Program-made: the position numbers and the translations under genes | NCBI GenBank assembly: GCA_029834535.1 | Contig: JAQMWT010000344.1 | Coordinates: forward strand, 124,001-188,000 | Direction of reading: 5' to 3' | Length of the DNA stretch: 64,000 nt | DNA from: Chrysophaeum taylorii | Taxonomy: Eukaryota > Sar > Pelagophyceae > Pelagomonadales > Pelagomonadaceae | The notes under the pieces: generated by a model | Told to the model about the DNA's origin: nothing | Databases searched by the model: none | The model's input: the letters and a program-made list of their open reading frames with translations, nothing else | Shown here: positions 1-64,000 of the stretch, piece after piece | Position numbering within the stretch: position 1 is the stretch's first letter | Layout of the letters: each line of letters starts with the position of its first letter

Positions 1-1
1 T

Positions 2-3000
2 GGGTGGCTCATGACCTTTGGTAGAGCCGACCACGGAAAATTGTGCCACGGGAACGTCGTTGATAGCCGCGCTATTCCAACCTTCGCCAAAGCCTTACAA
101 TCCGTCGAATTGATGGATTTGGATTCGCTTTCAACGCACAGCCTCGCGATCACTAAGCGTCGCGAGCTCTTGGTGTGGGGTCGGAGCGACGCCGCTGATC
201 AGCAGCCTGAAGACGAGGTGAACGGCCAGGTCGTGCCCGGAAACGAAGCAGCCGGTCGCAACGACGTATGGCCTCGATTCGTTGTGCCACTGGCCGGACG
301 GTTAGCGTCTCGGGTCGCGTGTGGATTGGGACATGTGCTCGTCCAGCTGAGCGGAGGCGAGGTATATTCTTGGGGCAACGGCGGGAACGGGAGGCTTGGC
401 CTTGGAGATGCGGCGAACCGCACGGTAGCAACCAAGGTCGCGTGCCTCGGAAGCATTGTCTACATCGCATGTGGTGCTTCTCACTCGCTGGCAATCGCGG
501 AGACGGGCACTCCATATGCGTGGGGCAAGAACAGCGAAGGCCAATGCGGCGTCGGCACGCGAGACGACGTATTGAGCCCACTGTGCATCGCGGGCATCAA
601 CGGCCCGACACTGATGCTTGTTGGCGGTTGGGAACACACACTTGCTCTTCGTCGCGACGGGACTGTCTTCAGCTTTGGGTCCGGTTACCATGATGCACGT
701 CGCGGCGCCGTACCACCAGTTCTTGGCCACGGAAACACTGACCGTCAGCTCGCGCCGAAACGCGTCGAGCTCCTTGCGTCAGAGTGCGTCACGCACGTTG
801 CCTGCGGCTGGGACCATTCGTTGGCCGTCACAAATAATGGCGTCCTCTACACCTGGGGATCAGGCACTCACGGCAAGCTCGGCCACAACGACGAGCGAAG
901 CCGTGACGTGCCAACGAGCGTTGCCAAGCTTGCGCAACACAGAGTTGTGCTGGCCGGAGGCGGCTGCGAACATAGTGCAGCTATCACTTCGTGTGGTGAA
1001 CTCTATACTTGGGGACAAAGCGACGGTGGCCGTCTCGGATTGAGTCTTCCTGTTGGTGCTGAATCTGGCGTCGGTCCTTCTGAACTCTCTCCGAGGCGCG
1101 TCAAAACGCTTGTTTGGAAGCACCTTCGGGCCACTGGACTCTCAGTTGGCGACAAGTACACCATGATCCTCGTGCGATCCCGAGATGACAAGCCTTCTCC
1201 AGACTGGCAACAAGAAACTTTCGTTGTTCCAAACTCGACTGGGTTTCACCGAGGACATCAAGCTAAGCAGCCCGCATCGACAACGAGGTTTGACGGCACA
1301 TGGCTCCGAGCACAGCCAGCACTCCAGATTCGTGAGAACCAGTCTATTCACTCCACCCAGACGGCGCTCATAGTCCTTACCCAGCTCGAGCGTCACGCGA
1401 CTCGCTTCTTGCCTGAAGCCCCATTCTGCTACCACCCAGAAATTCTGATGAACGATCCAATTTTTCGACATCACATCGGAACGCCACCTTCCTTAAACAG
1501 CGTTCGTGCCGACGATCGTCCATCCGTGACAACGGAGCAGCAAAACGCTATAACGCCACCAAATTCGAAAAGCAATAATCTCGATGACAATGACAACGAC
1601 GAGGACCAACAGAGTTGCTTTGGTGGGGATGACGGTCGCAATGATCAAGACTCGCCGCCGCCGCCCGTTCACGAACGGAGGGAGAACCACTCATCAGCAT
1701 CCGCGACGATGTTTTCGCCGAGCACCTGGCCGTACGCAGTGGACGTATCGTTGAAAACATTCAACGCATTCGCTTCGCTCTTGGATTGCTACGTAGATCG
1801 CCTCGAAATCGAGCAGAATCCCCCGACGAAGCCCATTGTCGACATGACGCGTCTGCGGAAAGATCTCGCGCAAGCTTCGAGCCATGTATCATTGTCTACA
1901 AAGACCATAGCGTGGATTGTCTTGTGGTGTTCGCTGAGAATATTGCAAGCCAATATATTCTGGCTTTCAATGCGCGCCACTACCTTCGGTGCAGTTACGA
2001 GACGTCAGCGCGATGATCTTCCAAATGTATTTGGTGTTTGCTCAACAACAGCGACGGCCAACAGAGATGCTGGGGTGACGTCAGAGCTCGACTACGCGAC
2101 AGGAGCCACGAGCACCGCTGTTGATGATTCGCCCGAAGTCCAAGCCCTTATCTGGAACTGTTTCGCAACGAAAGAGACCTCGACGCTCGACGTGCTTACG
2201 CATATTCACGCCATCATTTTGCGCATTCTCGCTTCTGCGCGTCGACCGCACGTTGATGCGCTATCCGAACACCTGCACTTAGAAGCGGCGGAGGTGCTAA
2301 AGATCGGTTTCCCGCATTTTTATCCGTCACTATCGTCGCGTGTGAGTTTGCTTCGCTCTCTAGTTGCCGGCACCTATTCGGACAACAAGCTGCTTTTTGG
2401 AATCTTCGTTGACCTAATTACGCAGAATGACCACATATCCTCTCTTATCGTAAGCGTCCTGGACCCAACTACCAGTGCTCCTAGTTCAGTCGAACCCCCA
2501 TGCATGAATAAAACGGATTTGAGTACCATGCTCTTGCAGCTTTTCGAGCGCTGCGTCGTGAAGCCATGCGTACTTCACGACAAAACCAACGGCTCACGAC
2601 AAACGAAACACATGGAACAACTCCTGTTGACCCTGCAAAATGGTCTGATTTCCTTTTGGGCCGAGGCAAGTATCGCTCGAAAATCGCACAGCGTCCAAGA
2701 ATCACCTCGTGTGACGCCTCTCCAAGAAGTCGCGCTCGGGCATACCGAATGCGTGCTCTTGGAGGCCAGTCGTCTCCTGGATGGCTGCACTGAGAGCGTC
2801 GGGGTTCTCGCCTCACGCACCTGCATTCTACGCGCCATTGTGATGCCATTGGTGTCGTTTCTCGGAGTTGCGTTCGATACCGACATCGCGGTGACGATGT
2901 CTGCACTCCACGCAGCAACGCACCTCTTACCGACTGTGTTAGCATTGGTTATGAAGCTCGATAGCATCAATGTCAGTTTGCGCGTCTCGCCTATTCCTGA

Positions 3001-6000
3001 GACTAGCTCGTCAGCGCAGGAAGCCATTGACTGGCTTCATGACTTCGAGGCTGATGTCGCCTTCACAGCCGCAAGGCTAACGGTAACGTTTAGCAAAAAG
3101 AGTCATGAGGCTGATCACCGATCCGAGTCGCCATTCAGCTCACCGACATTCTGGCTTGACACATCCAAAATTTTTACCTTAGGAGCCGAAAATTGGCCCA
3201 AACATCTTTGCTCTTCATCGGATGATCGAAAGTCGGAGAACAACCCAAATTGTAGCTTGCGCAAGATTGCCTCCACCATTCAAAGCTGGATGTCACAAGG
3301 TTTGTACAGCAAAATGGAACACAAAAAGGAAGATCCAGACGATTCCAGTCGTGCGCAGAGTGATCTCTCCACGAGTAGCTCAGCGACGAGCCTTGGAAAG
3401 AAGCTGCGGTTGGGGTCCTTACAGGGTGACAGTTTGGAACACCTCGACTCGTTTTTGATCGACCTCGTCCAAGGTCGCCGCGGGTCGGTCGCTTCTGCGC
3501 TTGATGAATGGGTCGTAGCGTACCCGAAACCGGGTACTGACACGCTGCCAATTCCACAAATGCAACTAGCTCGCCCGAACACTGGCAGCCTCGGACGCGT
3601 CTTAGAGCCGGTCCATGCAATCGACGAGGTCGCTATAAAACGAGACATCACCGCCGCTCAAGGGCTTGAGTCCGTTAGGCATGCACTTCTGGCTATCATT
3701 CTCAAGTCGAGTGGTCGCAAAATAACCGAGGATGCGCTGCGACTTGGCCGGGTGGCTTTCGGATCTAATGGGCGCAACGACGTTGGGGTCACCATCCCCC
3801 ATGTTATATCCTCTGTCTGGCGTACTGCAGAGCACGGCGTTGAGGTCTTGGTCTCACATCTGCTGAAACCGCAATTTGGTGACAAATTCGCAAATGTGTG
3901 TGGCACTCTGGGTAAGCGTGCTGTGGAGAATGCCGAGTTTCTCCTTGGAGCCAAATGGATACCGCCCGTGGAACTCATTGCGATTGATCCAGCTTCACAC
4001 CGCATATCTCCAGCTGAGCATTTGCGCAAGTGGTCACGCGAGAATCCACGGTCTGATTGGCACGAGCTCCAAAGGCTTGTTACGGTCCTTAGTGACTGGC
4101 AGTTGGCGCAGCGCAGTGTTCTCAATGAACCATGGCTCGCTGGAGCCTTCGAGTCCGCGAGTTCACGCGAATGCAAGCACCATGACATGATTGACTTGAT
4201 GACCAACTTACGAAAAGTCGACCTGGCATCAGAACCTACACATCTTGTGTCATGCGATGCTCCGATTCAGCTCGCAGAACTCGTACGATTCTTAGTCACT
4301 CCCATATCTCGTCCGGCGTTTTTCGAAGCGATGCATAGCAGGAAGTTACGCGCGCGGGTTAGGGCCGCGAGCGCCGACATACTTCATCATCTCTTGTACA
4401 CGCTAGGCGTCGCTGCCCCAAAACGCGAGGTCATCGCAGTCTTAGGGCGAGTCATGAGCATCCGCGCGATTCCCTCCAACTCCAATGGCTATGGGACCAA
4501 AAACCAAAGCTATTACTCCCACTTTCTGGACGATCTCAGCGGTGCTGGCCCAGCAGCGATAGGCGCTGTCCAAGACTCGGTTTCGCGCTTGTACTCTTTG
4601 CTTGCCCATTTTTTGGACAATTCGCTCGAGAGCAACCCACATACTGAGATATCTGCTGTGAACGATCCCAAAATCATCGACAACCACGCCGCGATGCAAC
4701 TTGCGTTAATCCAAGCGCAGGCCATCAAGTTGCTTCCGAGAAGCCCATTGTTACATGTGAACAGTCAGAGCCCCAAATTTGAGGCAAAAATGATCGCGGA
4801 TTTCTTTCTATTTGACTCATTGCCAGTCATCATCCACGCTCTAGGCAATCTCCTGGGAAAATCAGCGGACATCTTGGCGTTTCCCCACAGTCATATCATT
4901 CGGCTTTGTGTCGGTCGTCTTGAGCCTTGGTTTCCTTGGGATCGCGTGGATCCAAGGCAATCGGTGCGCACGAACTGTAACGACCAGGACAGGGAAACGC
5001 GCCATAACTTAAGTTCAAGCGCTTTGTATCCACGACACGCGATCAACCATGCAAGTTGGCTCACGCTTCGCCTCTTGGCAATCCAGCTATGTGTGGTCCA
5101 AATGTGTGAGACACCAGCAAGAGATGCGACGGCATTCGAATCTAGAATGAGCGCGAGCAAGCCGGCAGCATTGTGCCTAACGTACGAAGCAGCAGTCACC
5201 GCGCTATTCGACGTGATGTTGGTCGAGGTCACTCGTGTCCACGATCGGCTCGAAGAACTCCTGAGACTCAAGAGTCGGTTCGTGCGAGCTCATTCTCGAG
5301 CCGACTCGGCTTTGCTCTTTGGTGGTATTCTCGCTCTTGGGACCGAGAGTCGTGTCTCGATCGACATTGGAGAACTGAGCTCGCGAAACAGTTACTCATT
5401 GTGTTTTTGGGTGTGGCTACCAGAGCGACCCTATGCCGATAACAATGCGGCCTCTCGCAGATATGCCTGCGTAACTTCAAGCACGATCGAGCATCCCTCG
5501 AAGAAATCTTGGATGAGCGACAGGCAATGGGCACATCCACGTGTCGTCCTCGGATACGATCCTGAAAGTGGCTGGTACGTCGAATTTCACATGGTCGTGA
5601 CAAAAGCGTCAGACAAAGCGACGGAAGAAGAGTCACAACACTCCGCTCAAGGTAATGCATCAGGCATGGTTGACTTGCCCTGCATCCGCAGCAACCGGGT
5701 GCTTCCGACAAATGCATGGGTGCATGTGTGCTGCACTCTGAGCGTGTGTCACGCACACAACGTCGATGGTGAACAAAAATCAAGAGCGACTGCGTTCACT
5801 TCGCAGCTCTATGTCAATACGACACTCGCCGCAACGGAAAGTGTTACTGTGCTTCGCTACTTAAAGATTGCTTGCAGAGAACTGGTTGTTGGTGGGCCGC
5901 TCACTGCGTTGAGCACCGATGCTACTGCACTTAATGCATTAATTGCGGACGTTGGTTGGCACTGTTGCGTGCTCCAGGCCGACGCAATTGAAGACTTATA

Positions 6001-9000
6001 CGCCGGAGATATTCAAGGAATACGACAAGCACACCATGCACAAGTCGGCGCATATGCGTTCAACCTCATAGTGCTCCTCGACCACCTCTCGCAGACCAGC
6101 ACCGGCATTGCCTGTCTCACGGCCTCCCCATGGCCGACACTGCTGACGAAGATGCTACGTGTCAGTGGGACTTCGGCTCAGTTTCACATCTTGCGAATGC
6201 TACGCACGCTTGCCGGACCGACAGCTCCCGACTTTCTTCTTAGTCTTCGGGAGGCATCGAAACCCAAGGTTGACGACAATGGCGATGATTCTATTTCTGC
6301 GCTGGCCCAAGCAGCCGGAAGTGGAGCAAATCTCGCCAGCGCGCTTCGCAGGAGCGCGGCACACTCCGTCATAGAGCAACTTTGTCGCTTGCTCGGCGAA
6401 GCCAGCTTTCCTGTCAACAAGCATAATGAAGCCCTGGCGTTGCCCTTCGCGCAATCTGAGCCCCACCCCGTGTTTTGCTCTACTCTGGCCGCGGCTCCTG
6501 TTGTCGAGGTATTTGGCGCGTGTGACCAAGAAGTACCCAGGTGTTCTCATCTTCACAATGGCGACGGTGAGAACTTGACATGGAGCCTTGGATGCGGTGT
6601 CGGGGGAAGCGCTCGTCTACAACTCGTCGACACTGACCACCACAGTCTCGTTTCTGAGATCGTCATGCTCCTGAGATGGCTTCTCCGAGCTCCAGGCTGG
6701 CGCGAGCCTATGGTGGCTTGCTTTGGTGCTGCACTCTCGGAAACACCCAGCATTCTCAAGAATTTGGATGCGGACACAACCAACGAAGCGAGTCAGTGTC
6801 AGAAGGGAGCTCTCGTAGCCGCGCTCCACGTGATGGGTGGACACATCGAAGGACCGCGCATAGGCATGAGAGTGGTCATTCCCGCAGGGCTCGAGGCAGT
6901 GCTGTCCAGTTGTAAGTACAGGTTTTACCGCGCCTCGCGCGGAACAGTGATACATTTTTCCACCACGTATGGCAAGGCATTCGTGTATGTCGACGAAAAT
7001 GATCTCGAAAATGTGCTCTTGATGCACGAACCCAACGCCTTTGAGTCAACAGATCCATTCAGAATGCGCGACGGTTTGGCGGGTGTTGGACTTGTGCTGC
7101 CATTGTCAGAGCTGACATGTGAGTTGGAGGTGCGCGAAGAAGCTGGCATGGCGTCTTTACCCGAAAGCGCTATTTCTGGCATTGGGGAACTCATTCGCCA
7201 CGAGCCACACTTTGCGAATGACAATCATGTTGCGAGTGATAGCATGGAATGCGAGAGCGACATGTTAGCTAACTGCGAAGAAAAAATTGCGGATCGTAGG
7301 CAAACGACGCGCGTACTTTGTGGGTGCCACTTACGCTGCCACGCGTTGCGAGCAATCGCTCGCCAGGCAAACTTCGCAACGTGTGCCTTTTCATTCGTCG
7401 TGGCCGACTTCTTGAGGCCGCTCTTGTCGCAAGCGTCCATCGATATCGCAACGGTCCCCACCACCATTTTCGGCGACAAGACGATGAGCACCTTGCAGAA
7501 GTCAACAATTGACACCTTTTTGATGAAGTTTTGCGGCGCACCCTCGGGGTATAGTGCCGAGGGCTCTTCGAAACGGAGCTCGAATGTCGAGCAAAGATCT
7601 GCCAAAAAACTGTCCCCGACCGACATCATTGCCGAATTGGAACGGTTCGCCCAGGCCGCCTGGAGCCGATTCTCTGGGTTGGCTGTCCCTGTGCGCATGC
7701 CCTGGCAGCATGAGTCCCAGCGAAAAGTGCAGCAAGGCCTCGAGGCGATCGCTGGAGACGTATCTATCGACGGGCATCGAGTTTGCGCGGTTCGACACTT
7801 CCCTTCGGTCCGACTCAAAGGTGTCTCTCTCTACGGCGGCGACCTCTCGAGTGATGCAAGATCGGAGCTCGTTGCGGGAGGGCGTTGGTACTATGAGGTG
7901 GTTCTCTTGACCGACGGCTTGATGCAAATTGGGTGGGCAGATGTCGGATTCGTGTGCGACCCCGTCCGCGGCCAGGGTGTCGGTGACCACACGCATTCCT
8001 GGGCGATCGACGGCTTCCGACAAAAGCGATGGTGTCTCAACTCCGCGAATTACGGAGAACGCTGGCAAACAGGCGATGTGCTTGGTGCCCTTCTCGACCT
8101 CAATCTGTATGAGATGCGTTTTTTTCTTAATGGGCGTGATCTCGGCGTCGCGTTCCGGGGTTTCAGGGCGCAGGGTCTGTATCCCGCGGCGTCGCTGAAC
8201 GATGGGCAGGCTGCGCACTTCAATTTTGGTCCCTCACAGTTCATGCATCCTCCGTCGGGCATCGACGGCCTGCCCTTCCGTGCGGTCGCGGACGCGACCC
8301 AGACGGTGCGATCGCATTCACAAGGGTCCCAACGATCACATTCGCGCGGGTCCCAAGCAGACTTGGTAAGCTGTCTTGACGGCACAACACCATTGGAGGG
8401 GACCAACGCTGTTGCAGGGAACCAGGCTGGGGATCAGCAGTTCCTGAACGTGGTTCCAGCAAGCACGGAACCAGCGGCATCGAGCGGCCCAAGTGGGGCC
8501 GAGCTGGCCGTCTTGCGGGCACGAGGAGCGGTAGCCTCGACCGAGGAGGATATCATGGCGGAGATCGAGCTCAGACAACAGCATCTGATCGAGAACTTGA
8601 TCGGAATGGGATTCCCCGTCGAATGGGCGATACGTGCTTCCGAGAGCTGCGACGTCACGCTAAACGAATCGGTGGCCATTGCCTGGATCATCGAACGCAT
8701 GGGCGAAGAAAATGAGAAGGTGGATGACATAGATAACTACAACGCGAACTACAACGATGATGGAGAAGACTATGAGGCTGACGGCGCGGATGTCGGAGAT
8801 TCGACGGCCGGCCTAGCCTCCGATGCCTTCAGCTCGGATCGCTACCATCTCGATGAATACTACCATCATTGCGCCAATGCTGCGGCGGCGGCAGCTGCAG
8901 CTGCGTCCGGTGGCTCGAACGCCGCCAACGACAAAGATACAGGCTACGGTGAATTTGGCCAAGACACAGGCGGCGGAGCAGCCAGTAGCGGCGACAGAAT

Positions 9001-12000
9001 GCCCGCGCAACTCCAACACGACGGCGAAATGGGGTGCGACTCGTTGTACGACCGGGTATACTTTCCCAGCCTCCCGCACGTTTCTGAGTCAAGCGTGCCA
9101 AAGCTCGCCTTGGACAGCGAGGACGACAGGGGTCACCAAATCGAATATCGCGAATACACCCATTTCGCGCAGAGCGCTGTTTTTGACTCCGTTAGTAGCT
9201 TTATCGGGGATGTGAACAATGATGAGCTGGCAATCCTCGTTGTGATCACATATGGTATGCTTGCTGTTTTATACGCGCGAGCGGCGTGCATGAATGTGTT
9301 CAGCCACATCGAAGTACAACAGGATCAACGAGTGGAACACCCTGAGCGACCTTTGGTTGTCCACTCGGCTTCATCCCGACGGCTGCTCGTGCCGCTTGCC
9401 GATGCCATCGTCATCGCACTATGCAAGCAGGACTCATACTCGTCATTGATCAAGTTGCTCAAATTAGTGATCTTTAGAGCTGCAGTGCCACCAAGCTCGT
9501 TCGAAGCAGATATGTGCACACCGTCTCAATGGAGATTGCTGAACTTGGGCTTGAGTTGCATCAACAAATGGTGCGATCCGCGGTTGCATGTTCACATCCA
9601 CTTCGCGCAGTACGTTGGACTCCACCCCCTCGAATGCATTGCCACAGGACACAAATTGCTAACGTATTTCGCGTTTTACCGACATCAATCCGGAGAATCC
9701 TACGACGATTCATCTGAGGTCTATCAAACCGTGATTCCTACTATCTTGTCACTTGTGGTCGATGAGGCAGTCTCGAGCTTGGAGAGTGCCAATCACCACG
9801 ACTATGACCATGTGGATTGGAATGACATGCGCCAGTGTCAACAAACGGACTACGAAGCTCTTGCGTTGCCAAATGTCCGATGGGCAACATGGACCCTCGA
9901 AACAATGATGTCTCTCGCCGAGGACCTGCTGTCTATAGGTGAGTTGAGAGTCGCGCAAGATAGTGCCATCGTGAGCGGTCTCTTTGAAGTCTTTTCTGCC
10001 GGTCTCTTTGGGAGCTTGCTCGACACGGCGCGCAACAGCAATAATACCCTCCGGGAGACGGCGTTCCGATTGTGCGCTCGAATATTATGTGCCATCGGCA
10101 TTTTCATAGACAAGTCCGAAAGCGCGGGCCAGGTCGCATCATCACTCCTTCCGTCATTGCCCGAAAATTTCATCTCCATCATGCGCGAGAGACAGCTCTT
10201 CGGCATGTTCAGCTCCCAGTTGCGCAAGGAAATCACGTCCCGCGTCTTATTCTCCCCATACTTGCAGAGTCTCATGTCGATGCTTCTCCAGTGGAGACTT
10301 GTTCACAGAGCAATCACCGCCAACGAAGCATCAGAGAACGATGAAATTGGACTCGCTGAAGAAGACCCCGCTGTGTGTTCGTGGCAAATGGATTACGAGT
10401 CGGTAAAATCACGCGCAGAAGGTGACAGCACCCTGGAACTCACGATTGAAGAGATCACCGCGACAAGCGTGTCGCTGTCGTGGGGAGGCTGTGATTATCC
10501 TTCAAATGACGAGCCCCCGGCAGGACAGGGCAACATCGGCGAAGGCAAGCATTGCGGCGTGCGTTACTCGCTGCAATCAAGTATCGCGAGCTCGTTTGGC
10601 TCTGAGCCTTTGGCGGAAGTCGCGTGCGACCTCAACGCGAACGGCTTCTTCGTGCTAGACGGTCTTAATGCGGACACCTGCTATCGGCTTCGGCTCGCGC
10701 GTGTAAAGTTGCAAGGGTACTGCTCCGTTCCCGCGCCCGCGCCAGGGCCAGCAACGATCCTCAAGGATGACGAAGCACACGCCTGGGAAGCTTCCCTGTC
10801 GGTCTTTGAGGACGAAGCACGCGTGCCAGACAACAACAAGAGCTCTCCCGCAGGAGGTGCTAGCGTTGCTTTCGGGTCCATCGTGACCGTGGTGACGATG
10901 CGAGAGATATTACTAAAGCTGAATCCGGCGGCTTCGGGACCAAACTTGGTGCTCTCGAACGATAATGCGACCGTGACGAATCGCCAAAACAAGAAATGGA
11001 ATGCGTGCTTGGCTACGACGGGATTTAGCTCGGGTGCACATTCGTGGGAGGTCCGGGTTGACCGGTGTGTCTCCAAGAACATATTCATCGGTGTTGCGCG
11101 CGCCGAGAGCACGATGGAAAACTACATTGGTAGCGACTGTCACGGCTGGGGCTACCTGGCCAACAAAGCGATCTGGCACAACAAAGGAAAAATCCGCAGT
11201 TACGGCGAGCTCTTCAAGGAAGGCGACACAATCGGGGTGCACCTCGACATGGATGCTGGAAACCTCTGGTTTAGCCGAAACGGTCGCGACCTTGGTGCAG
11301 CGGTCGAGGGCTTGGATGGGAACTTGTATCCGGCCTTTTCGCTCTACAACAAGGGCGACCAGCTTACGCTTCTTCCCCCAGAGGCGAGGGTTGGCTACGG
11401 CAACGTGACGGCGACCTCGCCCATGCACGGTACGGCCGTTGCGGAGGATATTGTGGTCCGTGCGACCAGTGCACTGGAAATATTGCAAGTCCTTCCGATC
11501 ATTCCAACCAGGGCTGCGCGGTCCAAGGTTGTTGTTGCTCCGGAGGCATCGATAACATCGACAACACGACGACGCGAGGAAGTTGTGCCGTCGACGCTGC
11601 CAATGGCTGCAGCTCGGAAAGTATTACATTCCTGGAAGCAATGGAAACTCGGTTTCGTGACACGAGCCTGGGCAAGCGACGGCCGGCTAGTGACGCTTAA
11701 CACGTCGCCAGCGGCGTGCTCTTCTTTCAAAATGAAGCCCGGCGACCAGATTGAATCTCTGCGCGGGTTGGCCACCGTTCTTGGAATGGCGGATCACCAA
11801 TTATGGTACGCTCTCGATGCTCGCGAGAAAACCACGCGGTCATCGTCCACGCACGTTGCGTCGCGCTGGTCTCGACGGCAAGTGTTCGAGATGCGAGCCA
11901 AGCCCCTCGAATACAAATTTCTTCCGGCACCGTGTCTCGAAGAAAAAGGGTGCAGAGAGTCTTCAATAGATGTCGACGACGTCGACTTGTCGGTCGCGAC

Positions 12001-13411
12001 GATGATTGCCTGGTTTGAGGAGTGGACCGCCGACATGGATGCGGAGCTCGTGCGGTGCATGGAGTCGCTCGCAGCGAGACGGGGACCGTTCGCACTTCGG
12101 TATGACGAGATTGACGCGACAGCGCTGCAACCGTATCCCAGCCTCGTTGCCCTGTCTCTCCCGCAGGTCACGTTGAGAATGGCGCTTCTCACACATCTGA
12201 ACGAGCTTCTCCCCCCGATTTTGCCGCTTCTCGACTTGAGTGCGGCTGATAGCTGGATTTCCGCGACGTCGTCGTCCATCGGTGGCGGCCGAGAGTCGTA
12301 CCTCCCAAAGCTGGACGCGCGGAGCCTTTGCCACGCGGTCAGAGCCAACAACTTCCGCATTTTCCCCGAACTCAAACATCATATCCTCGCGCGACTGCTG
12401 GCAAAGCAGACGAAATGCGACGGCGACAACTCGCCGAGCGAGTTAATACCGAGACTGACGCTCGTCGTGAAGCCGACCGAGTCTCGGTCCGACCGGAAGC
12501 GATGGATTGACGAGGAATACCGCCTTGCCCGCTCTCAGTTCGGGCAAGCGTGCGCCCAACTCGCTGCGATGCCGCTTGTATGTCGGCAAGTCGTCGCGCG
12601 CCCGGCGCAAGATGAACGAATATTGCGTGGGGAAGGCGACGAGCAGGAGTGCGGATTTCACATCCATGTTGCCGCCAGGAAGGGGAGGGCCGCAGTACAA
12701 GACTCCGTCATCGACAGGTACCGAGACTTCTTCGACAGCGTGTGCTCGGAAGTCTGTGATGACCGGCTTTTCACGCCAACCTCCGCAAGCCCCGCGCGGC
12801 GTTATATGGTCAACGCGAGTTTCAGCGTCCCAGCGACTCCTTTCGCGCACCCCGTCGGGATCGACTCGACTCGCCTCGCGACGTACCGCGCCTTTGGTCA
12901 CCTTGTCGGCGTCGCCCTCAGGACACAGGTACCGCTGCCAAAACTTAATTTTGCGCGTGCGCTCTGGACGTCGTTGACGGGGTTAGAGCCGACGAGGGCC
13001 GAGTTGGCCCGCATCGACGATGAGGTCATCAAGGTCGTCGAATGCTTAGAGAATCTCGACGCCCATGGCGTCACTTCCGCCAACTTCGACGCGCTTTTGG
13101 GGAGTCTCGACGTGCGGTTTGCCATCCCGCGTTCCCATGACCGCGCCTGGGGCAACAACGTCATCGAGCTGTGTGACAAGGGTCGGCAACGCCGGCTCGC
13201 CTTCGACAACGTCCGCGAGTTCGCTGCGAGCCTGCTCTCCGCTCGAGCACGCGAGGCCGCGCCGGCGCTCGCGGCAGTCCGCGCTGGCATCGAGGCGGTC
13301 TTTCCTCGGAGACTTCTGGCGCTTTACACACCCGAGGACCTCGAGCGAGCGGTCCGCGGGACCATAGATCCGAGTAAAAATGCGACGGTCATTCTTGACA
13401 CAGAAAGCTAA
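2..13411 (+). CDS. Giant RCC1/SPRY/UBA/HECT-like protein, 5' partial, HECT C-lobe absent
   Basis: An open frame runs in from the window edge. The first ATG (11) sits inside an RCC1 blade (WLMTFGRADHGKLCHGN), so the true start lies upstream. Numbering from that Met (4466 aa): RCC1 propeller about 1-390; laminin-G/ConA-like domain about 1780-1990; SPRY about 2590-2750; UBA-like helix bundle about 2858-2898 (MGFPVEWAI), then acidic and poly-Ala linkers; fibronectin-III-like segment about 3470-3580; second SPRY about 3640-3790; HECT N-lobe from about 4150. The order resembles the large HERC ubiquitin ligases. The frame ends (stop 13409-13411) just after the helix matching VFPRRLLALYTPEDLERAV, where family members continue for over 100 residues to the catalytic Cys. 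The convergent kinesin gene starts 132 bp on, leaving no room for that lobe. No intron is needed anywhere. Likely a ubiquitin-pathway scaffold or binder; ligase activity is doubtful. Confidence 0.88.
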   Translation, partial: GWLMTFGRADHGKLCHGNVVDSRAIPTFAKALQSVELMDLDSLSTHSLAITKRRELLVWGRSDAADQQPEDEVNGQVVPGNEAAGRNDVWPRFVVPLAGRLASRVACGLGHVLVQLSGGEVYSWGNGGNGRLGLGDAANRTVATKVACLGSIVYIACGASHSLAIAETGTPYAWGKNSEGQCGVGTRDDVLSPLCIAGINGPTLMLVGGWEHTLALRRDGTVFSFGSGYHDARRGAVPPVLGHGNTDRQLAPKRVELLASECVTHVACGWDHSLAVTNNGVLYTWGSGTHGKLGHNDERSRDVPTSVAKLAQHRVVLAGGGCEHSAAITSCGELYTWGQSDGGRLGLSLPVGAESGVGPSELSPRRVKTLVWKHLRATGLSVGDKYTMILVRSRDDKPSPDWQQETFVVPNSTGFHRGHQAKQPASTTRFDGTWLRAQPALQIRENQSIHSTQTALIVLTQLERHATRFLPEAPFCYHPEILMNDPIFRHHIGTPPSLNSVRADDRPSVTTEQQNAITPPNSKSNNLDDNDNDEDQQSCFGGDDGRNDQDSPPPPVHERRENHSSASATMFSPSTWPYAVDVSLKTFNAFASLLDCYVDRLEIEQNPPTKPIVDMTRLRKDLAQASSHVSLSTKTIAWIVLWCSLRILQANIFWLSMRATTFGAVTRRQRDDLPNVFGVCSTTATANRDAGVTSELDYATGATSTAVDDSPEVQALIWNCFATKETSTLDVLTHIHAIILRILASARRPHVDALSEHLHLEAAEVLKIGFPHFYPSLSSRVSLLRSLVAGTYSDNKLLFGIFVDLITQNDHISSLIVSVLDPTTSAPSSVEPPCMNKTDLSTMLLQLFERCVVKPCVLHDKTNGSRQTKHMEQLLLTLQNGLISFWAEASIARKSHSVQESPRVTPLQEVALGHTECVLLEASRLLDGCTESVGVLASRTCILRAIVMPLVSFLGVAFDTDIAVTMSALHAATHLLPTVLALVMKLDSINVSLRVSPIPETSSSAQEAIDWLHDFEADVAFTAARLTVTFSKKSHEADHRSESPFSSPTFWLDTSKIFTLGAENWPKHLCSSSDDRKSENNPNCSLRKIASTIQSWMSQGLYSKMEHKKEDPDDSSRAQSDLSTSSSATSLGKKLRLGSLQGDSLEHLDSFLIDLVQGRRGSVASALDEWVVAYPKPGTDTLPIPQMQLARPNTGSLGRVLEPVHAIDEVAIKRDITAAQGLESVRHALLAIILKSSGRKITEDALRLGRVAFGSNGRNDVGVTIPHVISSVWRTAEHGVEVLVSHLLKPQFGDKFANVCGTLGKRAVENAEFLLGAKWIPPVELIAIDPASHRISPAEHLRKWSRENPRSDWHELQRLVTVLSDWQLAQRSVLNEPWLAGAFESASSRECKHHDMIDLMTNLRKVDLASEPTHLVSCDAPIQLAELVRFLVTPISRPAFFEAMHSRKLRARVRAASADILHHLLYTLGVAAPKREVIAVLGRVMSIRAIPSNSNGYGTKNQSYYSHFLDDLSGAGPAAIGAVQDSVSRLYSLLAHFLDNSLESNPHTEISAVNDPKIIDNHAAMQLALIQAQAIKLLPRSPLLHVNSQSPKFEAKMIADFFLFDSLPVIIHALGNLLGKSADILAFPHSHIIRLCVGRLEPWFPWDRVDPRQSVRTNCNDQDRETRHNLSSSALYPRHAINHASWLTLRLLAIQLCVVQMCETPARDATAFESRMSASKPAALCLTYEAAVTALFDVMLVEVTRVHDRLEELLRLKSRFVRAHSRADSALLFGGILALGTESRVSIDIGELSSRNSYSLCFWVWLPERPYADNNAASRRYACVTSSTIEHPSKKSWMSDRQWAHPRVVLGYDPESGWYVEFHMVVTKASDKATEEESQHSAQGNASGMVDLPCIRSNRVLPTNAWVHVCCTLSVCHAHNVDGEQKSRATAFTSQLYVNTTLAATESVTVLRYLKIACRELVVGGPLTALSTDATALNALIADVGWHCCVLQADAIEDLYAGDIQGIRQAHHAQVGAYAFNLIVLLDHLSQTSTGIACLTASPWPTLLTKMLRVSGTSAQFHILRMLRTLAGPTAPDFLLSLREASKPKVDDNGDDSISALAQAAGSGANLASALRRSAAHSVIEQLCRLLGEASFPVNKHNEALALPFAQSEPHPVFCSTLAAAPVVEVFGACDQEVPRCSHLHNGDGENLTWSLGCGVGGSARLQLVDTDHHSLVSEIVMLLRWLLRAPGWREPMVACFGAALSETPSILKNLDADTTNEASQCQKGALVAALHVMGGHIEGPRIGMRVVIPAGLEAVLSSCKYRFYRASRGTVIHFSTTYGKAFVYVDENDLENVLLMHEPNAFESTDPFRMRDGLAGVGLVLPLSELTCELEVREEAGMASLPESAISGIGELIRHEPHFANDNHVASDSMECESDMLANCEEKIADRRQTTRVLCGCHLRCHALRAIARQANFATCAFSFVVADFLRPLLSQASIDIATVPTTIFGDKTMSTLQKSTIDTFLMKFCGAPSGYSAEGSSKRSSNVEQRSAKKLSPTDIIAELERFAQAAWSRFSGLAVPVRMPWQHESQRKVQQGLEAIAGDVSIDGHRVCAVRHFPSVRLKGVSLYGGDLSSDARSELVAGGRWYYEVVLLTDGLMQIGWADVGFVCDPVRGQGVGDHTHSWAIDGFRQKRWCLNSANYGERWQTGDVLGALLDLNLYEMRFFLNGRDLGVAFRGFRAQGLYPAASLNDGQAAHFNFGPSQFMHPPSGIDGLPFRAVADATQTVRSHSQGSQRSHSRGSQADLVSCLDGTTPLEGTNAVAGNQAGDQQFLNVVPASTEPAASSGPSGAELAVLRARGAVASTEEDIMAEIELRQQHLIENLIGMGFPVEWAIRASESCDVTLNESVAIAWIIERMGEENEKVDDIDNYNANYNDDGEDYEADGADVGDSTAGLASDAFSSDRYHLDEYYHHCANAAAAAAAAASGGSNAANDKDTGYGEFGQDTGGGAASSGDRMPAQLQHDGEMGCDSLYDRVYFPSLPHVSESSVPKLALDSEDDRGHQIEYREYTHFAQSAVFDSVSSFIGDVNNDELAILVVITYGMLAVLYARAACMNVFSHIEVQQDQRVEHPERPLVVHSASSRRLLVPLADAIVIALCKQDSYSSLIKLLKLVIFRAAVPPSSFEADMCTPSQWRLLNLGLSCINKWCDPRLHVHIHFAQYVGLHPLECIATGHKLLTYFAFYRHQSGESYDDSSEVYQTVIPTILSLVVDEAVSSLESANHHDYDHVDWNDMRQCQQTDYEALALPNVRWATWTLETMMSLAEDLLSIGELRVAQDSAIVSGLFEVFSAGLFGSLLDTARNSNNTLRETAFRLCARILCAIGIFIDKSESAGQVASSLLPSLPENFISIMRERQLFGMFSSQLRKEITSRVLFSPYLQSLMSMLLQWRLVHRAITANEASENDEIGLAEEDPAVCSWQMDYESVKSRAEGDSTLELTIEEITATSVSLSWGGCDYPSNDEPPAGQGNIGEGKHCGVRYSLQSSIASSFGSEPLAEVACDLNANGFFVLDGLNADTCYRLRLARVKLQGYCSVPAPAPGPATILKDDEAHAWEASLSVFEDEARVPDNNKSSPAGGASVAFGSIVTVVTMREILLKLNPAASGPNLVLSNDNATVTNRQNKKWNACLATTGFSSGAHSWEVRVDRCVSKNIFIGVARAESTMENYIGSDCHGWGYLANKAIWHNKGKIRSYGELFKEGDTIGVHLDMDAGNLWFSRNGRDLGAAVEGLDGNLYPAFSLYNKGDQLTLLPPEARVGYGNVTATSPMHGTAVAEDIVVRATSALEILQVLPIIPTRAARSKVVVAPEASITSTTRRREEVVPSTLPMAAARKVLHSWKQWKLGFVTRAWASDGRLVTLNTSPAACSSFKMKPGDQIESLRGLATVLGMADHQLWYALDAREKTTRSSSTHVASRWSRRQVFEMRAKPLEYKFLPAPCLEEKGCRESSIDVDDVDLSVATMIAWFEEWTADMDAELVRCMESLAARRGPFALRYDEIDATALQPYPSLVALSLPQVTLRMALLTHLNELLPPILPLLDLSAADSWISATSSSIGGGRESYLPKLDARSLCHAVRANNFRIFPELKHHILARLLAKQTKCDGDNSPSELIPRLTLVVKPTESRSDRKRWIDEEYRLARSQFGQACAQLAAMPLVCRQVVARPAQDERILRGEGDEQECGFHIHVAARKGRAAVQDSVIDRYRDFFDSVCSEVCDDRLFTPTSASPARRYMVNASFSVPATPFAHPVGIDSTRLATYRAFGHLVGVALRTQVPLPKLNFARALWTSLTGLEPTRAELARIDDEVIKVVECLENLDAHGVTSANFDALLGSLDVRFAIPRSHDRAWGNNVIELCDKGRQRRLAFDNVREFAASLLSARAREAAPALAAVRAGIEAVFPRRLLALYTPEDLERAVRGTIDPSKNATVILDTES

Positions 13412-13543
13412 TAACAAGTGACCATAACAGAACGGCAGGTCAGGTCTTAAAATATTCACACCCCAACGCACCCCACGCACGGATCGAGTGGAGCGATGCT
13501 TCGAAGAAAAAAGAAGATGGGGAAAAGAGTCTATCGAGCTCCT

Positions 13544-15727
13544 TCAGGCTGGGGGGTATGGTCGGCGGGTTTGGCGCAGTTTCGGTCGAGCGTTGGCGTG
13601 TCTCGCCAACCGAGTGGTGGTGGTGGTGGTGGTCGAGAGGAAGCGGGAGTCATCATTATCGTCGTCGTCGTCGTCGTCGTCGTCGAGGCCGTCAGCGACG
13701 ACATAGTAGTCGGAGGAGAGCTGGTCGATCGCATCAAGCTGGGAATATTGGGGGCTCGAAGAAGTAGAAGGAGGCGGGGGAACAGAGTCGTCGTCAATAC
13801 GAAGTCGGCGGCGGTCGGCCCTCCTCTGAGGAGGAGGACTGTCAAAGGGCGGCGCGGCGACGGAGTCGGCGACATCGAGTTGCGAAAAGTTCGGAGAGTT
13901 TTTGATGGTATCCAAGGACGGCGACGGTCGGCGTCGCGCGTCGACGGTCCACGCGGAGTCGGTCGCGGCGGCGAGCGCGGCGGCGAGGTCGACGCCTCCG
14001 CGTCCGTCCGACGGCACTGTCTGGTCGTCCCGCCAGGCAAGCGGTCGAACCCGGGCATCGGGGTGGAGCTTGGCCGCGTGGCGAAGCTGGGCCTTGAGTT
14101 TGGCGTTGGTGGCGACGAGGTGCTCGAGAACGAGCGACCAGGACTCGACGTCGTGCACGAGGCGCCTTTGATGGGCATCGCGGTCGTCGAGGGTCTGGCG
14201 GAGTTTGAGGGGGAGGACGTGGGCGACGAGCGTGATGAGGCGCTCGACGGCCGCGACCGCGGCGTCGCGCGAGAGGGTCTGGCGGTCGTCGTCGGCGAGC
14301 GCTCTCGCCTCGGTCGCGGCGGCGACGGCCTTGGAGAAGTCGGCGCCCGCGCACGCCGCGTCGAGGAGCGCTTCCGCGTAGGCGGCGGCGAGCGATGCGC
14401 GGCGGGCGAGGTCTCCGTCGGGCGCTGACTTCTCGGGGGGGTGGTGGGACTGCGGGCCGCCGCGACGAGGGGATTTGTTCTGGATGTTGGCGATGATCGC
14501 CTCGAACTCGGCCTTCTGCTTGGCCTCGCGGTCGGCAAAGTCGGCCTCGAGCGAGGCGAGGCGGCGGCGCATGCGCGCGCACTCGGCCGCGTGATCGACC
14601 CCCGCGGAGCGGGTGGGCCTTGGTGGCGGCGCGAGGCGGACCTGCGCGCACCGCGAAGCGAACGTGAGCGTCGAGAGCGTCTCGGCGGCCGATCGCTTGG
14701 CGGGGCCGAGGGTCGCGACGAGCGCCGTGCCGGCGAGGCCCGTCAACGAGTCCTGGAGGAGTCTCGTGAGCTTAGAGTCGCGGAAGGGGACGTGCTTCGC
14801 GTCGTCGGCGAGGGCGGCGATCACGTTCCCGAGGGCCGCGAGGCTCGCGTTGATCGCGCGGGCCTCGGCGAGCCTCGCGCCGCGGCTGGCCGTGCGTCGC
14901 ACGCGCTCCGACCCGGCCAAGTCGACGAACATCAGCTTCGAACGCGCGGCCTCCTCGTCGTCGTCGTCCTCCTCCGAGCCCTCCGAGGGCTCGCCGGAAC
15001 GCCTCGCGACGTTCACCGCGAGGACAGTGTGCGATCGAGACGACGTCGCGTTCATGAGGGTTGGCGCGAGCGCGCGGTTCTCGAGGCCGAAATTCACGAG
15101 GGCCTCGGCCTCGCCGAGGTCCCGCACCACGTACTCGCGCAGGCCCTCGACATAAAATCCCGAGACGGGATTCTCGCGAATAGCGAGGGACTCGGCGCGA
15201 CGCGGAGCCGTCGACGGTCCGAACGCGTCGCGGCGCGCCCTTTCGGCCGTCGCTCGCTTCGACGGCTGCGGGGCGAGGAGGTCGTGGATCGTCTCGCGAT
15301 AGATTTGGAGGAAGCTCATCGTCACGCGGGCGCCGCGCGACGCATCGAACACCCGCGCGAGCGCGCGCGGCACGATCCCCGCGTCTTTACCGCCCGCGCC
15401 TAGCCGCTCGAGCAACCCGAGCGTGTACGTCTTCCCCGTGCCCGTCTGGCCGTACGCGAGGATCGTCCCGTTCGTGCTCCGCTCGAGCACCTCGTCGATC
15501 ACGGGCGCCGCCATGCGCTCGAACACCTCTACTTGTGAGCTCTCGGGTGGGAAACCATAATCAAACCCGAACTCCCGCGCTCGCTCTCCGGCCCCCTCGA
15601 GCCGCACCACGGCCGTCGACCCCTGCGCGACCACGCGCACGGCGGGCACCCATGCCTCGTCCTCGATCTCGTCCTCGAACGGCGGTCGGACGCGGACCCC
15701 CACTCGGACAAACCCCTGGCCAGCCAT
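13544..15727 (-). CDS. Kinesin-family motor protein
   Basis: A 727-aa microtubule motor in one exon, starting at the ATG at 15727. The kinesin motor fills residues 1-363: P-loop GQTGTGKT at 93-100, switch I SSRSH at 229-233 and switch II DLAGSE at 269-274 are all intact, so ATP-driven movement is expected. An acidic insert sits just before switch II. After the motor comes a short coiled coil (about residues 380-410), an Ala-rich helical region, and a low-complexity tail with poly-Asp and poly-Thr coded by (GTC)n and (GGT)n repeats. The motor is N-terminal, which in this family usually means plus-end directed. The tail matches no class I recognise. The gene converges on the HERC-like gene and is divergent from ACP across only 54 bp, so the two probably share a promoter. 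Confidence 0.9.
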   Translation of the reverse strand: MAGQGFVRVGVRVRPPFEDEIEDEAWVPAVRVVAQGSTAVVRLEGAGERAREFGFDYGFPPESSQVEVFERMAAPVIDEVLERSTNGTILAYGQTGTGKTYTLGLLERLGAGGKDAGIVPRALARVFDASRGARVTMSFLQIYRETIHDLLAPQPSKRATAERARRDAFGPSTAPRRAESLAIRENPVSGFYVEGLREYVVRDLGEAEALVNFGLENRALAPTLMNATSSRSHTVLAVNVARRSGEPSEGSEEDDDDEEAARSKLMFVDLAGSERVRRTASRGARLAEARAINASLAALGNVIAALADDAKHVPFRDSKLTRLLQDSLTGLAGTALVATLGPAKRSAAETLSTLTFASRCAQVRLAPPPRPTRSAGVDHAAECARMRRRLASLEADFADREAKQKAEFEAIIANIQNKSPRRGGPQSHHPPEKSAPDGDLARRASLAAAYAEALLDAACAGADFSKAVAAATEARALADDDRQTLSRDAAVAAVERLITLVAHVLPLKLRQTLDDRDAHQRRLVHDVESWSLVLEHLVATNAKLKAQLRHAAKLHPDARVRPLAWRDDQTVPSDGRGGVDLAAALAAATDSAWTVDARRRPSPSLDTIKNSPNFSQLDVADSVAAPPFDSPPPQRRADRRRLRIDDDSVPPPPSTSSSPQYSQLDAIDQLSSDYYVVADGLDDDDDDDDDNDDSRFLSTTTTTTTRLARHANARPKLRQTRRPYPPA
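13614..13685. repeat. (GGT)n and (GTC)n trinucleotide repeats
   Basis: A (GGT)n run at 13614-13633 and a (GTC)n run at 13661-13685 lie inside the kinesin tail. They encode poly-Thr and poly-Asp on the minus strand. Expansion or contraction would change tail length without breaking the frame. Confidence 0.85.
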
Positions 15728-15781
15728 CTTTTCATCCCCACTAGGAAAAAGTTAAGAAGCTTACTTCACTTGTGAGCGAGT

Positions 15782-16264
15782 ATGGTTGTTGTCGTCTCCA
15801 CCTTGTCGCGGCTGGCACCGCTCCTGCGATCCCCCGCGCTCCCGGCCGTGCGCGCGCTCGCGACGGTACGTTCGTACCGCGGGCCCCACGCGACGCGACG
15901 CTCCCGCTCCCGCTCCCCCCCCGCAGTTTATCGAGCCAGCCGAGGTCACGGACCGCGTCATGACGGTCGTCAAGAACTTTGAAAAGGTGCGGCGAAAAGC
16001 CCCATCGCGCGACATTGGTCGTCGTCAGGTCGAGGCCGCCCTCGTGACGCCGACCGCCTCCTTCAAGGACCTCAGCCTCGACTCGTTGGATGTCGTCGAA
16101 GTCGTCATGGCGATCGAGGAGGAATTCGCGATCGAGATCCCTGACGTGCGTCTCGTCTTTGCTGCCGCGTCGTCTCTAGACTTTCTACGCAGGCCGAGGC
16201 GGACAAGATCATGACGATCCCTCAAGCCGTCGACTACATCACGGGCCAGCCGCACGCCAAGTAG
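15782..16264 (+). CDS. Mitochondrial acyl carrier protein (3 exons)
   Basis: Exons 15782-15865, 15927-16145 and 16193-16264 give 124 aa; both introns (61 and 47 nt) are phase 0 with GT...CGCAG ends. The protein carries acyl chains on a phosphopantetheine arm for mitochondrial fatty-acid/lipoate synthesis, and in many eukaryotes also sits in complex I and Fe-S assembly complexes. The attachment motif DSLD is present with Ser81, in the context [15 protein letters not shown]. Helix III and a typical short C-terminus ([11 protein letters not shown]) follow. The first 30 or so residues are hydrophobic and Arg-bearing with no acidic residues, as expected of a mitochondrial presequence. A plastid ACP is less likely given this leader. 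Stop codon is TAG. Divergent from the kinesin gene. Confidence 0.92.
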
Positions 16265-16562
16265 AAAGAGACGCGCGGCCGTTTCGGTCGAGAGAGACCC
16301 CTTTTCAGACGACGCCGCCGCCGCCGCCGCTGTCGCTGCCAAGGAGAGCGGTTGGTCTCTCTGTTGTCGACCCACCGCCCCGGGTTTCTACTTTGTCTTC
16401 TCCTCCTTCTCCGACTGTAATATCTCCTGGGATCGGAAAACTTCTCGTGGTAGTAGTATTAGCAGGAGAAGACACGCTCTTCTTCTTCTTCTTCTTCTTC
16501 TTCTTCGTCTTTGTCGTCGTCGTCCTCATGTGGCATGGATGCAGCGGCCGTAGGATGTGTGG
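16265..16562. other. Convergent spacer with (TTC)n repeat
   Basis: Gap between the 3' ends of ACP (+) and the WD40 gene (-). It holds a CCG-rich stretch (about 16312-16332) and a (TTC)n microsatellite at 16479-16506. I see no coding signal. Confidence 0.6.
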
Positions 16563-18290
16563 TCATATGCTTGGGCCGCAGGGGTAGACCTGGACGACGC
16601 CGTTCGACATCCCGCAGAGGAGGGTGCCGGCGTACTCCGAGCTCGAAGGCGAGTTCGAGAAGTCGAGACACTTAATTCGGCTCTCGGTGCGCACGACGCG
16701 CTCCAGCGCGTGATCATCAAAGTCCGACGCGTGGTACAAACCGTAAAATCGAATCGTGTGGTCGTCGGCGGCGGTGATGACGTGCTGGCGGGCGACGTGG
16801 AGCGCCGTGATGCGGTCGGTGTGCTCGGTTATGGTGTGGGTGAGCTCGAAGTCGAGGTTCTTTTTGGGAATGGACCAAATACGCAGCGACCCATCATAGC
16901 TCGCGACGTAGAGGACCGCGTGGCTGTCATTACGAGTAGGAGTACTAGGAGTAGTAGTATCCTTGGTTCCGCGGTACGCCGGGGCTGAGCGGATCGCGCT
17001 AATGACATTGTCGCCATTGGCGAGCTCCATCTCGAGAGGAAAGAGGGCCTCGACGCCGACTCTCGTCTTCTGTTTGTTCGAAAGGCGTCGCGTCCGTCCG
17101 TCGGCCGAATACGCGTAGACCATCCCGTTGCTCGAGCCGACGAAGAGGTGCGCGTCAGAGACGCAGACCGAGCGCATCGTCGCGCAGTAATGATTGAAGG
17201 GGCGGAGCACGGCCTCGCATCTTTTGGCGACGATATTCCAGACCCTGACGGTGCGGTCGTCGCCGCACGAGACGAGCTTCTGGGGCGCCTGCCGTCCGGC
17301 GAATGATATTGCTGCCTCGGTCGAACAGAGGTCGTTGACCGCTTTGCTGTGCTCCCAGAGCTGTGCTCTGAACTCGATGCGCTCGATGTCGTGGGGCATC
17401 GACCACTCACGGATCGCGCCGTTGGTCGACGCCGTCCAGAGGCTGCCGGCGGCGACGAGCACTACGCAGACGACGGCCGTGTCGTGAATCGCCGTCTCGC
17501 ACACAAAGTCGCCCGCGTGCGAAAAGGCTAGGACGCGTTTCTCGCCCGACGACAGGATCGTTCCCGAATGGTATCTCACGGCGTCGACGCGGCGCGCGTG
17601 CGCGACCATTGACGCCGAACACCGGCCGACCTGGACGAGGTCGTAGTACCGGGGGTCCGCATACCCCGCGTTCGCCCAGGCTTGCCCGAGGACCACGAGG
17701 CGGCCGATATTTCGCGGATTCAAATAGCCCACGATCCCCTCGATGACGCGCAGGTGCGCGCGCCAGTCGCGCGGCAACGCCTTCTCGGGATCCCCCGCGA
17801 GACCCTCGCTCGGAACGGTTCCCGTCAGCAGGACGCGAAATCCGCTCTCCGAGGCCCACCTCGGGGTCGGCGGCTGGTCGTCATCATCATCATCCGACGA
17901 CGACGAGGACGACTCGCGCCGAGCGTCGTGCTCGCGGCGCTCGCGGCGCTTGCGCCTCGAGGCGGCCGCGTGGTGTTCGAGCGAGCTCAAGGCCTCGCCG
18001 CCCCGTTGCACCATCTTCCCCATCGCGGCCATACCCTTGCCGGCGAGTACCCTGGCCTTGTCCGCGACGGTGCGGTTCGTCGCCTCGAACATCGACGCCT
18101 TGGCCATCTCCTCGCGCCGCGCCCGGAGAGCGGCCTCGCTCTCCTCGTCCTCCGACTCCGACTCATCCGAAACCGACGACGACTCCGCCGCGTGCAGCTC
18201 GTGGATCGGCGCGAAGATGAACCGAAAGTGACCCGGCCTGAGGTGACCCCACTCGACGCCCCCCGACAACTCTTCTTCGGACGCAACCAT
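16563..18290 (-). CDS. WD40-repeat protein
   Basis: A 575-aa single-exon protein from the ATG at 18290. The N-terminal third is a charged tail: an acidic Ser/Glu stretch (about 36-55), a Lys/Arg-Glu helix, and a Ser6-Asp6 run near 130. From about 220 to the end come WD40-type beta-propeller blades, with recognisable ends KLVSCGDDRTVRVWNI, LYVASYDGSLRIWSI and HVITAADDHTIRFYGL. A propeller of this sort acts as a protein-binding platform; no catalytic domain is present and I cannot name an orthologue. A 72-bp interior segment (17026-17097) recurs upstream of the divergent RING gene. Confidence 0.85.
   Translation of the reverse strand: MVASEEELSGGVEWGHLRPGHFRFIFAPIHELHAAESSSVSDESESEDEESEAALRARREEMAKASMFEATNRTVADKARVLAGKGMAAMGKMVQRGGEALSSLEHHAAASRRKRRERREHDARRESSSSSSDDDDDDQPPTPRWASESGFRVLLTGTVPSEGLAGDPEKALPRDWRAHLRVIEGIVGYLNPRNIGRLVVLGQAWANAGYADPRYYDLVQVGRCSASMVAHARRVDAVRYHSGTILSSGEKRVLAFSHAGDFVCETAIHDTAVVCVVLVAAGSLWTASTNGAIREWSMPHDIERIEFRAQLWEHSKAVNDLCSTEAAISFAGRQAPQKLVSCGDDRTVRVWNIVAKRCEAVLRPFNHYCATMRSVCVSDAHLFVGSSNGMVYAYSADGRTRRLSNKQKTRVGVEALFPLEMELANGDNVISAIRSAPAYRGTKDTTTPSTPTRNDSHAVLYVASYDGSLRIWSIPKKNLDFELTHTITEHTDRITALHVARQHVITAADDHTIRFYGLYHASDFDDHALERVVRTESRIKCLDFSNSPSSSEYAGTLLCGMSNGVVQVYPCGPSI
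17026..17097. repeat. Parent copy of a duplicated 72-bp segment
   Basis: This interior part of the WD40 gene matches 18386-18460 in the same orientation, with scattered mismatches and a 3-bp insertion in the second copy. Both begin TCCATCTCGAGAGGAAAGAG and end near GTCCGT. It is in frame within the WD40 gene here, so this is taken as the parent. Confidence 0.8.
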
Positions 18291-18385
18291 AGTCTACAAC
18301 AATAAGGCGTTACTTGCACCTTAGGGTAAGGCGTTTTTACGTTTTTAGGGTTAATTCATAATAAACAAGGATTGTTCGTGAATGT

Positions 18386-18460
18386 TCCATCTCGAGAGGA
18401 AAGAGGACCTCGACGACGCCGACACTCGTCCTCAGTTTGTTCGATAGGCGGCGGGTCCGT
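18386..18460. repeat. Copied WD40-gene fragment in the RING gene leader
   Basis: A roughly 75-bp near-copy of 17026-17097. It ends one base before the ATG of the RING gene (18462), so that gene's immediate 5' leader and proximal promoter derive from coding DNA of its neighbour. Confidence 0.78.
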
Positions 18461-18461
18461 A

Positions 18462-19046
18462 ATGTTCGTCTGGTTCTATTACGATGGTGGCGGCGGACGC
18501 AGCACGTTGCTGTCGATCGGCATCACCCTGGGGATGGTCGTCTTGAACTACGTGTTGAATCAGGCGCCCTTGACGCTGCGGGACTACGCGCCCCTCGCGA
18601 CGGTGAGCGGCGTCGTGGTTGGCGCTGGCGCCCTTGCGACCATGAGCTCTCACGATGGCGGGCTGTGGCGTCGGGTACGGCGGTTCTTCGGGTCGAGCGA
18701 CGCGGCGACCCCGGCCCGCTTCGACGCAGTCCTCGACAAGCTCCGGACGATGCCGATGGAGAAGTGGAAGCCGGCGAAGGACCTCTCGGTCCACGAGCTG
18801 CGACGGCGCCTCCGCAGCGGCCGCGGCGACCACTTCCTGGAGCGCCACGAGCTCGAGAAGGCCTACGACGACTCCTTCGAAGACGTCTGCGCCATCTGCG
18901 CCGAACCCTGGGTCGCGGGCGACGTCTACCGTCGCCTCGATCGATGTGGCCACTGCTTCCACGTCGAGTGCATCGACCGCTGGGCCCTCACCTCTGTCGA
19001 CAAGGGGAGGTCCCCCCTATGCCCGCTGTGCCGGGTCACACTCTAA
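18462..19046 (+). CDS. Membrane-anchored RING-H2 protein (probable E3 ligase)
   Basis: A 194-aa protein. The ATG at 18462 is the first in the frame; upstream in-frame sequence starts only with TTG and is a duplicated fragment. Two hydrophobic helices near the N-terminus (about 19-38 and 46-66) predict membrane anchoring. A C-terminal RING-H2 finger fills 143-192: CAIC, CGHCFHVEC, then CPLC, so all eight zinc ligands (C3H2C3) are there. Such proteins usually recruit an E2 enzyme to ubiquitinate membrane or organelle substrates; the substrate is unknown. It is divergent from the WD40 gene. Confidence 0.85.
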   Translation: MFVWFYYDGGGGRSTLLSIGITLGMVVLNYVLNQAPLTLRDYAPLATVSGVVVGAGALATMSSHDGGLWRRVRRFFGSSDAATPARFDAVLDKLRTMPMEKWKPAKDLSVHELRRRLRSGRGDHFLERHELEKAYDDSFEDVCAICAEPWVAGDVYRRLDRCGHCFHVECIDRWALTSVDKGRSPLCPLCRVTL

Positions 19047-19350
19047 TTTTGCGTGTGCCCTGTGTCTTTAAATGTCGACTGTTAAGAGGGGGGTGTGTGT
19101 GGGGAGCATGAAGGATGTGTGCCCTGTGTCGGTCTTTTAATACAGTGTGTCGGTCTGGTCGTGTGGGAAAAAGTCGGAAAAAATAAACACATGGGGCGTT
19201 GACAGCGCCCCTTGTCGGGATCATTCATTCATCATAGCGCGGCGAAGTAGCGCGAGGCTGGACGTGCCGGTGAAGACGAGGCGCGTGGTCGATTCGGAGG
19301 CGGTCGCCAAGCGCCGACGCCGGACGAGGTCGTGGGTTGTTTGGTCGGCA

Positions 19351-20643
19351 ATGAAGAAGTTGGCATGGTGCTGTTGCTGGTGCTGCTTGGGGTGGGTGCG
19401 GCGGCGGCGGCGGCGTAAGGATACCGATGAGGCGGTGGGGGACATCGAGATGGGGGGCGGTAGGTCGAAGCTTGTGAGCGAGCGCGTGCGAATGCTCGAG
19501 CAGCAAGATGTTCCGGAGTCGCCGCCTCCTCCGCGACCCGCGGAGAAGCGTCAAATGGGCGCAACGATCCTCGAGCGGCGGGCGATGCTCGAGCGGCAAA
19601 CGAGCGAGCCATCGAGGGAAGAGCGGAGGCCAGCGACCGGCGCGGGACTCGAGCGGCTGCGGACCCAGTCGGGAAAGAAAAAGTGTGCGGCGTGCGGCTT
19701 GGACGCGTTCGCGACCGAAGGGGAATCGGCGCGCGGCGCGTGGTACCACAAATCGTGCCTGCGGTGCGGCGCGTGCGGGCGGTCGCTCGTGGGAGTTCCG
19801 TTCGGGCGCCTCGCGGACGACGACGACGTCCTTTACTGCGACGAGAGCGTCCAGTCGAGATCGGGTCGGAGCTGTCTCGCGCGACTTAGGGACGCGGGTG
19901 CCCACGCCGACGCCGAACGCGAGGCCGAAAACCAGCGCCTCACCGAAACCGACCGCGAGTCAGTCGGTTTGGCCAAGACGCGCGCGGTCGACTTGATTGG
20001 CGATGACCTCGACAAGATCGTCCAGCAAATGGCGCCGACGTGCGCCGCGTGCGGCCGTCGCTTTCACCCCAAGGACGAGCTCGTCATGCAGGGCATGGTC
20101 AAGTTCCACGAGGCCTGCCTCTACGGAGGATCGGGCCCGCCGCGCCAGGTTTCGCTCTCGCCAAAGAAAGCCCTCGACGACGCGCCGAGCGACCTCCTCT
20201 TCAAGATCAAACCCAAGGCCGATGCCGCCGCCAAGGTCATGACCTTCTTCGCATCCCGCCGCGCGCTCGCCGCTTCGACGGTTACCTACGAACCCGACGT
20301 CGCCTCGCGCGCGCCCAAGCACCGCAAGGTCGACCCCGCCGCGCTGGTCGGGGCCGTTGTTCGAGCGATTGGCACCTCGGGACGCGACCTCGCGCCCGAG
20401 ACCTACGCCACCTTTGCCGACTGCGCGACCCTCGGGGCTGACTTCGCGTGGACTGCCGCCTCACTTGACTGGTCTATTCGCGCCGACTTCCGCTTCAATC
20501 CCGCCGACTCGACCATCGCATTCACCGCCGCAACCTTGACCGTCGCGGTCGTAGTCGAGGGCGACGCCCCGCAACGCGCCGCGCTCACGCCGTCGCCGCC
20601 GCCGCGCGACCTCGCGATGAGACCGGATACGGATCTCGTTTAG
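19351..20643 (+). CDS. LIM-type zinc protein with Cys-rich, polybasic N-terminus
   Basis: A 430-aa single-exon protein. The start is set at the ATG at 19351, since the longer frame opens only with GTG. It begins MKKLAWCCCWCCLGWVRRRR: five Cys in a hydrophobic stretch next to six Arg, a pattern expected of S-acylated, membrane-tethered proteins. Residues 112-165 form a LIM-like zinc module (CAAC, then H-x2-C-x2-C-x2-C, then YCDES), and 231-256 hold a second CAAC...H-x2-C half-module. The remaining C-terminus has an alpha/beta look without a family I recognise. LIM modules bind proteins rather than catalyse, so an adaptor at the membrane is the likely role. Confidence 0.7.
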   Translation: MKKLAWCCCWCCLGWVRRRRRRKDTDEAVGDIEMGGGRSKLVSERVRMLEQQDVPESPPPPRPAEKRQMGATILERRAMLERQTSEPSREERRPATGAGLERLRTQSGKKKCAACGLDAFATEGESARGAWYHKSCLRCGACGRSLVGVPFGRLADDDDVLYCDESVQSRSGRSCLARLRDAGAHADAEREAENQRLTETDRESVGLAKTRAVDLIGDDLDKIVQQMAPTCAACGRRFHPKDELVMQGMVKFHEACLYGGSGPPRQVSLSPKKALDDAPSDLLFKIKPKADAAAKVMTFFASRRALAASTVTYEPDVASRAPKHRKVDPAALVGAVVRAIGTSGRDLAPETYATFADCATLGADFAWTAASLDWSIRADFRFNPADSTIAFTAATLTVAVVVEGDAPQRAALTPSPPPRDLAMRPDTDLV

Positions 20644-21373
20644 TTCGGAGATAATCAGTGTCTCTAAGTTGGTGACATGCGGAGCATGATGGCTCGGGTG
20701 GTGACGATCGAGCTAGGAAGGGAGGGCGTCAGCGCGGCGGGGGAGTTCGACGAGGGCGAGGTGCGAACCAGTCGCTTGTTTAGAGGGTCGCGAGGTCCCA
20801 ACGCGCAGCGGATGCGCACAGCAGGTTCCGCAGGGGCCTCCTCGATCACGCTCGAGCGAGCGTATCAATAATTGCGCTCGAGCAGCTTGGATAGCAATAC
20901 TCGGGCGTAGTCCGCGATGATTTTCGCGCGAACTCGTCGCGCTGGCGCTGACAGCAGCGACGACGGTAAGGATAAACACGACGACGACGACGACGACGAC
21001 GATGCGGGAGATACGATGCGGCTGACCAAGAGCAGGAGGCCGGCGTGCCAATAACCACGTCGAGAGAGGAGAGGAGAGGGAGGCGCTTAACGCACAACAA
21101 CAACGCTAGCGGTAGCGACTTGGCTGCCGCAACTCTTCCTGCGCCAACGCGCGGCATCCCGCCGGGTCGATCAGTCACACCGTACCGCCGCAGGTTCCCC
21201 CCAGCGTCGTCGACGTGCCCCAGCTGCGGAAGCTATGTCGCCCGCCCGTAATTTTGTAGACCACAAGTGGGGTATCCATCCGGAGATTCGCTGTTGGGAT
21301 CCCAACGGCGGTTGAGGTTGGCGGTTTGAGGTCAAAGTTTTTGAAATCCCGGCGAGGAAGCCGGTCCATCATC
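20644..21373. other. Intergenic region, no supported gene
   Basis: It holds a short (GAC)n run near 20976-21001. A minus-strand frame here with a Val-rich helix begins only with TTG, has no ATG, and its hydrophobic run is simply the repeat read backwards. It probably contains the U-box gene promoter. Confidence 0.5.
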
Positions 21374-24300
21374 ATGACGTTGGTGGATGTGACCAACGCG
21401 CGGTCCCGGTGCTCGGGCCGGTTGAGCGAGGAGGAACGGCGGAAACGGAGCCGCGGGTCGGTGGAAGCGGCCCCGGTGGACTTCGTGTGTCCTTTGACGA
21501 GGCAGGTGATGCGGGATCCCGGCGTATTAAGCTCGGGGCATTCCTTCGAACGAAGCGCCGTGGACGAGTGGTTGTCGCAGTTTTCCTCCGAGGCGGAGGT
21601 CCGGTGCCCGGCGAGTTCGGCCGTCCTTGCGAGCCGCGAGGTGGTGCCAAACCACGCTTTGCGGCGGGCGATCGGGGCGTGGAAAAACGAGTCGAAGGGT
21701 CGGCGGACTACGGCGGTCGAGGCGGTCGACGACGAGGTCGCGTCCGATGCGTCGTTCGGGGACACGGGGGCCGACGAGGAGACGGAGGATTTGCGGGCCT
21801 GGGCGGACTGGTGCCTCGGGGACCTCGAGCACGACGCGTACGTGCCGCTCAAGGTCGTGCCGCGCGACGTGCCCGAGGCGAAGCGTCGCGCTCTCGCTTT
21901 CGCGGGCGTCAAGGGCCGGCTGCTGTCGTGGATATCGCGGCCCGACACCCTCGAGGCCGTACGGGGCGCGCAGTTGTTTGCGCTCTACCACGCGCTCCCG
22001 GGGGACCGCCGCGCGGCCGCGAGCGAGGCCGCGTGCTGGCGGCTGTCGTCGCTCGAGGCGGCCGCGCTCGCGGCGTGCGTGCGGCGCGGCGGCGACGAGG
22101 CCCTCGCGACCATGCTGTGCGTTGGGCGCCTCTGGAGCTCGCACAACAAGACGCAGCTGATGCGGGCCGGGGTCGTCGAGGCGCTCCTCGACGCCGTCGA
22201 AGCGGGCTTGGACGACTTCGCGCTCGACCTGGCGCTTCGCGAGCTCCGCGACTTTGCCGAGCACTACTCTCGCGGCGAGCCCGCGAGGCAGCAGCACGAA
22301 AGGGGGGCGCGCCGGTCGCTGCGGAGCGCGTGCGCGCTGCGCACGGAAGAAAAGGACCCCGACGCCGTCGCCGAGGATATTGTCGCCGACGACGACGCGT
22401 CGACGGTCACCGAGCACAACAGCAACGCGAACAACTACAACAAGCGGGCGTCGTTCGACGACTACGTCAAGCGAGCGTCGTTCGACGACTATAATAAACG
22501 GGCGTCGTTCGACGACGACCAAGTTGACGACGAGAGCGTGACGACCCCGAGGCGCGTAGTGGTCGGGCGCGCGCATGCTTTCGCGGGGCGCAAAAAAAAG
22601 CCCCGCCGCGCCTCGTCGACCGGGCCGTGTCCCCGGAAGCGGTCGAGCAACGGCGCGCCTTTCGCCCGGTGCTCGCGGGTCGCGGGCGTGCTGATGACGC
22701 ACTGCGAGAAGTGCTGCGACGACGAGCAGGGCCGCGAGGACGAGCGCAAGAATCAGAGCAAGATCCTCGCGACCTTGTGCCTGGCAGCGACCGAGGGCCC
22801 GCACGACGTGCTGGCCTTGCTGGGCGACGGCCGGGTCGTCGGGTACGCGGTCGACGCGCTCCGGAGCTCGCTCGAGTCGGAGGACGCGATCCAGTTCGAC
22901 ATCGGGAACGCCGCGTTCAAGCTGGTCGACTTCGTGTGCCAGGGCGGCGGAAGGGCGCCGCCGCAGCAGCAAACTCCTCTCCGACGACTCGTCGCCGCGG
23001 CGGCGAAGGACGCGGTGGTCGAGGCCGACGGCCTCGAGGCCGTGTGGGCGCGGGTCGTCGCGCTCCGGCGCGCTGCTAAGGACAACAAGCGCGCCAAGGA
23101 CTGGGACGCGTGGGTGACGGTCAACGCGACCTCGAGCGCCGTCCAGGACGCGTACCGCCTCCTCAAGGACCTCTTCGCGGCCCTCGACGACAACAATCCC
23201 GACGACGATCACACGGGTTTCGAGGCCAACGTCCGCGCGTTGGCCGAGGACGACGACTTCGTGGTCGTCGACGACGACGACGACGCCGACCGCCGCGACG
23301 ACGACGACAAGGGGGTCGCCTGCCTCTGCTCGCAGGGCGAATGCACGCCCGACGACGTCCGCGCCGCCGCCGACCGCATCGCGGTCGTCCTCGGGGACGA
23401 CGGCGTCACCAAGAACGCCAAGCGGCGCTACTCGAGTCGCCTCGCCGAGAGCGGCGGCCTCGACGTTCTCTGCCGCCTGCTCCGCCGCGACGACTGCCGT
23501 GCGGCGGCCGCCGCGGCCCTCGCGTCGATCGTCGACGCCTCGGACGTCTGCGACGAGCGCGCCAGCCGCGCCGTCGTCTCGCTCGGCGCCATCAAGCGCG
23601 CGGTCGCGATGCTCGCCGACAAGAGCCCGGCCCGAGCCGCCGGCACCGCGGCGCGCCTGCTCCGAGCTCTCACCGACCTCGACGAGTTCGACCAGCTCTC
23701 CGACGACCTCCAGCGCGACGCGATCATCCCCGACCTCGTCCAGCGACTCGCGCCCGCCACCCTCGCCGCCGCGCTCGGTCGGCCCGAGGCCCGCGAAGAC
23801 GCGGCCGTTTTGGTATCGAACTGCGCGCGCGCTCGCCGCGACGACGCCGACGTCATGACCTCGCATCCCGACATCGTCGCCGCCCTGGTCCGCCTCCTCG
23901 ACGACCCCGCCGTCAAGCCCGTCGCCCTCGAGGCCCTCGCCGACGTGGCCTTCGAATCGCGAATCTGCGACGACGCCTTCGACGCCGCTTCCGCCGTCCC
24001 CGCGCTCGCAAACATCGCCCGAGAGGAAGTCCAACTCCCCAAGACCCACCTCCGTCCCGCGCTCACCGCGCTCGCGGCGATGGTCGTTCTCCACGAGTTT
24101 GCGCCGCCCGTTCGTCCCGCCTACGCCGACGCCCGCGTCGCCGACCTCTTCCAGGACCTCGTCGACTTTTGCGACGACGGCACCGACGTCGACCTCATAT
24201 ACAGGCGCGCCAGATCCGAGAAGCTCGCCTTCTACCAGACGGCCCTCGCCGTGAGTTTTTTTCCTTCTTCGAGTCTGAGATTCTCTTTTCGCAGATCCTC

Positions 24301-24411
24301 AACGAGCTCCAGGACGTCCATCACCCGAAGATCTGGTGCGACTCCCATAACTCGTGGCTCACGCCCCGGGAGGGCCTCGGCTGGTCCTTGCCAGACGCGG
24401 ATCTCGCCTGA
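21374..24411 (+). CDS. U-box / armadillo-repeat E3 ubiquitin ligase (2 exons)
   Basis: Exons 21374-24250 and 24295-24411 (44-nt phase-0 intron, GTGAG...CGCAG) give 997 aa. Splicing swaps an odd Ser/Arg-rich read-through tail for a well-formed end (ILNELQDVHHPKIWCDSHNS). The ATG at 21374 is the first in frame. A U-box fills about 35-105 (FVCPLTRQVMRDPGVLSSGH), the E2-binding fold of PUB-type ligases. The centre is acidic and low-complexity, with three near-repeats of KRASFDDY coded around 22440-22520. From about residue 600 to 950 there are Ala/Leu-rich armadillo-like helices expected to bind substrate. The architecture resembles PUB-ARM ligases, but length and the long linker differ. A long antisense frame over the gene is a by-product of GC-rich codons. 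Confidence 0.87.
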
Positions 24412-24748
24412 GAGAGAGAGATCCGCAGAAAAGCAACAATAACCACGGCGCGCCGCTTTGCTCTAATCATGCCGGCCCCTCAGGCCGGCTGGCCTCCATT
24501 GCGCGGCGCTCTCTCAAAGGCGGCGAAGATCGGGACGACCTCCGCCGCACTTTCATCACCCCACAGTTTTGTACCCCCTCCCTCCTCCTCAAGCGTGGTC
24601 GACTCAGTCCCACCTCGTTGTGCCGTCCCGCCCCGTCCCGTCCCGCCCGATTGTGCTGTAAACTCCTCATCTTTTGTGACACTGATGATGATGATGATGA
24701 ATCCATCGACCATTCACGCCCCGTCCTCCAGCACGCGATGCTCTGTTA
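24412..24748. other. Convergent spacer
   Basis: Gap between the 3' ends of the U-box gene and the BAHD gene. It holds a GGCC-centred inverted repeat near 24470-24492 (GCCGGCC...GGCCGGC) and a short (GAT)n run near 24685. No gene is seen. Confidence 0.5.
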
Positions 24749-26164
24749 TTAGAGATCTGCTGGCGTCTTGTTTAACGCGGTTTGGAGATCTTCGAGGGTG
24801 GCGGTTCTCTTTAGAGTGTCGTGCGCGAGAAAGAGGCGCAGGCCGCCGTCGGGCGTTGCGACGAGGGCGTTTGGGCCAGACATGGTGCATATTTGGACCG
24901 TCGCGGCGTCGTCCGTCCAGCGCGCGAGGTCGAGTTTGGCTAAGTTGTTGAATCTTAGCGTAAAACCGTAGCCCCCGTCGTCGTCCATCAGCGGCCGAAG
25001 CCTGGCGAAGCCCCTCGGGAGCAAGCCGCCGTCGTTCTCGACATCGAGATGAAAATCGCGCACCGTCTTGGCGTCGGCCGTCCGCGACACCCCCTCGTGT
25101 ACGTCCGACGCGACTTCCGCGAGCGAGGCGGTGGCGAGGTTCTTCTCGACGATTACCTCGTGCAAGTGCAAGAAATTTCCAAAGTCATCCACGTAGTCGA
25201 CGGCCGCGTCGGGGTTCGCCTCGAGAAGCCGGCGGCCATTCATAAAAAAGATGATCCGGTTCCGGGCGGGGAGCTCGAGATCGCCGCCCAGGCGCCACAG
25301 GACCGTCAAGACGCGGGCGACCACGGCTTCCTGCGTCGTGACCCACGCGCCGTTCGGGGGGGTCGCCGCTAGTTTGAGCGCCGCGACGATCTCGGGCCTC
25401 AAGTCAACCGAACCCGCGTGGTGCTTCCTCGCGCCCAGCGACGCCCGGAGCCAGCTCCGGTTCATCGACGCAAACGCCGTTTCGACGAGCCACGTCGTCG
25501 CGTATTCGCCGAGCGACGGCGGCTTGACCGTCTCTCGACTGCGTTTTTGGCGAGCGAGCCGCTCGCGCGCCTTGATCGACCCCGGACACCTCTCTCCTCC
25601 TCTGCACTGCGCAGCCCAAGCTCCGACGAATCGCATCATACCAGATCCGTCGAAGACCCCGTGCCACGCCGACGAGGCGAGAACTAGAGCGTTGCCGTAG
25701 GTCGCGACGGCCACCGTCGCGAGCGGCTCGGATCCCTGCACTACCAGCGTCGGGTTCCGGACGTCGCACGTCGCGTACAGCACGTCCTGCGTGCGAACCT
25801 CCTCGTCCGTCAGCTCTTTGTCCGACCTATCGAGAACCCGGAATGGAATGCCCTCGTTCGTGCCGACGATGCCACGCTTCCGCGCGTCGTACCGTCCGCA
25901 CAACGCGAACCACGCGTCCTCGTCGACGATCTTTTCCAGCGCCTCGCGCATCCGCTCTGCGAGCTTCATCCCCGCCTTCGTATGGACGACAAACCCGTAC
26001 GACCGGTAGCAAGCGAACGCGATCGGACCCGACAAAAAAAATTCATCGCTCTCGAGAAGCGGAAGCACGACCTCTAGCGTCGCCTTCCGCTTCGCCCGCA
26101 CCACAAAATGCTCCACGCCTTCCGACGTCTCATCGACGCACCCTAACAAGCCAACGCACGCCAT
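24749..26164 (-). CDS. BAHD-type acyltransferase
   Basis: A 471-aa single-exon enzyme from the ATG at 26164. It carries the BAHD/condensation-type catalytic motif HxxxD as HGVFDG (His168, Asp172), in the expected place near the end of the first half. The second family signature, DFGWG, is represented by a looser LDLARWTDD at 411-419. Length fits plant BAHD enzymes (about 430-480 aa), which move acyl groups from acyl-CoA to alcohols or amines in the cytosol. The acceptor cannot be read from sequence. There is no targeting peptide. The relaxed DFGWG motif leaves room for a related condensation-type transferase. Confidence 0.75.
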   Translation of the reverse strand: MACVGLLGCVDETSEGVEHFVVRAKRKATLEVVLPLLESDEFFLSGPIAFACYRSYGFVVHTKAGMKLAERMREALEKIVDEDAWFALCGRYDARKRGIVGTNEGIPFRVLDRSDKELTDEEVRTQDVLYATCDVRNPTLVVQGSEPLATVAVATYGNALVLASSAWHGVFDGSGMMRFVGAWAAQCRGGERCPGSIKARERLARQKRSRETVKPPSLGEYATTWLVETAFASMNRSWLRASLGARKHHAGSVDLRPEIVAALKLAATPPNGAWVTTQEAVVARVLTVLWRLGGDLELPARNRIIFFMNGRRLLEANPDAAVDYVDDFGNFLHLHEVIVEKNLATASLAEVASDVHEGVSRTADAKTVRDFHLDVENDGGLLPRGFARLRPLMDDDGGYGFTLRFNNLAKLDLARWTDDAATVQICTMSGPNALVATPDGGLRLFLAHDTLKRTATLEDLQTALNKTPADL

Positions 26165-26337
26165 TCCTTTTTACCACTTTCGGTCCAAATTTCCCAATTA
26201 TTCATCCGACGGCCGGAGCTGCGTTCAAACCCCTAGCTCGGTTGTTAGGCTCGTGCTCGGCCGTCCCCTACAAACGGCCTGCGCCAACCTCCTTCTTACC
26301 TCCTCCCACTCGCCCCAGCTCGACGCGCCAATAATCT

Positions 26338-26400
26338 AAGCTGCATTATCACTCAACCTTTGAGTTTATTACTCCTTAACCCCTATAGCTTCGACGCTCT
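26338..26400. repeat. Dispersed repeat B, copy 1
   Basis: Contains GCTGCATTATC, then AACCTTTGAGTT, ACTCCTTAACC and CGACGCTCT. The same words recur near 37257-37345, with the CCTTTGAGTTT/CCTTTAAGTT core again near 27258 and 27500-27540. Confidence 0.5.
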
Positions 26401-26438
26401 GCCCACCGCCTCTCTGAGATATGCTTTCACAAGTGCAG

Positions 26439-26517
26439 GCCAGTAAGTTCGCCAGTAAGTTCACCTAGTCCCAATCTCTAACCCCAGTAAGTTCACCTGG
26501 TCCCAGTAAGTTAACCT
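26439..26517. repeat. Cluster of four CAGTAAGTT units
   Basis: Within about 80 bp the word CAGTAAGTT(C/A) occurs four times, twice followed by CACCT(A/G)GTCCCA. The words resemble 5' splice-site consensus, but no flanking exon can be seen. Confidence 0.6.
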
Positions 26518-26529
26518 ATAGTCGCGTGT

Positions 26530-27110
26530 AGACGCTGGGAGGGGGCTTATCGGTATTGCGCAGCACGTGTGGAGTAGGGTGGAGTCGTCGACCAAGAAGA
26601 GGATATCCTCGAGGTTGCCGATCGACAGAGAGCCACGTAGAGCTGGACGTGGTAGAAGACGGGCTTCGCCAAGAGGACGCCGACCTCGCGGGGCGTCTGG
26701 CCCTGGCTCTTGGTGATCGTTTGGCGTCGGCGGGCCTTAAGGGATACAGGCTGGAGGAGCCTCGGTGACAAGGACACGATCGATCATGTATCTGGTACCG
26801 TTGCAGTGGCCGTGCGACGGGTCGAGGTTGCGAAGACTTTGAGCTCGCGATCAAAGTCAGCATGCCGTTGGTTGTCAGGGAGTTCAAAACTCGACTCTTG
26901 AGAGCGAGGCGTCGTCTTCCGACCCAACCTAGTCGGCCGAAAAGAACTCCGACGCCTCGTCTCCGGGAAAAAAAGGCCGCAGTCATGCGCGCGTTGTCAG
27001 CATCGACAACATCGTTTCAACGGGGCGTGAGAATGGCGCGCTGGCTAAAAGAGCCGCCGCGGGTCGTGGAAATAGTCTGCGAGGTCGCCGTAGACGGCTT
27101 TGAGGATCAA
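26530..27110 (-). pseudogene. PIF1/Helitron-type helicase remnant
   Basis: Read on the minus strand, three frames carry successive pieces of a PIF1-superfamily helicase C-terminus: a RAILTP...NDVVDADNARM block (about 27000), PGDEASEFFSAD (about 26945), LRNLDPSHGHCNGTRYMIDR (about 26800), and TITKSQGQTPREVGVLLAKP followed by VFYHVQLYVALCR (about 26720-26620). These match in order the end of helicases carried by Helitrons or of host PIF1. Several stops and frame changes separate them, so it is a pseudogene. A transposon origin is likelier given the decayed surroundings, but no Rep domain or Helitron end was found. Confidence 0.72.
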
Positions 27111-27183
27111 TGGCTGCCTCGCGGGCCTACATGATCCTTACTCTCGCGCCTACCTGATCCTTACCCTAAATCGAGGCATTTAA

Positions 27184-27213
27184 AGACAGACAGACAGACA
27201 GACAAACAAACAA
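27184..27213. repeat. (GACA)n/(AAAC)n microsatellite
   Basis: A run of GACA units grades into AAAC units in non-coding DNA. Confidence 0.9.
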
Positions 27214-27569
27214 ACATCTGTCGATTAGTAGTTAGGATTCTGCGCCCGCTCTGTCCTTAGCCTTTGAGTTTCCTTTTTTCACCCCTAAATTCCACACCCC
27301 GCCCCTATAAGCCAGTCTGATCTCCCATTCGGAAGGGCCCACCTTCCGTGCACGCCCTCCCCTTCGCTTTTTGGCCACACACCGCACCAAAACCACCGAG
27401 CACCCACACGCACCACCACCCTCTTAGCAGTCGTCGACCTTTAAAAAAACCTTAGAAGTTACTCCTTTCGAACTCCCAAACCCCAAAATTCCGCGCCAGG
27501 CCGTTACCCTTTAAGTTCACTACCCTTAACCTTTAAGTTTACTCCCCTTCCCCTACCTGCTTTTCACAC

Positions 27570-28033
27570 GAATTCAATGGCCGGTACATTGGCAACCCCA
27601 ACATCCCCGTCATACTCCACGGCGAGCACCTCCACGACGTCAAAACACTCGCTTAGGGCGCGAGGACTAATGCCCGAGCCCTCTGCGTCGCCAATCCTCC
27701 TCCCCCCGTGGACGAATGTGCCGCGCAAGTTCACGGCGACTACGTTAGACACTGTTACGAGATAAGAAAGACCCTTGCGCCCGCCGATGCCCGGACACAA
27801 CGGACCCCGTCGAGCAGCGCTTACGCATTTATGTTACCGTGGATGGCCTCGCCTTTGGCGCCTTCGGCGAGGCCAGCGTCTGGTGCCAGAAGCCTGCACA
27901 CGTCTGTGCGACACTGATCTCCGAGCGGACGTGGATCGACAGCGGCCGAGCCAATGTTTCTGAGGCCACGGCGGACCTTCTCCGCCGCATCTACTGCGAG
28001 TGGTGCCTCGCAGCTGCCTTAGGCCGAACTTGA
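27570..28033 (+). pseudogene. Decayed coding region of unknown family
   Basis: Short blocks in shifting frames look like former coding sequence: FNGRYIGNPNIPVILHGEHL (about 27570), VDECAAQVHGDYVRHCYEIR (about 27705), and a 64-codon open stretch at 27839-28033 including GLAFGAFGEASVWCQK and DLLRRIYCEWCLAAALGRT. I do not recognise the family. Lying next to the helicase remnant, it may belong to the same dead element. Confidence 0.4.
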
Positions 28034-28257
28034 TGAGTTCTCATCTCCCTGAGCCACGTCGATGCCTTGGGCAGCCCAACCGGGCCGCCCGATCCCAGCA
28101 AGATGTCACACTCCGTCGCACTTACTAATAACATTGTGAAGCAGAAAGTGTACTCCCCGCGGGCTATAGCCCCTCTTTCTTTGTGCTAACCCCCCCGCTC
28201 GGCGACGATTCCGCCCAAGCCCTCTCGATATGGCATCCACTGATGGATGGCCTGGGT

Positions 28258-28375
28258 GTCGCCGAGTTACGAATGCGCGAGGGCGATGAGCGTGGTCGCG
28301 GTGGCTCGGTGCCGTGACCGAATGAAAAGCACAGGCTCCTCATCACCGTGAAGTTTGCAACATGCTCGCGTCCAG
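28258..28375 (-). pseudogene. Broken copy of UNC93-like exon 1
   Basis: This minus-strand stretch matches 33424-33535 of the intact UNC93-like gene. The start reads GREHVANFTVMRSLCFSFGH against GRELVANFTVMSLCFSLNH, then the frames part through indels. About 118 bp survive, in inverted orientation 5 kb from the parent. It is a partial duplication, not a working gene. Confidence 0.75.
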
Positions 28376-28689
28376 CATATTCTCGGCACTGTAGGCGCTC
28401 GTCTGCGTTGTGGCTGCGTATTGCGGACCACCCCCACGGCACTCCGCGCTTCTGTACTCCTCTCCTGCTACCCTCTCTCCTGCTGCCCTCTACCCCCAGC
28501 GACGCGCCCCCCGTGCATACGTTCCGTCTCACCTCCGCCTAGTTTCTTGGTTTCTCAACGTTTTTTCCTCAACGACGACACGGAGATAATGTACAGGGGG
28601 ATATTTATACTGATCTCTCGCTCAGCTGTGGGGCTCGCTCTGGAGGTCTGACCACGACGAGCGGCACTCTTTTCCGGTGTCTTCGCCGC

Positions 28690-29137
28690 CGCAGTGACGC
28701 AGCCGGCGCTCGCGCAGACACTGACCGAAATCGCGAAGATCGTGACGGAAGACGTGACGGAGAGGCGGTTCCTCGCGACGGCGGACTCCACGCGGTCGCT
28801 GTACGACGAGGACGCGACTTTTACGGACGAAATCGATAGAGAAGTTCGCCCTCGGCACGAAAAATGCTGTTTGCTCCGTCCAAGAAGAGAAAGGTCGCGC
28901 TGACGTCGCCCCTTGTCGTCGACAAAGCAAGAAGAAGGCCCCGTTCAACTTCAAAGAGCGCCTCTGCTTCAACGTCCCTTTGCTCCCATTCACCCCCCCC
29001 CCTTTTAGCCGTCGACTTGCAATTGCCACTTTGGCGCCAGTCGTTTCGCTATCGGAGAAAGTCGAACTCCAGCGGCGGCGGCGGCGGCGAAATCCCGCCT
29101 CTAGCTAACTCAAGCTACTGCGAGTTCTGGGATTGAA
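28690..29137 (+). pseudogene. Decayed SnoaL/DUF2358-like gene
   Basis: The first 35 codons or so are clean and typical: ALAQTLTEIAKIVTEDVTER, then SLYDEDATFTDEID, the pattern of small SnoaL-like DUF2358 proteins of algae and plants. Later pieces of the same fold appear in other frames: a block reading FKERLCFNVPLLP near 28960-29000, LSEKVELQ near 29050, and a terminal SYCEFWD ending at 29136. No set of introns restores one frame, so it looks like a recently broken host gene, although sequencing indels could mimic this. The family's biochemical role is unknown. Confidence 0.55.
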
Positions 29138-29247
29138 AAGCACCGACGCAAATCGTCTTGTCCGCATTTCATAAGTAGTCCTAGTAAGAACTACAAGGTC
29201 GAGGAAGGTCAGGGGCACGAGAGGCAGATTCAAACGCCCCCCCTCTC

Positions 29248-29949
29248 TCAACGAATGATGGCGGCGCGGCCGCCGTCGACGCCGAAGACGTGGCCAGTAA
29301 TCCAAGAGGCGTCGTCGGCAAGCAAGAGGGCAGCGAGGGCAGCGGAGTCGTCGGGGGTCCCGAGGCGGCCGAGAGGGTGGGCTGCGGCAATTTTTTCGGC
29401 GGTTTTTTCATTCGACGTCAGGGGCGCCGTGATGGCGGCGCCAGTCGTCAAGGAGGGAGCGATGGCATTGACTCGAACGGACGGCGCGAGTTCGGCGGCG
29501 AGGGACCTCGCGATGCCTTCGACGGCACCTTTCGACGCGCCGATGGTCAAGTGATTCGCAAAGCCTCGTTGCACGGCGATCGACGAAAATAACACAACCG
29601 AGCCTTTGTTCTTTTTCAGTTCCGGCAGGGCCCCCCGCACGGTTTCGATCGCCGAGACCGCGTTCAGATTGAAGGCCTCGACGCACTCGTCCGGCCGCAC
29701 GCCGCGAAACGGTTTCATAACCGCCGATCCCACGCAGTAAGCCATGCCTTTCAAATCGCTCGGCAAGTTTCCTGCCAAAGCGGCGCTCACCTCGCCGGGT
29801 CGACCAAAGTCCACTTCGATTTTTTTGCAAGCCACGTCCGTCATCTTGTCTACGCTCCGTCCCGCCACTACAATCGACGATGCCCTGTCTTTCAGCCGCC
29901 TCGCAAGCGCCTGCGCGATTGCGCCCGTGCCGCAGATCAGATACGACAT
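29248..29949 (-). CDS. Short-chain dehydrogenase/reductase-like protein, atypical active site
   Basis: A 233-aa protein. The start is the ATG at 29949; the longer frame opens with GTG and its extra N-terminus is unlike SDRs. The Rossmann nucleotide loop appears as GTGAIAQ (7-13) instead of TGxxxGIG, with LNAVS at 95-99 and Ser at 122-123. The usual YxxxK reads IGASK (136-140): Lys is kept but Tyr is Ile. The C-terminal half is typical (GAVEGIARSLAAEL, RVNAIAPSLT, GHVFGVDGG). I recall bacterial SDR relatives that also lack this Tyr, so it may be a real sub-branch. Reductase activity by the standard mechanism is not expected; substrate unknown. It is the only clearly intact gene between 26.2 and 33.3 kb. 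Confidence 0.82.
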   Translation of the reverse strand: MSYLICGTGAIAQALARRLKDRASSIVVAGRSVDKMTDVACKKIEVDFGRPGEVSAALAGNLPSDLKGMAYCVGSAVMKPFRGVRPDECVEAFNLNAVSAIETVRGALPELKKNKGSVVLFSSIAVQRGFANHLTIGASKGAVEGIARSLAAELAPSVRVNAIAPSLTTGAAITAPLTSNEKTAEKIAAAHPLGRLGTPDDSAALAALLLADDASWITGHVFGVDGGRAAIIR

Positions 29950-30168
29950 ATCAGACGACGACAGATTGGCTTCAGTGCTCGGAGCTGTGCTCCTATCTTT
30001 TTTTTTTTTATCTTTCGTTGTACACCACGTAAGCGTTGGTGTTCCGGTGCTGTCCCGGAACAAATTTGGGAAAAACCGCCGTTGTCGAGGTAAGAGCGCC
30101 AGCAATTTCGAGCCGCAGTCGCCGTAGGAAACGACGATGCGATACGTCCGCGGTCGTCGCACCGCCTC

Positions 30169-30800
30169 TCATCTAATTAAGTGCCGGGGACCGCCACCAC
30201 TTGGTGGACTAGCGATTGACGCGGGCCGCGGCGACGTTTCGCACGACGCGGCCAAAAGCACGTCGTCGCCGATGGCCACGGCTTCGCACTCGATGAGCCG
30301 ATCGCAGATGCGCCGAGCGCGCTCGCACTTTGAATCTCGACACGCGACTTGGCACGTCTTCGTCACTTTCGCTACTTTCAGTTCGCTCAACGCGCAAGGA
30401 AAGGAGAGCCGCCTTCGGGCTGAGTGATCGCAAGAGCTGCGGCTTGCTTGTTGACGCGCTCGGCAACTCTTCGAAAACTCCTTTTTCTTTGGGGTGGGGC
30501 GACAGCATCAATTTCTGTTGGGCGGGGATCTGCGAGGCCGGGTGCGTCAGCGTCGATGTCAGGTTGGCGAGTTGCTGAGCTGCCGACGACACTCTTGCGC
30601 CAGCGCTTCCTTGGCTGTTTCCAGCAGCCGCGCCCTTTTGCCCCCCTTCGCCACCGCCGCCCGCAAACTTTCCATTACTTCCGACGTTGCCGTTTGCGCG
30701 CTCTGCAGCACATACATGCCGATCAACGCACCAGATGCCATTGCCTGCGCCACATCCAGAGCATTCACGCGCACTTTTTTTTTTTCTTTATGGCGATTCT
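30169..30800 (-). pseudogene. Uncertain broken or intron-split coding region
   Basis: Three minus-strand blocks in different frames look protein-like: NALDVAQAMASGALIGMYVL (about 30760), a Ser/Pro-rich block at 30330-30590, and VAKVTKTCQVACRDSKCERA with RRICDRLIECEAVAIGDDVL (about 30370-30270). No splice signals link them convincingly and no family is recognised. Confidence 0.3.
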
Positions 30801-30837
30801 CCAATGCCAAACTACTGCACGATCGATCGATCGATTG

Positions 30838-30900
30838 ACAGACCTCAGACCATTGATGACAGACCTCAGACCATTGATGACAGACCTCAGACCATTGATG
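30838..30900. repeat. Three perfect copies of a 21-bp unit
   Basis: Unit ACAGACCTCAGACCATTGAT plus G, repeated three times without mismatch. On the minus strand one frame reads HQWSEVC three times. The perfect identity points to recent origin. Confidence 0.95.
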
Positions 30901-30929
30901 AAATGGCGCAAGTCTTTCACCAGTCACGC

Positions 30930-31580
30930 ACTTTTAGCCGAAAAGTCCGTAGTCGGATCTCAAAGAGCGGCTCATCAAGCGCATCGAGAGGCACGGCCAG
31001 CAATTCAAGCTTCGTGAGCTTCACGATAGACACGGGAGCGAAGTGAGCTCGTTGCAGCTCAAGTCAAAACGCTCGAGATTTTGTAGGTTGCCGCCGATGT
31101 TGTCCGGCAGCGTAGTAAGCGCTAAGAAGCATCCAAGAGCGCGTCAACGAGGCAGCCGGCGGCGATCGCCTCGATTGACTCGTTCCTAAGCTTGTCAAAG
31201 GCAGTGATGTCGAGCGAAGCGAGCGAAGGGCACCGTCCAGCGATAGCTTTGATCGACTCGTCCGTGAGATTATCGCGCCTCCCAATGTTGATCGAGGTCA
31301 CCTTGAGGCTGCCCAACCAGCAGGCACCTGGATGGGCAGCCAACTCCCAGAGCACCTCGACCCGCGTACCAACCAACGGGCCATCGATCGTCAGAAGTTG
31401 TGAGCGATGATGAGTCGGTCGCTGGTACCGCTTCTTCGATGCGCTTTGTTCCTCGGCGGGGCGCTCGAGCTCCCCGTCGCTCACGAGCTGCCGAGACTCA
31501 ATATGGATGCGTTTCCCCGTATCGGCACCCAGGAAGGGGAGTTGCCGTCTGCGCGTTCCCGAAACAACCGCCTCGGTCAA
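30930..31580 (-). pseudogene. Leucine-rich-repeat gene remnant
   Basis: The minus strand first gives F-box/AMN1-type LRRs (NLTDESIKAIAGRCPSLASL, then KLRNESIEAIAAGC), then in another frame plant-style LRRs (LPDNIGGNLQNLERFDLSCN, ELTSLP), and after a further frame change a tail VSIVKLTKLELLAV. No splicing that restores a single frame is apparent. The parent would have been a protein-binding LRR protein. Confidence 0.55.
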
Positions 31581-32950
31581 AAGCTCGCGGCTCTGACTTA
31601 GTCACGTTGTAAATGTGCTCGAGATGCGCGGTCAAAAAGACTATGTTCTCTGTGGTGCTGGTCTTGCCGACGGTCGCGTCTTGCGCGGACGCGTAGGACT
31701 TGTGCTTGAGGTCCTCCATGCCCGTGACGATGCTGCACCGTTCAATGTTCGAGTTGAGCTCCTTCATATGCACGCCGTCGCTGGGAAGCTGCTCGAGGGC
31801 GTTGTCGAGGCGCGCGTTGACGGTCGAGGTCTTCGTCTCGTTGCCCGCCAAGAGCGCGGCCTCGTCGACGATGGGGTCGACGTACATGGCATCGCGAGCC
31901 TTGGCGGAGTCGGCGATCTGCCGCTCGAGCACCTTTTCGAAGGCCTTGGCGTCTCTGGTTCATGGCGGCTTTCCGGCGCGCATGAGCCTGCGCAGCGTTT
32001 TCCGTGCGGCCGAAACGAGCTTATTCGATGACGGCCAGCCCGTCGTCCGCGCCGAGATTGTCGAGACGCTCGGTTCTTCGCTGTCGTTTCACTGGCCTCG
32101 GTGTCGCAGACATGTTTCTGGGGATTCACAGCGTAAGTATCGGCGCCGCGACCGAAGACATTGGCGATTTGACACGAGACGACGCCGGACACGCTTTCGA
32201 CATTCGTGTAGGCAAACATCCCGACGACGTATTACTTGAGGGAGCCGAACTCACCCTCGACCCGATTCGCGTTACGGCGCAAGCCCTCGTAGGTCTGCTC
32301 TAACTCCGAGGTCTTGTTCGGCGAGGTCGCCGTCGCCGACGTAGCGCACGGCCTGGCCGTTCTCGAAAGTGTGGATGCAGCCCCGGCCCGAGGCATCGAT
32401 TACCCGAAGCATGATTTCCAGAGAGTCGTCCACGAAAAGTCGAACATTGTAGAGCCGCGCACGCACACCCGCGACGTCGGAGAACTTCGTCTGATCGTCG
32501 ACCTACAGTCTGAACGACGCTACCCGCCGCGCGAGAAACTTGACATAGGCCTCCACGAACGTGTCGAAAGTCTCGCGCTCCGCTGTATCCACGATCTGCG
32601 GAAAGTCCCGTGGCACGTTCCTCCTCGAGCTCCTCAACGCGCGCTTGGATCCGCTTGATTTCCTCATCCTTGGCCTTGAGGCGGCCCTTGGCAGCGGCGA
32701 GTTCGAGTGCCATTTGCTTCGCGTTGCGATTGACAGCGGCGTGGAGGTCCTCGCGTCAGCAGAGCTTTTGAGTGCCACACCGCTTCGCAACGCTACTTCG
32801 TTTGTTCCAAAGTGTCGGCCGCCGCCGCCTTGGTATCTTCCTTCGCGGCCTTTGAATCGTCTATCGCGCTTTGCAGTTTCGCCATTTCAGCCACACGCAC
32901 TTGCACTGCTTTTTGGTCGCGGCATTATTGTGGCACTTTGCCTAGTTTGA
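31498..32950 (-). pseudogene. Fragmented coiled-coil gene of unknown family
   Basis: Minus-strand pieces in changing frames: KGRLKAKDEEIKRIQARVEE (about 32680-32630, coiled coil), TAERETFDTFVEAYVKFLAR (about 32580-32530), an in-frame TAG at 32503-32505, then YNVRLFVDDSLEIMLRVIDA (about 32440-32390), KTSELEQTYEGLRRNANRVE (about 32300-32245), and a 31498-31932 block with LLAGNETKTSTVNARLDNAL. One candidate donor (GTGAG near 32243) could be real, but stops and frame changes remain. I cannot name it; a broken host gene is the simplest reading. Confidence 0.4.
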
Positions 32951-33311
32951 ACGAGGGTTTCTCGTTTTGTGCGGAGTCTAGGGCCTAGTTTAACGCAAGC
33001 TTTTCTTATCTGCCCCAAACCCTGCTGGCGGGGCCGTCATCTCTACGCTTGCCCCGCGGCTCGGCGGCGATGGCCCCGACTAGGCCCCGAGATAACTCCG
33101 TCTCCCAGGCATTCCTTGCGTCTTCATACACTCCCCCAAACCCCTGAGCGGGATATTTCCTTCTTCCAGGCATCCCTCGCGCTTCCTCACAATCCCCAAA
33201 AACTTTTGAACGCCGTGCTCCCGTCGCCCCCCCCCCGTCGGAACGGTCGACTTTTCAAAACCCTCATCGCATCCTTATTGGTCTGCTTAAACACCTTCCT
33301 TCGTACAGAAG

Positions 33312-34872
33312 ATGGCCGAACGCGAGAAGGCGCTCAACGAGGCGCTGCTGGAGGACTCGACTGTGTCACCGATGGCCCAGCAGCCACCCCAGCCGACGAG
33401 CGCTGTAGGCACCGAGAAAACTGGACGCGAGCTGGTGGCCAACTTTACGGTAATGAGCTTGTGCTTCTCGCTCAACCACGGCACCGTGACGGCGCTGATA
33501 GCCCTCGCGAGTTCGTCTCTCGGCACGGCGCTGGGGAACGTTAGCAGCGGCGTCCTCTACCTCATCTACACGCTGACGGCGGCCTTTGCGGCGCACGCCA
33601 TGACCGCGAAACTCGGCTCCAAGAAGACACTCGTCGTCGGTCTGGGCATCTACTGCTTCTACGTTGTCTCTTACCTCGTCGCCTATGCCATTCCCGAGTC
33701 GCGATGGTACGCCGTCATTGTCGGCGCGGCCTTCGGTGGGGTAAGGCCGAGAGTCGATATGTTATCTTGGTGACGTTGGAGACCGTTCTGAGTTGCTCGC
33801 TCACCCAGGTTGCCGCCGGATCGATCTGGCCGGCGCAGGGCGTGTATTTCGCCCGGACCGCCGAGCTCTACGCCGTTCGCACCGATATCACTCGCGAGGC
33901 CGCGACCTCGCAGCTTGGCGCGCGGTTTGCCGCGACCTACCTCGCGTGCGAGGTGACGATGAAGCTCCTGTCGTCGATCGTTCCCTCGTTCGTGCCCAAC
34001 GGCATCGAAGCCCTCTTCGCCTTGTTCACGGTCATCGCCTTCGCCTCGGTCGCCGGCGTTGCGACCATCGACAATATCGACCTCCCCGAGTCCAAGGTAT
34101 CCGTTGATTTTGGAAAAAATGCACTTTCGGCCACGCGCCTGCTCTCTACCGACGCGATCTGCGCTTGCATGGTCCCCATGAACTTTGCATTTGGTTTTGG
34201 CGCGGCTTTCGTCAACGGTTACTTCAACTCCGAGGTCGTCAAACCGGGCGTCGGCGAGGACGCCATCGGCTACATCTCGGCCATCATTGTCGGTACCGCG
34301 GCGTCCTTGTCGCTCGTCTACGGCAGACTCGGGAAGTTCCTCGGCTACCAGACCCCCATCGTTTTATGGGGAGCCATCTGCTTCGCTTTGTTTTCGCTTG
34401 CCAACCTGTTCTTCGCCGCTTCTGCCCTCGGCCACTGGCCCTTTCTTGTCGTCCTCGCCGCCATCTTTGGTGCGTACTGCCCGTTGAACGCGGCTACTCG
34501 GCCCATCGTTCGCTATAGGTTCGGGCCGCAGTGTATGGGAAGGCAGCTTCAAAGCAACATTCGCCGACTACTTCCCCGATGACTCCGCTGCCGCCTTCGC
34601 CAAGTAAGTTCGCCGTTGATGTCTCTTAGAAGATCTCTTTCGTTCGCAGCGTCCAGCTCCAATCGGGCATCGCGTCGACCATCGGCTTCTTCCTCACGGC
34701 GACCTCCGTCAATGTCACCGTCATCGGCTACGTCGCGCTCGTCAGCGCGGCTCTCGCCCTCGTGTTTGAGCTCTGTGCCCGCGTCCTTTATCGGGCGCGC
34801 CAACGTGCCCGCGAAACCTCCTACGCCCATGCCGTAGATCACGAGGATGGCGCCTCTCAGGATATCATATAA
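33312..34872 (+). CDS. UNC93-like major-facilitator membrane protein (4 exons)
   Basis: Exons 33312-33740, 33809-34469, 34519-34603 and 34650-34872 give 465 aa; introns of 68, 49 and 46 nt in phases 0, 1 and 0, each needed to keep the frame. A hydrophilic N-terminus leads into helices typical of UNC93-type MFS proteins: NFTVMSLCFSLNHGTV, SGVLYLIYTLTAAFAA, AAGSIWPAQGVYFARTAELY, then SGRSVWEGSFKATFADYFPD across the third exon, the last two being family landmarks. About eleven membrane spans can be counted. UNC93 relatives regulate ion channels or escort receptors; the role here is unknown. A broken inverted piece of exon 1 lies at 28258-28375. Confidence 0.85.
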
Positions 34873-35013
34873 GTTTATCACGATTCATGTCAAAGCACTT
34901 TCTTTGCTTTGACATGACACGCGAGCTAACAACTGAGCTGTTGTCCCTGGAAATTATCTAGGTTTATCACGATTCAAGCACTTTCCTTGTGTTGACATGA
35001 CACGCCAACTAAC
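34871..35013. repeat. Direct repeat with 12-bp hairpin after the UNC93-like gene
   Basis: Copy 1 (34871-34930) overlaps the stop codon; copy 2 (34960-35013) lacks 6 bp. Copy 1 contains a perfect 12-bp inverted repeat (CATGTCAAAGCA at 34886-34897, TGCTTTGACATG at 34905-34916) with a 7-nt loop, so the mRNA could end in a stable stem-loop. Copy 2 has lost much of the stem. Confidence 0.8.
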
Positions 35014-35045
35014 GCCGAGGCTGCTGCTGTTCCGCCGGACCGTCA

Positions 35046-35099
35046 GCATCTTGGGCATGAAGGAGTTATTACGCATCTTGGGCCTGAAGGAGTTATTAC
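35046..35099. repeat. 27-bp tandem duplication
   Basis: GCATCTTGGGC followed by (A/C)TGAAGGAGTTATTAC, twice head to tail with one difference. Confidence 0.9.
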
Positions 35100-37256
35100 G
35101 CACGGGGTCTGCTGTGAATCCCTGCGAGGCTCCAGGTCGACAAAAAACGTCTCGCTGACAAACTAGCAGCGGAGGGTTGTCGCTTCACATCGTGCGAGGG
35201 TGAACATACCAGGCAAAAAAGCAAGAACCGGGTCGGCGTCCCCATATTCAAAGCACCATGCGATGACGAAAGCATCCTCAAAAATCATTCCTGAGATAAT
35301 TGTGGCCTGGCTTCTCGACCTTGGCGGGTACCTCCGGGCAAGACCCGCCTGTTAAGATGTGCGCAGTCACACCAGCACCCCCGTCATGCGTGCGGAGGGT
35401 TAAAACGGGATCGTCTTCATGTGAATGATGGTGACGATGGTGCCGAATCCATCCAAAGCCCCCCTCCGAAATACGGCCAAGTTCAAACCCCTGCAGCAGA
35501 GCCGCTGCCGAAAGATGTCGGCACTTGGTTCATATCGACACTAATTTGATCGAAACCCTCAAAGTCGAACTAGCCAAAAAGCCACAAACTATCACCCTGA
35601 GCTTCAACGGCGGCGGCGACGAAGCTAAAAATTGGGAGAACCGTGCGTGACCGTAGTTTCATTGACGAAAATCATGATGATAACGGCAAAAAGCAAGAAA
35701 AGATCGTCGGTATTTGGCGTACACTGAAGCGCTCGACGGTGGCCGGTGGCGTTCGAATACTCTGCTTCACGTACTGATACGCTTCGAGTGTTCCGGCCAG
35801 TCGGGACCAAGATGGTTCCGCGTGGTTTCGTCTCATTACTTCTACCCTGGCCACAAATTGCGACTCTACGCCCAGACCATGCTCCACGTCAGCGACACGT
35901 CCCCCAAAAAATTATTGGGATTGTCCTCTTGACCTCCACACTCCATTTTTATGTACCATCTGTGGCACTTTCTTGCTTCAATGATAAACTTAAATCTTGT
36001 CTTGATCATTTCACATTCCATGGCTGTTGTCGCTCGGGCACGGATGTCGGCGCGTGGATATGCAAATGAGAAACATCACCCTTTTGACCTCGATTGCCTG
36101 TGTCCACTCAGCGAGATAACCGAAATTGCGCAAAACACCCAAGGCCTTTCGAATTGGCTCAAGAAAGTGTTCGCCAAAGGCGGCAACACAGAGAACTTTC
36201 AGCCAGCGTTTGCTCTATGCTTGTCCAAACTCCGCACCACGCCGGAGGGCTCCTCGGAAGTCTCCTCGGGGAAATACTCCAGCGCACGTCCGCGGCCGAT
36301 CGCGCTAGATCGCGCCACCCAGCTCATCTGCCGGAGCACCTACTCGGCGCTTGCGGCATTGGGCACGCGAAATCCTATCGCACAGTCTCAATAGGACCTG
36401 ATCGTCTCCTCGCGCCAGTCTCTGTTGGCGATTGGACGGGCGCTTTTATGCTGCCCTTTCACTCGGCATGCAGCAGAGAGTGGGCGATGGTGCTGTTCTG
36501 ATGCATCTGCCTAGAAAGCGCGCGGGTTCTCTCGATTACATTTTCGGTGCCTACCTTATTCTGCTGCCTCGGAAGGAAGCCCAAATTTGCACTTTTTGGC
36601 GCCATTTTCCTTGCTCGCTTTCATGCACGCTTCCTGTTGTCATGTCGCGCGGCATTGCTCTTCCAGGTATCTGGCGGATTGGGCCGCCACCCCGCTCTCG
36701 CATTCCGCTGCAGACACTCTTGTTGCTGATCTCCAGGGCCGATTGCTCCCCACTGCGCAGGTTCTCAGTTCCCCCCTCATACAACGTCCGATTTTGCATG
36801 GTGTGCTCGCTTCATGCTTCGATTTGTCTCGCGATCAAATTCTCGCACGCACCTATTCCTTTCTACAGAACTTCCAACACTTCATGAACGCGACAGGGCC
36901 GAATCTTTAGATGGGCCGTCGACGAGCGATATGCGTGATCATCGCCCGACGCACGAGGCCGCGAGTTTGTGCGCTGGTCGTGGCGAATGGTGCAGCTAAG
37001 CTGGTACCACGCGGCTGCGAACGATGCATTCTCGACGATGCCAGCTTTGTGAGATCACCGCTCACCCTGTGCCGGACCTCGCACTCCAGACAACAACCCG
37101 TGAAGTTTAGGTTGTCCTTGAACACCACCTTGATTTCGCCCGACTTCCGTCGAATCCACGCCATCACGCGCGACTATGTACTACCGCGTTTGTGGAGACA
37201 AGCATGGCTAGCTAACCCCAGTTCTTCCTTCCGCTCACCCCAGCCCTCCTTTCCGC

Positions 37257-37345
37257 TCGACGCTCTGACCCCCGCCAACCTGAGCTGCTTTTATCAGCGC
37301 TCGCTCTGCCGTCTAACCTTTGAGTTGACTCCTAAAACCTCAGTT
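37257..37345. repeat. Dispersed repeat B, copy 2
   Basis: Shares CGACGCTCTG, GAGCTGCTTTTATC, AACCTTTGAGTTGACTCCT and AAACC words with 26338-26400, in a partly different order and with an insertion. Confidence 0.45.
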
Positions 37346-37838
37346 CTCAGTTGCCGTCGCCCTCCTGATGAGCTCCGGGTAGTCTCTGCTGTGAACTTCG
37401 CCATCCCTCTACACCTCCCTTTTGCACCTCGTTCTTCCGCCTGGCCCTTCGAGTTTACAGGGTCATGTGTTCTCCCACGACGGAATTCACCGCCCTCGCG
37501 GGGCAACGCCGCCACCTCGGGCAGCGCGACGCAGGCAGCCCGCGCATAGTTCGATGTCGAGATCCACCGCACCCACACCCAGCGCCCGGGCTTTTCGCCT
37601 ATGCCGCGGCCCTGTGGCCGGCCCTCTCCTCGAACGCCCCCCGGCTTGACAGCGACTTCGACTGAGCCGTCCCCGAGTTCCTGCCGATGACTCTCCGCCA
37701 TACGCCTGCCACACTCATAGCGCACCACACCCTTGCCCTCACAAGTCCTAAGAAGTCTCGGGCTTTCGAGTTTTTTTTTTTTTTTCTTCTGTCAGAGGCG
37801 TTTTGGCACGGCGCGATTATTGCCTATTGCTACGACGC

Positions 37839-38783
37839 ATGTCGGCCCAGCGAGTACTGTTCACGTGGTGGTGCTCGGAAACGGCTCTCGTAAAAGCAAA
37901 TGGCAGCGGAAACGCGAGGGTGTTCTTGCAAGCCGGCGCGCCTCGTTCAGGCACGACGTTCCAGTTTCAGGTGATGTGCTCGGCCATGTGTTTGGCGCAC
38001 GGGCACGAGGCTGAATCAATGGTGTGCGAATTCATAGGATCTGCCGAACGCTTGAGCTCGAGCGCCTTTCGTGCGCAGGAGCGAACGTTCCTCGTCGCGA
38101 AGACGCACGGCATTGAAGCCGCGAAGGAGATTCGTTCGCGCCACAACGCGTCGCGGCTCTTCGTGACAATGACAAGCGATCACTCATCGAACGACTGGAT
38201 GAAGTGGCGCGCGTCGCTCGAGCAAGAGTGGAACGTGCCTGTCGAGTATGTGCAGCTTTACGACTCGCTCGTGCAACAGGGCCACGGCCTCGCATACGAC
38301 TACGGTCACATCTTTGGCCTAAACCATACACAGCTTGACGATCTCGTCGTCTACATGCGCTACTGGGGGATTCTACGTCGCTGCTGCGGCGCCCAGATGT
38401 CTCGGGACTACAGAACCCGGCTGATCGGGCTTCGCCACGACATTACCCGGTATGTCCATCCTTTCAAGCACCACAGCGTCAGCGATCCAGAGTACGATAT
38501 GTGCGAAGCTTACAATCTTGCTGAGATTGAACAGCTCATCATGAATACCCGCATCTTCAGAGAATGCGGCGCGAAAATAGAGCGTCTTCGTGTCGCGTCG
38601 GCTCGCGATCTCCAGTTCGATGGAACCTACTGTGCTCGCGCTGAGCAGGCAACATCAAAATACGTCCTCGATTTCAACGACCAGCGCTATATGACACTTC
38701 TCGACCCGGCACTCCGCGACCAGACCGAATTCAAGCCGAACTGTACAACTCGGGCTCGATATCGAAGGCGATCCTTGGTATAG
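37839..38783 (+). CDS. Sulfotransferase-like protein
   Basis: A 314-aa frame from the ATG at 37839. The N-terminal motif QAGAPRSGTTFQFQVMC (Arg36, Ser37, Gly38, Thr39-40) is the 5'-phosphosulfate-binding loop that marks PAPS-dependent sulfotransferases. No clear 3'-phosphate motif could be located. Cys-rich patches and HDITRYVHPF lie in the centre. There is no obvious signal peptide, though an upstream exon could exist, since the region before the ATG is non-coding to the eye and a poly-T tract lies near 37770. Acceptor (sugar, phenol or lipid) is unknown. Family assignment rests mainly on one loop. Confidence 0.6.
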   Translation: MSAQRVLFTWWCSETALVKANGSGNARVFLQAGAPRSGTTFQFQVMCSAMCLAHGHEAESMVCEFIGSAERLSSSAFRAQERTFLVAKTHGIEAAKEIRSRHNASRLFVTMTSDHSSNDWMKWRASLEQEWNVPVEYVQLYDSLVQQGHGLAYDYGHIFGLNHTQLDDLVVYMRYWGILRRCCGAQMSRDYRTRLIGLRHDITRYVHPFKHHSVSDPEYDMCEAYNLAEIEQLIMNTRIFRECGAKIERLRVASARDLQFDGTYCARAEQATSKYVLDFNDQRYMTLLDPALRDQTEFKPNCTTRARYRRRSLV

Positions 38784-39401
38784 TCCCCGGACAATTGCGC
38801 TGTTGCGCCTTTGGAGAGAGAAAGCCAAATGTCGAGTGCACTATACAGAGGGAGTTTATAGCATTCATTGAAGCGATCCCGCCACACCCTTTCACCTTAA
38901 GTGGGGAACCTGTAGTTGGGCCTCGCACGCGTGGCTAATTCAACAGCCCCGTCATTTTGTTTTCTCCCCAGCCGACAGTCATGATTTTGCATGATGGGCC
39001 ACGTCTAATCAACATGCTTTCTGCGTAGTAAGTCACATCTAACAAAATAATTAGCTAACTAACAGCAGCGACCACAGGGCGCGGCTCCTTTGATGCCCGA
39101 AATGAACTTGACGTGCGAAGGAAGTCCAAGCATCGTCGATTGCCCCACCAAGCATCGTCGACTGCCCCACACCAGATGAGCACACGTGGAATCAGCCGGA
39201 CTTTACCTCCGACCAAGATAATACAAATGACCACTTTTTCAGCGTAGGACTCACATTTTGGTGGAACAGCCGGCAGACAGTTTCATCTCGTCGTCGCCTC
39301 AACTCGCGGGGGGCTGCAACCGCATAAAAAAGGCGTTGGCGAAGACTTCAGGAGGGCGAGCACTCGAGCAAAAAAAAATCGAGGATCACGCCACGAACTT
39401 G
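38784..39401. other. Convergent spacer, no gene seen
   Basis: Gap between the 3' ends of the sulfotransferase-like and EPL1-like genes. A duplicated word CCAAGCATCGTCGA near 39127-39161 is the only structure noted. Confidence 0.5.
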
Positions 39402-42400
39402 TCACACATCGACTGCAAACTTAACGCGGGGAGGCTGGTGCGCGCTTAGTTGCTGCTGCTGTTGCTGCTCAGGCGCGTCGAGCGGTTGGAGTTCCTGCGG
39501 TCAACAAAACAATGAGTCGGATATAAAAATGTCGAGCGCACCTCATCCTCAGAGTCAGAGAGTGCCGCTATCTCGGCGAGGCGGGAGAGCGGCATGAGCC
39601 TGAAACGGGGCGGCGGGTGTGCGGCAAAGCGGCCAGCGACCGAGTCGTCGGCGACTCGTCGCCAGAGCGGCGTGGGTGCGGGCCGAGGTGGTCCCTCGAA
39701 GGGGTCGAATTCGTCGACGGGTAACGCGGCAGACTTGTCGTCGCCATTTTCGTTGTCGTCGTCGTCGGTGTCCTCTGATGGGAGATCATCGTCGTCGTCG
39801 TCCTCCGGGTAGTAGTTCTCGAGGTTGTGGTCGCGCCGGTACGTCTCCAGCTCGTCGAGCGATGGTCTCCGCCAAGAGGTGGCAAGGTCGTGGTCATTGT
39901 CGATCGTGCCATTCTCGACGGACACGACGCATGCCTGCGCCGCGTAGGCGACGAGACCGTTCGCGGCGCTCAAAGTAGAAGCGTCGCGCGAGGATGATGC
40001 CTGCAATAATCGTTGCCGTTGTTGTTGTTGTTGTTGTTGTTGCTGGAACTCCAAAAGTGATGACGATGATGCCTGGTGATGCTGCGGCAGATGTTGCGAT
40101 GCCGACTGCTGGGGCAGGTGGTTCCGAACATTGTTGTTGTTGCTAACCGCGACGAGCGCGGCCGGCGCCGCGGCGGCGTCGTGCTGTTGCTGCTGCTGTT
40201 GCTGCTGCGCGGTGGTTTTGGCGGTGTGGAGAGGGATGCGATGCAACTCGTAGCGGTCGAAGACGATGCGCCCTCCTCGGGCGAAGCGAGCTCGACGCCG
40301 GCATTGCGTTATCCGGCGCGCCGTGCCTTCGTCGTCGCGGAACGCCTGGAACGAGACTGCTAGGACGCCCATCGCTGTTGAACCCGGCGGCACGAGGGCC
40401 GCGTCGTACAAGTCGCGCACCCACCACCCGGTGTCCATAAAGCCTCGGCTTGGGACGCAGGGCCGGGTGCTTGTCGGCGGCTGCGCTTTCTTGCTCTGGT
40501 CGCCACTCGATTTGGTGGCGCCGTCACCATCGACGTCCGCATCGTACTTTCGAGACTTTTTCCGGTGCCGTTTCCTCTGGCTCACCGCTGCCTCTTTTCC
40601 CGTCACGGGGAGCACCAACGTCGACTCGACCTCGGCACCCGGACCCTCCGGGCTCTCAGGACACGTGACGACCGGCTGCGCCTTGACCATCGCTGACGCG
40701 GCAAGCCGTTCGCGAAGCGCGCTCGCGACCGCGGCAGAGAATCGAACCGACGTCGGCGAGGGTCGGTCGTCCTCTCGCGGATGAAGGGAAGAAGGCCCAT
40801 CTGTTGTTGTCGTCGCAGGTTTCGATGCAAGCCTCCGCTGGCGCTTCTTCGGCCTGTCGTTTGTGTCGTTCCCGTTTTCTTCGGCCGAAGCGTCAGCTGG
40901 CGCTGGCGCCGGCGCCGTCGCGGGCGCGTCGGAGACGCACGAGTCAGCTCGACAACGAGGTGCTGCGGTCAGCAAGATCTTGTCTTCCGCCAGCACGGGC
41001 ACAACGTAGTCCTCGGGGGCGTCGGCGAAGACGAGGAGCGGCTGCAGCGGCTCGCCGTCGTCGTTGTCGATGGTCTTTTCCACGGTGGTGTTGTTGTTGT
41101 TGTTGTTGGGCAACAACGCCTTGGACGCGTCGTTGTTGTTGTTGTTGTCGACGTCTCGCGTCGTCGCCGGCTTCGCCTTCGCATCGGAGACGCCGTCTTC
41201 CTCATCTTGCCGTCGTCTTCGTCTGTGATCGTCGGCATCGCCGTCAAGGAGGAGGGGGATGTTCGCCTCCTCGGCGAGAAGCGCGAGGCTACGTCGAAGC
41301 GCGCCGCGGTCAGCGTCGAGCTTGAGGCGCTTGATGCGCTCGCGGCGCGCGACGAGACCGCACAGCTCGCGGACGTTCTCGAAGTCTCGCCTGAGCTGCT
41401 GGAGCTTGCGGAAGGCGTCGACGTCATTCTTTCGGTGCTTCCGGAGCTTGTAGCGCTCCTTTTCGCGGGGCCGAAAGACGCAGTGGGGGTTGGTGTCGGT
41501 CGCGGCGGTCTTGGGCCAAAATCGTCGCAGCAGCGGTTTGCCAATCTTCCGACGCTTGGCAAGCCAGTACGCGTGGGCGACCGGCCCACAGGCGGCGGCG
41601 ATCGAGGCCGAGACCGCCGACGCGCCAACGCCGCCGCGGCACGGGGGCTCGCTCCTCTGTAGCATCTCGACTGCCTTGGACGCGGGCACGGGCGACTCGG
41701 AGCCGGTCGCGAGCTCGAGCGCGTCGACGAGCGCCTCGAGGGCGTCGCCGCCGAACGCGTCTACGCAGGCCGCCGTCCGCGCCTCGTCGACGGCCGACTT
41801 TTTCTCGGCAGCACCATTTCTTCTGGTCGAGACGGTCGAGTCCTTCTTCGTCGGCAACACGTCGGCGCCGTTATTGTTGGAAGGCGCGTAGCCGCCCTTG
41901 TCGGTCCAGTGCGGCGTCGTCGCGACCACCTTGAGCACCTCGGCCCGAAATTCGCCGGCGAGCCATTTCTCGTCGTCGGTGCCGAGGACGTACTCGATCT
42001 CCTCGTCCATCGCGCACACGTCCTTGTCGTGCTTCGCCACGTCAAAATCCGTCGACGCCGCCTTGGGCGATGCGAGCGCCGCCGCTCCGGCCGCGAGCGC
42101 GCCCGACGCCGTATCGCGCGTCACGTGTCTCGCGAGCGACAGCGCCCGAGGCGGCCGGTCGCCGCGCACGAAGGGCCCGTGGGCGATGCCGGTGCGCTGC
42201 GCGTAGCTCTCGTACTCAGTCACCTCGCGGTACACGGGCGTCGGTATGTTGAGCCGTTTGGAGCTCTTGGTGCTGCAGACGGCGCCCGCCTCGAGATCTC
42301 GGAGCGAGCACCGGACCACCTGCGCGTCGTCGAAGTGACGACGACGTCAGCAACGGGAGAGACGCACATTCTTTGTCGCCTCGTCCTCGACGAAATCGTA

Positions 42401-42568
42401 GAAAACCTCCTGGCCGTCGACGTCGTCGTCGTTCTTGGCGGCGCCGTCGTCGACGGTCGCTAGGCGCGCGATCGGCAATCGCTTGTAGACGTCGATCGGC
42501 CGCGCGCGCACCTCGCGTCGGCGGTGCGCCGCGCTGGCGGTAGCACTCGTCGCACTCCCTTGACTCAT
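39402..42568 (-). CDS. EPL1: Enhancer-of-polycomb-like protein, EPL1 type (3 exons)
   Basis: Exons 42568-42369 plus base 42368, then 42319-39542, then 39494-39402 give 1023 aa; introns are 48 nt and 47 nt. The start ATG (MSQGSATSATAS) is the first in frame. Two landmarks identify it: the acidic EPcA motif MDEEIEYVLGTDDEKWL (171-187), and the basic segment at 318-397 running YWLAKRRK, VFRPREKERYKLRKHRKND, LRRDFENVRELC. In yeast and animals EPL1/EPC bridges the Esa1/Tip60 acetyltransferase to nucleosomes in NuA4. The rest is low-complexity with poly-Asn, poly-Gln and Asp/Glu runs from trinucleotide repeats. The 3' intron is inferred: without it the frame ends at 39446 in a Ser/Asn tail, with it in ELQPLDAPEQQ and beyond. 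Divergent from TAF10. Confidence 0.88.
40017..41148. repeat. TTG/CTG trinucleotide tracts inside the EPL1-like gene
   Basis: Tracts at about 40017-40042, 40184-40206, 41087-41108 and 41132-41148 encode poly-Gln or poly-Asn on the minus strand. Confidence 0.85.
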
Positions 42569-42829
42569 CGACCCGCCTCGAACGCTTGTCTCTAATCTTC
42601 TCAAATACGCGACCCGCGCAACGCCGTGTGGCCGTCGCGAACGCAGGCAACGAACCACGTAGAGCCTCGTCCAGACCTCGGCCTCAGCATTCCGGGCCGT
42701 TTCGCGGCGTCGACGCGACGTCAACAACGCGCGCGTGTCGCGTCACGCGACGCCGCTCGCCATCGCGTGCGGGCCTGCGGCCCCATCGTTTGTGGATCCT
42801 AACCACCGAATTATAACGGGACTCGTGCG

Positions 42830-43324
42830 ATGAGCGCGCCACATCAAAAAAAACAAGAGGACCAGCTCCACGCCGACCTGGCGCAATTCCTCGACCGCGT
42901 GAAAGAGTACGAGCCGACGACCAACGAGGAGATCTGCCGGTATTATATGCAGCTTGGCGGCGTCAGAATTGACGAAACCGACAAGAACCAGGACCTCACC
43001 TTAAAACTGGTTGCGCTTGCGACGGATCACTTTGTCGCCGGCATTGTCCACGACGCGGGCGAGTTCGCGCATCTCCGCATGAACCCGCGCTCCAAGACGC
43101 AACGAAGACCTGACAACTGTCTGCGCATCGGCGACGTCATGCTCGCGCTCGAGCGCCGCGGAGTCACGACTCTTCAGGCCATACCCTCCGAGGATCAGGT
43201 CCAACAGGCCGCAAGCGGCCGTGGGTCGGCCAGCCAGAAACGCGCGCGCGAGACTCATAACGCCGACATTTCCGAGCCGCCGCATAAACGAATTGATGCT
43301 GCGAACGCACACACATCATCATAG
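42830..43324 (+). CDS. TAF10: TFIID/SAGA subunit TAF10
   Basis: A 164-aa single-exon nuclear protein. Residues 15-110 match the TAF10 histone-fold domain: LAQFLDRVKEYEPTTNEEIC, YYMQLGGVRIDETD, LTLKLVALATDHFVAGIVHD, then DNCLRIGDVMLALERRG. TAF10 pairs with TAF3 or TAF8 in TFIID and with a SPT7-type subunit in SAGA. The C-terminal 45 residues are polar with a basic patch (QKRARE, PHKR) suited to nuclear import. It lies 261 bp from the divergent EPL1-like gene. Confidence 0.9.
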   Translation: MSAPHQKKQEDQLHADLAQFLDRVKEYEPTTNEEICRYYMQLGGVRIDETDKNQDLTLKLVALATDHFVAGIVHDAGEFAHLRMNPRSKTQRRPDNCLRIGDVMLALERRGVTTLQAIPSEDQVQQAASGRGSASQKRARETHNADISEPPHKRIDAANAHTSS

Positions 43325-43913
43325 TATTATTGGTTAATTTTCCTCTGGGGTGGTCCAGTTTGTTAGTCATTCATTCATTCATTCATCATACACGGCGAGT
43401 TATCCACACATCTGAAGAAATTCGTGAGAGTATGGCGTCTGTTTCCCCGCGCGGATGTCCCAACGTCGTAGTTAAGATATCATCCGGCCACGCAGGGGCT
43501 GTCCTTGTGTGACAACGGAGGCGGCTCGACAAAAACCACAGGAGGAAGTTGTGACATCACGACGACCAAGGCCGATTTAAGGCGTCGCGGTGGGCTCGGG
43601 CGATCGGCGCGGCGGAGTGGGAATAGGCCAACGAGCATTCAACGAAAACAAAAAGTTGTGCCGCTCTTGCAGACGGAGCGGAACCACGCAGCAGACTCCC
43701 ACGATGCGATGTGAGCCCCTTGTGGCTCCTCGAGTCAATATAGATGGGCGCAGATGTTGCTCGAGAATGCGCCTCATCATGAGCAGCCGAAATCAAGATA
43801 TATCATTTCGTATCCTTTAGCATGTTTGCTTCGCCAGATTACTTCGATCCAATGGAACCAACGATGTTTACGCGACCTATGACGACCTATGACGAAATGG
43901 TTATGCCGTCGAC
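43325..43913. other. Intergenic region with (ATTC)n repeat
   Basis: A (ATTC)n run spans 43368-43385. A tandem GACCTATGAC(GA) occurs near 43877-43892. No gene is seen; it likely holds the promoter for the PH-ankyrin-WW gene. Confidence 0.5.
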
Positions 43914-46900
43914 ATGGCCGGTCCACGCCGGGACCGTTGCGCCGTGAAGATGCGCCGCGAACAATCACGACGAAAGGGACGGCCCAAGCGGTCGTCTCGG
44001 TCGCCAGATTACGCGCATGGGATACACACTGCGCACGAGCAGCGACTCATCGTCGGTGAATTGGTGTGTGTTTTCCTCGTCACCGTGTTGACGCCTCAAT
44101 CGAACAGGAACGGTTGCGTCGAGAGAACGAGGCTCTCCGTGCCGCCGCGTCAACGTCGAGCGCACTGGCAGCTCCATCGACGTTCGAGTACAATCGACAG
44201 CACGACGACACCGGAAGCGAGTATTCCGACGAACAAAGCGTGAGTACGATCGAAGCCGAACTTGCGACGCTCCGCGGAAACAATGCCCACCTGCGGGCTC
44301 AGCAGCAACAGCTCGTCGCGACGGTACATCAGTTCCGCGAAGACAGGCCCTTGACTTACGCGTCAGAAACGGCGACGAACATTTTGCGGCGACACTCCTC
44401 ATTTCGCGGGTCGAACGACTCGTTTAACTCGTGGCCGCTCATACCAGCAGGCGCGCAGCGGCCTGACTTGCCGACAACTGGCAACTCGTGGTTTGGCGTT
44501 GCCTCGGTGGCCGACCAATCATCGCCGCTGTTGAACCTGGTCCCGGCGTTGATTAGAGAAGGTGGCTATCTCTGGAAAGTGACGAACAGTATAGGGTCCG
44601 CGCCAAAGCGTCGATGGTTCCGCATCGCCATGCAAAGGCGAGATACGAAGAGTGAAATCGTGCTTACCTGGTGCGACCCTCGCACGGGAGTCGAAGATCT
44701 CGGCCTGGACTCGCCAACAGGATTCTCGTCGCCGGAGAGGCGTGTGCGGAGCTTCCGGCTGACGAATGTTGTCGAAGTTCGATTGGGCCACGAGACCCCC
44801 GCCTGGTGGATGCAAGCGAATGCCCGAAAGACACTTCCTGTGAAGGAACTTTGTTGGTCTCTCATTTCAGAGAAGGATGGTGGAACGCTCGATCTTGCTG
44901 CCGAATCGATTCAAGAGGCTAGGCTCTGGAAAGATACACTCCAAGTCATCGTAACGGAGCTCCAAAGCCAGCTACCAACGACGAGGAGGACGTGTAGTCC
45001 GACTTCCGGCGGACAAACGCGGCAACGAACGCCGAGTCTTACGACTTACAGCAAAGCTGATCGGCCGTGTGACACCTACGTTGGCTCGGGGGGCAGCGGC
45101 CAGTGCAGTTCGCAAGTCCAGCAACAACTCGCGACGGCCGTGCGCGAAGGTCGGACCAAAGAAGTGTCGAGGCTCTTTTCATCGCGCGTGATCAAGCCGG
45201 ACGAACTCATCGACCCCATGACGGGTGACACAGCGCTTTTGTTGGCGTGCCGCATCGGCTCGACAGAAATGATCAAGGTGGCGTTGGCACATGGAGCGCG
45301 CAACGATCCGCATCCAACATGGGGTTGCACGGCGCTTCAAATCGCCGTCGCTGGCAGTCACGTCGGCGCGGCTCGTGCACTTCTTGATGCTGCGGCTCCG
45401 AGCGGTGCTGACGCCGCCATCGTCAATCACGTCATTCTTGCGAGCGACACCAGCTCAAATTTTAGAAAGGGCGACGCCCCACTGCACGTTGCCGCGAGGC
45501 TGCTCGACCTCGCGATGGTCCAACTACTTCTAGAGCACCACGCGGATGTGCTCGCTCGGGATGAGCACGGATGCACGCCCGCCCACGTCGCAATCGAGGC
45601 GGCCCACGATCGCGCATTCGACGTGGTGGCGTTGCTCCTCGATGGCGCGAGCGACGAACTGGTTGACTCAAGGGACGACGCCGGTGGAGACGGTCTTCTG
45701 CATGTCGCCGCCCGGTCTGGAGCACGCCGATGCGTCGAACTTCTGGTGCAAGCCGCGGCGAATACAACGGCACAAAACAAGGCAGGAGAAACTCCACGCC
45801 AAACAGCAATCCGATCTGGCAAGTACGAAATCGCCGGAATCATTCGCGGCTATGAAACCAATCCGGGACGCGGAGATGAATCCGCCGAGCGGACCTCCGT
45901 CAAGACTAATGTCATTCAGGTTGGGTCGGCGACTCGCGATGATTCGGTTCTCCGCGCTCATGCCAAAGGTCGCATCAATTCCCGGTTAGCAAGCAAAGCC
46001 CGGGTCTTCCCTGATTGTAGCAACAGCGAGGCTACTCTTGCCGAGGCTACTCTTGCCCCAGCTCCGTTGCGAATGGACCGAAGCTACTGCTCTGACAGTG
46101 AACCCCGGAGCCCGTCGAACAATCCGCGGCAAGATACGCAGAAATCGTCACCAAAGTCGCCAAAACCACGCCGAGGTATCAGCTTCGATTCTACGAGTGA
46201 CGCATACTTGCAGGACATCCCAACGAACAGCGTCGAAGTGCGCGAGATGATCGCATCACCAATCGCGTCGTCCGCCGAGGGCCGCACATGGGCTACACCC
46301 CAAGAGTCGCCCGAAGCGGTGTCACCGCCGCCACTTCGCCAGAACGTTGAGCAGACCTACGCCCCACCGTCCGTGTTGTATAGCGACTCCGAATTCTACA
46401 CGCCAGATGGTGAGCAGTGGATGCAACTATATTGCGAAGAGGAGCAGTATCCGTACTTCTTGCATTTGTCGACCGGACATACGCAGTGGCTTGATCCACG
46501 TTCGCCCAACGGCCAGCTTCATCAAGGCCTGGTTCCAGACAATGCAATATTTGTTCAGGCCATGGCATCTTCGCCCGTAGCCGAAACGAAGGTACCAGAC
46601 ACTCGACATAAGCCCGCTGCGGACGTGGGTCGCATAAATATGGCGTCTGGGCCGACCGACGACGCGGCTGTCGTCGCTTCCAACAGCAGTCAAGACAATC
46701 GCACGCAGCGACGGAGCCTGTCCGGTGGCCCGATTGCCACCGCCGTTGACATTTTCACCGTGGCCGGTGGAAAGCGGGCTCCGTCGCCATCCCGGTCGAA
46801 ATCGAATGGAGACGGAAGTATGGCGCAAGATGCCCGATCACACCAGCCTGATATATCTACGTGCTCGAAATCGTCCGACATATTGTCGAATGAAGCATTG

Positions 46901-47545
46901 TCGCCGAAGGACGTGGGAGAGTCAAAGCGCGCTCGATGCAGGCTGACTGACGACTCGAGCGAGAAGAGCGACGCGCACTGTGGTAGTAGCAGCCACGCCC
47001 TTCAAAGCTACCCATCTTTCTCAAGTATCTTGACGCGTGACGAGTCTCGCGACGAGTACGATGAGGAAGAGGAGGATGACGACGACCTGAGTCGAGAAGC
47101 CAGTTCCAACGGCGCCGGGGTCTGCGGCGAAATCTCCCCTCTTAAGCGAATCGAGACCGATGAGCAGCTTATGGACGCGCTCGGAGATATATTATTGGAT
47201 GACAGTGACACGATGAATGACGAAGAGAACGAAGAACCACTTCACGACGCTGCATCATCTGTCCAAGAAGCCACTGAGTCGCAGCCACACTTTTCTCGTG
47301 CACCGAACTTGAGTCAGAACCAGAGGGAGAAGTTCCCTTCACAACAGATACCGTCGGAGCCTCAACTACCCACTGATGATGGTGAGGTTGATCGTTGTCA
47401 CCAGATTGTCGAGCCAGCGACCCCGCGGACGTCTGTCGAGCCGACGACTCCGCGGACATCATCTGTCGGCAAGACCCCCGCTCCAGAAGGCCGGTTATTG
47501 GAGAGATTCCCACGCGGGGCGCCGTCCAACGGCATTCGCAATTAA
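43914..47545 (+). CDS. PH-ankyrin-WW domain protein (2 exons)
   Basis: The 3.4-kb main exon has no ATG near its 5' end, so a first exon 43914-44063 joined by a 44-nt phase-0 intron to 44108 is proposed, giving 1195 aa; this start is less certain than the rest. Domains: basic N-terminus running into a short coiled coil (GELERLRRENEALRAAA); PH domain about 199-334 (EGGYLWKVTNS, KRRWFRIAM, W at the end); ankyrin repeats about 390-631 (GCTALQIAVAGSHVGAARAL, APLHVAARLLDLAMVQLLLE, GLLHVAARSGARRCVELLVQ); WW domain about 814-848 (WMQLY...YFLHLSTGHTQWLDP). The C-terminus is disordered with acidic and TPRTS-type repeats. PH suggests phosphoinositide membranes; ankyrin and WW bind proteins, so it is a scaffold. 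No enzyme domain. Confidence 0.82.
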
Positions 47546-47931
47546 TAGCACAAATTCATTCCTACAGCGTGCCGGGGGTCGACGCCCCCGCACAATCCGT
47601 TAATGTAATATGTAGACAGTCGGCGAGGCGTTTGTGATCCTGTAGGGGGGCACATATCTATCCAATGGGGGATGTATGTAGATTGCTCGGGCTGGGTGCG
47701 GCGAAGACCGAACATTCAGCACGAACATCCAAGACCCCCCCCTCATAGACGCACTCCGGGCACCCCACTAATGAGACGAGCACACAGCCTCAAGCGTTTT
47801 AAAAGGCCTGCTTCGTGTGATATCTTTAAGGATGATGATAAGGTTCAAGGGCGCCGTAGTGCAGTAATGCGCCACCCGCGGCACAAGGGCTCGGCAATCG
47901 AGTTACGAGCGATCGATCTTCGAGTTCATTT
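47546..47931. other. Convergent spacer, no gene seen
   Basis: Gap between the 3' ends of the PH-ankyrin-WW gene and the Gdt1-type gene. It carries a GC inverted repeat GGGGGTCGACGCCCCC near 47573-47588. Confidence 0.5.
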
Positions 47932-49056
47932 TCAGAAGACCCCGAAGAATGTGGTGACGGCGAAAACCAGGAAAAGAACGCCGGCGATGAGACTTACGCC
48001 TTTCTCGGAGACGTACTTGGAAATAAAGGAGCCGCCAAGGACCGCAATGCCGGTAGCCAAACCGTGGCCGGTACAAGCGCCAATGGCAACGACGTACGGA
48101 TTTTGCGCGGCCGAGAGCGCGATGGTTGAAATCTGGGACCGGTCGCCAATTTCGGCTGCCACAGTCAACGCGAAGGCTTCGCTCGCGAGGGCAACAGCCT
48201 TGCCGCGAGTTCGTTCAATGACCGAACCTTTCCTGAGTATGAGATCACGCACAGACAGTAGCACAAAGCGCACGCTAGCTCTTCTTCAGCGGACTTGAGC
48301 TCTTCCTCCAGGCCGTCGTCGGTGTCAGACGCTAGAGCGCCCGTGATGGATTTTATGCCGAAATAGACGAACGAGGCAATAGCGACGTAGTCGTCGACAG
48401 GGTAACCTCCGGTGAAAGAGTCTGGCACAGCGTGGAATATCTGACCGATGACGACCGAAATGATCGTCATAAGCACGAGCGCAAGGAAGGCGCCTTGTGT
48501 GCACGTCTCACGCGTTTCGAACCAACGCACCAACGAACGTAATGACCTACGACGAGTCAGTCGGCGACACGGCGGGACACGGCCGTACCCTCGAGGCGCG
48601 CGCGGCAAGGATCGACGCCTGCATCGTTCCTCACGTGTGTGTCACATGGCACTGTACAATAAAGAAGGTCTTGTCCCCGATTTCCGAGAGGAAGATCAGC
48701 GATGTCGCCTGCACGAACGCCTGGATGAGCCCGCCGTCGACCGCCACGAGCGTTGACGGCTCCAAGGCCGCCGCCGACGCCTGAAGGGCGCAAGATGTGA
48801 TGTTAATAAGAGACGACCTCACGGCGGTTGGGGTCAACAACGCAAGCGCCGGCACGATGCCAATACCGGCACGCTTGACCTTAAAGCGCCTTGGCGCCTC
48901 CGACTGTTTTGCGAAAGAAGCAACAGGCTCGTCGCTTAGACTCGACGTGACTCGCGGGGTTCCCATCGATCGTCCGACAGCTGACGGCACGCTTCTCAGA
49001 CCACATGCCGACTGCCACAGCCAGAGAGACGCGATCCACCCAACGCGACGATGCAT
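47932..49056 (-). CDS. TMEM165/Gdt1/PAM71-type cation transporter (5 exons)
   Basis: Exons 49056-48658, 48618-48589 (30 nt), 48546-48531 (16 nt), 48493-48274 and 48232-47932 give 321 aa; introns are only 39, 42, 37 and 41 nt. The frame closes only with this splicing and yields a continuous family match: SEIGDKTFFIASILAARASR, VITFVGAFLALVLMTIISVV, GYPVDDYVAIASFVYFG, then AEIGDRSQISTIALSA. Both diagnostic ExGD(K/R)(T/S) motifs are present (125-130 and 249-254), one per inverted half of a six-helix transporter. Relatives move Mn2+/Ca2+ into the Golgi or the plastid thylakoid. The N-terminus (MHRRVGWIASLWLWQSACG) looks like a signal sequence and the next 80 residues could be a transit region, so a Golgi or plastid membrane is plausible. 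Start at the ATG at 49056. Confidence 0.9.
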
Positions 49057-49392
49057 CACGTCGCGATTTCAACTTTGGTACCGTTCAACGGAAGCAAACC
49101 ATCTTCAAGGTTTTGTGACGTGGAAAGTATCCTACCACCTCGTTATCACAACATCGTGACTGACACCACACCCTATCCGATTATTTAAATAACAGCGGAT
49201 AGCGTGCATCTAAAGATTGAGCGCACCCGCAGATGGTGATGACCGCGCTCGCGTGGAGACCTTTCACGCGGAGGCTGCCCAGAACACGACTACGTTGACA
49301 ACGGGGTTTTGACGGCAGGTCGAGACACCGAGAGGGTGGACTTCGAGGAGACGAGCTTCGACACGGTTATCACAACATAGGAGATTCCAAAA
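49057..49392. other. Divergent promoter region
   Basis: A 336-bp spacer between the Gdt1-type gene (-) and the C2/EF-hand gene (+), two genes with a calcium/manganese theme. No other coding signal. Confidence 0.5.
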
Positions 49393-51963
49393 ATGTCTGG
49401 ACAAGGATCTCCACCGAGAGGACCGCCTCCTAGAGGTCCTCCGCCCAAAGGACCACCACCGAGAGGTTCGTATTCCAGCGTTCTTTGTCCCTGCCACGAG
49501 ACTGATGACGACTTACGTGATCATCGACAGGACCCCCGCCGCGTGGCGCAAACCGGTGCCATTGTGATTTATCCTGGTTGTTTTCGTACATCGAGATTGT
49601 TGCGCAAACGTCGGTTGGCGGACCGCTGGTCGTGGTCTTTTCAACACATTGACATTGTGGGTGCAGGCCCCCCACCCGGAGGTCCGCCTCCCAATGCCGG
49701 CGCGGCAAGAGTGCCACCGCCGAGAGGTTAGTCTGGAAACAGCAAGTTCACACGAGCGACTTTATATTCTTAGGACCACCACCGCGAGGTGAGCTAGGGC
49801 ACGCGGGTAACTCGGTGCATCAATTGTCATGCAGGACCTCCACCTCGCGGACCACCACCGTCGACCGGAGCAGCGAGAGGGCCGCCACCTAGAGGTGAGA
49901 GTCGAAACGATGTTGCTATCGGCAGCAGCCGCAATTTATATTGCTTCCAGGCCCGCCGCCACGAGGTGCGCGACGGCGCATCGCCTTCTGCGTTACAAAA
50001 AAAAGGATTAGGTCCGCCGCCGCGAGGACCACCACCTGCTGGAGCTGCACCAAGAGGGCCGCCTCCAAGGGGTCAGTCATGGTTTTGTTGCAAACGTTCC
50101 CGACGAGATATCTTTGCTGCTCAGGTCCTCCACCACGTGGTACGAAATTGAGCACCAGATGTTTTTTTTCAGTATGAGCATTTCGGCTTACTCTCAGGCC
50201 CGCCGCCGCGTGGCCCTCCGCCCACTGGTGCGGCGAGAGGCCCACCGCCGAGAGGCCCACCGCCCCGAGGTGAACAGCTCATGCCCCCTTTCATCGAAAC
50301 AGTACGTGCGCATCTCTTTAGGTCCGCCACCGCGGGGGCCGCCACCGCCAAGCGGAGTACCGCGGGGACCACCGCCAGGAGCACCTCGAGGTGCAATCGC
50401 GTGCCTTTTCCCTCGAGCTCAATAGCCATCGCAGGTCCACCACCACGGGGTGCACCGCCGAGAGGTGTGGGCGTGGTCGTATGTCAATCACCAAACCTAA
50501 TCGATCGCCGCAGGACCGCCCCCGAGGGGTCCTCCGCCGAGAGGTCCGGTGCCTCCGCCTTCAACGGGAGCCATGGTCCCTCGTCCGCCCGTCGCACCAG
50601 TGCTGCCGAAGTTTGGACAGCTGAATGTTAACGTTCTGCGGGGAGTCGCTTTGAAAGCCGGCCAGTCGATGTATGGCAAGGCGGATCCGTACGTCAAGCT
50701 GACGGTCGGAACGCAAGTTTTCTCTTCGAACCCGCACGCGGGCGGTGGCAAAGACCCCGTCTGGAATGCCGAGCACATCTTTGAGATTTCCACCGAGAAA
50801 GAAATGTTGATGGAGATCTACGACAAGGAGTCGGTTGGCAATGATAAGTACATGGGCCACGCAAGAGTGGGTATCGTCGACTGGATCGCCGCCGGCAAGT
50901 TCTCTGGGGACATAGAGATCACCGACAAGAGCGAACGGCCAGTCGGGAAGGTGAGCGTGAGCGCAACATTCAGTCGACCAGGGCAGCAACAAGCTGGCGC
51001 ACTAGTGCCGGCCGGGAATGAGACCGGAGGAGAAATCGTCGCGCAGTCTTCGGTCGCGGAGAGCGCGTCCGCCACCACCGAGAGAAAGCAGCAACAGCCG
51101 GCGCGCGATCCCAATGGAAAATTTACCGATGAGGAAATTTGGGAGGCGTTCACGGCCTTCGATCTCGACAAAAACAACTTTGTTGGGGCGGCCGAGATTC
51201 GACACGTCCTCATCAACATTGGCGAGCAAGTCACCGACGACGAGGTCGACGAGATGATCCGGATGATCGACCGTGACGGCGACGGCCAGGTTTCCTTCGC
51301 CGAGTTTTTTGAGATGGTCACGGGTGGTCGTCAGCCACCGCCCGGTTTGGGCGCTGGCGGGCGAATGGGCGCACCCGGGGCGGCGAGCGCTGTGCCGCCG
51401 ACGGGCCAGTCGGTGGTTGCGGCACGCAACGCCAAGAAGGCCGCGCTCGACGAATTTGCTCGAGACAGCAACCTCAAGCCGGAGTCAATAAAAAAGGCCT
51501 ACAAGCGCTTCCAGGCGACCGATAAGGACAAGAGCGGCATGATCGACTACACCGAGTTCTGCGAGATTCTGCAGGTAGACCCGAGTCCGCAGGGCGAACG
51601 CCTCTTCCAGCTGTTCGACTACGACAAGTCGGGTCAGATCGACGTGCGCGAGTTCATGATCGCTCTCTCAAACTTCACCGGCGCCGGCAAGGACGACAAG
51701 CTCAAGTTTGCGTTCATGATTTTTGTACGTTTTGTGTCGTGCATGTCGTTAGTGATGCGTCTACGTAGGATGAAGATGGCAATGGCGTCATCACCAAGGG
51801 CGAGCTTACTCGAATTCTTCGAGCAAACCACATGGCGTCCTCCGATGCTGAAGTCGCGCGGAAAGCAGACACGATCATGCAGCAAGCAGACAAGGATGGT
51901 GATGGAGTCGTTACTTTCGATGAATTCGTCATTGTCAGCAAGAAGTTCCCGAACATCTTGTGA
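49393..51963 (+). CDS. Pro-rich C2 / six-EF-hand calcium protein with micro-exon array (13 exons)
   Basis: Exons: 49393-49465, 49531-49545, 49667-49726, 49774-49788, 49835-49894, 49951-49965, 50012-50071, 50125-50139, 50198-50269, 50322-50390, 50435-50464, 50514-51724, 51769-51963; 629 aa. The first eleven junctions are all phase 1, inside the Gly codon of PPPRG; the last is phase 0. Residues 1-190 are (G)PPPRG repeats. A C2 domain follows (about 195-320, [25 protein letters not shown]). Six EF-hand loops start at 378 ([12 protein letters not shown]), 414 ([12 protein letters not shown]), 498 ([12 protein letters not shown]), 530 ([12 protein letters not shown]), 566 ([12 protein letters not shown]) and 606 ([12 protein letters not shown]); the last four resemble a calcineurin-B-like unit. 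It likely senses Ca2+ at membranes, with the Pro linker offering SH3/WW/profilin sites. The first EF loop is imperfect. The exon-2 donor is GC unless a 12-nt version ending 49542 is used. Confidence 0.88.
49531..50464 (+). repeat. Alternating 15-nt/60-nt exon array coding PPPRG modules
   Basis: Exons 2-8 measure 15, 60, 15, 60, 15, 60 and 15 nt; exons 9, 10 and 11 are 72, 69 and 30 nt. Each 15-nt exon codes PPPR plus split Gly codons; two of the 60-nt exons read PPPRGPPP(S/A)(T/G)GAARGPPPR or close to it. Introns are 44-65 nt except one of 121 nt, and share little sequence beyond splice sites. Confidence 0.85.
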
Positions 51964-52542
51964 GTAGGCGATTGTCGCTGACTTCCCATGCGCGCCCCCA
52001 GGTTCCCTGCGTACAATTCGAGCAAGTAGACGCGCACACCACGGCACATCCTCGTCTATCACCCAGCGCCTCTCGGATTTCGGACAACTCTCGCCAGTCT
52101 TCTGCAGCATTAGATTAACCTTAATCTCCGCGCTTCGACGGCGGTGGAACGCACGAGTGTTGCATCCAGAATTGCACGTAACATGTGTGTACAGCGCGCC
52201 ATTGGGATTTGGCGGCGCTCCATATGCACGTGTTTCACACCACCGATAGTAGTCCCGAGACAGTGGCCGGATTCTCGTCGTTGGTAAGTGCGCGGAAGCG
52301 TACATCGCGGGTTACTGCGCCTTGACGGACGACGGTGCCGTTGCCTCATGCCTCGTCGAGGTGAAGCCGCATTGTGCGCATTTTTTTGTGACGAAAAGGC
52401 GGAACTCAAAATTATGGCAAAAAAAATAGCCGGAACAGAGGAAGAGAGAATCATAAGGAAGAAAAATTGTAGAGAGCAACGCCTCAGCAGCAGCAGCAAG
52501 CTGCACAGGGAGAAAGAATCATGGGGGACTGCACCTTAGTCG

Positions 52543-52598
52543 ATAACCGCCGGACGACAATGTTTGCTGTATAACCGCCGGACGACAATGTTTGCTGT
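52543..52598. repeat. 28-bp perfect tandem duplication
   Basis: Unit ATAACCGCCGGACGACAATG plus TTTGCTGT, two identical copies head to tail. Confidence 0.95.
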
Positions 52599-53459
52599 TC
52601 AAACGTCCACTCCCACTGGAACGTTCGCCAGGGCAGAATGACGACTTCGGTGCCTGCATACAGCCGGGAATTTCGCGACCTACCCGCTAATGGTTGTCTA
52701 TCCACCCGAACAAGAAAACCCACTGCCTGACCGCTGTATGGACGTTTTTCACACCGCGTGATCGTATCACCAAACAAGCACAAACCGACTCGCTTAAGAG
52801 GGAGAAGCTCTGCAGCCACGAGAGCAGCCGAGAGAGATATTGTGCTGCAACGGCGCTCCGACGCCCTCGAAAAAAAGTAAGCGAATCAACCAGGGAGTCC
52901 GCGATCACTTGTGGTAGACGTTTACGATCGTCACCGACGAGATGCGGGATTAAAGCTGGAGCACCAGTGGGCCTTCGCATTGACCGACTGTATGAGTTTC
53001 CATCGATGCCTGAGCTTGTCAAAGGATACCGATCGAAACAATTAAACCAATTTAGGTCCCCCGGGCAACTCCACCAGACCCAGGAGCATCAGGGTACAAG
53101 CGCAGCCGGCTGCGGCCAGACCATGAGTACCCTCCATGCCAGAGCACTCGGCCTGTTATAGCCAGGTTTTCTGGGAAACCTCGATGGGTTCGCTGTAGCT
53201 GGAACCAGGATCACAGACATTGTCCAAGTGCCGTCCAGTTCCCGTCTCACTATGCTCCCTAGTTGCAGTTCTTTTAAAACTGCGAACTAAGCCCGTGCGC
53301 GCACCACCGCACTCCCCATTTCAGTATTCGACATTTATAAGCCCTATAATATCCGCCTTCCAGGTACCACCCACTGGGCACCTTGGCCGACTCAGCCACA
53401 CTCCCCTTCCCAAACTACGAAAGAGGCCTCACGCACACCATCGGCGGCACCGAACTCCA

Positions 53460-53820
53460 CTTTTCCGCCTTCGACTTTAACAAAAGCCTCTAAATCCACC
53501 AAAGTCCATCAATGCCCGTGCCCCCGCTCGCACCCCCCGCCTATGAGCACTCGACTCTTAAAACCCTCTAAATCTACCAAAGCCCCGAACGACCGTGCCC
53601 GCGCGCACCCTTCCTCTGAGCAGTCGACTTCTAAAAACCGTTCGCACCCAGTAGACGTTGTTGAAAAGCCCTGTAAAAATTCCCGACTTCCAGGCATCCA
53701 CACCACACAAAGCCCCTCAACGCTCGTGTCCCCCCCTCTCAGCAGTCGACTTTTAGAAAACCGTGTAAATTCAGTTTGGACCCCCACCCCTCTTATACCA
53801 AACAGTCAACCGTAAAAAAC
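53460..53820. repeat. Dispersed motif A cluster
   Basis: Degenerate pyrimidine-rich units each ending in (A)GCAGTCGACTTNTAAAAACC or close: near 53468, 53547, 53619, 53741 and 53803. Single relatives occur near 27430, 29011 and 33245. Units also share CCAAAG(T/C)CC and GCCCGTG words. Confidence 0.55.
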
Positions 53821-55088
53821 CCTCTCTCTACAAGTAAAACCAAGGGCGTAATCGTGAGAGGTTTTGCTGATGGCAGAGCCGCGGGAGGTGCTCGACGCCT
53901 GCCGGCGGGCCGCAGAATCCCTCGGTGAGAGGTGCCGATGAGGGTGTGCACGCTGGCGGCGGCGTCGTATGTGCGCTTTTAACCGCCACAAGAGAGGCGC
54001 AGGGGCTTTGCAAGAGACGGGCCATTGCCGACCGCCGCCGTGCGGCCACGTCGGGACCAACGCGAACGACGTCCGAGGAGACGAAAGCCATATCCGCAAG
54101 CTAGGTGTCAGGGGTGGGGAAGCAGGGCTCCGTGGAATGGATGGAGAAGAGCGAGTGATAAATGGTTGCACAACCAGAGAGAGTGGCGTGGGAGTGGCAC
54201 AAAAGTAAGTGGTGGCGAGGGGGGGAGCAAAATCACGTTCGAAACCGAGGTTGCAAGTAAGTAGGAAAAATCATTAGACGCGCTTGGGCGAAAACAGGAA
54301 AGCTTTGTAACTAGTTAAACCAGTTGCCAGGCATGAGGATAGGTCGAAGAGTTCTGCGGCAGGAGCTGGATGTGAGTTCGAGTGCCAGAAAAAAGCGCGA
54401 CGAGATAACCGATCCTCGCATCGGATTTGGTGAGCTCGCTCGCTCGCAACGAGAGGCGTTCGTTCGGCCGAGACGTTGGTCGCGGCGTCTATAACATTGT
54501 GACCAGCGACGTTGACACGGACCGAACCTTCGCCGCCCGGCGAAAATGGCCTCCCCACGAAGCTGAAAAAAGGGGGACCGCAAAAGGAATCAATATTTAA
54601 ACTCCCGGATAGCGAGCGGGCTATACTTATGCCTCGATTCCTGCACTGCACAATGGAACATGGAGTGGGAGACGTGGGCGCCGCGGGGAGGTCACAGCTC
54701 GCAGCAGGGCGGGGGCGAAGCGAGAGGCGGACTGCCAGGCGACCCACTTTTTTTTGGGTGGTGGTCGTCGTATAGTGTCGTAGTATTGCAGGGACTTGAC
54801 GCGGGTGCCCAAGGGGCTAGGAGCGGGCACGGCCGTCGAGAGCGACCGACGTGGCGAACTTCAGGTAGATGACCGACGATACTGTCTTCATAGAAATGTG
54901 AGTCCGGGCCACCGACGTTCGGACACGCGGGCGTCGGTGAGATCTATCGGCGACGCTAGCGCGCACGAGGCACGTTAGTGGCCGTTATTTATTACTACCC
55001 CCTTCCTCTCCTCTGTCCTGTAAAAAGAAAGAAAGAAAAGGTAAACGCGAACAAAAGACCACCGCCAAATAGTTTTGAGAGGCGATCG

Positions 55089-55418
55089 ATGGTCAAACCC
55101 AACACAGTATCAGAGAGCGCTTTTGAGGAGAAGCCCGTCGTCGTCTTCGTCGGTGGAATGAAGGAATCTCGAGGGTTCACGAGAATAGGTATAAAAAGAA
55201 CCGTAGCGCATGGAGATCCGGGTCGTCTATCGCAATCAACCACCACGCGGCCCTACTCTAACAGGCGAGGGGCGCGTCGAGCAAGCCGGTCTGGAGGGAG
55301 CCCGCCAGGAGACCCCGGGGATGGGATGGACGCGCGGTCGGCTTGGGATATTCCAATAATACGCGTTTCGCTCAATGTGGACGAAAAAGCTGTGGACTCG
55401 AATTATGAGGGGCGATAA
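55089..55418 (+). CDS. Hypothetical small protein (doubtful)
   Basis: A 109-codon frame beginning at an ATG, with a possible hydrophobic segment KPVVVFVGGM near the start and a polar remainder. No family is recognised and no splice or promoter context supports it. It ends 133 bp from the convergent CDC50 gene. Listed only because it is the best frame in this interval. Confidence 0.2.
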   Translation: MVKPNTVSESAFEEKPVVVFVGGMKESRGFTRIGIKRTVAHGDPGRLSQSTTTRPYSNRRGARRASRSGGSPPGDPGDGMDARSAWDIPIIRVSLNVDEKAVDSNYEGR

Positions 55419-55550
55419 AACTAAAGATAGAAGGAGACTAGGGCGTGCTTAGGATGGCCGCGTGCCCCGCGCGGCGGCGTCGTTGCGACCGCGCCGGGTC
55501 GGCGAGTCACATTTTTTTTAGAAAGACCGTAGGATGAAATCGAATCGAAT

Positions 55551-56786
55551 TTATTGGGGCGTGACATCATGATTGAGCCAAGGTATGTATTTAAGGTCGC
55601 CCAATTCGCGGGGAAATAAGTATTGAACGGCGAAGAAGAAAAAGCCGAGAGCGAGACAGATAGATCCAACGGCGATATAGGCGATGGCAAGGACCTCGTT
55701 TTCAAAGCCAGAAGCCGTGGCGACGACGAGAAACTTTTTGCCGTCAAAGGCATGGACGTCCCAGTTGTTTTCGATCCGGAAGACGAGGCGGGTGCCGTCG
55801 TCGAGCGTAGAGGCGACGCGACCGTACAACTTTCTAAAGCGCGGGAGCGCGGCTGTCCGGAGCCAGACGGCGAAGTGTTCGCTGTTGACGCCCACGAGAG
55901 GCGAGATGACCTGCGGGAAGGTATGATAGAGGTACTGGTACTTGTCGACGCGATCGTAGTGGAAGACCACTCTCTCTCCCGAGTCGCACTTCCGCTCGTC
56001 GTAATAAGAACCCCTGCACACGTAGCCGTAGCACTCGTCGCCGAATTTCGAAAGGCCGTAGGCCGCGCAGGTGGAGGCCGCGCACTTGACGTTGGACAGG
56101 TAACTGCGGTTCCCAAAGCACGCGTCGTCGTCCGCCTCTTCCGTCGCGTACCGGGACCATTCGAAGCCTTCGGGTTGCTTGAGCACGTCCTTGACGTCGG
56201 TCCGCCAGGCGATTTTTTTTTCCTTGAGGCGCAGCCTACCGGGTTCGCTCAGCTCGATGACGTCGTTGAACAACGTATTCGGCACCAGGCCGCACGGGTT
56301 GAGGACGCGCGAAGAGTTCTCGTACAACTTCTCGCACCCGTCGTCTTTGAGCTCCTTCGACTCGAGATGCTCGCGGTTGTGGAGCTGGTTCCACTCCATC
56401 GATTGGACGTACGCCCGATGGTTTTGGAAAAAGTTATCGACCTCGTAGAACACGTGAACGGGCTCGCGCATTTTTTTTTTTATCTCCACCGTCACGTTAC
56501 AAACCGCGCCCGCGTCCGCCGTTTGGATCCGGCACCCCGACCGCTCCGAGGGCGTTCCGGCGCCGTCGTACTGCTCCCGGTACACGACGGCATCCCGCTG
56601 GCTGAACATCAACCCCACTCCCACGAAGATCGCCCCCGTCACCAAGAATGTTGAGATATACTCCTTCGGACCCCCAACGGGCGTCCACGCTTTCAGCCGC
56701 TGCTGCTTGGCATCAGTGTCTTCGGGCTTCTTCGACGGACCCTCGCTCACTTGCCCGCGTCGTCGTCGAGACAACAGCACCACCAT
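55551..56786 (-). CDS. CDC50/LEM3 family flippase subunit
   Basis: A 411-aa single-exon membrane protein from the ATG at 56786. Two transmembrane helices (about 43-61 and 366-391) flank a large extracytosolic domain, the standard CDC50 layout. Landmarks: FYEVDNFFQNHRAYVQS, NPCGLVPNTLFND and RIENNWDVHAFDGKKFLVVA (the last matches the family NNYPV-type region), plus Cys pairs for disulfides and N-glycosylation sequons. CDC50 proteins are obligate beta-subunits of P4-ATPases, which flip phospholipids to the cytosolic leaflet in Golgi, endosomes or plasma membrane. A Cys-bearing insert (about 220-260, ACFGNRSYLSNVKCAASTC) is larger than I recall in yeast or animal members. Confidence 0.9.
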   Translation of the reverse strand: MVVLLSRRRRGQVSEGPSKKPEDTDAKQQRLKAWTPVGGPKEYISTFLVTGAIFVGVGLMFSQRDAVVYREQYDGAGTPSERSGCRIQTADAGAVCNVTVEIKKKMREPVHVFYEVDNFFQNHRAYVQSMEWNQLHNREHLESKELKDDGCEKLYENSSRVLNPCGLVPNTLFNDVIELSEPGRLRLKEKKIAWRTDVKDVLKQPEGFEWSRYATEEADDDACFGNRSYLSNVKCAASTCAAYGLSKFGDECYGYVCRGSYYDERKCDSGERVVFHYDRVDKYQYLYHTFPQVISPLVGVNSEHFAVWLRTAALPRFRKLYGRVASTLDDGTRLVFRIENNWDVHAFDGKKFLVVATASGFENEVLAIAYIAVGSICLALGFFFFAVQYLFPRELGDLKYIPWLNHDVTPQ

Positions 56787-56955
56787 CCCCTTTTACCTTC
56801 TCCAACGCCTCACCGTCATCATCTTCTTCTTGCCCCCACTTAATAATAAATAATATATAAGTGGGTTCCGTGCTGCCGATTCCGTGCGGCCAACTTTTTC
56901 TCATTTTTTTCGTCTTTCTATTAAATTCAGTTTGTGTTAGTAGCGTCCCAGCGAA

Positions 56956-57051
56956 GCATCGATGGCCGAGTGGTCTAAGGCGCTGCATTCTACTCGTATG
57001 TTAAAGTCGCAGTCCTCTCAGAGGGCGTGGGTTCGAACCCCACTCGATGCA
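56956..57051 (+). tRNA. tRNA-Leu-type, intron-containing, anticodon unresolved (copy 1)
   Basis: Acceptor GCATCGA pairs with TCGATGC (57044-57050), discriminator A. The D-arm GCCGAGTGGTCTAAGGC, long variable arm (CCTCT/GAGGG) and T-arm GTGGG-TTCGAAC-CCCAC mark a class II tRNA; A73 and the D-arm favour Leu. The anticodon region between CTGCA and CGCAG is 20 nt, so an intron of about 13 nt is present. A31 faces C39. Depending on where it is cut the mature anticodon could be CAA, UAA (with a bulged C) or, with the canonical 37/38 site, CUA. Confidence 0.8.
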
Positions 57052-57264
57052 GAAAGAGGATGATGGAGTGATGGTCGGTCTCAGTTGTGGCGAGCGACGT
57101 GGCTCACCACATAAAGTTTAGGGCTTGGGCGGTTTTTCTTTTTTCTCTTCGAGATGCTGCCGTTTTTTTCCATGTATCCGCTGTTTACAAAGTTCGACGC
57201 GGTAGAAGGAAGAAAGCGGGTTTGAATCCCAGCGTCTGTGGCCGTCTCTAGTGGGGGGGTCCAA

Positions 57265-57296
57265 GACGGACGGACGGACGGACGGACGGACGGACG
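57265..57296. repeat. (ACGG)n microsatellite
   Basis: About seven uninterrupted tetranucleotide units in non-coding DNA. Confidence 0.9.
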
Positions 57297-58249
57297 CCAC
57301 ATAAAGAGCACACAAAGCGCAGACCAAGCACGTGCGCGCGACGAGATCACGAAGCGGTGGTGCGCGGCGACGCCAGCCACGCAAATGTGACCCGCGTAGC
57401 AACTGGAATTGGGAACGGTGTGAGGAGTGGCTCGAGAAAAACGACAATCCCCCTTGCTATAACTATATCGGATGGCGGCGAGGTAGCGCCCTCTGGGGAG
57501 AATCCGACGCGCTCCCCGACCGACGCCCCTTCGACCCGAGCCACCCGCACGCTAAAGGCAACAATCGCGCGACGACGCCGGATCGCCGTGGCAAGTACCT
57601 GCGCTTCAGTTATAAGTACCTGCGCGTCAGTCTCAGAGTCACCCGAAGTGCTCGAGTCGCTCGATGCGACGGGGAAGATGGGGAATGACGGCTGTCGCAG
57701 CGACACGATGTCTTGACCCAATACTAGTAGACACATGGCGGTGACGAGCCCGCGAACGCCGCCGACGAGATCGACCGGACATCTCGACGCTCTCCCTCGT
57801 GCGCTACCCGGCTTTTAAACGCCCACTAGACCTCCCTCCCTACAAGGATCGCCGAGCGGACGCGGGTTCGAGCGGACGCTCGTCGACAACGGCTGTGGGC
57901 CAACGTCACCGAGGCGAGACACGCCTCGGGAAGCGCTAAAACCAAGGTCGCGCGTGCCCAGCAGTACGGCCCCACCCCGTCGCATGTACGTCCGGCGTTT
58001 GGGTGCGTACGCCCTGCGGGCTCAACTCCTCTCCTCTCATCGCCTGTCCCCAGCAAGTCGGCGGCTCCGCCAAATTCCTCTCGGAGCGCAGCCGTGGATA
58101 CCCTCATGGCGCCCTCCTCTCAAACCCATTTCCCGACACAACAAGAGTCGCCTCTTGTGCGGAAGCCATGAACACCACTCAGCTTAGTCTTAAGGGGACG
58201 TTCTTAAGGGGGGGTACCTAAACGACACCTACATAAGTTCTCGCGCCAG

Positions 58250-58925
58250 GGATGCGAGGTACTCGCAGGAAGAGGCGTGTTGAAACTTGCCACATGGTAA
58301 AATAGTTCTTACACGAAAGCCGGCTCACGCGCTTGTTTAGGTTGGTGACTCGGGCCAGAAACGCGCCCCGAACATCTTCGCCGAGCGTCTGGAAGTTCAC
58401 CTCGGCAAAGCAATCTCGAACGCCATCAGGAAGTCCTTGTCGGGCTCGATCTCGGCATCCTCGCATTCTAGCTCCTTCTTGAGCTGCGCGGCTAAAGCGG
58501 CCTCGGCTCGACTCGGAGTCCGCGAATGCCGCGCCAACAACCACAGGCGACGGCAGCGGCGGCGGCGGCGCCGGTTCATCGCTCGAGTTGCCCATCGACA
58601 AGCACACGAGAATTGTCTGGTGCGCGTCGACAAGCCCCCAGAGCTTGGCCGTGCTGCCCCAGGAGCCCGTCGCGAGGAGGTCGCCCGCAGGCGAGAAGGC
58701 GACCGAGTTTACCCAAACCAAATGTCCGTCGAGCGTGTTGGCGAGTCTCCGCGATCGCACCTCCCAAAGCTTGGCCGTATAGTCTCAGGAGCCCGTCGCG
58801 AAGAGGTCGCCGCGAGCGAGAAGGCGACCGCGTGTACACTATCCAAATGCCCTTGAACGTGTGGCATGAGGCGCCGCGATCTTACATCCCATAGCTTGGC
58901 CGAAAAGTCGTCCAAGCCCGTCTGT
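58250..58925 (-). pseudogene. WD40-repeat pseudogene
   Basis: Minus-strand WD40 blades are very regular: SAKLWDVRSRRLMPHVQGHL, VHAVAFS, a frame change, an in-frame TGA where the blade Trp should be (GS-stop-DYTAKLWEV), then RSRRLANTLDGHLVWVNSVA, FSPAGDLLATGSWGSTAKLW. The following part includes a Pro stretch and an acidic block (LKKELECEDAEIEPDKDFLM) in another frame. Near-identical tandem blades suggest a fast-duplicating WD40 family; this member is dead. It is not a copy of the WD40 gene at 16.6-18.3 kb. Confidence 0.65.
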
Positions 58926-59215
58926 CATTTTGTGATGAGTGTTTTGTAAGTGTGTTGTATGGAATGCTTTATGAAAGTGCGGTATATTTCAGGTGCTGAA
59001 CTTTCGTACCGTGACACGTTCTGCAAACCTGTACACCGCTATGCAGAACGTCGACAGAACGTGGCAACGTTTCATACACTAGGGCGCGACGGCAGGTCGG
59101 GAGTTCGCGCGCCGTTTACGTGACGATGTCACGGAAGTACTTCTCATGCGTTGTCAAGTTCATGTATCAAGCGGTTCTGGAGTGGGTGTGCATGGTTCGG
59201 GACTTGCTCTTTCAT

Positions 59216-59309
59216 GCATCGATGGCCGAGTGGTCTAAGGCGCTGCATTCTACGAGTGTTAAAGTCGCAGTCCTCACCGAGGGCGTGGGCTCGAACCCCA
59301 CTCGATGCA
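59216..59309 (+). tRNA. tRNA-Leu-type, intron-containing, anticodon unresolved (copy 2)
   Basis: Nearly identical to 56956-57051 in acceptor, D-arm, anticodon stem and T-arm (GTGGG-CTCGAAC-CCCAC). The intron is 2 nt shorter and differs (TACGAGTGTTA against TACTCGTATGTTA), and the variable arm differs (CCTCACCGAGGG). The conserved TTC before and AAGTCGCAG after the variable part bracket the intron. Confidence 0.8.
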
Positions 59310-59368
59310 AAAAGAAGATCATAATGTAACGTGAGATTGTACGCACGAACGGTACGCTTAAAGCGATT

Positions 59369-59446
59369 GTTGATGTGGCCGAGCGGTCTAAGGCGCCAGT
59401 TTAAGGCACTGGTCTTCGGGCGCGAGTTCGAATCTCGCCGTCAACA
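59369..59446 (+). tRNA. tRNA-Leu (AAG)
   Basis: Acceptor GTTGATG/CGTCAAC with discriminator A, D-arm GCCGAGCGGTCTAAGGC, anticodon stem CCAGT/ACTGG enclosing loop TTAAGGC (anticodon AAG), a short variable arm of 9 nt, and T-arm GCGAG-TTCGAAT-CTCGC. No intron. It lies 59 bp after the second intron-bearing copy. Confidence 0.9.
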
Positions 59447-60446
59447 AATTACGGGTGAAAGATCATGTAATGTGGAGCGTATTTTCTTCCGCCACAGCGC
59501 GTTTTTTTGATCCCCCCCCCAGTGTGCGATAGCTAGGTAAAATCGGTCCTTATCAGAGACGACAGGGGCTACCGGGGGCTCTCAGAGCTCAGGGCGCTTC
59601 TTTCCTGAAAACCGGGGCCACTTCGACCTTCGAACCCCCTTCCTTCTTCCTCCCCCCCCTCTCTATGGCACTTACTTCCGCTTCTTACTTACCCGGCTTC
59701 TTCTTCTTCTTCTTCTCGACGACAACACCATCACACGGAAACGGCATGCCGTGGAAGTTATCGTCATCGCAGCGGATCGCCGGCACGAGCTTCTCTCCTA
59801 AGGGACCCAGCAACCAAACTTCCGGCTAGGCCATATGCTTACGTGTTTCTGTTGTGTTTCCTAAAGCCCAACCCCCTCAACGAGCAACGAACCCCCTGGG
59901 GATGATGGAACGGCCGGGGGGCGATGGGTGATGAGCGATGGGCGGAGCCGCGAGGCTTTCGCTCGAATGAATTTATTAATACTTCTCGTCGCAACTCCGA
60001 CTTAGGGGTCGCCACTCGCGTCGGCACCCCGGTTTAGGTGGCGTCACTCGCGTTTTCCACCCCGGTTTTTCGTTTGCATCGCACGCTGGCGCGAGGGCGA
60101 AAGTGGCGATACCTGGAGGGGCACCCCGAGGTTGCTTGGGCAGCATCGCCGCCGAGTCGCTACGGCCGAATGAACATGCGACGGAGTCCCAATTTACAAC
60201 CCGCTGGGCGTAGACGGCATGGGGGGGGGCTGTGCGAGGCGAGAAATTGGTCGAGGCGCTGAGGGCACAGCGAGATCGAGATAGATTCGACACTCTACTC
60301 GCGGAAGTCGCGCCGGGGTTGGGCCGCTGCGGCTTCGTTGACGTTAGCGTAGCTGCTATCGACCCACGTCGGCTATGCGATCTGGCCTATGCACTATGTT
60401 TCGCATAGATATGTTTATATGAGCATAAGAATGGGCACATAATCAC

Positions 60447-60578
60447 GAGCAATCTTACTGCGCCGTACCTACAACGCCACAGGGTACGAGATTTAGTCAT
60501 CGGGTGTTTATACGAGCAATCTTACTGCGCCGTACCTACACCGTCACAGGGTACGAGATTTAGTCATCGGGTGTTTAA
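60447..60578. repeat. 67-bp tandem duplication
   Basis: Two head-to-tail copies beginning GAGCAATCTTACTGCGCCGT and ending TCATCGGGTGTTTA, with a few differences, just downstream of the CRIPT-WW gene stop. Confidence 0.92.
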
Positions 60579-60594
60579 GTCGGGCAGTGGCGCG

Positions 60595-61518
60595 TTATCT
60601 GTCGAGAAAATACCCAAGACCCTCGGCTCGTTTCGTGTAAACGTAGCCCTCGCGCCGACCGGCGAATGCTGGGGTAGGAATGAAGGCGGGCGGCGCGTCA
60701 TCGTCTCGTGATGACGTAACTTCCCCGTGATCACTCTTAGCCGCAGCAGCCATTGGAAGGCCGTCGTCCCGGTAGTAGCCGAGGCCCGGGTCACGTGTCG
60801 TGAAAACATAGCCCTCGCGCTGGCCGGCGAAGGCTACCGTGGGCAGGAAGGGCGGACGCTGGTCAACCAAGCTCGACGGCGGCCAGACCCACGAGGTCTG
60901 TTTAGTCCGAGCGTGGTAGTAGTAGACGCGACCGCTGGCGACGTCGGTTGCCGAGGCCCAGCCGTGAGCACTCGCCGTCGGCACAGGGGTCTGCTGTCCG
61001 AGAGTCCGGCCGGCGTTGCGCGCGATGGCATTTGCGACCGTTTCGAGGGCTTGCTCGGCTCGCGCGTCGATTGGCGGGCGTTCCTCTTCCGGAACTTCCG
61101 AGGAGATGGCGGCGGCCTGTGTCGACTTCTTCGCAAATCGCTCGGAAGTTCCGTAGCCGCCGTCCTCGAAGACGCGATCCTCCGTCGCCGCCGGAAGCTT
61201 GCGCTTCTGTGCGGGCGACAAACCCCGGCGATCGAATCGCAGGTCGTCCACGCGCTTGCCGCACATCGCGCAGATGCCGTGGTGGAATGCGCAATCCTGG
61301 CAGTAGTGCGCGTCCTGCGCGACCTTGGTCTTGCAGATGCGACACGCCCGCGTGCCCGCCATGAACCGCTGGTCGGCGCCGCGCACCTGGAGCAACGAGT
61401 TGCGGTAGCCCGTAGCGCGGCCGCCGTCTTCGCCGCCCGTAGTGTTCCGCGCCCCGACCTTGTACACATCTGGCACAATCACCTTGGACAGCTTTTTCTC
61501 GCAGTCCTTGCACACCAT
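60595..61518 (-). CDS. CRIPT-like protein fused to a WW domain
   Basis: A 307-aa single-exon protein. The start is the ATG at 61518 (MVCKDCEKKLSKVIVPDVYK), the exact N-terminus of CRIPT; the frame stays open upstream only because it lies antisense to NOG1. Residues 1-92 are a full CRIPT module with paired CxxC zinc ligands (CKDC, CRIC, CQDC, CAMC). CRIPT binds PDZ domains in animals and is a component of the minor spliceosome. Residues 185-214 form a WW domain (GWASATDVASGRVYYYHART, W210, P213). Two copies of a short motif follow: AFAGQREGYVFTTRDPGLGY and AFAGRREGYVYTKRAEGLGY (229-248 and 284-303). Animal and yeast CRIPT are about 100 aa, so the WW and repeat tail are an addition. Confidence 0.88.
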   Translation of the reverse strand: MVCKDCEKKLSKVIVPDVYKVGARNTTGGEDGGRATGYRNSLLQVRGADQRFMAGTRACRICKTKVAQDAHYCQDCAFHHGICAMCGKRVDDLRFDRRGLSPAQKRKLPAATEDRVFEDGGYGTSERFAKKSTQAAAISSEVPEEERPPIDARAEQALETVANAIARNAGRTLGQQTPVPTASAHGWASATDVASGRVYYYHARTKQTSWVWPPSSLVDQRPPFLPTVAFAGQREGYVFTTRDPGLGYYRDDGLPMAAAAKSDHGEVTSSRDDDAPPAFIPTPAFAGRREGYVYTKRAEGLGYFLDR

Positions 61519-61671
61519 TCTTTTCTTGCTAATCAGCCGAGCATACTGATTGCTCCCCTCGTCGTGAGTGTAAGCACCCCACTGGACGTGTTCCGGTACA
61601 TTCGGAGAGTGCCGAAGTGATTCTGGCGATAGAAAGGTGTTGGCCGACGAGATAGCGACCTGCACCACACC

Positions 61672-63955
61672 ATGCCGGCGTACAACCTCAAACAGCTGTC
61701 GCCCGTGCCGACGGCGCCGGAGTTGATCGACATCGTGCTGCTGCGAACCCAGCGGAAGACGCCGACGGTGATCCACCCGGGATACAAGATTAGCCGCATC
61801 CGGAGCTTTTATATGCGCAAGGTCAAGTTCACGCAGCAGACGATCAGCGAGCGACTCGGGGCGATCGTGGGTGACTTTCCGCGTCTCGACGACGTCCACC
61901 CGTTTCACGCCGATCTGATGAGCGTGCTGTACGATCGCGACCACTACAAGCTCGCGCTCGGGCAGCTCAGCACGTGCAAGAAGCTGTGCGAGAGCGTGTG
62001 CCGCGACTATGTACGGCTGCTCAAGTATGGCGATTCGCTGTACCGATGCAAATCGCTCAAGGTCGCGGCGCTGGGGCGGATGATGACGCTGCTCAAGCGG
62101 CAGAAGGCGGCGCTCGCGTACCTCGAAGAGGTACGCAAGCACATCGGTCGCCTCCCGTCGCTCGACCCGACGGCCCGGACGCTGCTGGTGTGCGGATTCC
62201 CCAACGTCGGGAAGTCGTCGTTCATGAACAAGGTGACGCGCGCCGAGGTCGAAGTCCAGCCCTACGCGTTCACGACCAAGTCGCTCTACGTCGGCCACAT
62301 GGACCACAGGTATCTCCGGTGGCAGGTCATCGACACGCCCGGCATCCTCGACCACGAGCTCGAGCGACGCAACGTCATCGAGATGCAGGCCATCACGGCT
62401 CTCGCCCACCTGCCTTGCGCCGTATTGTATTTCGTCGATGTCTCGGAACAGTGTGGCTACACGATCGAGCAACAGGCCGGCCTCTACCACTCGATCCGCG
62501 CGCTGTTCTCCGACAAGCAGCTCGTCGTCGTCGCCAACAAGACGGACGTGCGCGGCCTCGACGAGCTCGCACCCGAGCGCCGCAAGCTCCTCGACGACAT
62601 GTGCGCCGCGCACGCGTCCAACGGCCCTGACTCGGACCAGCGAGCCCCGCTCATCGAGATGTCTAACGTTACGGAGACGGGCATCACCGACGTCAAGAAC
62701 TTGGCGTGCGAGCTTCTGCTCTCGGTGCGCGTCGAGAAGCGCAGGAGCGCTCAGGGCGGCGGCCGCGTGCGCGACAAGCTCAACCGCCTCGTCGTCACCC
62801 AACCGCGCGCGACGCACGCGAAAACCCTCACGTCGGCCGTGCCGGGGACGCAGAACGGCGACGAGTCTCGCGTGTGCATTCCCGCGAGCGTCCTCGCCGC
62901 GCGCCGCGCCGCGCGCCTCGCCGCCAAGGCGCGCAGAGCCGAAGAGGCAGCAGATCGCGACGAGGCGGCCCTCGCCGCCGCGGTTGAAACAGGCGCCCGC
63001 CTCGAGGCTGTCGACGAGGTGCGCGAGCGCGCCAAGGCTTCGCGCCGTGCCGCCCATGACCTCGTCGCGGAAGCGACGCGTTCTGGCGCGACGGCGCCCA
63101 AGCCAGCGACCGAGCGCGACCTCATGTGGCTCGGCGGCGGGCCGGGCGTCTACAGCGCCGACACCAGCCGCGAGTATCTCGGCCAGCTGCGCTGCGATGA
63201 TTGGGCGTCGGACGTCGTCCCAGAGGTGAGCGTCGCCAGAAAACTCGTTCCAAAGTTATTTTCCTTCGCAGATCATGGACGGCAAGAACGTCCTCGATTT
63301 CGTCGATCCCGACATCGTGGCGAGGCTCGCGCAGCTTGATCGCGAGGAGGCCGAGACTGACGAGGCGCTTGCAGAGGCCGAGGCCCTCGAAGCCGAGTCG
63401 GCGCTATCGCCGGCCGAGGCGGCGCTGGTTAAGGCGGTCCGCGACAAGAAAAAACTCGATCGCCTTAAGAGCCAGAACAAGCGCACCAACGCGAGCGTAC
63501 TCCCGCGCAACAAACTCCGCGGCCGTCAGATGGACTATGAGGGCGGGGACGGCGGCGACGCCATGGACACTGACGAGAACGAGGACGACGACGACGCCGC
63601 GCGTCGAGCCCGAAAGGCTGCCGTCAAGCGTGGTCGCTCGCTCACCCGCCGCAGGGGGGACGCCTCCTCGGATGTGCACATGAGTATCGACGGAGCTGAC
63701 GAGGAGCATACGACCAAGAAAGCGCGACTACGCTCCGTCAGCCGCGCGCGGTCGGGCAGCCGTCCGCCTCCTCGCACCGATAGGGGCTTCAAGGACGATA
63801 AGCAGAAGGCCGAGGCCACCAAGGTCGGTCGCAAAATGCAGAAGAAGATCAATCGCCTCGCTCGCGCGGGCGAGGCAGACAGGAAGACGGGTCCGAAATT
63901 ATTGCGATGGAGATTGGAAGGCAAGATGTCCACCGGGACCCGCCGATCGCGATAA
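61672..63955 (+). CDS. NOG1: Nucleolar GTPase NOG1 (2 exons)
   Basis: Exons 61672-63225 and 63272-63955 (46-nt phase-0 intron GTGAGC...CGCAG) give 745 aa. An N-terminal helical bundle ([40 protein letters not shown]) precedes an Obg-type G domain: GFPNVGKSS (175-183), DTPG (221-224), NKTD (289-292). The C-terminal half has the NOG1 signature [17 protein letters not shown] across the splice junction, then acidic, Lys-rich and RRRSR-like segments. NOG1 (yeast Nog1, human GTPBP4) is a 60S pre-ribosome assembly factor in the nucleolus. An Ala/Arg-rich coiled insert (about 400-480) expands the linker. Divergent from CRIPT-WW across 153 bp. Confidence 0.94.
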
Positions 63956-64000
63956 AATGCGGAAGAAAACACCAGCATTCATTACCTGCCCCTGTGCACC

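What the first reader, a model, noticed from the sequence alone, without database searches (positions are those of the whole stretch)
49393..50513. Array of symmetric phase-1 micro-exons, alternating 15 and 60 nt, encoding a PPPRG linker
Eleven junctions in about 1.1 kb all split the Gly codon of a PPPRG unit, and exons 2-8 run 15-60-15-60-15-60-15 nt. Every exon from 2 to 11 is a multiple of three, so any combination can be skipped or kept in frame, giving a splice-tunable Pro-rich linker on a calcium-sensing C2/EF-hand protein. The repeated AG|GT in the codons for RG is itself a proto-splice site, so the array could have grown by duplication of exon-intron pairs or by repeated intron gain in a repeat. 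The introns no longer resemble each other, which argues against very recent duplication. I know of no described gene with this layout.
Basis: partly seen in the sequence, partly recalled or inferred. Interest (0 to 1): 0.88.

Follow-up and report, generated by a model that had tools for sequence, protein, structure and literature searches.

The report
Phase-1 micro-exon array encoding PPPRG linker
A calcium-sensor gene of the marine alga Chrysophaeum taylorii appears to have its proline-rich arm cut into many tiny, frame-preserving exons, probably through old copying of exon-intron units; the layout resembles known micro-exon genes, and whether the arm is varied by splicing is untested.

Summary
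The layout is real as sequence. The window is Chrysophaeum taylorii (Pelagophyceae) and the gene is NCBI CTAYLR_000215: PPPRG linker, C2 domain, EF-hands. Eleven predicted introns fall in the linker, all phase 1, each splitting the Gly codon of an R-G pair; exons 2-9 are 15-60-15-60-15-60-15-72 nt. Random choice of R-G sites gives such alternation in 14 of 200,000 draws. The deposited model, from an annotation that used RNA-seq, fits five of these junctions but reads the exons in the wrong frame and drops the start. Orthologues, including an Aureoumbra transcript, carry the linker in the PPPRG frame. Weak point: exon 2 needs a poor GC donor. Best explanation: ancient tandem duplication of a 25-residue, two-intron unit followed by saturation; introns 3, 5 and 7 keep a faint likeness, but introns 2, 4, 6 and 8 none. 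The splice-tunable reading is possible but has no isoform data behind it; retaining any single linker intron truncates the protein (11 of 11), while 4 of 10 adjacent intron pairs can be retained with the frame open. The layout is not unprecedented: schistosome micro-exon genes consist mostly of 15-bp exons, usually multiples of three.

The parts
49393..49465 (+). Exon 1: [25 protein letters not shown], start codon and first linker units
   Evidence: orthologues with a linker also start MSG, MSA or MSS
49531..49545 (+). Exon 2 (15 nt, PPPRG); uncertain, followed by a GC donor
49667..49726 (+). Exon 3 (60 nt)
49774..49788 (+). Exon 4 (15 nt micro-exon, PPPRG)
49835..49894 (+). Exon 5 (60 nt)
   Evidence: its 3' junction fits deposited model P0001
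49951..49965 (+). Exon 6 (15 nt micro-exon)
   Evidence: both junctions fit P0001
50012..50071 (+). Exon 7 (60 nt)
   Evidence: both junctions fit P0001
50125..50139 (+). Exon 8 (15 nt micro-exon)
   Evidence: both junctions fit P0001
50198..50269 (+). Exon 9 (72 nt, unit with one extra PPPRG)
   Evidence: its 5' junction fits P0001
50322..50390 (+). Exon 10 (69 nt)
50435..50464 (+). Exon 11 (30 nt)
   Evidence: its 3' junction fits P0001; unnamed pelagophyte-like ORF P0045 seems to read through an intron just before the same peptide
50514..51724 (+). Exon 12: end of linker, C2 domain, two EF-hand pairs
51769..51959 (+). Exon 13: third EF-hand pair
52002..52029 (+). Exon 14: FPAYNSSK and stop codon 52027-52029
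   Evidence: matches the end of P0001

Best explanation
This is the 5' half of a conserved ochrophyte gene for a calcium sensor (PPPRG-rich linker, C2, EF-hands). In the C. taylorii lineage the linker consists of about four copies of a 25-residue unit, [[20 protein letters not shown]|], each with two phase-1 introns at the same two of its R-G sites. The array most likely grew by ancient tandem duplication of a segment of 15-nt exon + intron + 60-nt exon + intron (174 and 177 bp in the two middle units, 197 and 243 bp in the outer ones), seeded by phase-1 linker introns older than the array. Synonymous and intron sequence then diverged almost completely while the peptide period and intron positions held. 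In the cell I expect the exons to be joined in most transcripts by intron definition across 44-65 nt introns. The repeat lattice makes the region tolerant of exon loss: skipping any of exons 2-11 keeps the frame, and so would use of another R-G site of the same phase, whereas keeping a single intron shifts the frame and loses the C2/EF-hand part. Linker length would then be mainly an evolutionary variable, with splice variation possible but secondary. Shown here: coordinates, phases, lengths, frame conservation, outcome of skips and retentions on paper. Inferred: splicing itself, duplication origin, constitutive inclusion, and the linker's role as a multivalent Pro/Arg tether.
For: The model translates without a stop to 637 aa. 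Orthologues have the linker in this frame, including P0006 from Aureoumbra lagunensis; 27 of the 183 proteins retrieved carry three or more linker motifs. The deposited protein, from an annotation that used RNA-seq and protein evidence (PMC10366177, passages), fits junctions 49894|49951, 49965|50012, 50071|50125, 50139|50198 and 50464|50514 (exact borders resolved by me from the AG/GT signals), so two 15-nt exons and one 60-nt exon were found independently. Regular site choice: 7e-5. Introns 3, 5 and 7 rank 1st to 3rd of 165 triples of linker introns in mutual similarity, depending on how much of the splice sites is stripped. Synonymous codons between units are saturated, 20 of 105 identical against 29.4 expected, so loss of intron likeness is expected. 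AG context does not separate occupied from empty R-G sites (8 of 11 against 8 of 14, p 0.68). Retention of any one of the 11 linker introns stops translation after 50-219 aa; 12 of 12 skip combinations tested end in the normal C terminus.
Against: No transcript of this locus was examined. Introns 2, 4, 6 and 8, which should be equally homologous, show no mutual similarity (292-301 of 330 subsets score as high or higher), and adding intron 9 to 3, 5, 7 weakens the signal (5, 53 or 62 of 330 by setting). Allowing for four groups tested, the triple result is about 0.02-0.07. Over all pairs, 4 of 78 reach p below 0.05, as chance would give. Exon 2's donor is GC in poor context. Four of 10 adjacent intron pairs can be retained together with the frame open to the end, so 'retention always destroys' holds for single introns only. 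The deposited model disagrees elsewhere: it starts at 49829 inside intron 4, reads the linker exons in another frame, keeps intron 10, cuts exon 9 short and removes about 50548-50599. The 25-residue unit was not matched in any of 183 retrieved proteins by a strict pattern; a looser one touched three, P0063, P0088 and P0102 (P0001 is out of frame there), so its age cannot be bracketed.
Confidence: 0.6

Rival explanations
1. Repeated independent intron gain: a coding PPPRG repeat offers many AG|G proto-splice sites and introns were inserted one by one, by mobile introns (introners) or another route.
For: Introns lie only at R-G sites. Introners are reported from Aureococcus (PMC9860276, passages), which I recall to be another pelagophyte. 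Introns are nearly unalike.
Against: No multi-copy intron family was found: the 1,121-base array matched only itself and a 36-base piece of exon 12 (a search that may skip very common words), and 22-base cores of introns 1, 2, 5 and 7 with up to 3 mismatches found no intron-like copies (intron 1 had one other hit with 3 mismatches, not looked at further; intron 5 had eight, all from one unrelated repeat whose likeness ends with about the 22 bases). The other seven linker introns were not tested this way. Random R-G sites would rarely give the alternation (7e-5).
Confidence: 0.22
2. Splice-tunable linker: exons 2-11 are regulated cassettes and the cell sets linker length by exon skipping. It can hold together with the duplication origin.
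For: Exons 2-11 are symmetric and 12 of 12 skips tested keep the frame. Comparable arrays in schistosome micro-exon genes and the elastin gene are alternatively spliced (PMC10526429 and PMC7947355, passages).
Against: Symmetry follows from shared phase and needs no regulation. Introns of 44-65 nt favour intron definition, where errors give retention rather than skipping (recalled). No isoform evidence either way.
Confidence: 0.2
3. Exon 2 is not an exon: introns 1 and 2 are one 201-nt intron, or the 201 nt are kept as coding sequence. This would leave exons 3-12 as described.
For: GC donor with weak context and a 121-nt intron 2. The frame is open from the start codon through 49466-49666 into exon 3, and keeping introns 1 and 2 together gives 699 aa.
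Against: The 15 nt encode a perfect PPPRG behind a CAG acceptor in the right phase, as at exons 4, 6 and 8; the read-through peptide matches no Pfam family.
Confidence: 0.35
4. Introns arose by conversion of coding repeat to intron (intronization, or tandem duplication of an AGGT-bearing exon).
For: AGGT repeats can offer both splice sites, a recognised route (PMC3443670, passages).
Against: Introns hold almost no repeat remnant: CCNCC occurs once in the 11 linker introns, and GC is 49.8% against 74.6% in exons.
Confidence: 0.05

Closest known systems
Schistosoma micro-exon genes (MEG)
   Same: 10-20 very short exons, in the vast majority 15 bp, mostly multiples of three, alternatively spliced, hard for automatic annotation (PMC10526429, passages)
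   Different: MEG introns run 0.1-5 kb and the proteins are secreted; here introns are 44-65 nt (one 121), the exons encode one repeated motif, and the protein is a C2/EF-hand sensor
Elastin gene (ELN)
   Same: Low-complexity repeats, one domain per exon, two kinds of domain, alternative splicing (PMC7947355, passages); a common exon phase is recalled, not read
   Different: Lengthy introns; extracellular matrix protein; exon sizes recalled to be larger
Titin PEVK exons (recalled, no call)
   Same: In-frame Pro-rich exon array that sets the length of a flexible segment
   Different: Unrelated protein with regulated splicing, as recalled
Introner introns of Aureococcus and others
   Same: Introns multiplied within a lineage, splice sites carried or co-opted at the target (PMC9860276, passages)
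   Different: No multi-copy intron family detected from this array
Micro-exon genes of rice
   Same: Micro-exons in a non-animal lineage (PMC6600660, passages and abstract start)
   Different: Micro-exons spread over many genes; no repeat-encoding array appears in the passages I saw
Ochrophyte PPPRG-C2-EF-hand proteins (named calmodulin, putative calcineurin subunit B or Ca2-binding protein in databases)
   Same: Orthologues by sequence: 62-83% identity for the 119 other hits listed of 515
   Different: The strict 25-residue unit pattern was matched in none of 183 retrieved proteins

Membership tests
Ochrophyte C2/EF-hand calcium sensor with PPPRG linker | C2 domain and EF-hands above curated cut-offs | tested here: met
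   PF00168 49.9 bits and PF13499 91.1 bits in exon 12; PF00036 45.5 bits in exon 13
Ochrophyte C2/EF-hand calcium sensor with PPPRG linker | PPPRG-rich N-terminus in the same frame with a similar start | tested here: met
   P0006, P0027, P0036, P0063 and others
Micro-exon gene (general class) | Several symmetric micro-exons in one gene | tested here: met
   three 15-nt exons with GT-AG introns on both sides, plus exon 2; predicted from DNA, two of them also in the deposited model
Schistosome MEG superfamily | Secreted MEG protein with introns of 0.1-5 kb | tested here: not met
   introns 42-121 nt; C2/EF-hand protein
Regulated cassette array (elastin, titin type) | Alternative exon usage in transcripts | not testable with these tools
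   RNA-seq reads not held
Introner-derived introns | Multiple near-identical intron copies in the genome | tested here: inconclusive
   none found for the whole array or for cores of introns 1, 2, 5, 7; seven linker introns not tested by pattern, and diverged copies would be missed
Tandem exon-intron duplication array | Homology between repeated introns | tested here: inconclusive
   introns 3, 5, 7 rank 1-3 of 165 triples; introns 2, 4, 6, 8 show none

The most novel reading that the evidence does not exclude
A repeat lattice in which real and potential R-G splice sites lie in one phase, so that splicing noise or regulation can only add or remove in-frame linker units; the cell could use it to vary the reach and valency of a calcium sensor's Pro/Arg arm. 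Phase-1 Gly introns seem to recur in linkers of distant ochrophytes, which would make this gene a natural series for telling intron gain from exon-intron duplication.
Probability: 0.22. Interest if true: 0.7.

Novelty: new variant of a known kind. Interest (0 to 1): 0.45.

Why it matters
It ties a coding repeat, intron phase and exon size together in one compact algal locus and offers a testable case for how exon-intron units multiply. In practical terms the deposited protein has a wrong N-terminus, and several other ochrophyte models look out of frame in the same linker, so the linker is being lost from databases.

Tried and rejected
Searched the genome for further 15-nt PPPRG-type micro-exons with one pattern: 4 matches in 70.8 Mb, all in this gene (exons 4, 6 and 8 and the start of exon 3); the reversed control pattern had one match. 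Exon 2 is not matched because of its GC donor, so the pattern would miss such exons elsewhere. Looked for relatives' DNA with P0001 as query: genome contigs gave 18 pattern matches, none encoding a relative; viral contigs gave none. Intron positions in relatives could therefore only be guessed from protein letters. Looked for a full-length paralogue: none found; the next match is an EF-hand stretch at 34% identity. Proto-splice context as sole cause: not supported. Intronization: not supported. Introner copies: not found.

Read-through ORFs: among 183 proteins retrieved (120 listed of 515, 14, 49 more) I picked by eye 14 whose non-linker start abuts the linker. Eleven (P0011, P0038, P0043, P0045, P0048, P0059, P0071, P0102, P0130, P0133, P0136) fit a YAG|G acceptor splitting a Gly codon in phase 1; P0058, P0134 and P0151 do not clearly fit. 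Out-of-frame or unclear models (P0001, P0014, P0015, P0031, P0052, P0056, P0079, P0142, P0182) were set aside. I chose the borders at a Gly myself and the residues that fit are common ones, so this is weak evidence.

Papers: the listings (0 papers; 2; 8 of 12 listed; 8 of 41 listed) showed no title or abstract start describing this gene or a PPPRG micro-exon array; no search was aimed at micro-exons in algae as such, and the library is open-licence only.

Full report
Identity. The window lies in a 70.8 Mb genome of 697 contigs. The C2/EF-hand part of the gene is identical to Chrysophaeum taylorii hypothetical protein CTAYLR_000215 (P0001, 100% over the query stretch, residues 192-637), so the organism is the pelagophyte alga C. 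taylorii. The genome paper says coding sequences were annotated with RNA-seq and protein evidence (PMC10366177, passages; outline and abstract). Six program names that I sought were not in its text.

Observation. A 14-exon model from 49393 to the stop at 52027-52029 gives an uninterrupted 637-aa protein. Eleven introns lie in the linker, all phase 1, all in the Gly codon of an R-G pair. Exon lengths 2 to 11 are 15, 60, 15, 60, 15, 60, 15, 72, 69, 30. Ten introns are GT-AG; intron 2 is GC-AG and the longest (121 nt). Of 37 Gly codons in the linker 25 follow Arg, and all 11 introns are at those 25 (sites, chances). Choosing 11 of the 25 at random 200,000 times gave an alternating run of seven or more in 7e-5. 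Because all introns share one phase, exons divisible by three are automatic.

Is it spliced? Three indirect lines. First, the linker is in frame with the conserved C2 domain and orthologues have it, among them P0006 of Aureoumbra lagunensis (a source label is mmetsp, which I recall as a transcriptome collection), which starts MSGRPPPP and runs through PPPRG units into PKFG. Second, exon and intron composition differ sharply (74.6 and 49.8% GC). Third, the deposited protein fits introns 5, 6, 7, 8 and 11 at these positions. Its N-terminus is nonetheless wrong: it starts at an ATG at 49829 within intron 4, reads the exons in another frame, keeps intron 10, cuts exon 9 short and removes a stretch at the start of exon 12 whose counterpart is present in P0006.

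Origin. The spliced linker reads as four copies of a 25-residue unit with introns after residues 5 and 25 (29 residues in the fourth, which has an extra PPPRG), followed by degenerate copies. Starts of successive 15-nt exons, and of exon 10 after exon 8, lie 243, 177, 174 and 197 bp apart (coordinates). Between units, aligned same-residue codons agree in 20 of 105 cases against 29.4 expected: saturation. Introns are therefore expected to be unalignable, and they are as a set (4 of 78 pairs at p below 0.05, which is what chance gives). Introns 3, 5 and 7, which hold the same place in successive units, rank first to third of 165 triples, but introns 2, 4, 6 and 8, which should be equally related, show nothing, and intron 9 weakens its group. 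The case for duplication rests on the regular placement plus this faint and partial signal.

Mobile introns. The whole array matched only itself and a short piece of exon 12. As that search may skip common words, I also searched 22-base cores of four of the 11 linker introns (1, 2, 5, 7) with up to 3 mismatches. Introns 2 and 7 occur once; intron 1 has one other 3-mismatch hit, not followed up; intron 5 has eight, which are copies of one other repeat and whose likeness to intron 5 ends with about the 22 bases. This gives no sign of a young introner family; old or diverged ones are not excluded. Introns hold one CCNCC in all 11, so no repeat remnants to speak of.

Relatives. Read-through ORFs suggest phase-1 Gly introns in linkers of other ochrophytes (11 of 14 hand-picked). 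P0045, unnamed but pelagophyte-like, appears to share intron 10 yet reads continuously where C. taylorii has intron 11; P0133, likewise unnamed, appears to have an intron at the intron 11 place. This is inference from protein letters without DNA. The strict 25-residue unit pattern was not matched in the 183 retrieved proteins; a looser one touched three.

Mechanism. All 11 single retentions in the linker end translation after 50-219 aa; 12 of 12 skip combinations tested keep the normal end; 4 of 10 adjacent-pair retentions (1+2, 5+6, 6+7, 9+10) stay open to the end at 669-699 aa. No linker intron length is a multiple of three (chance about 1% by my arithmetic). The lattice tolerates exon loss, and single intron retention not at all. 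With introns this short, intron definition is likely (recalled), and the default expectation is full inclusion. Regulation of linker length is possible and untested. The protein part is a C2 domain and three EF-hand pairs; six loops look canonical to my eye. The solved chains listed (60 of 440) are headed by a calmodulin/calcineurin B fusion and then calmodulins. A Pro/Arg linker of this kind could bind WW or SH3 domains and be arginine-methylated; that is inference.

Novelty. The closest layout is the schistosome micro-exon gene, most of whose exons are 15 bp (PMC10526429, passages). The present case differs in its very short introns, in encoding a repeated motif and in lying on a conserved calcium sensor. 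I class it as a new variant of a known kind.

Noticed in passing
47932-49068, minus strand: Divergent neighbour: pieces of a GDT1-type divalent cation/proton antiporter (PF01169; best piece 81 bits, the other two at 22.8 and 20.6 below the cut-off of 27), head-to-head with the calcium-sensor gene.
   Followed up: partly
P0001 against 49393-50600: The deposited protein CTAYLR_000215 has a wrong N-terminus (out-of-frame linker, false start, false intron); models P0014, P0015, P0031, P0052, P0056 and P0079 look similarly out of frame in the linker.
   Followed up: partly
introns 1-11: None of the 11 linker intron lengths is a multiple of three, and the remainders run 2,1,2,1,2,1,2,1,1,2,1, so the two introns around each 15-nt exon sum to a multiple of three.
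   Followed up: partly
49393-49728: The frame from the start codon is open straight through intron 1, exon 2 and intron 2 into exon 3.
   Followed up: partly
G000 C3, C10, C67, C297, C335, C519, C544, C626 (L012-L019): A dispersed repeat, near-identical over at least 60 bases each side in several copies, shares 22 bases with 3 mismatches with intron 5 and little more.
   Followed up: partly
55551-56792, minus strand: CDC50/LEM3 family gene (PF03381, 198 bits).
   Followed up: no
44060-47545, plus strand: Open frame of 1161 aa with ankyrin repeats.
   Followed up: no
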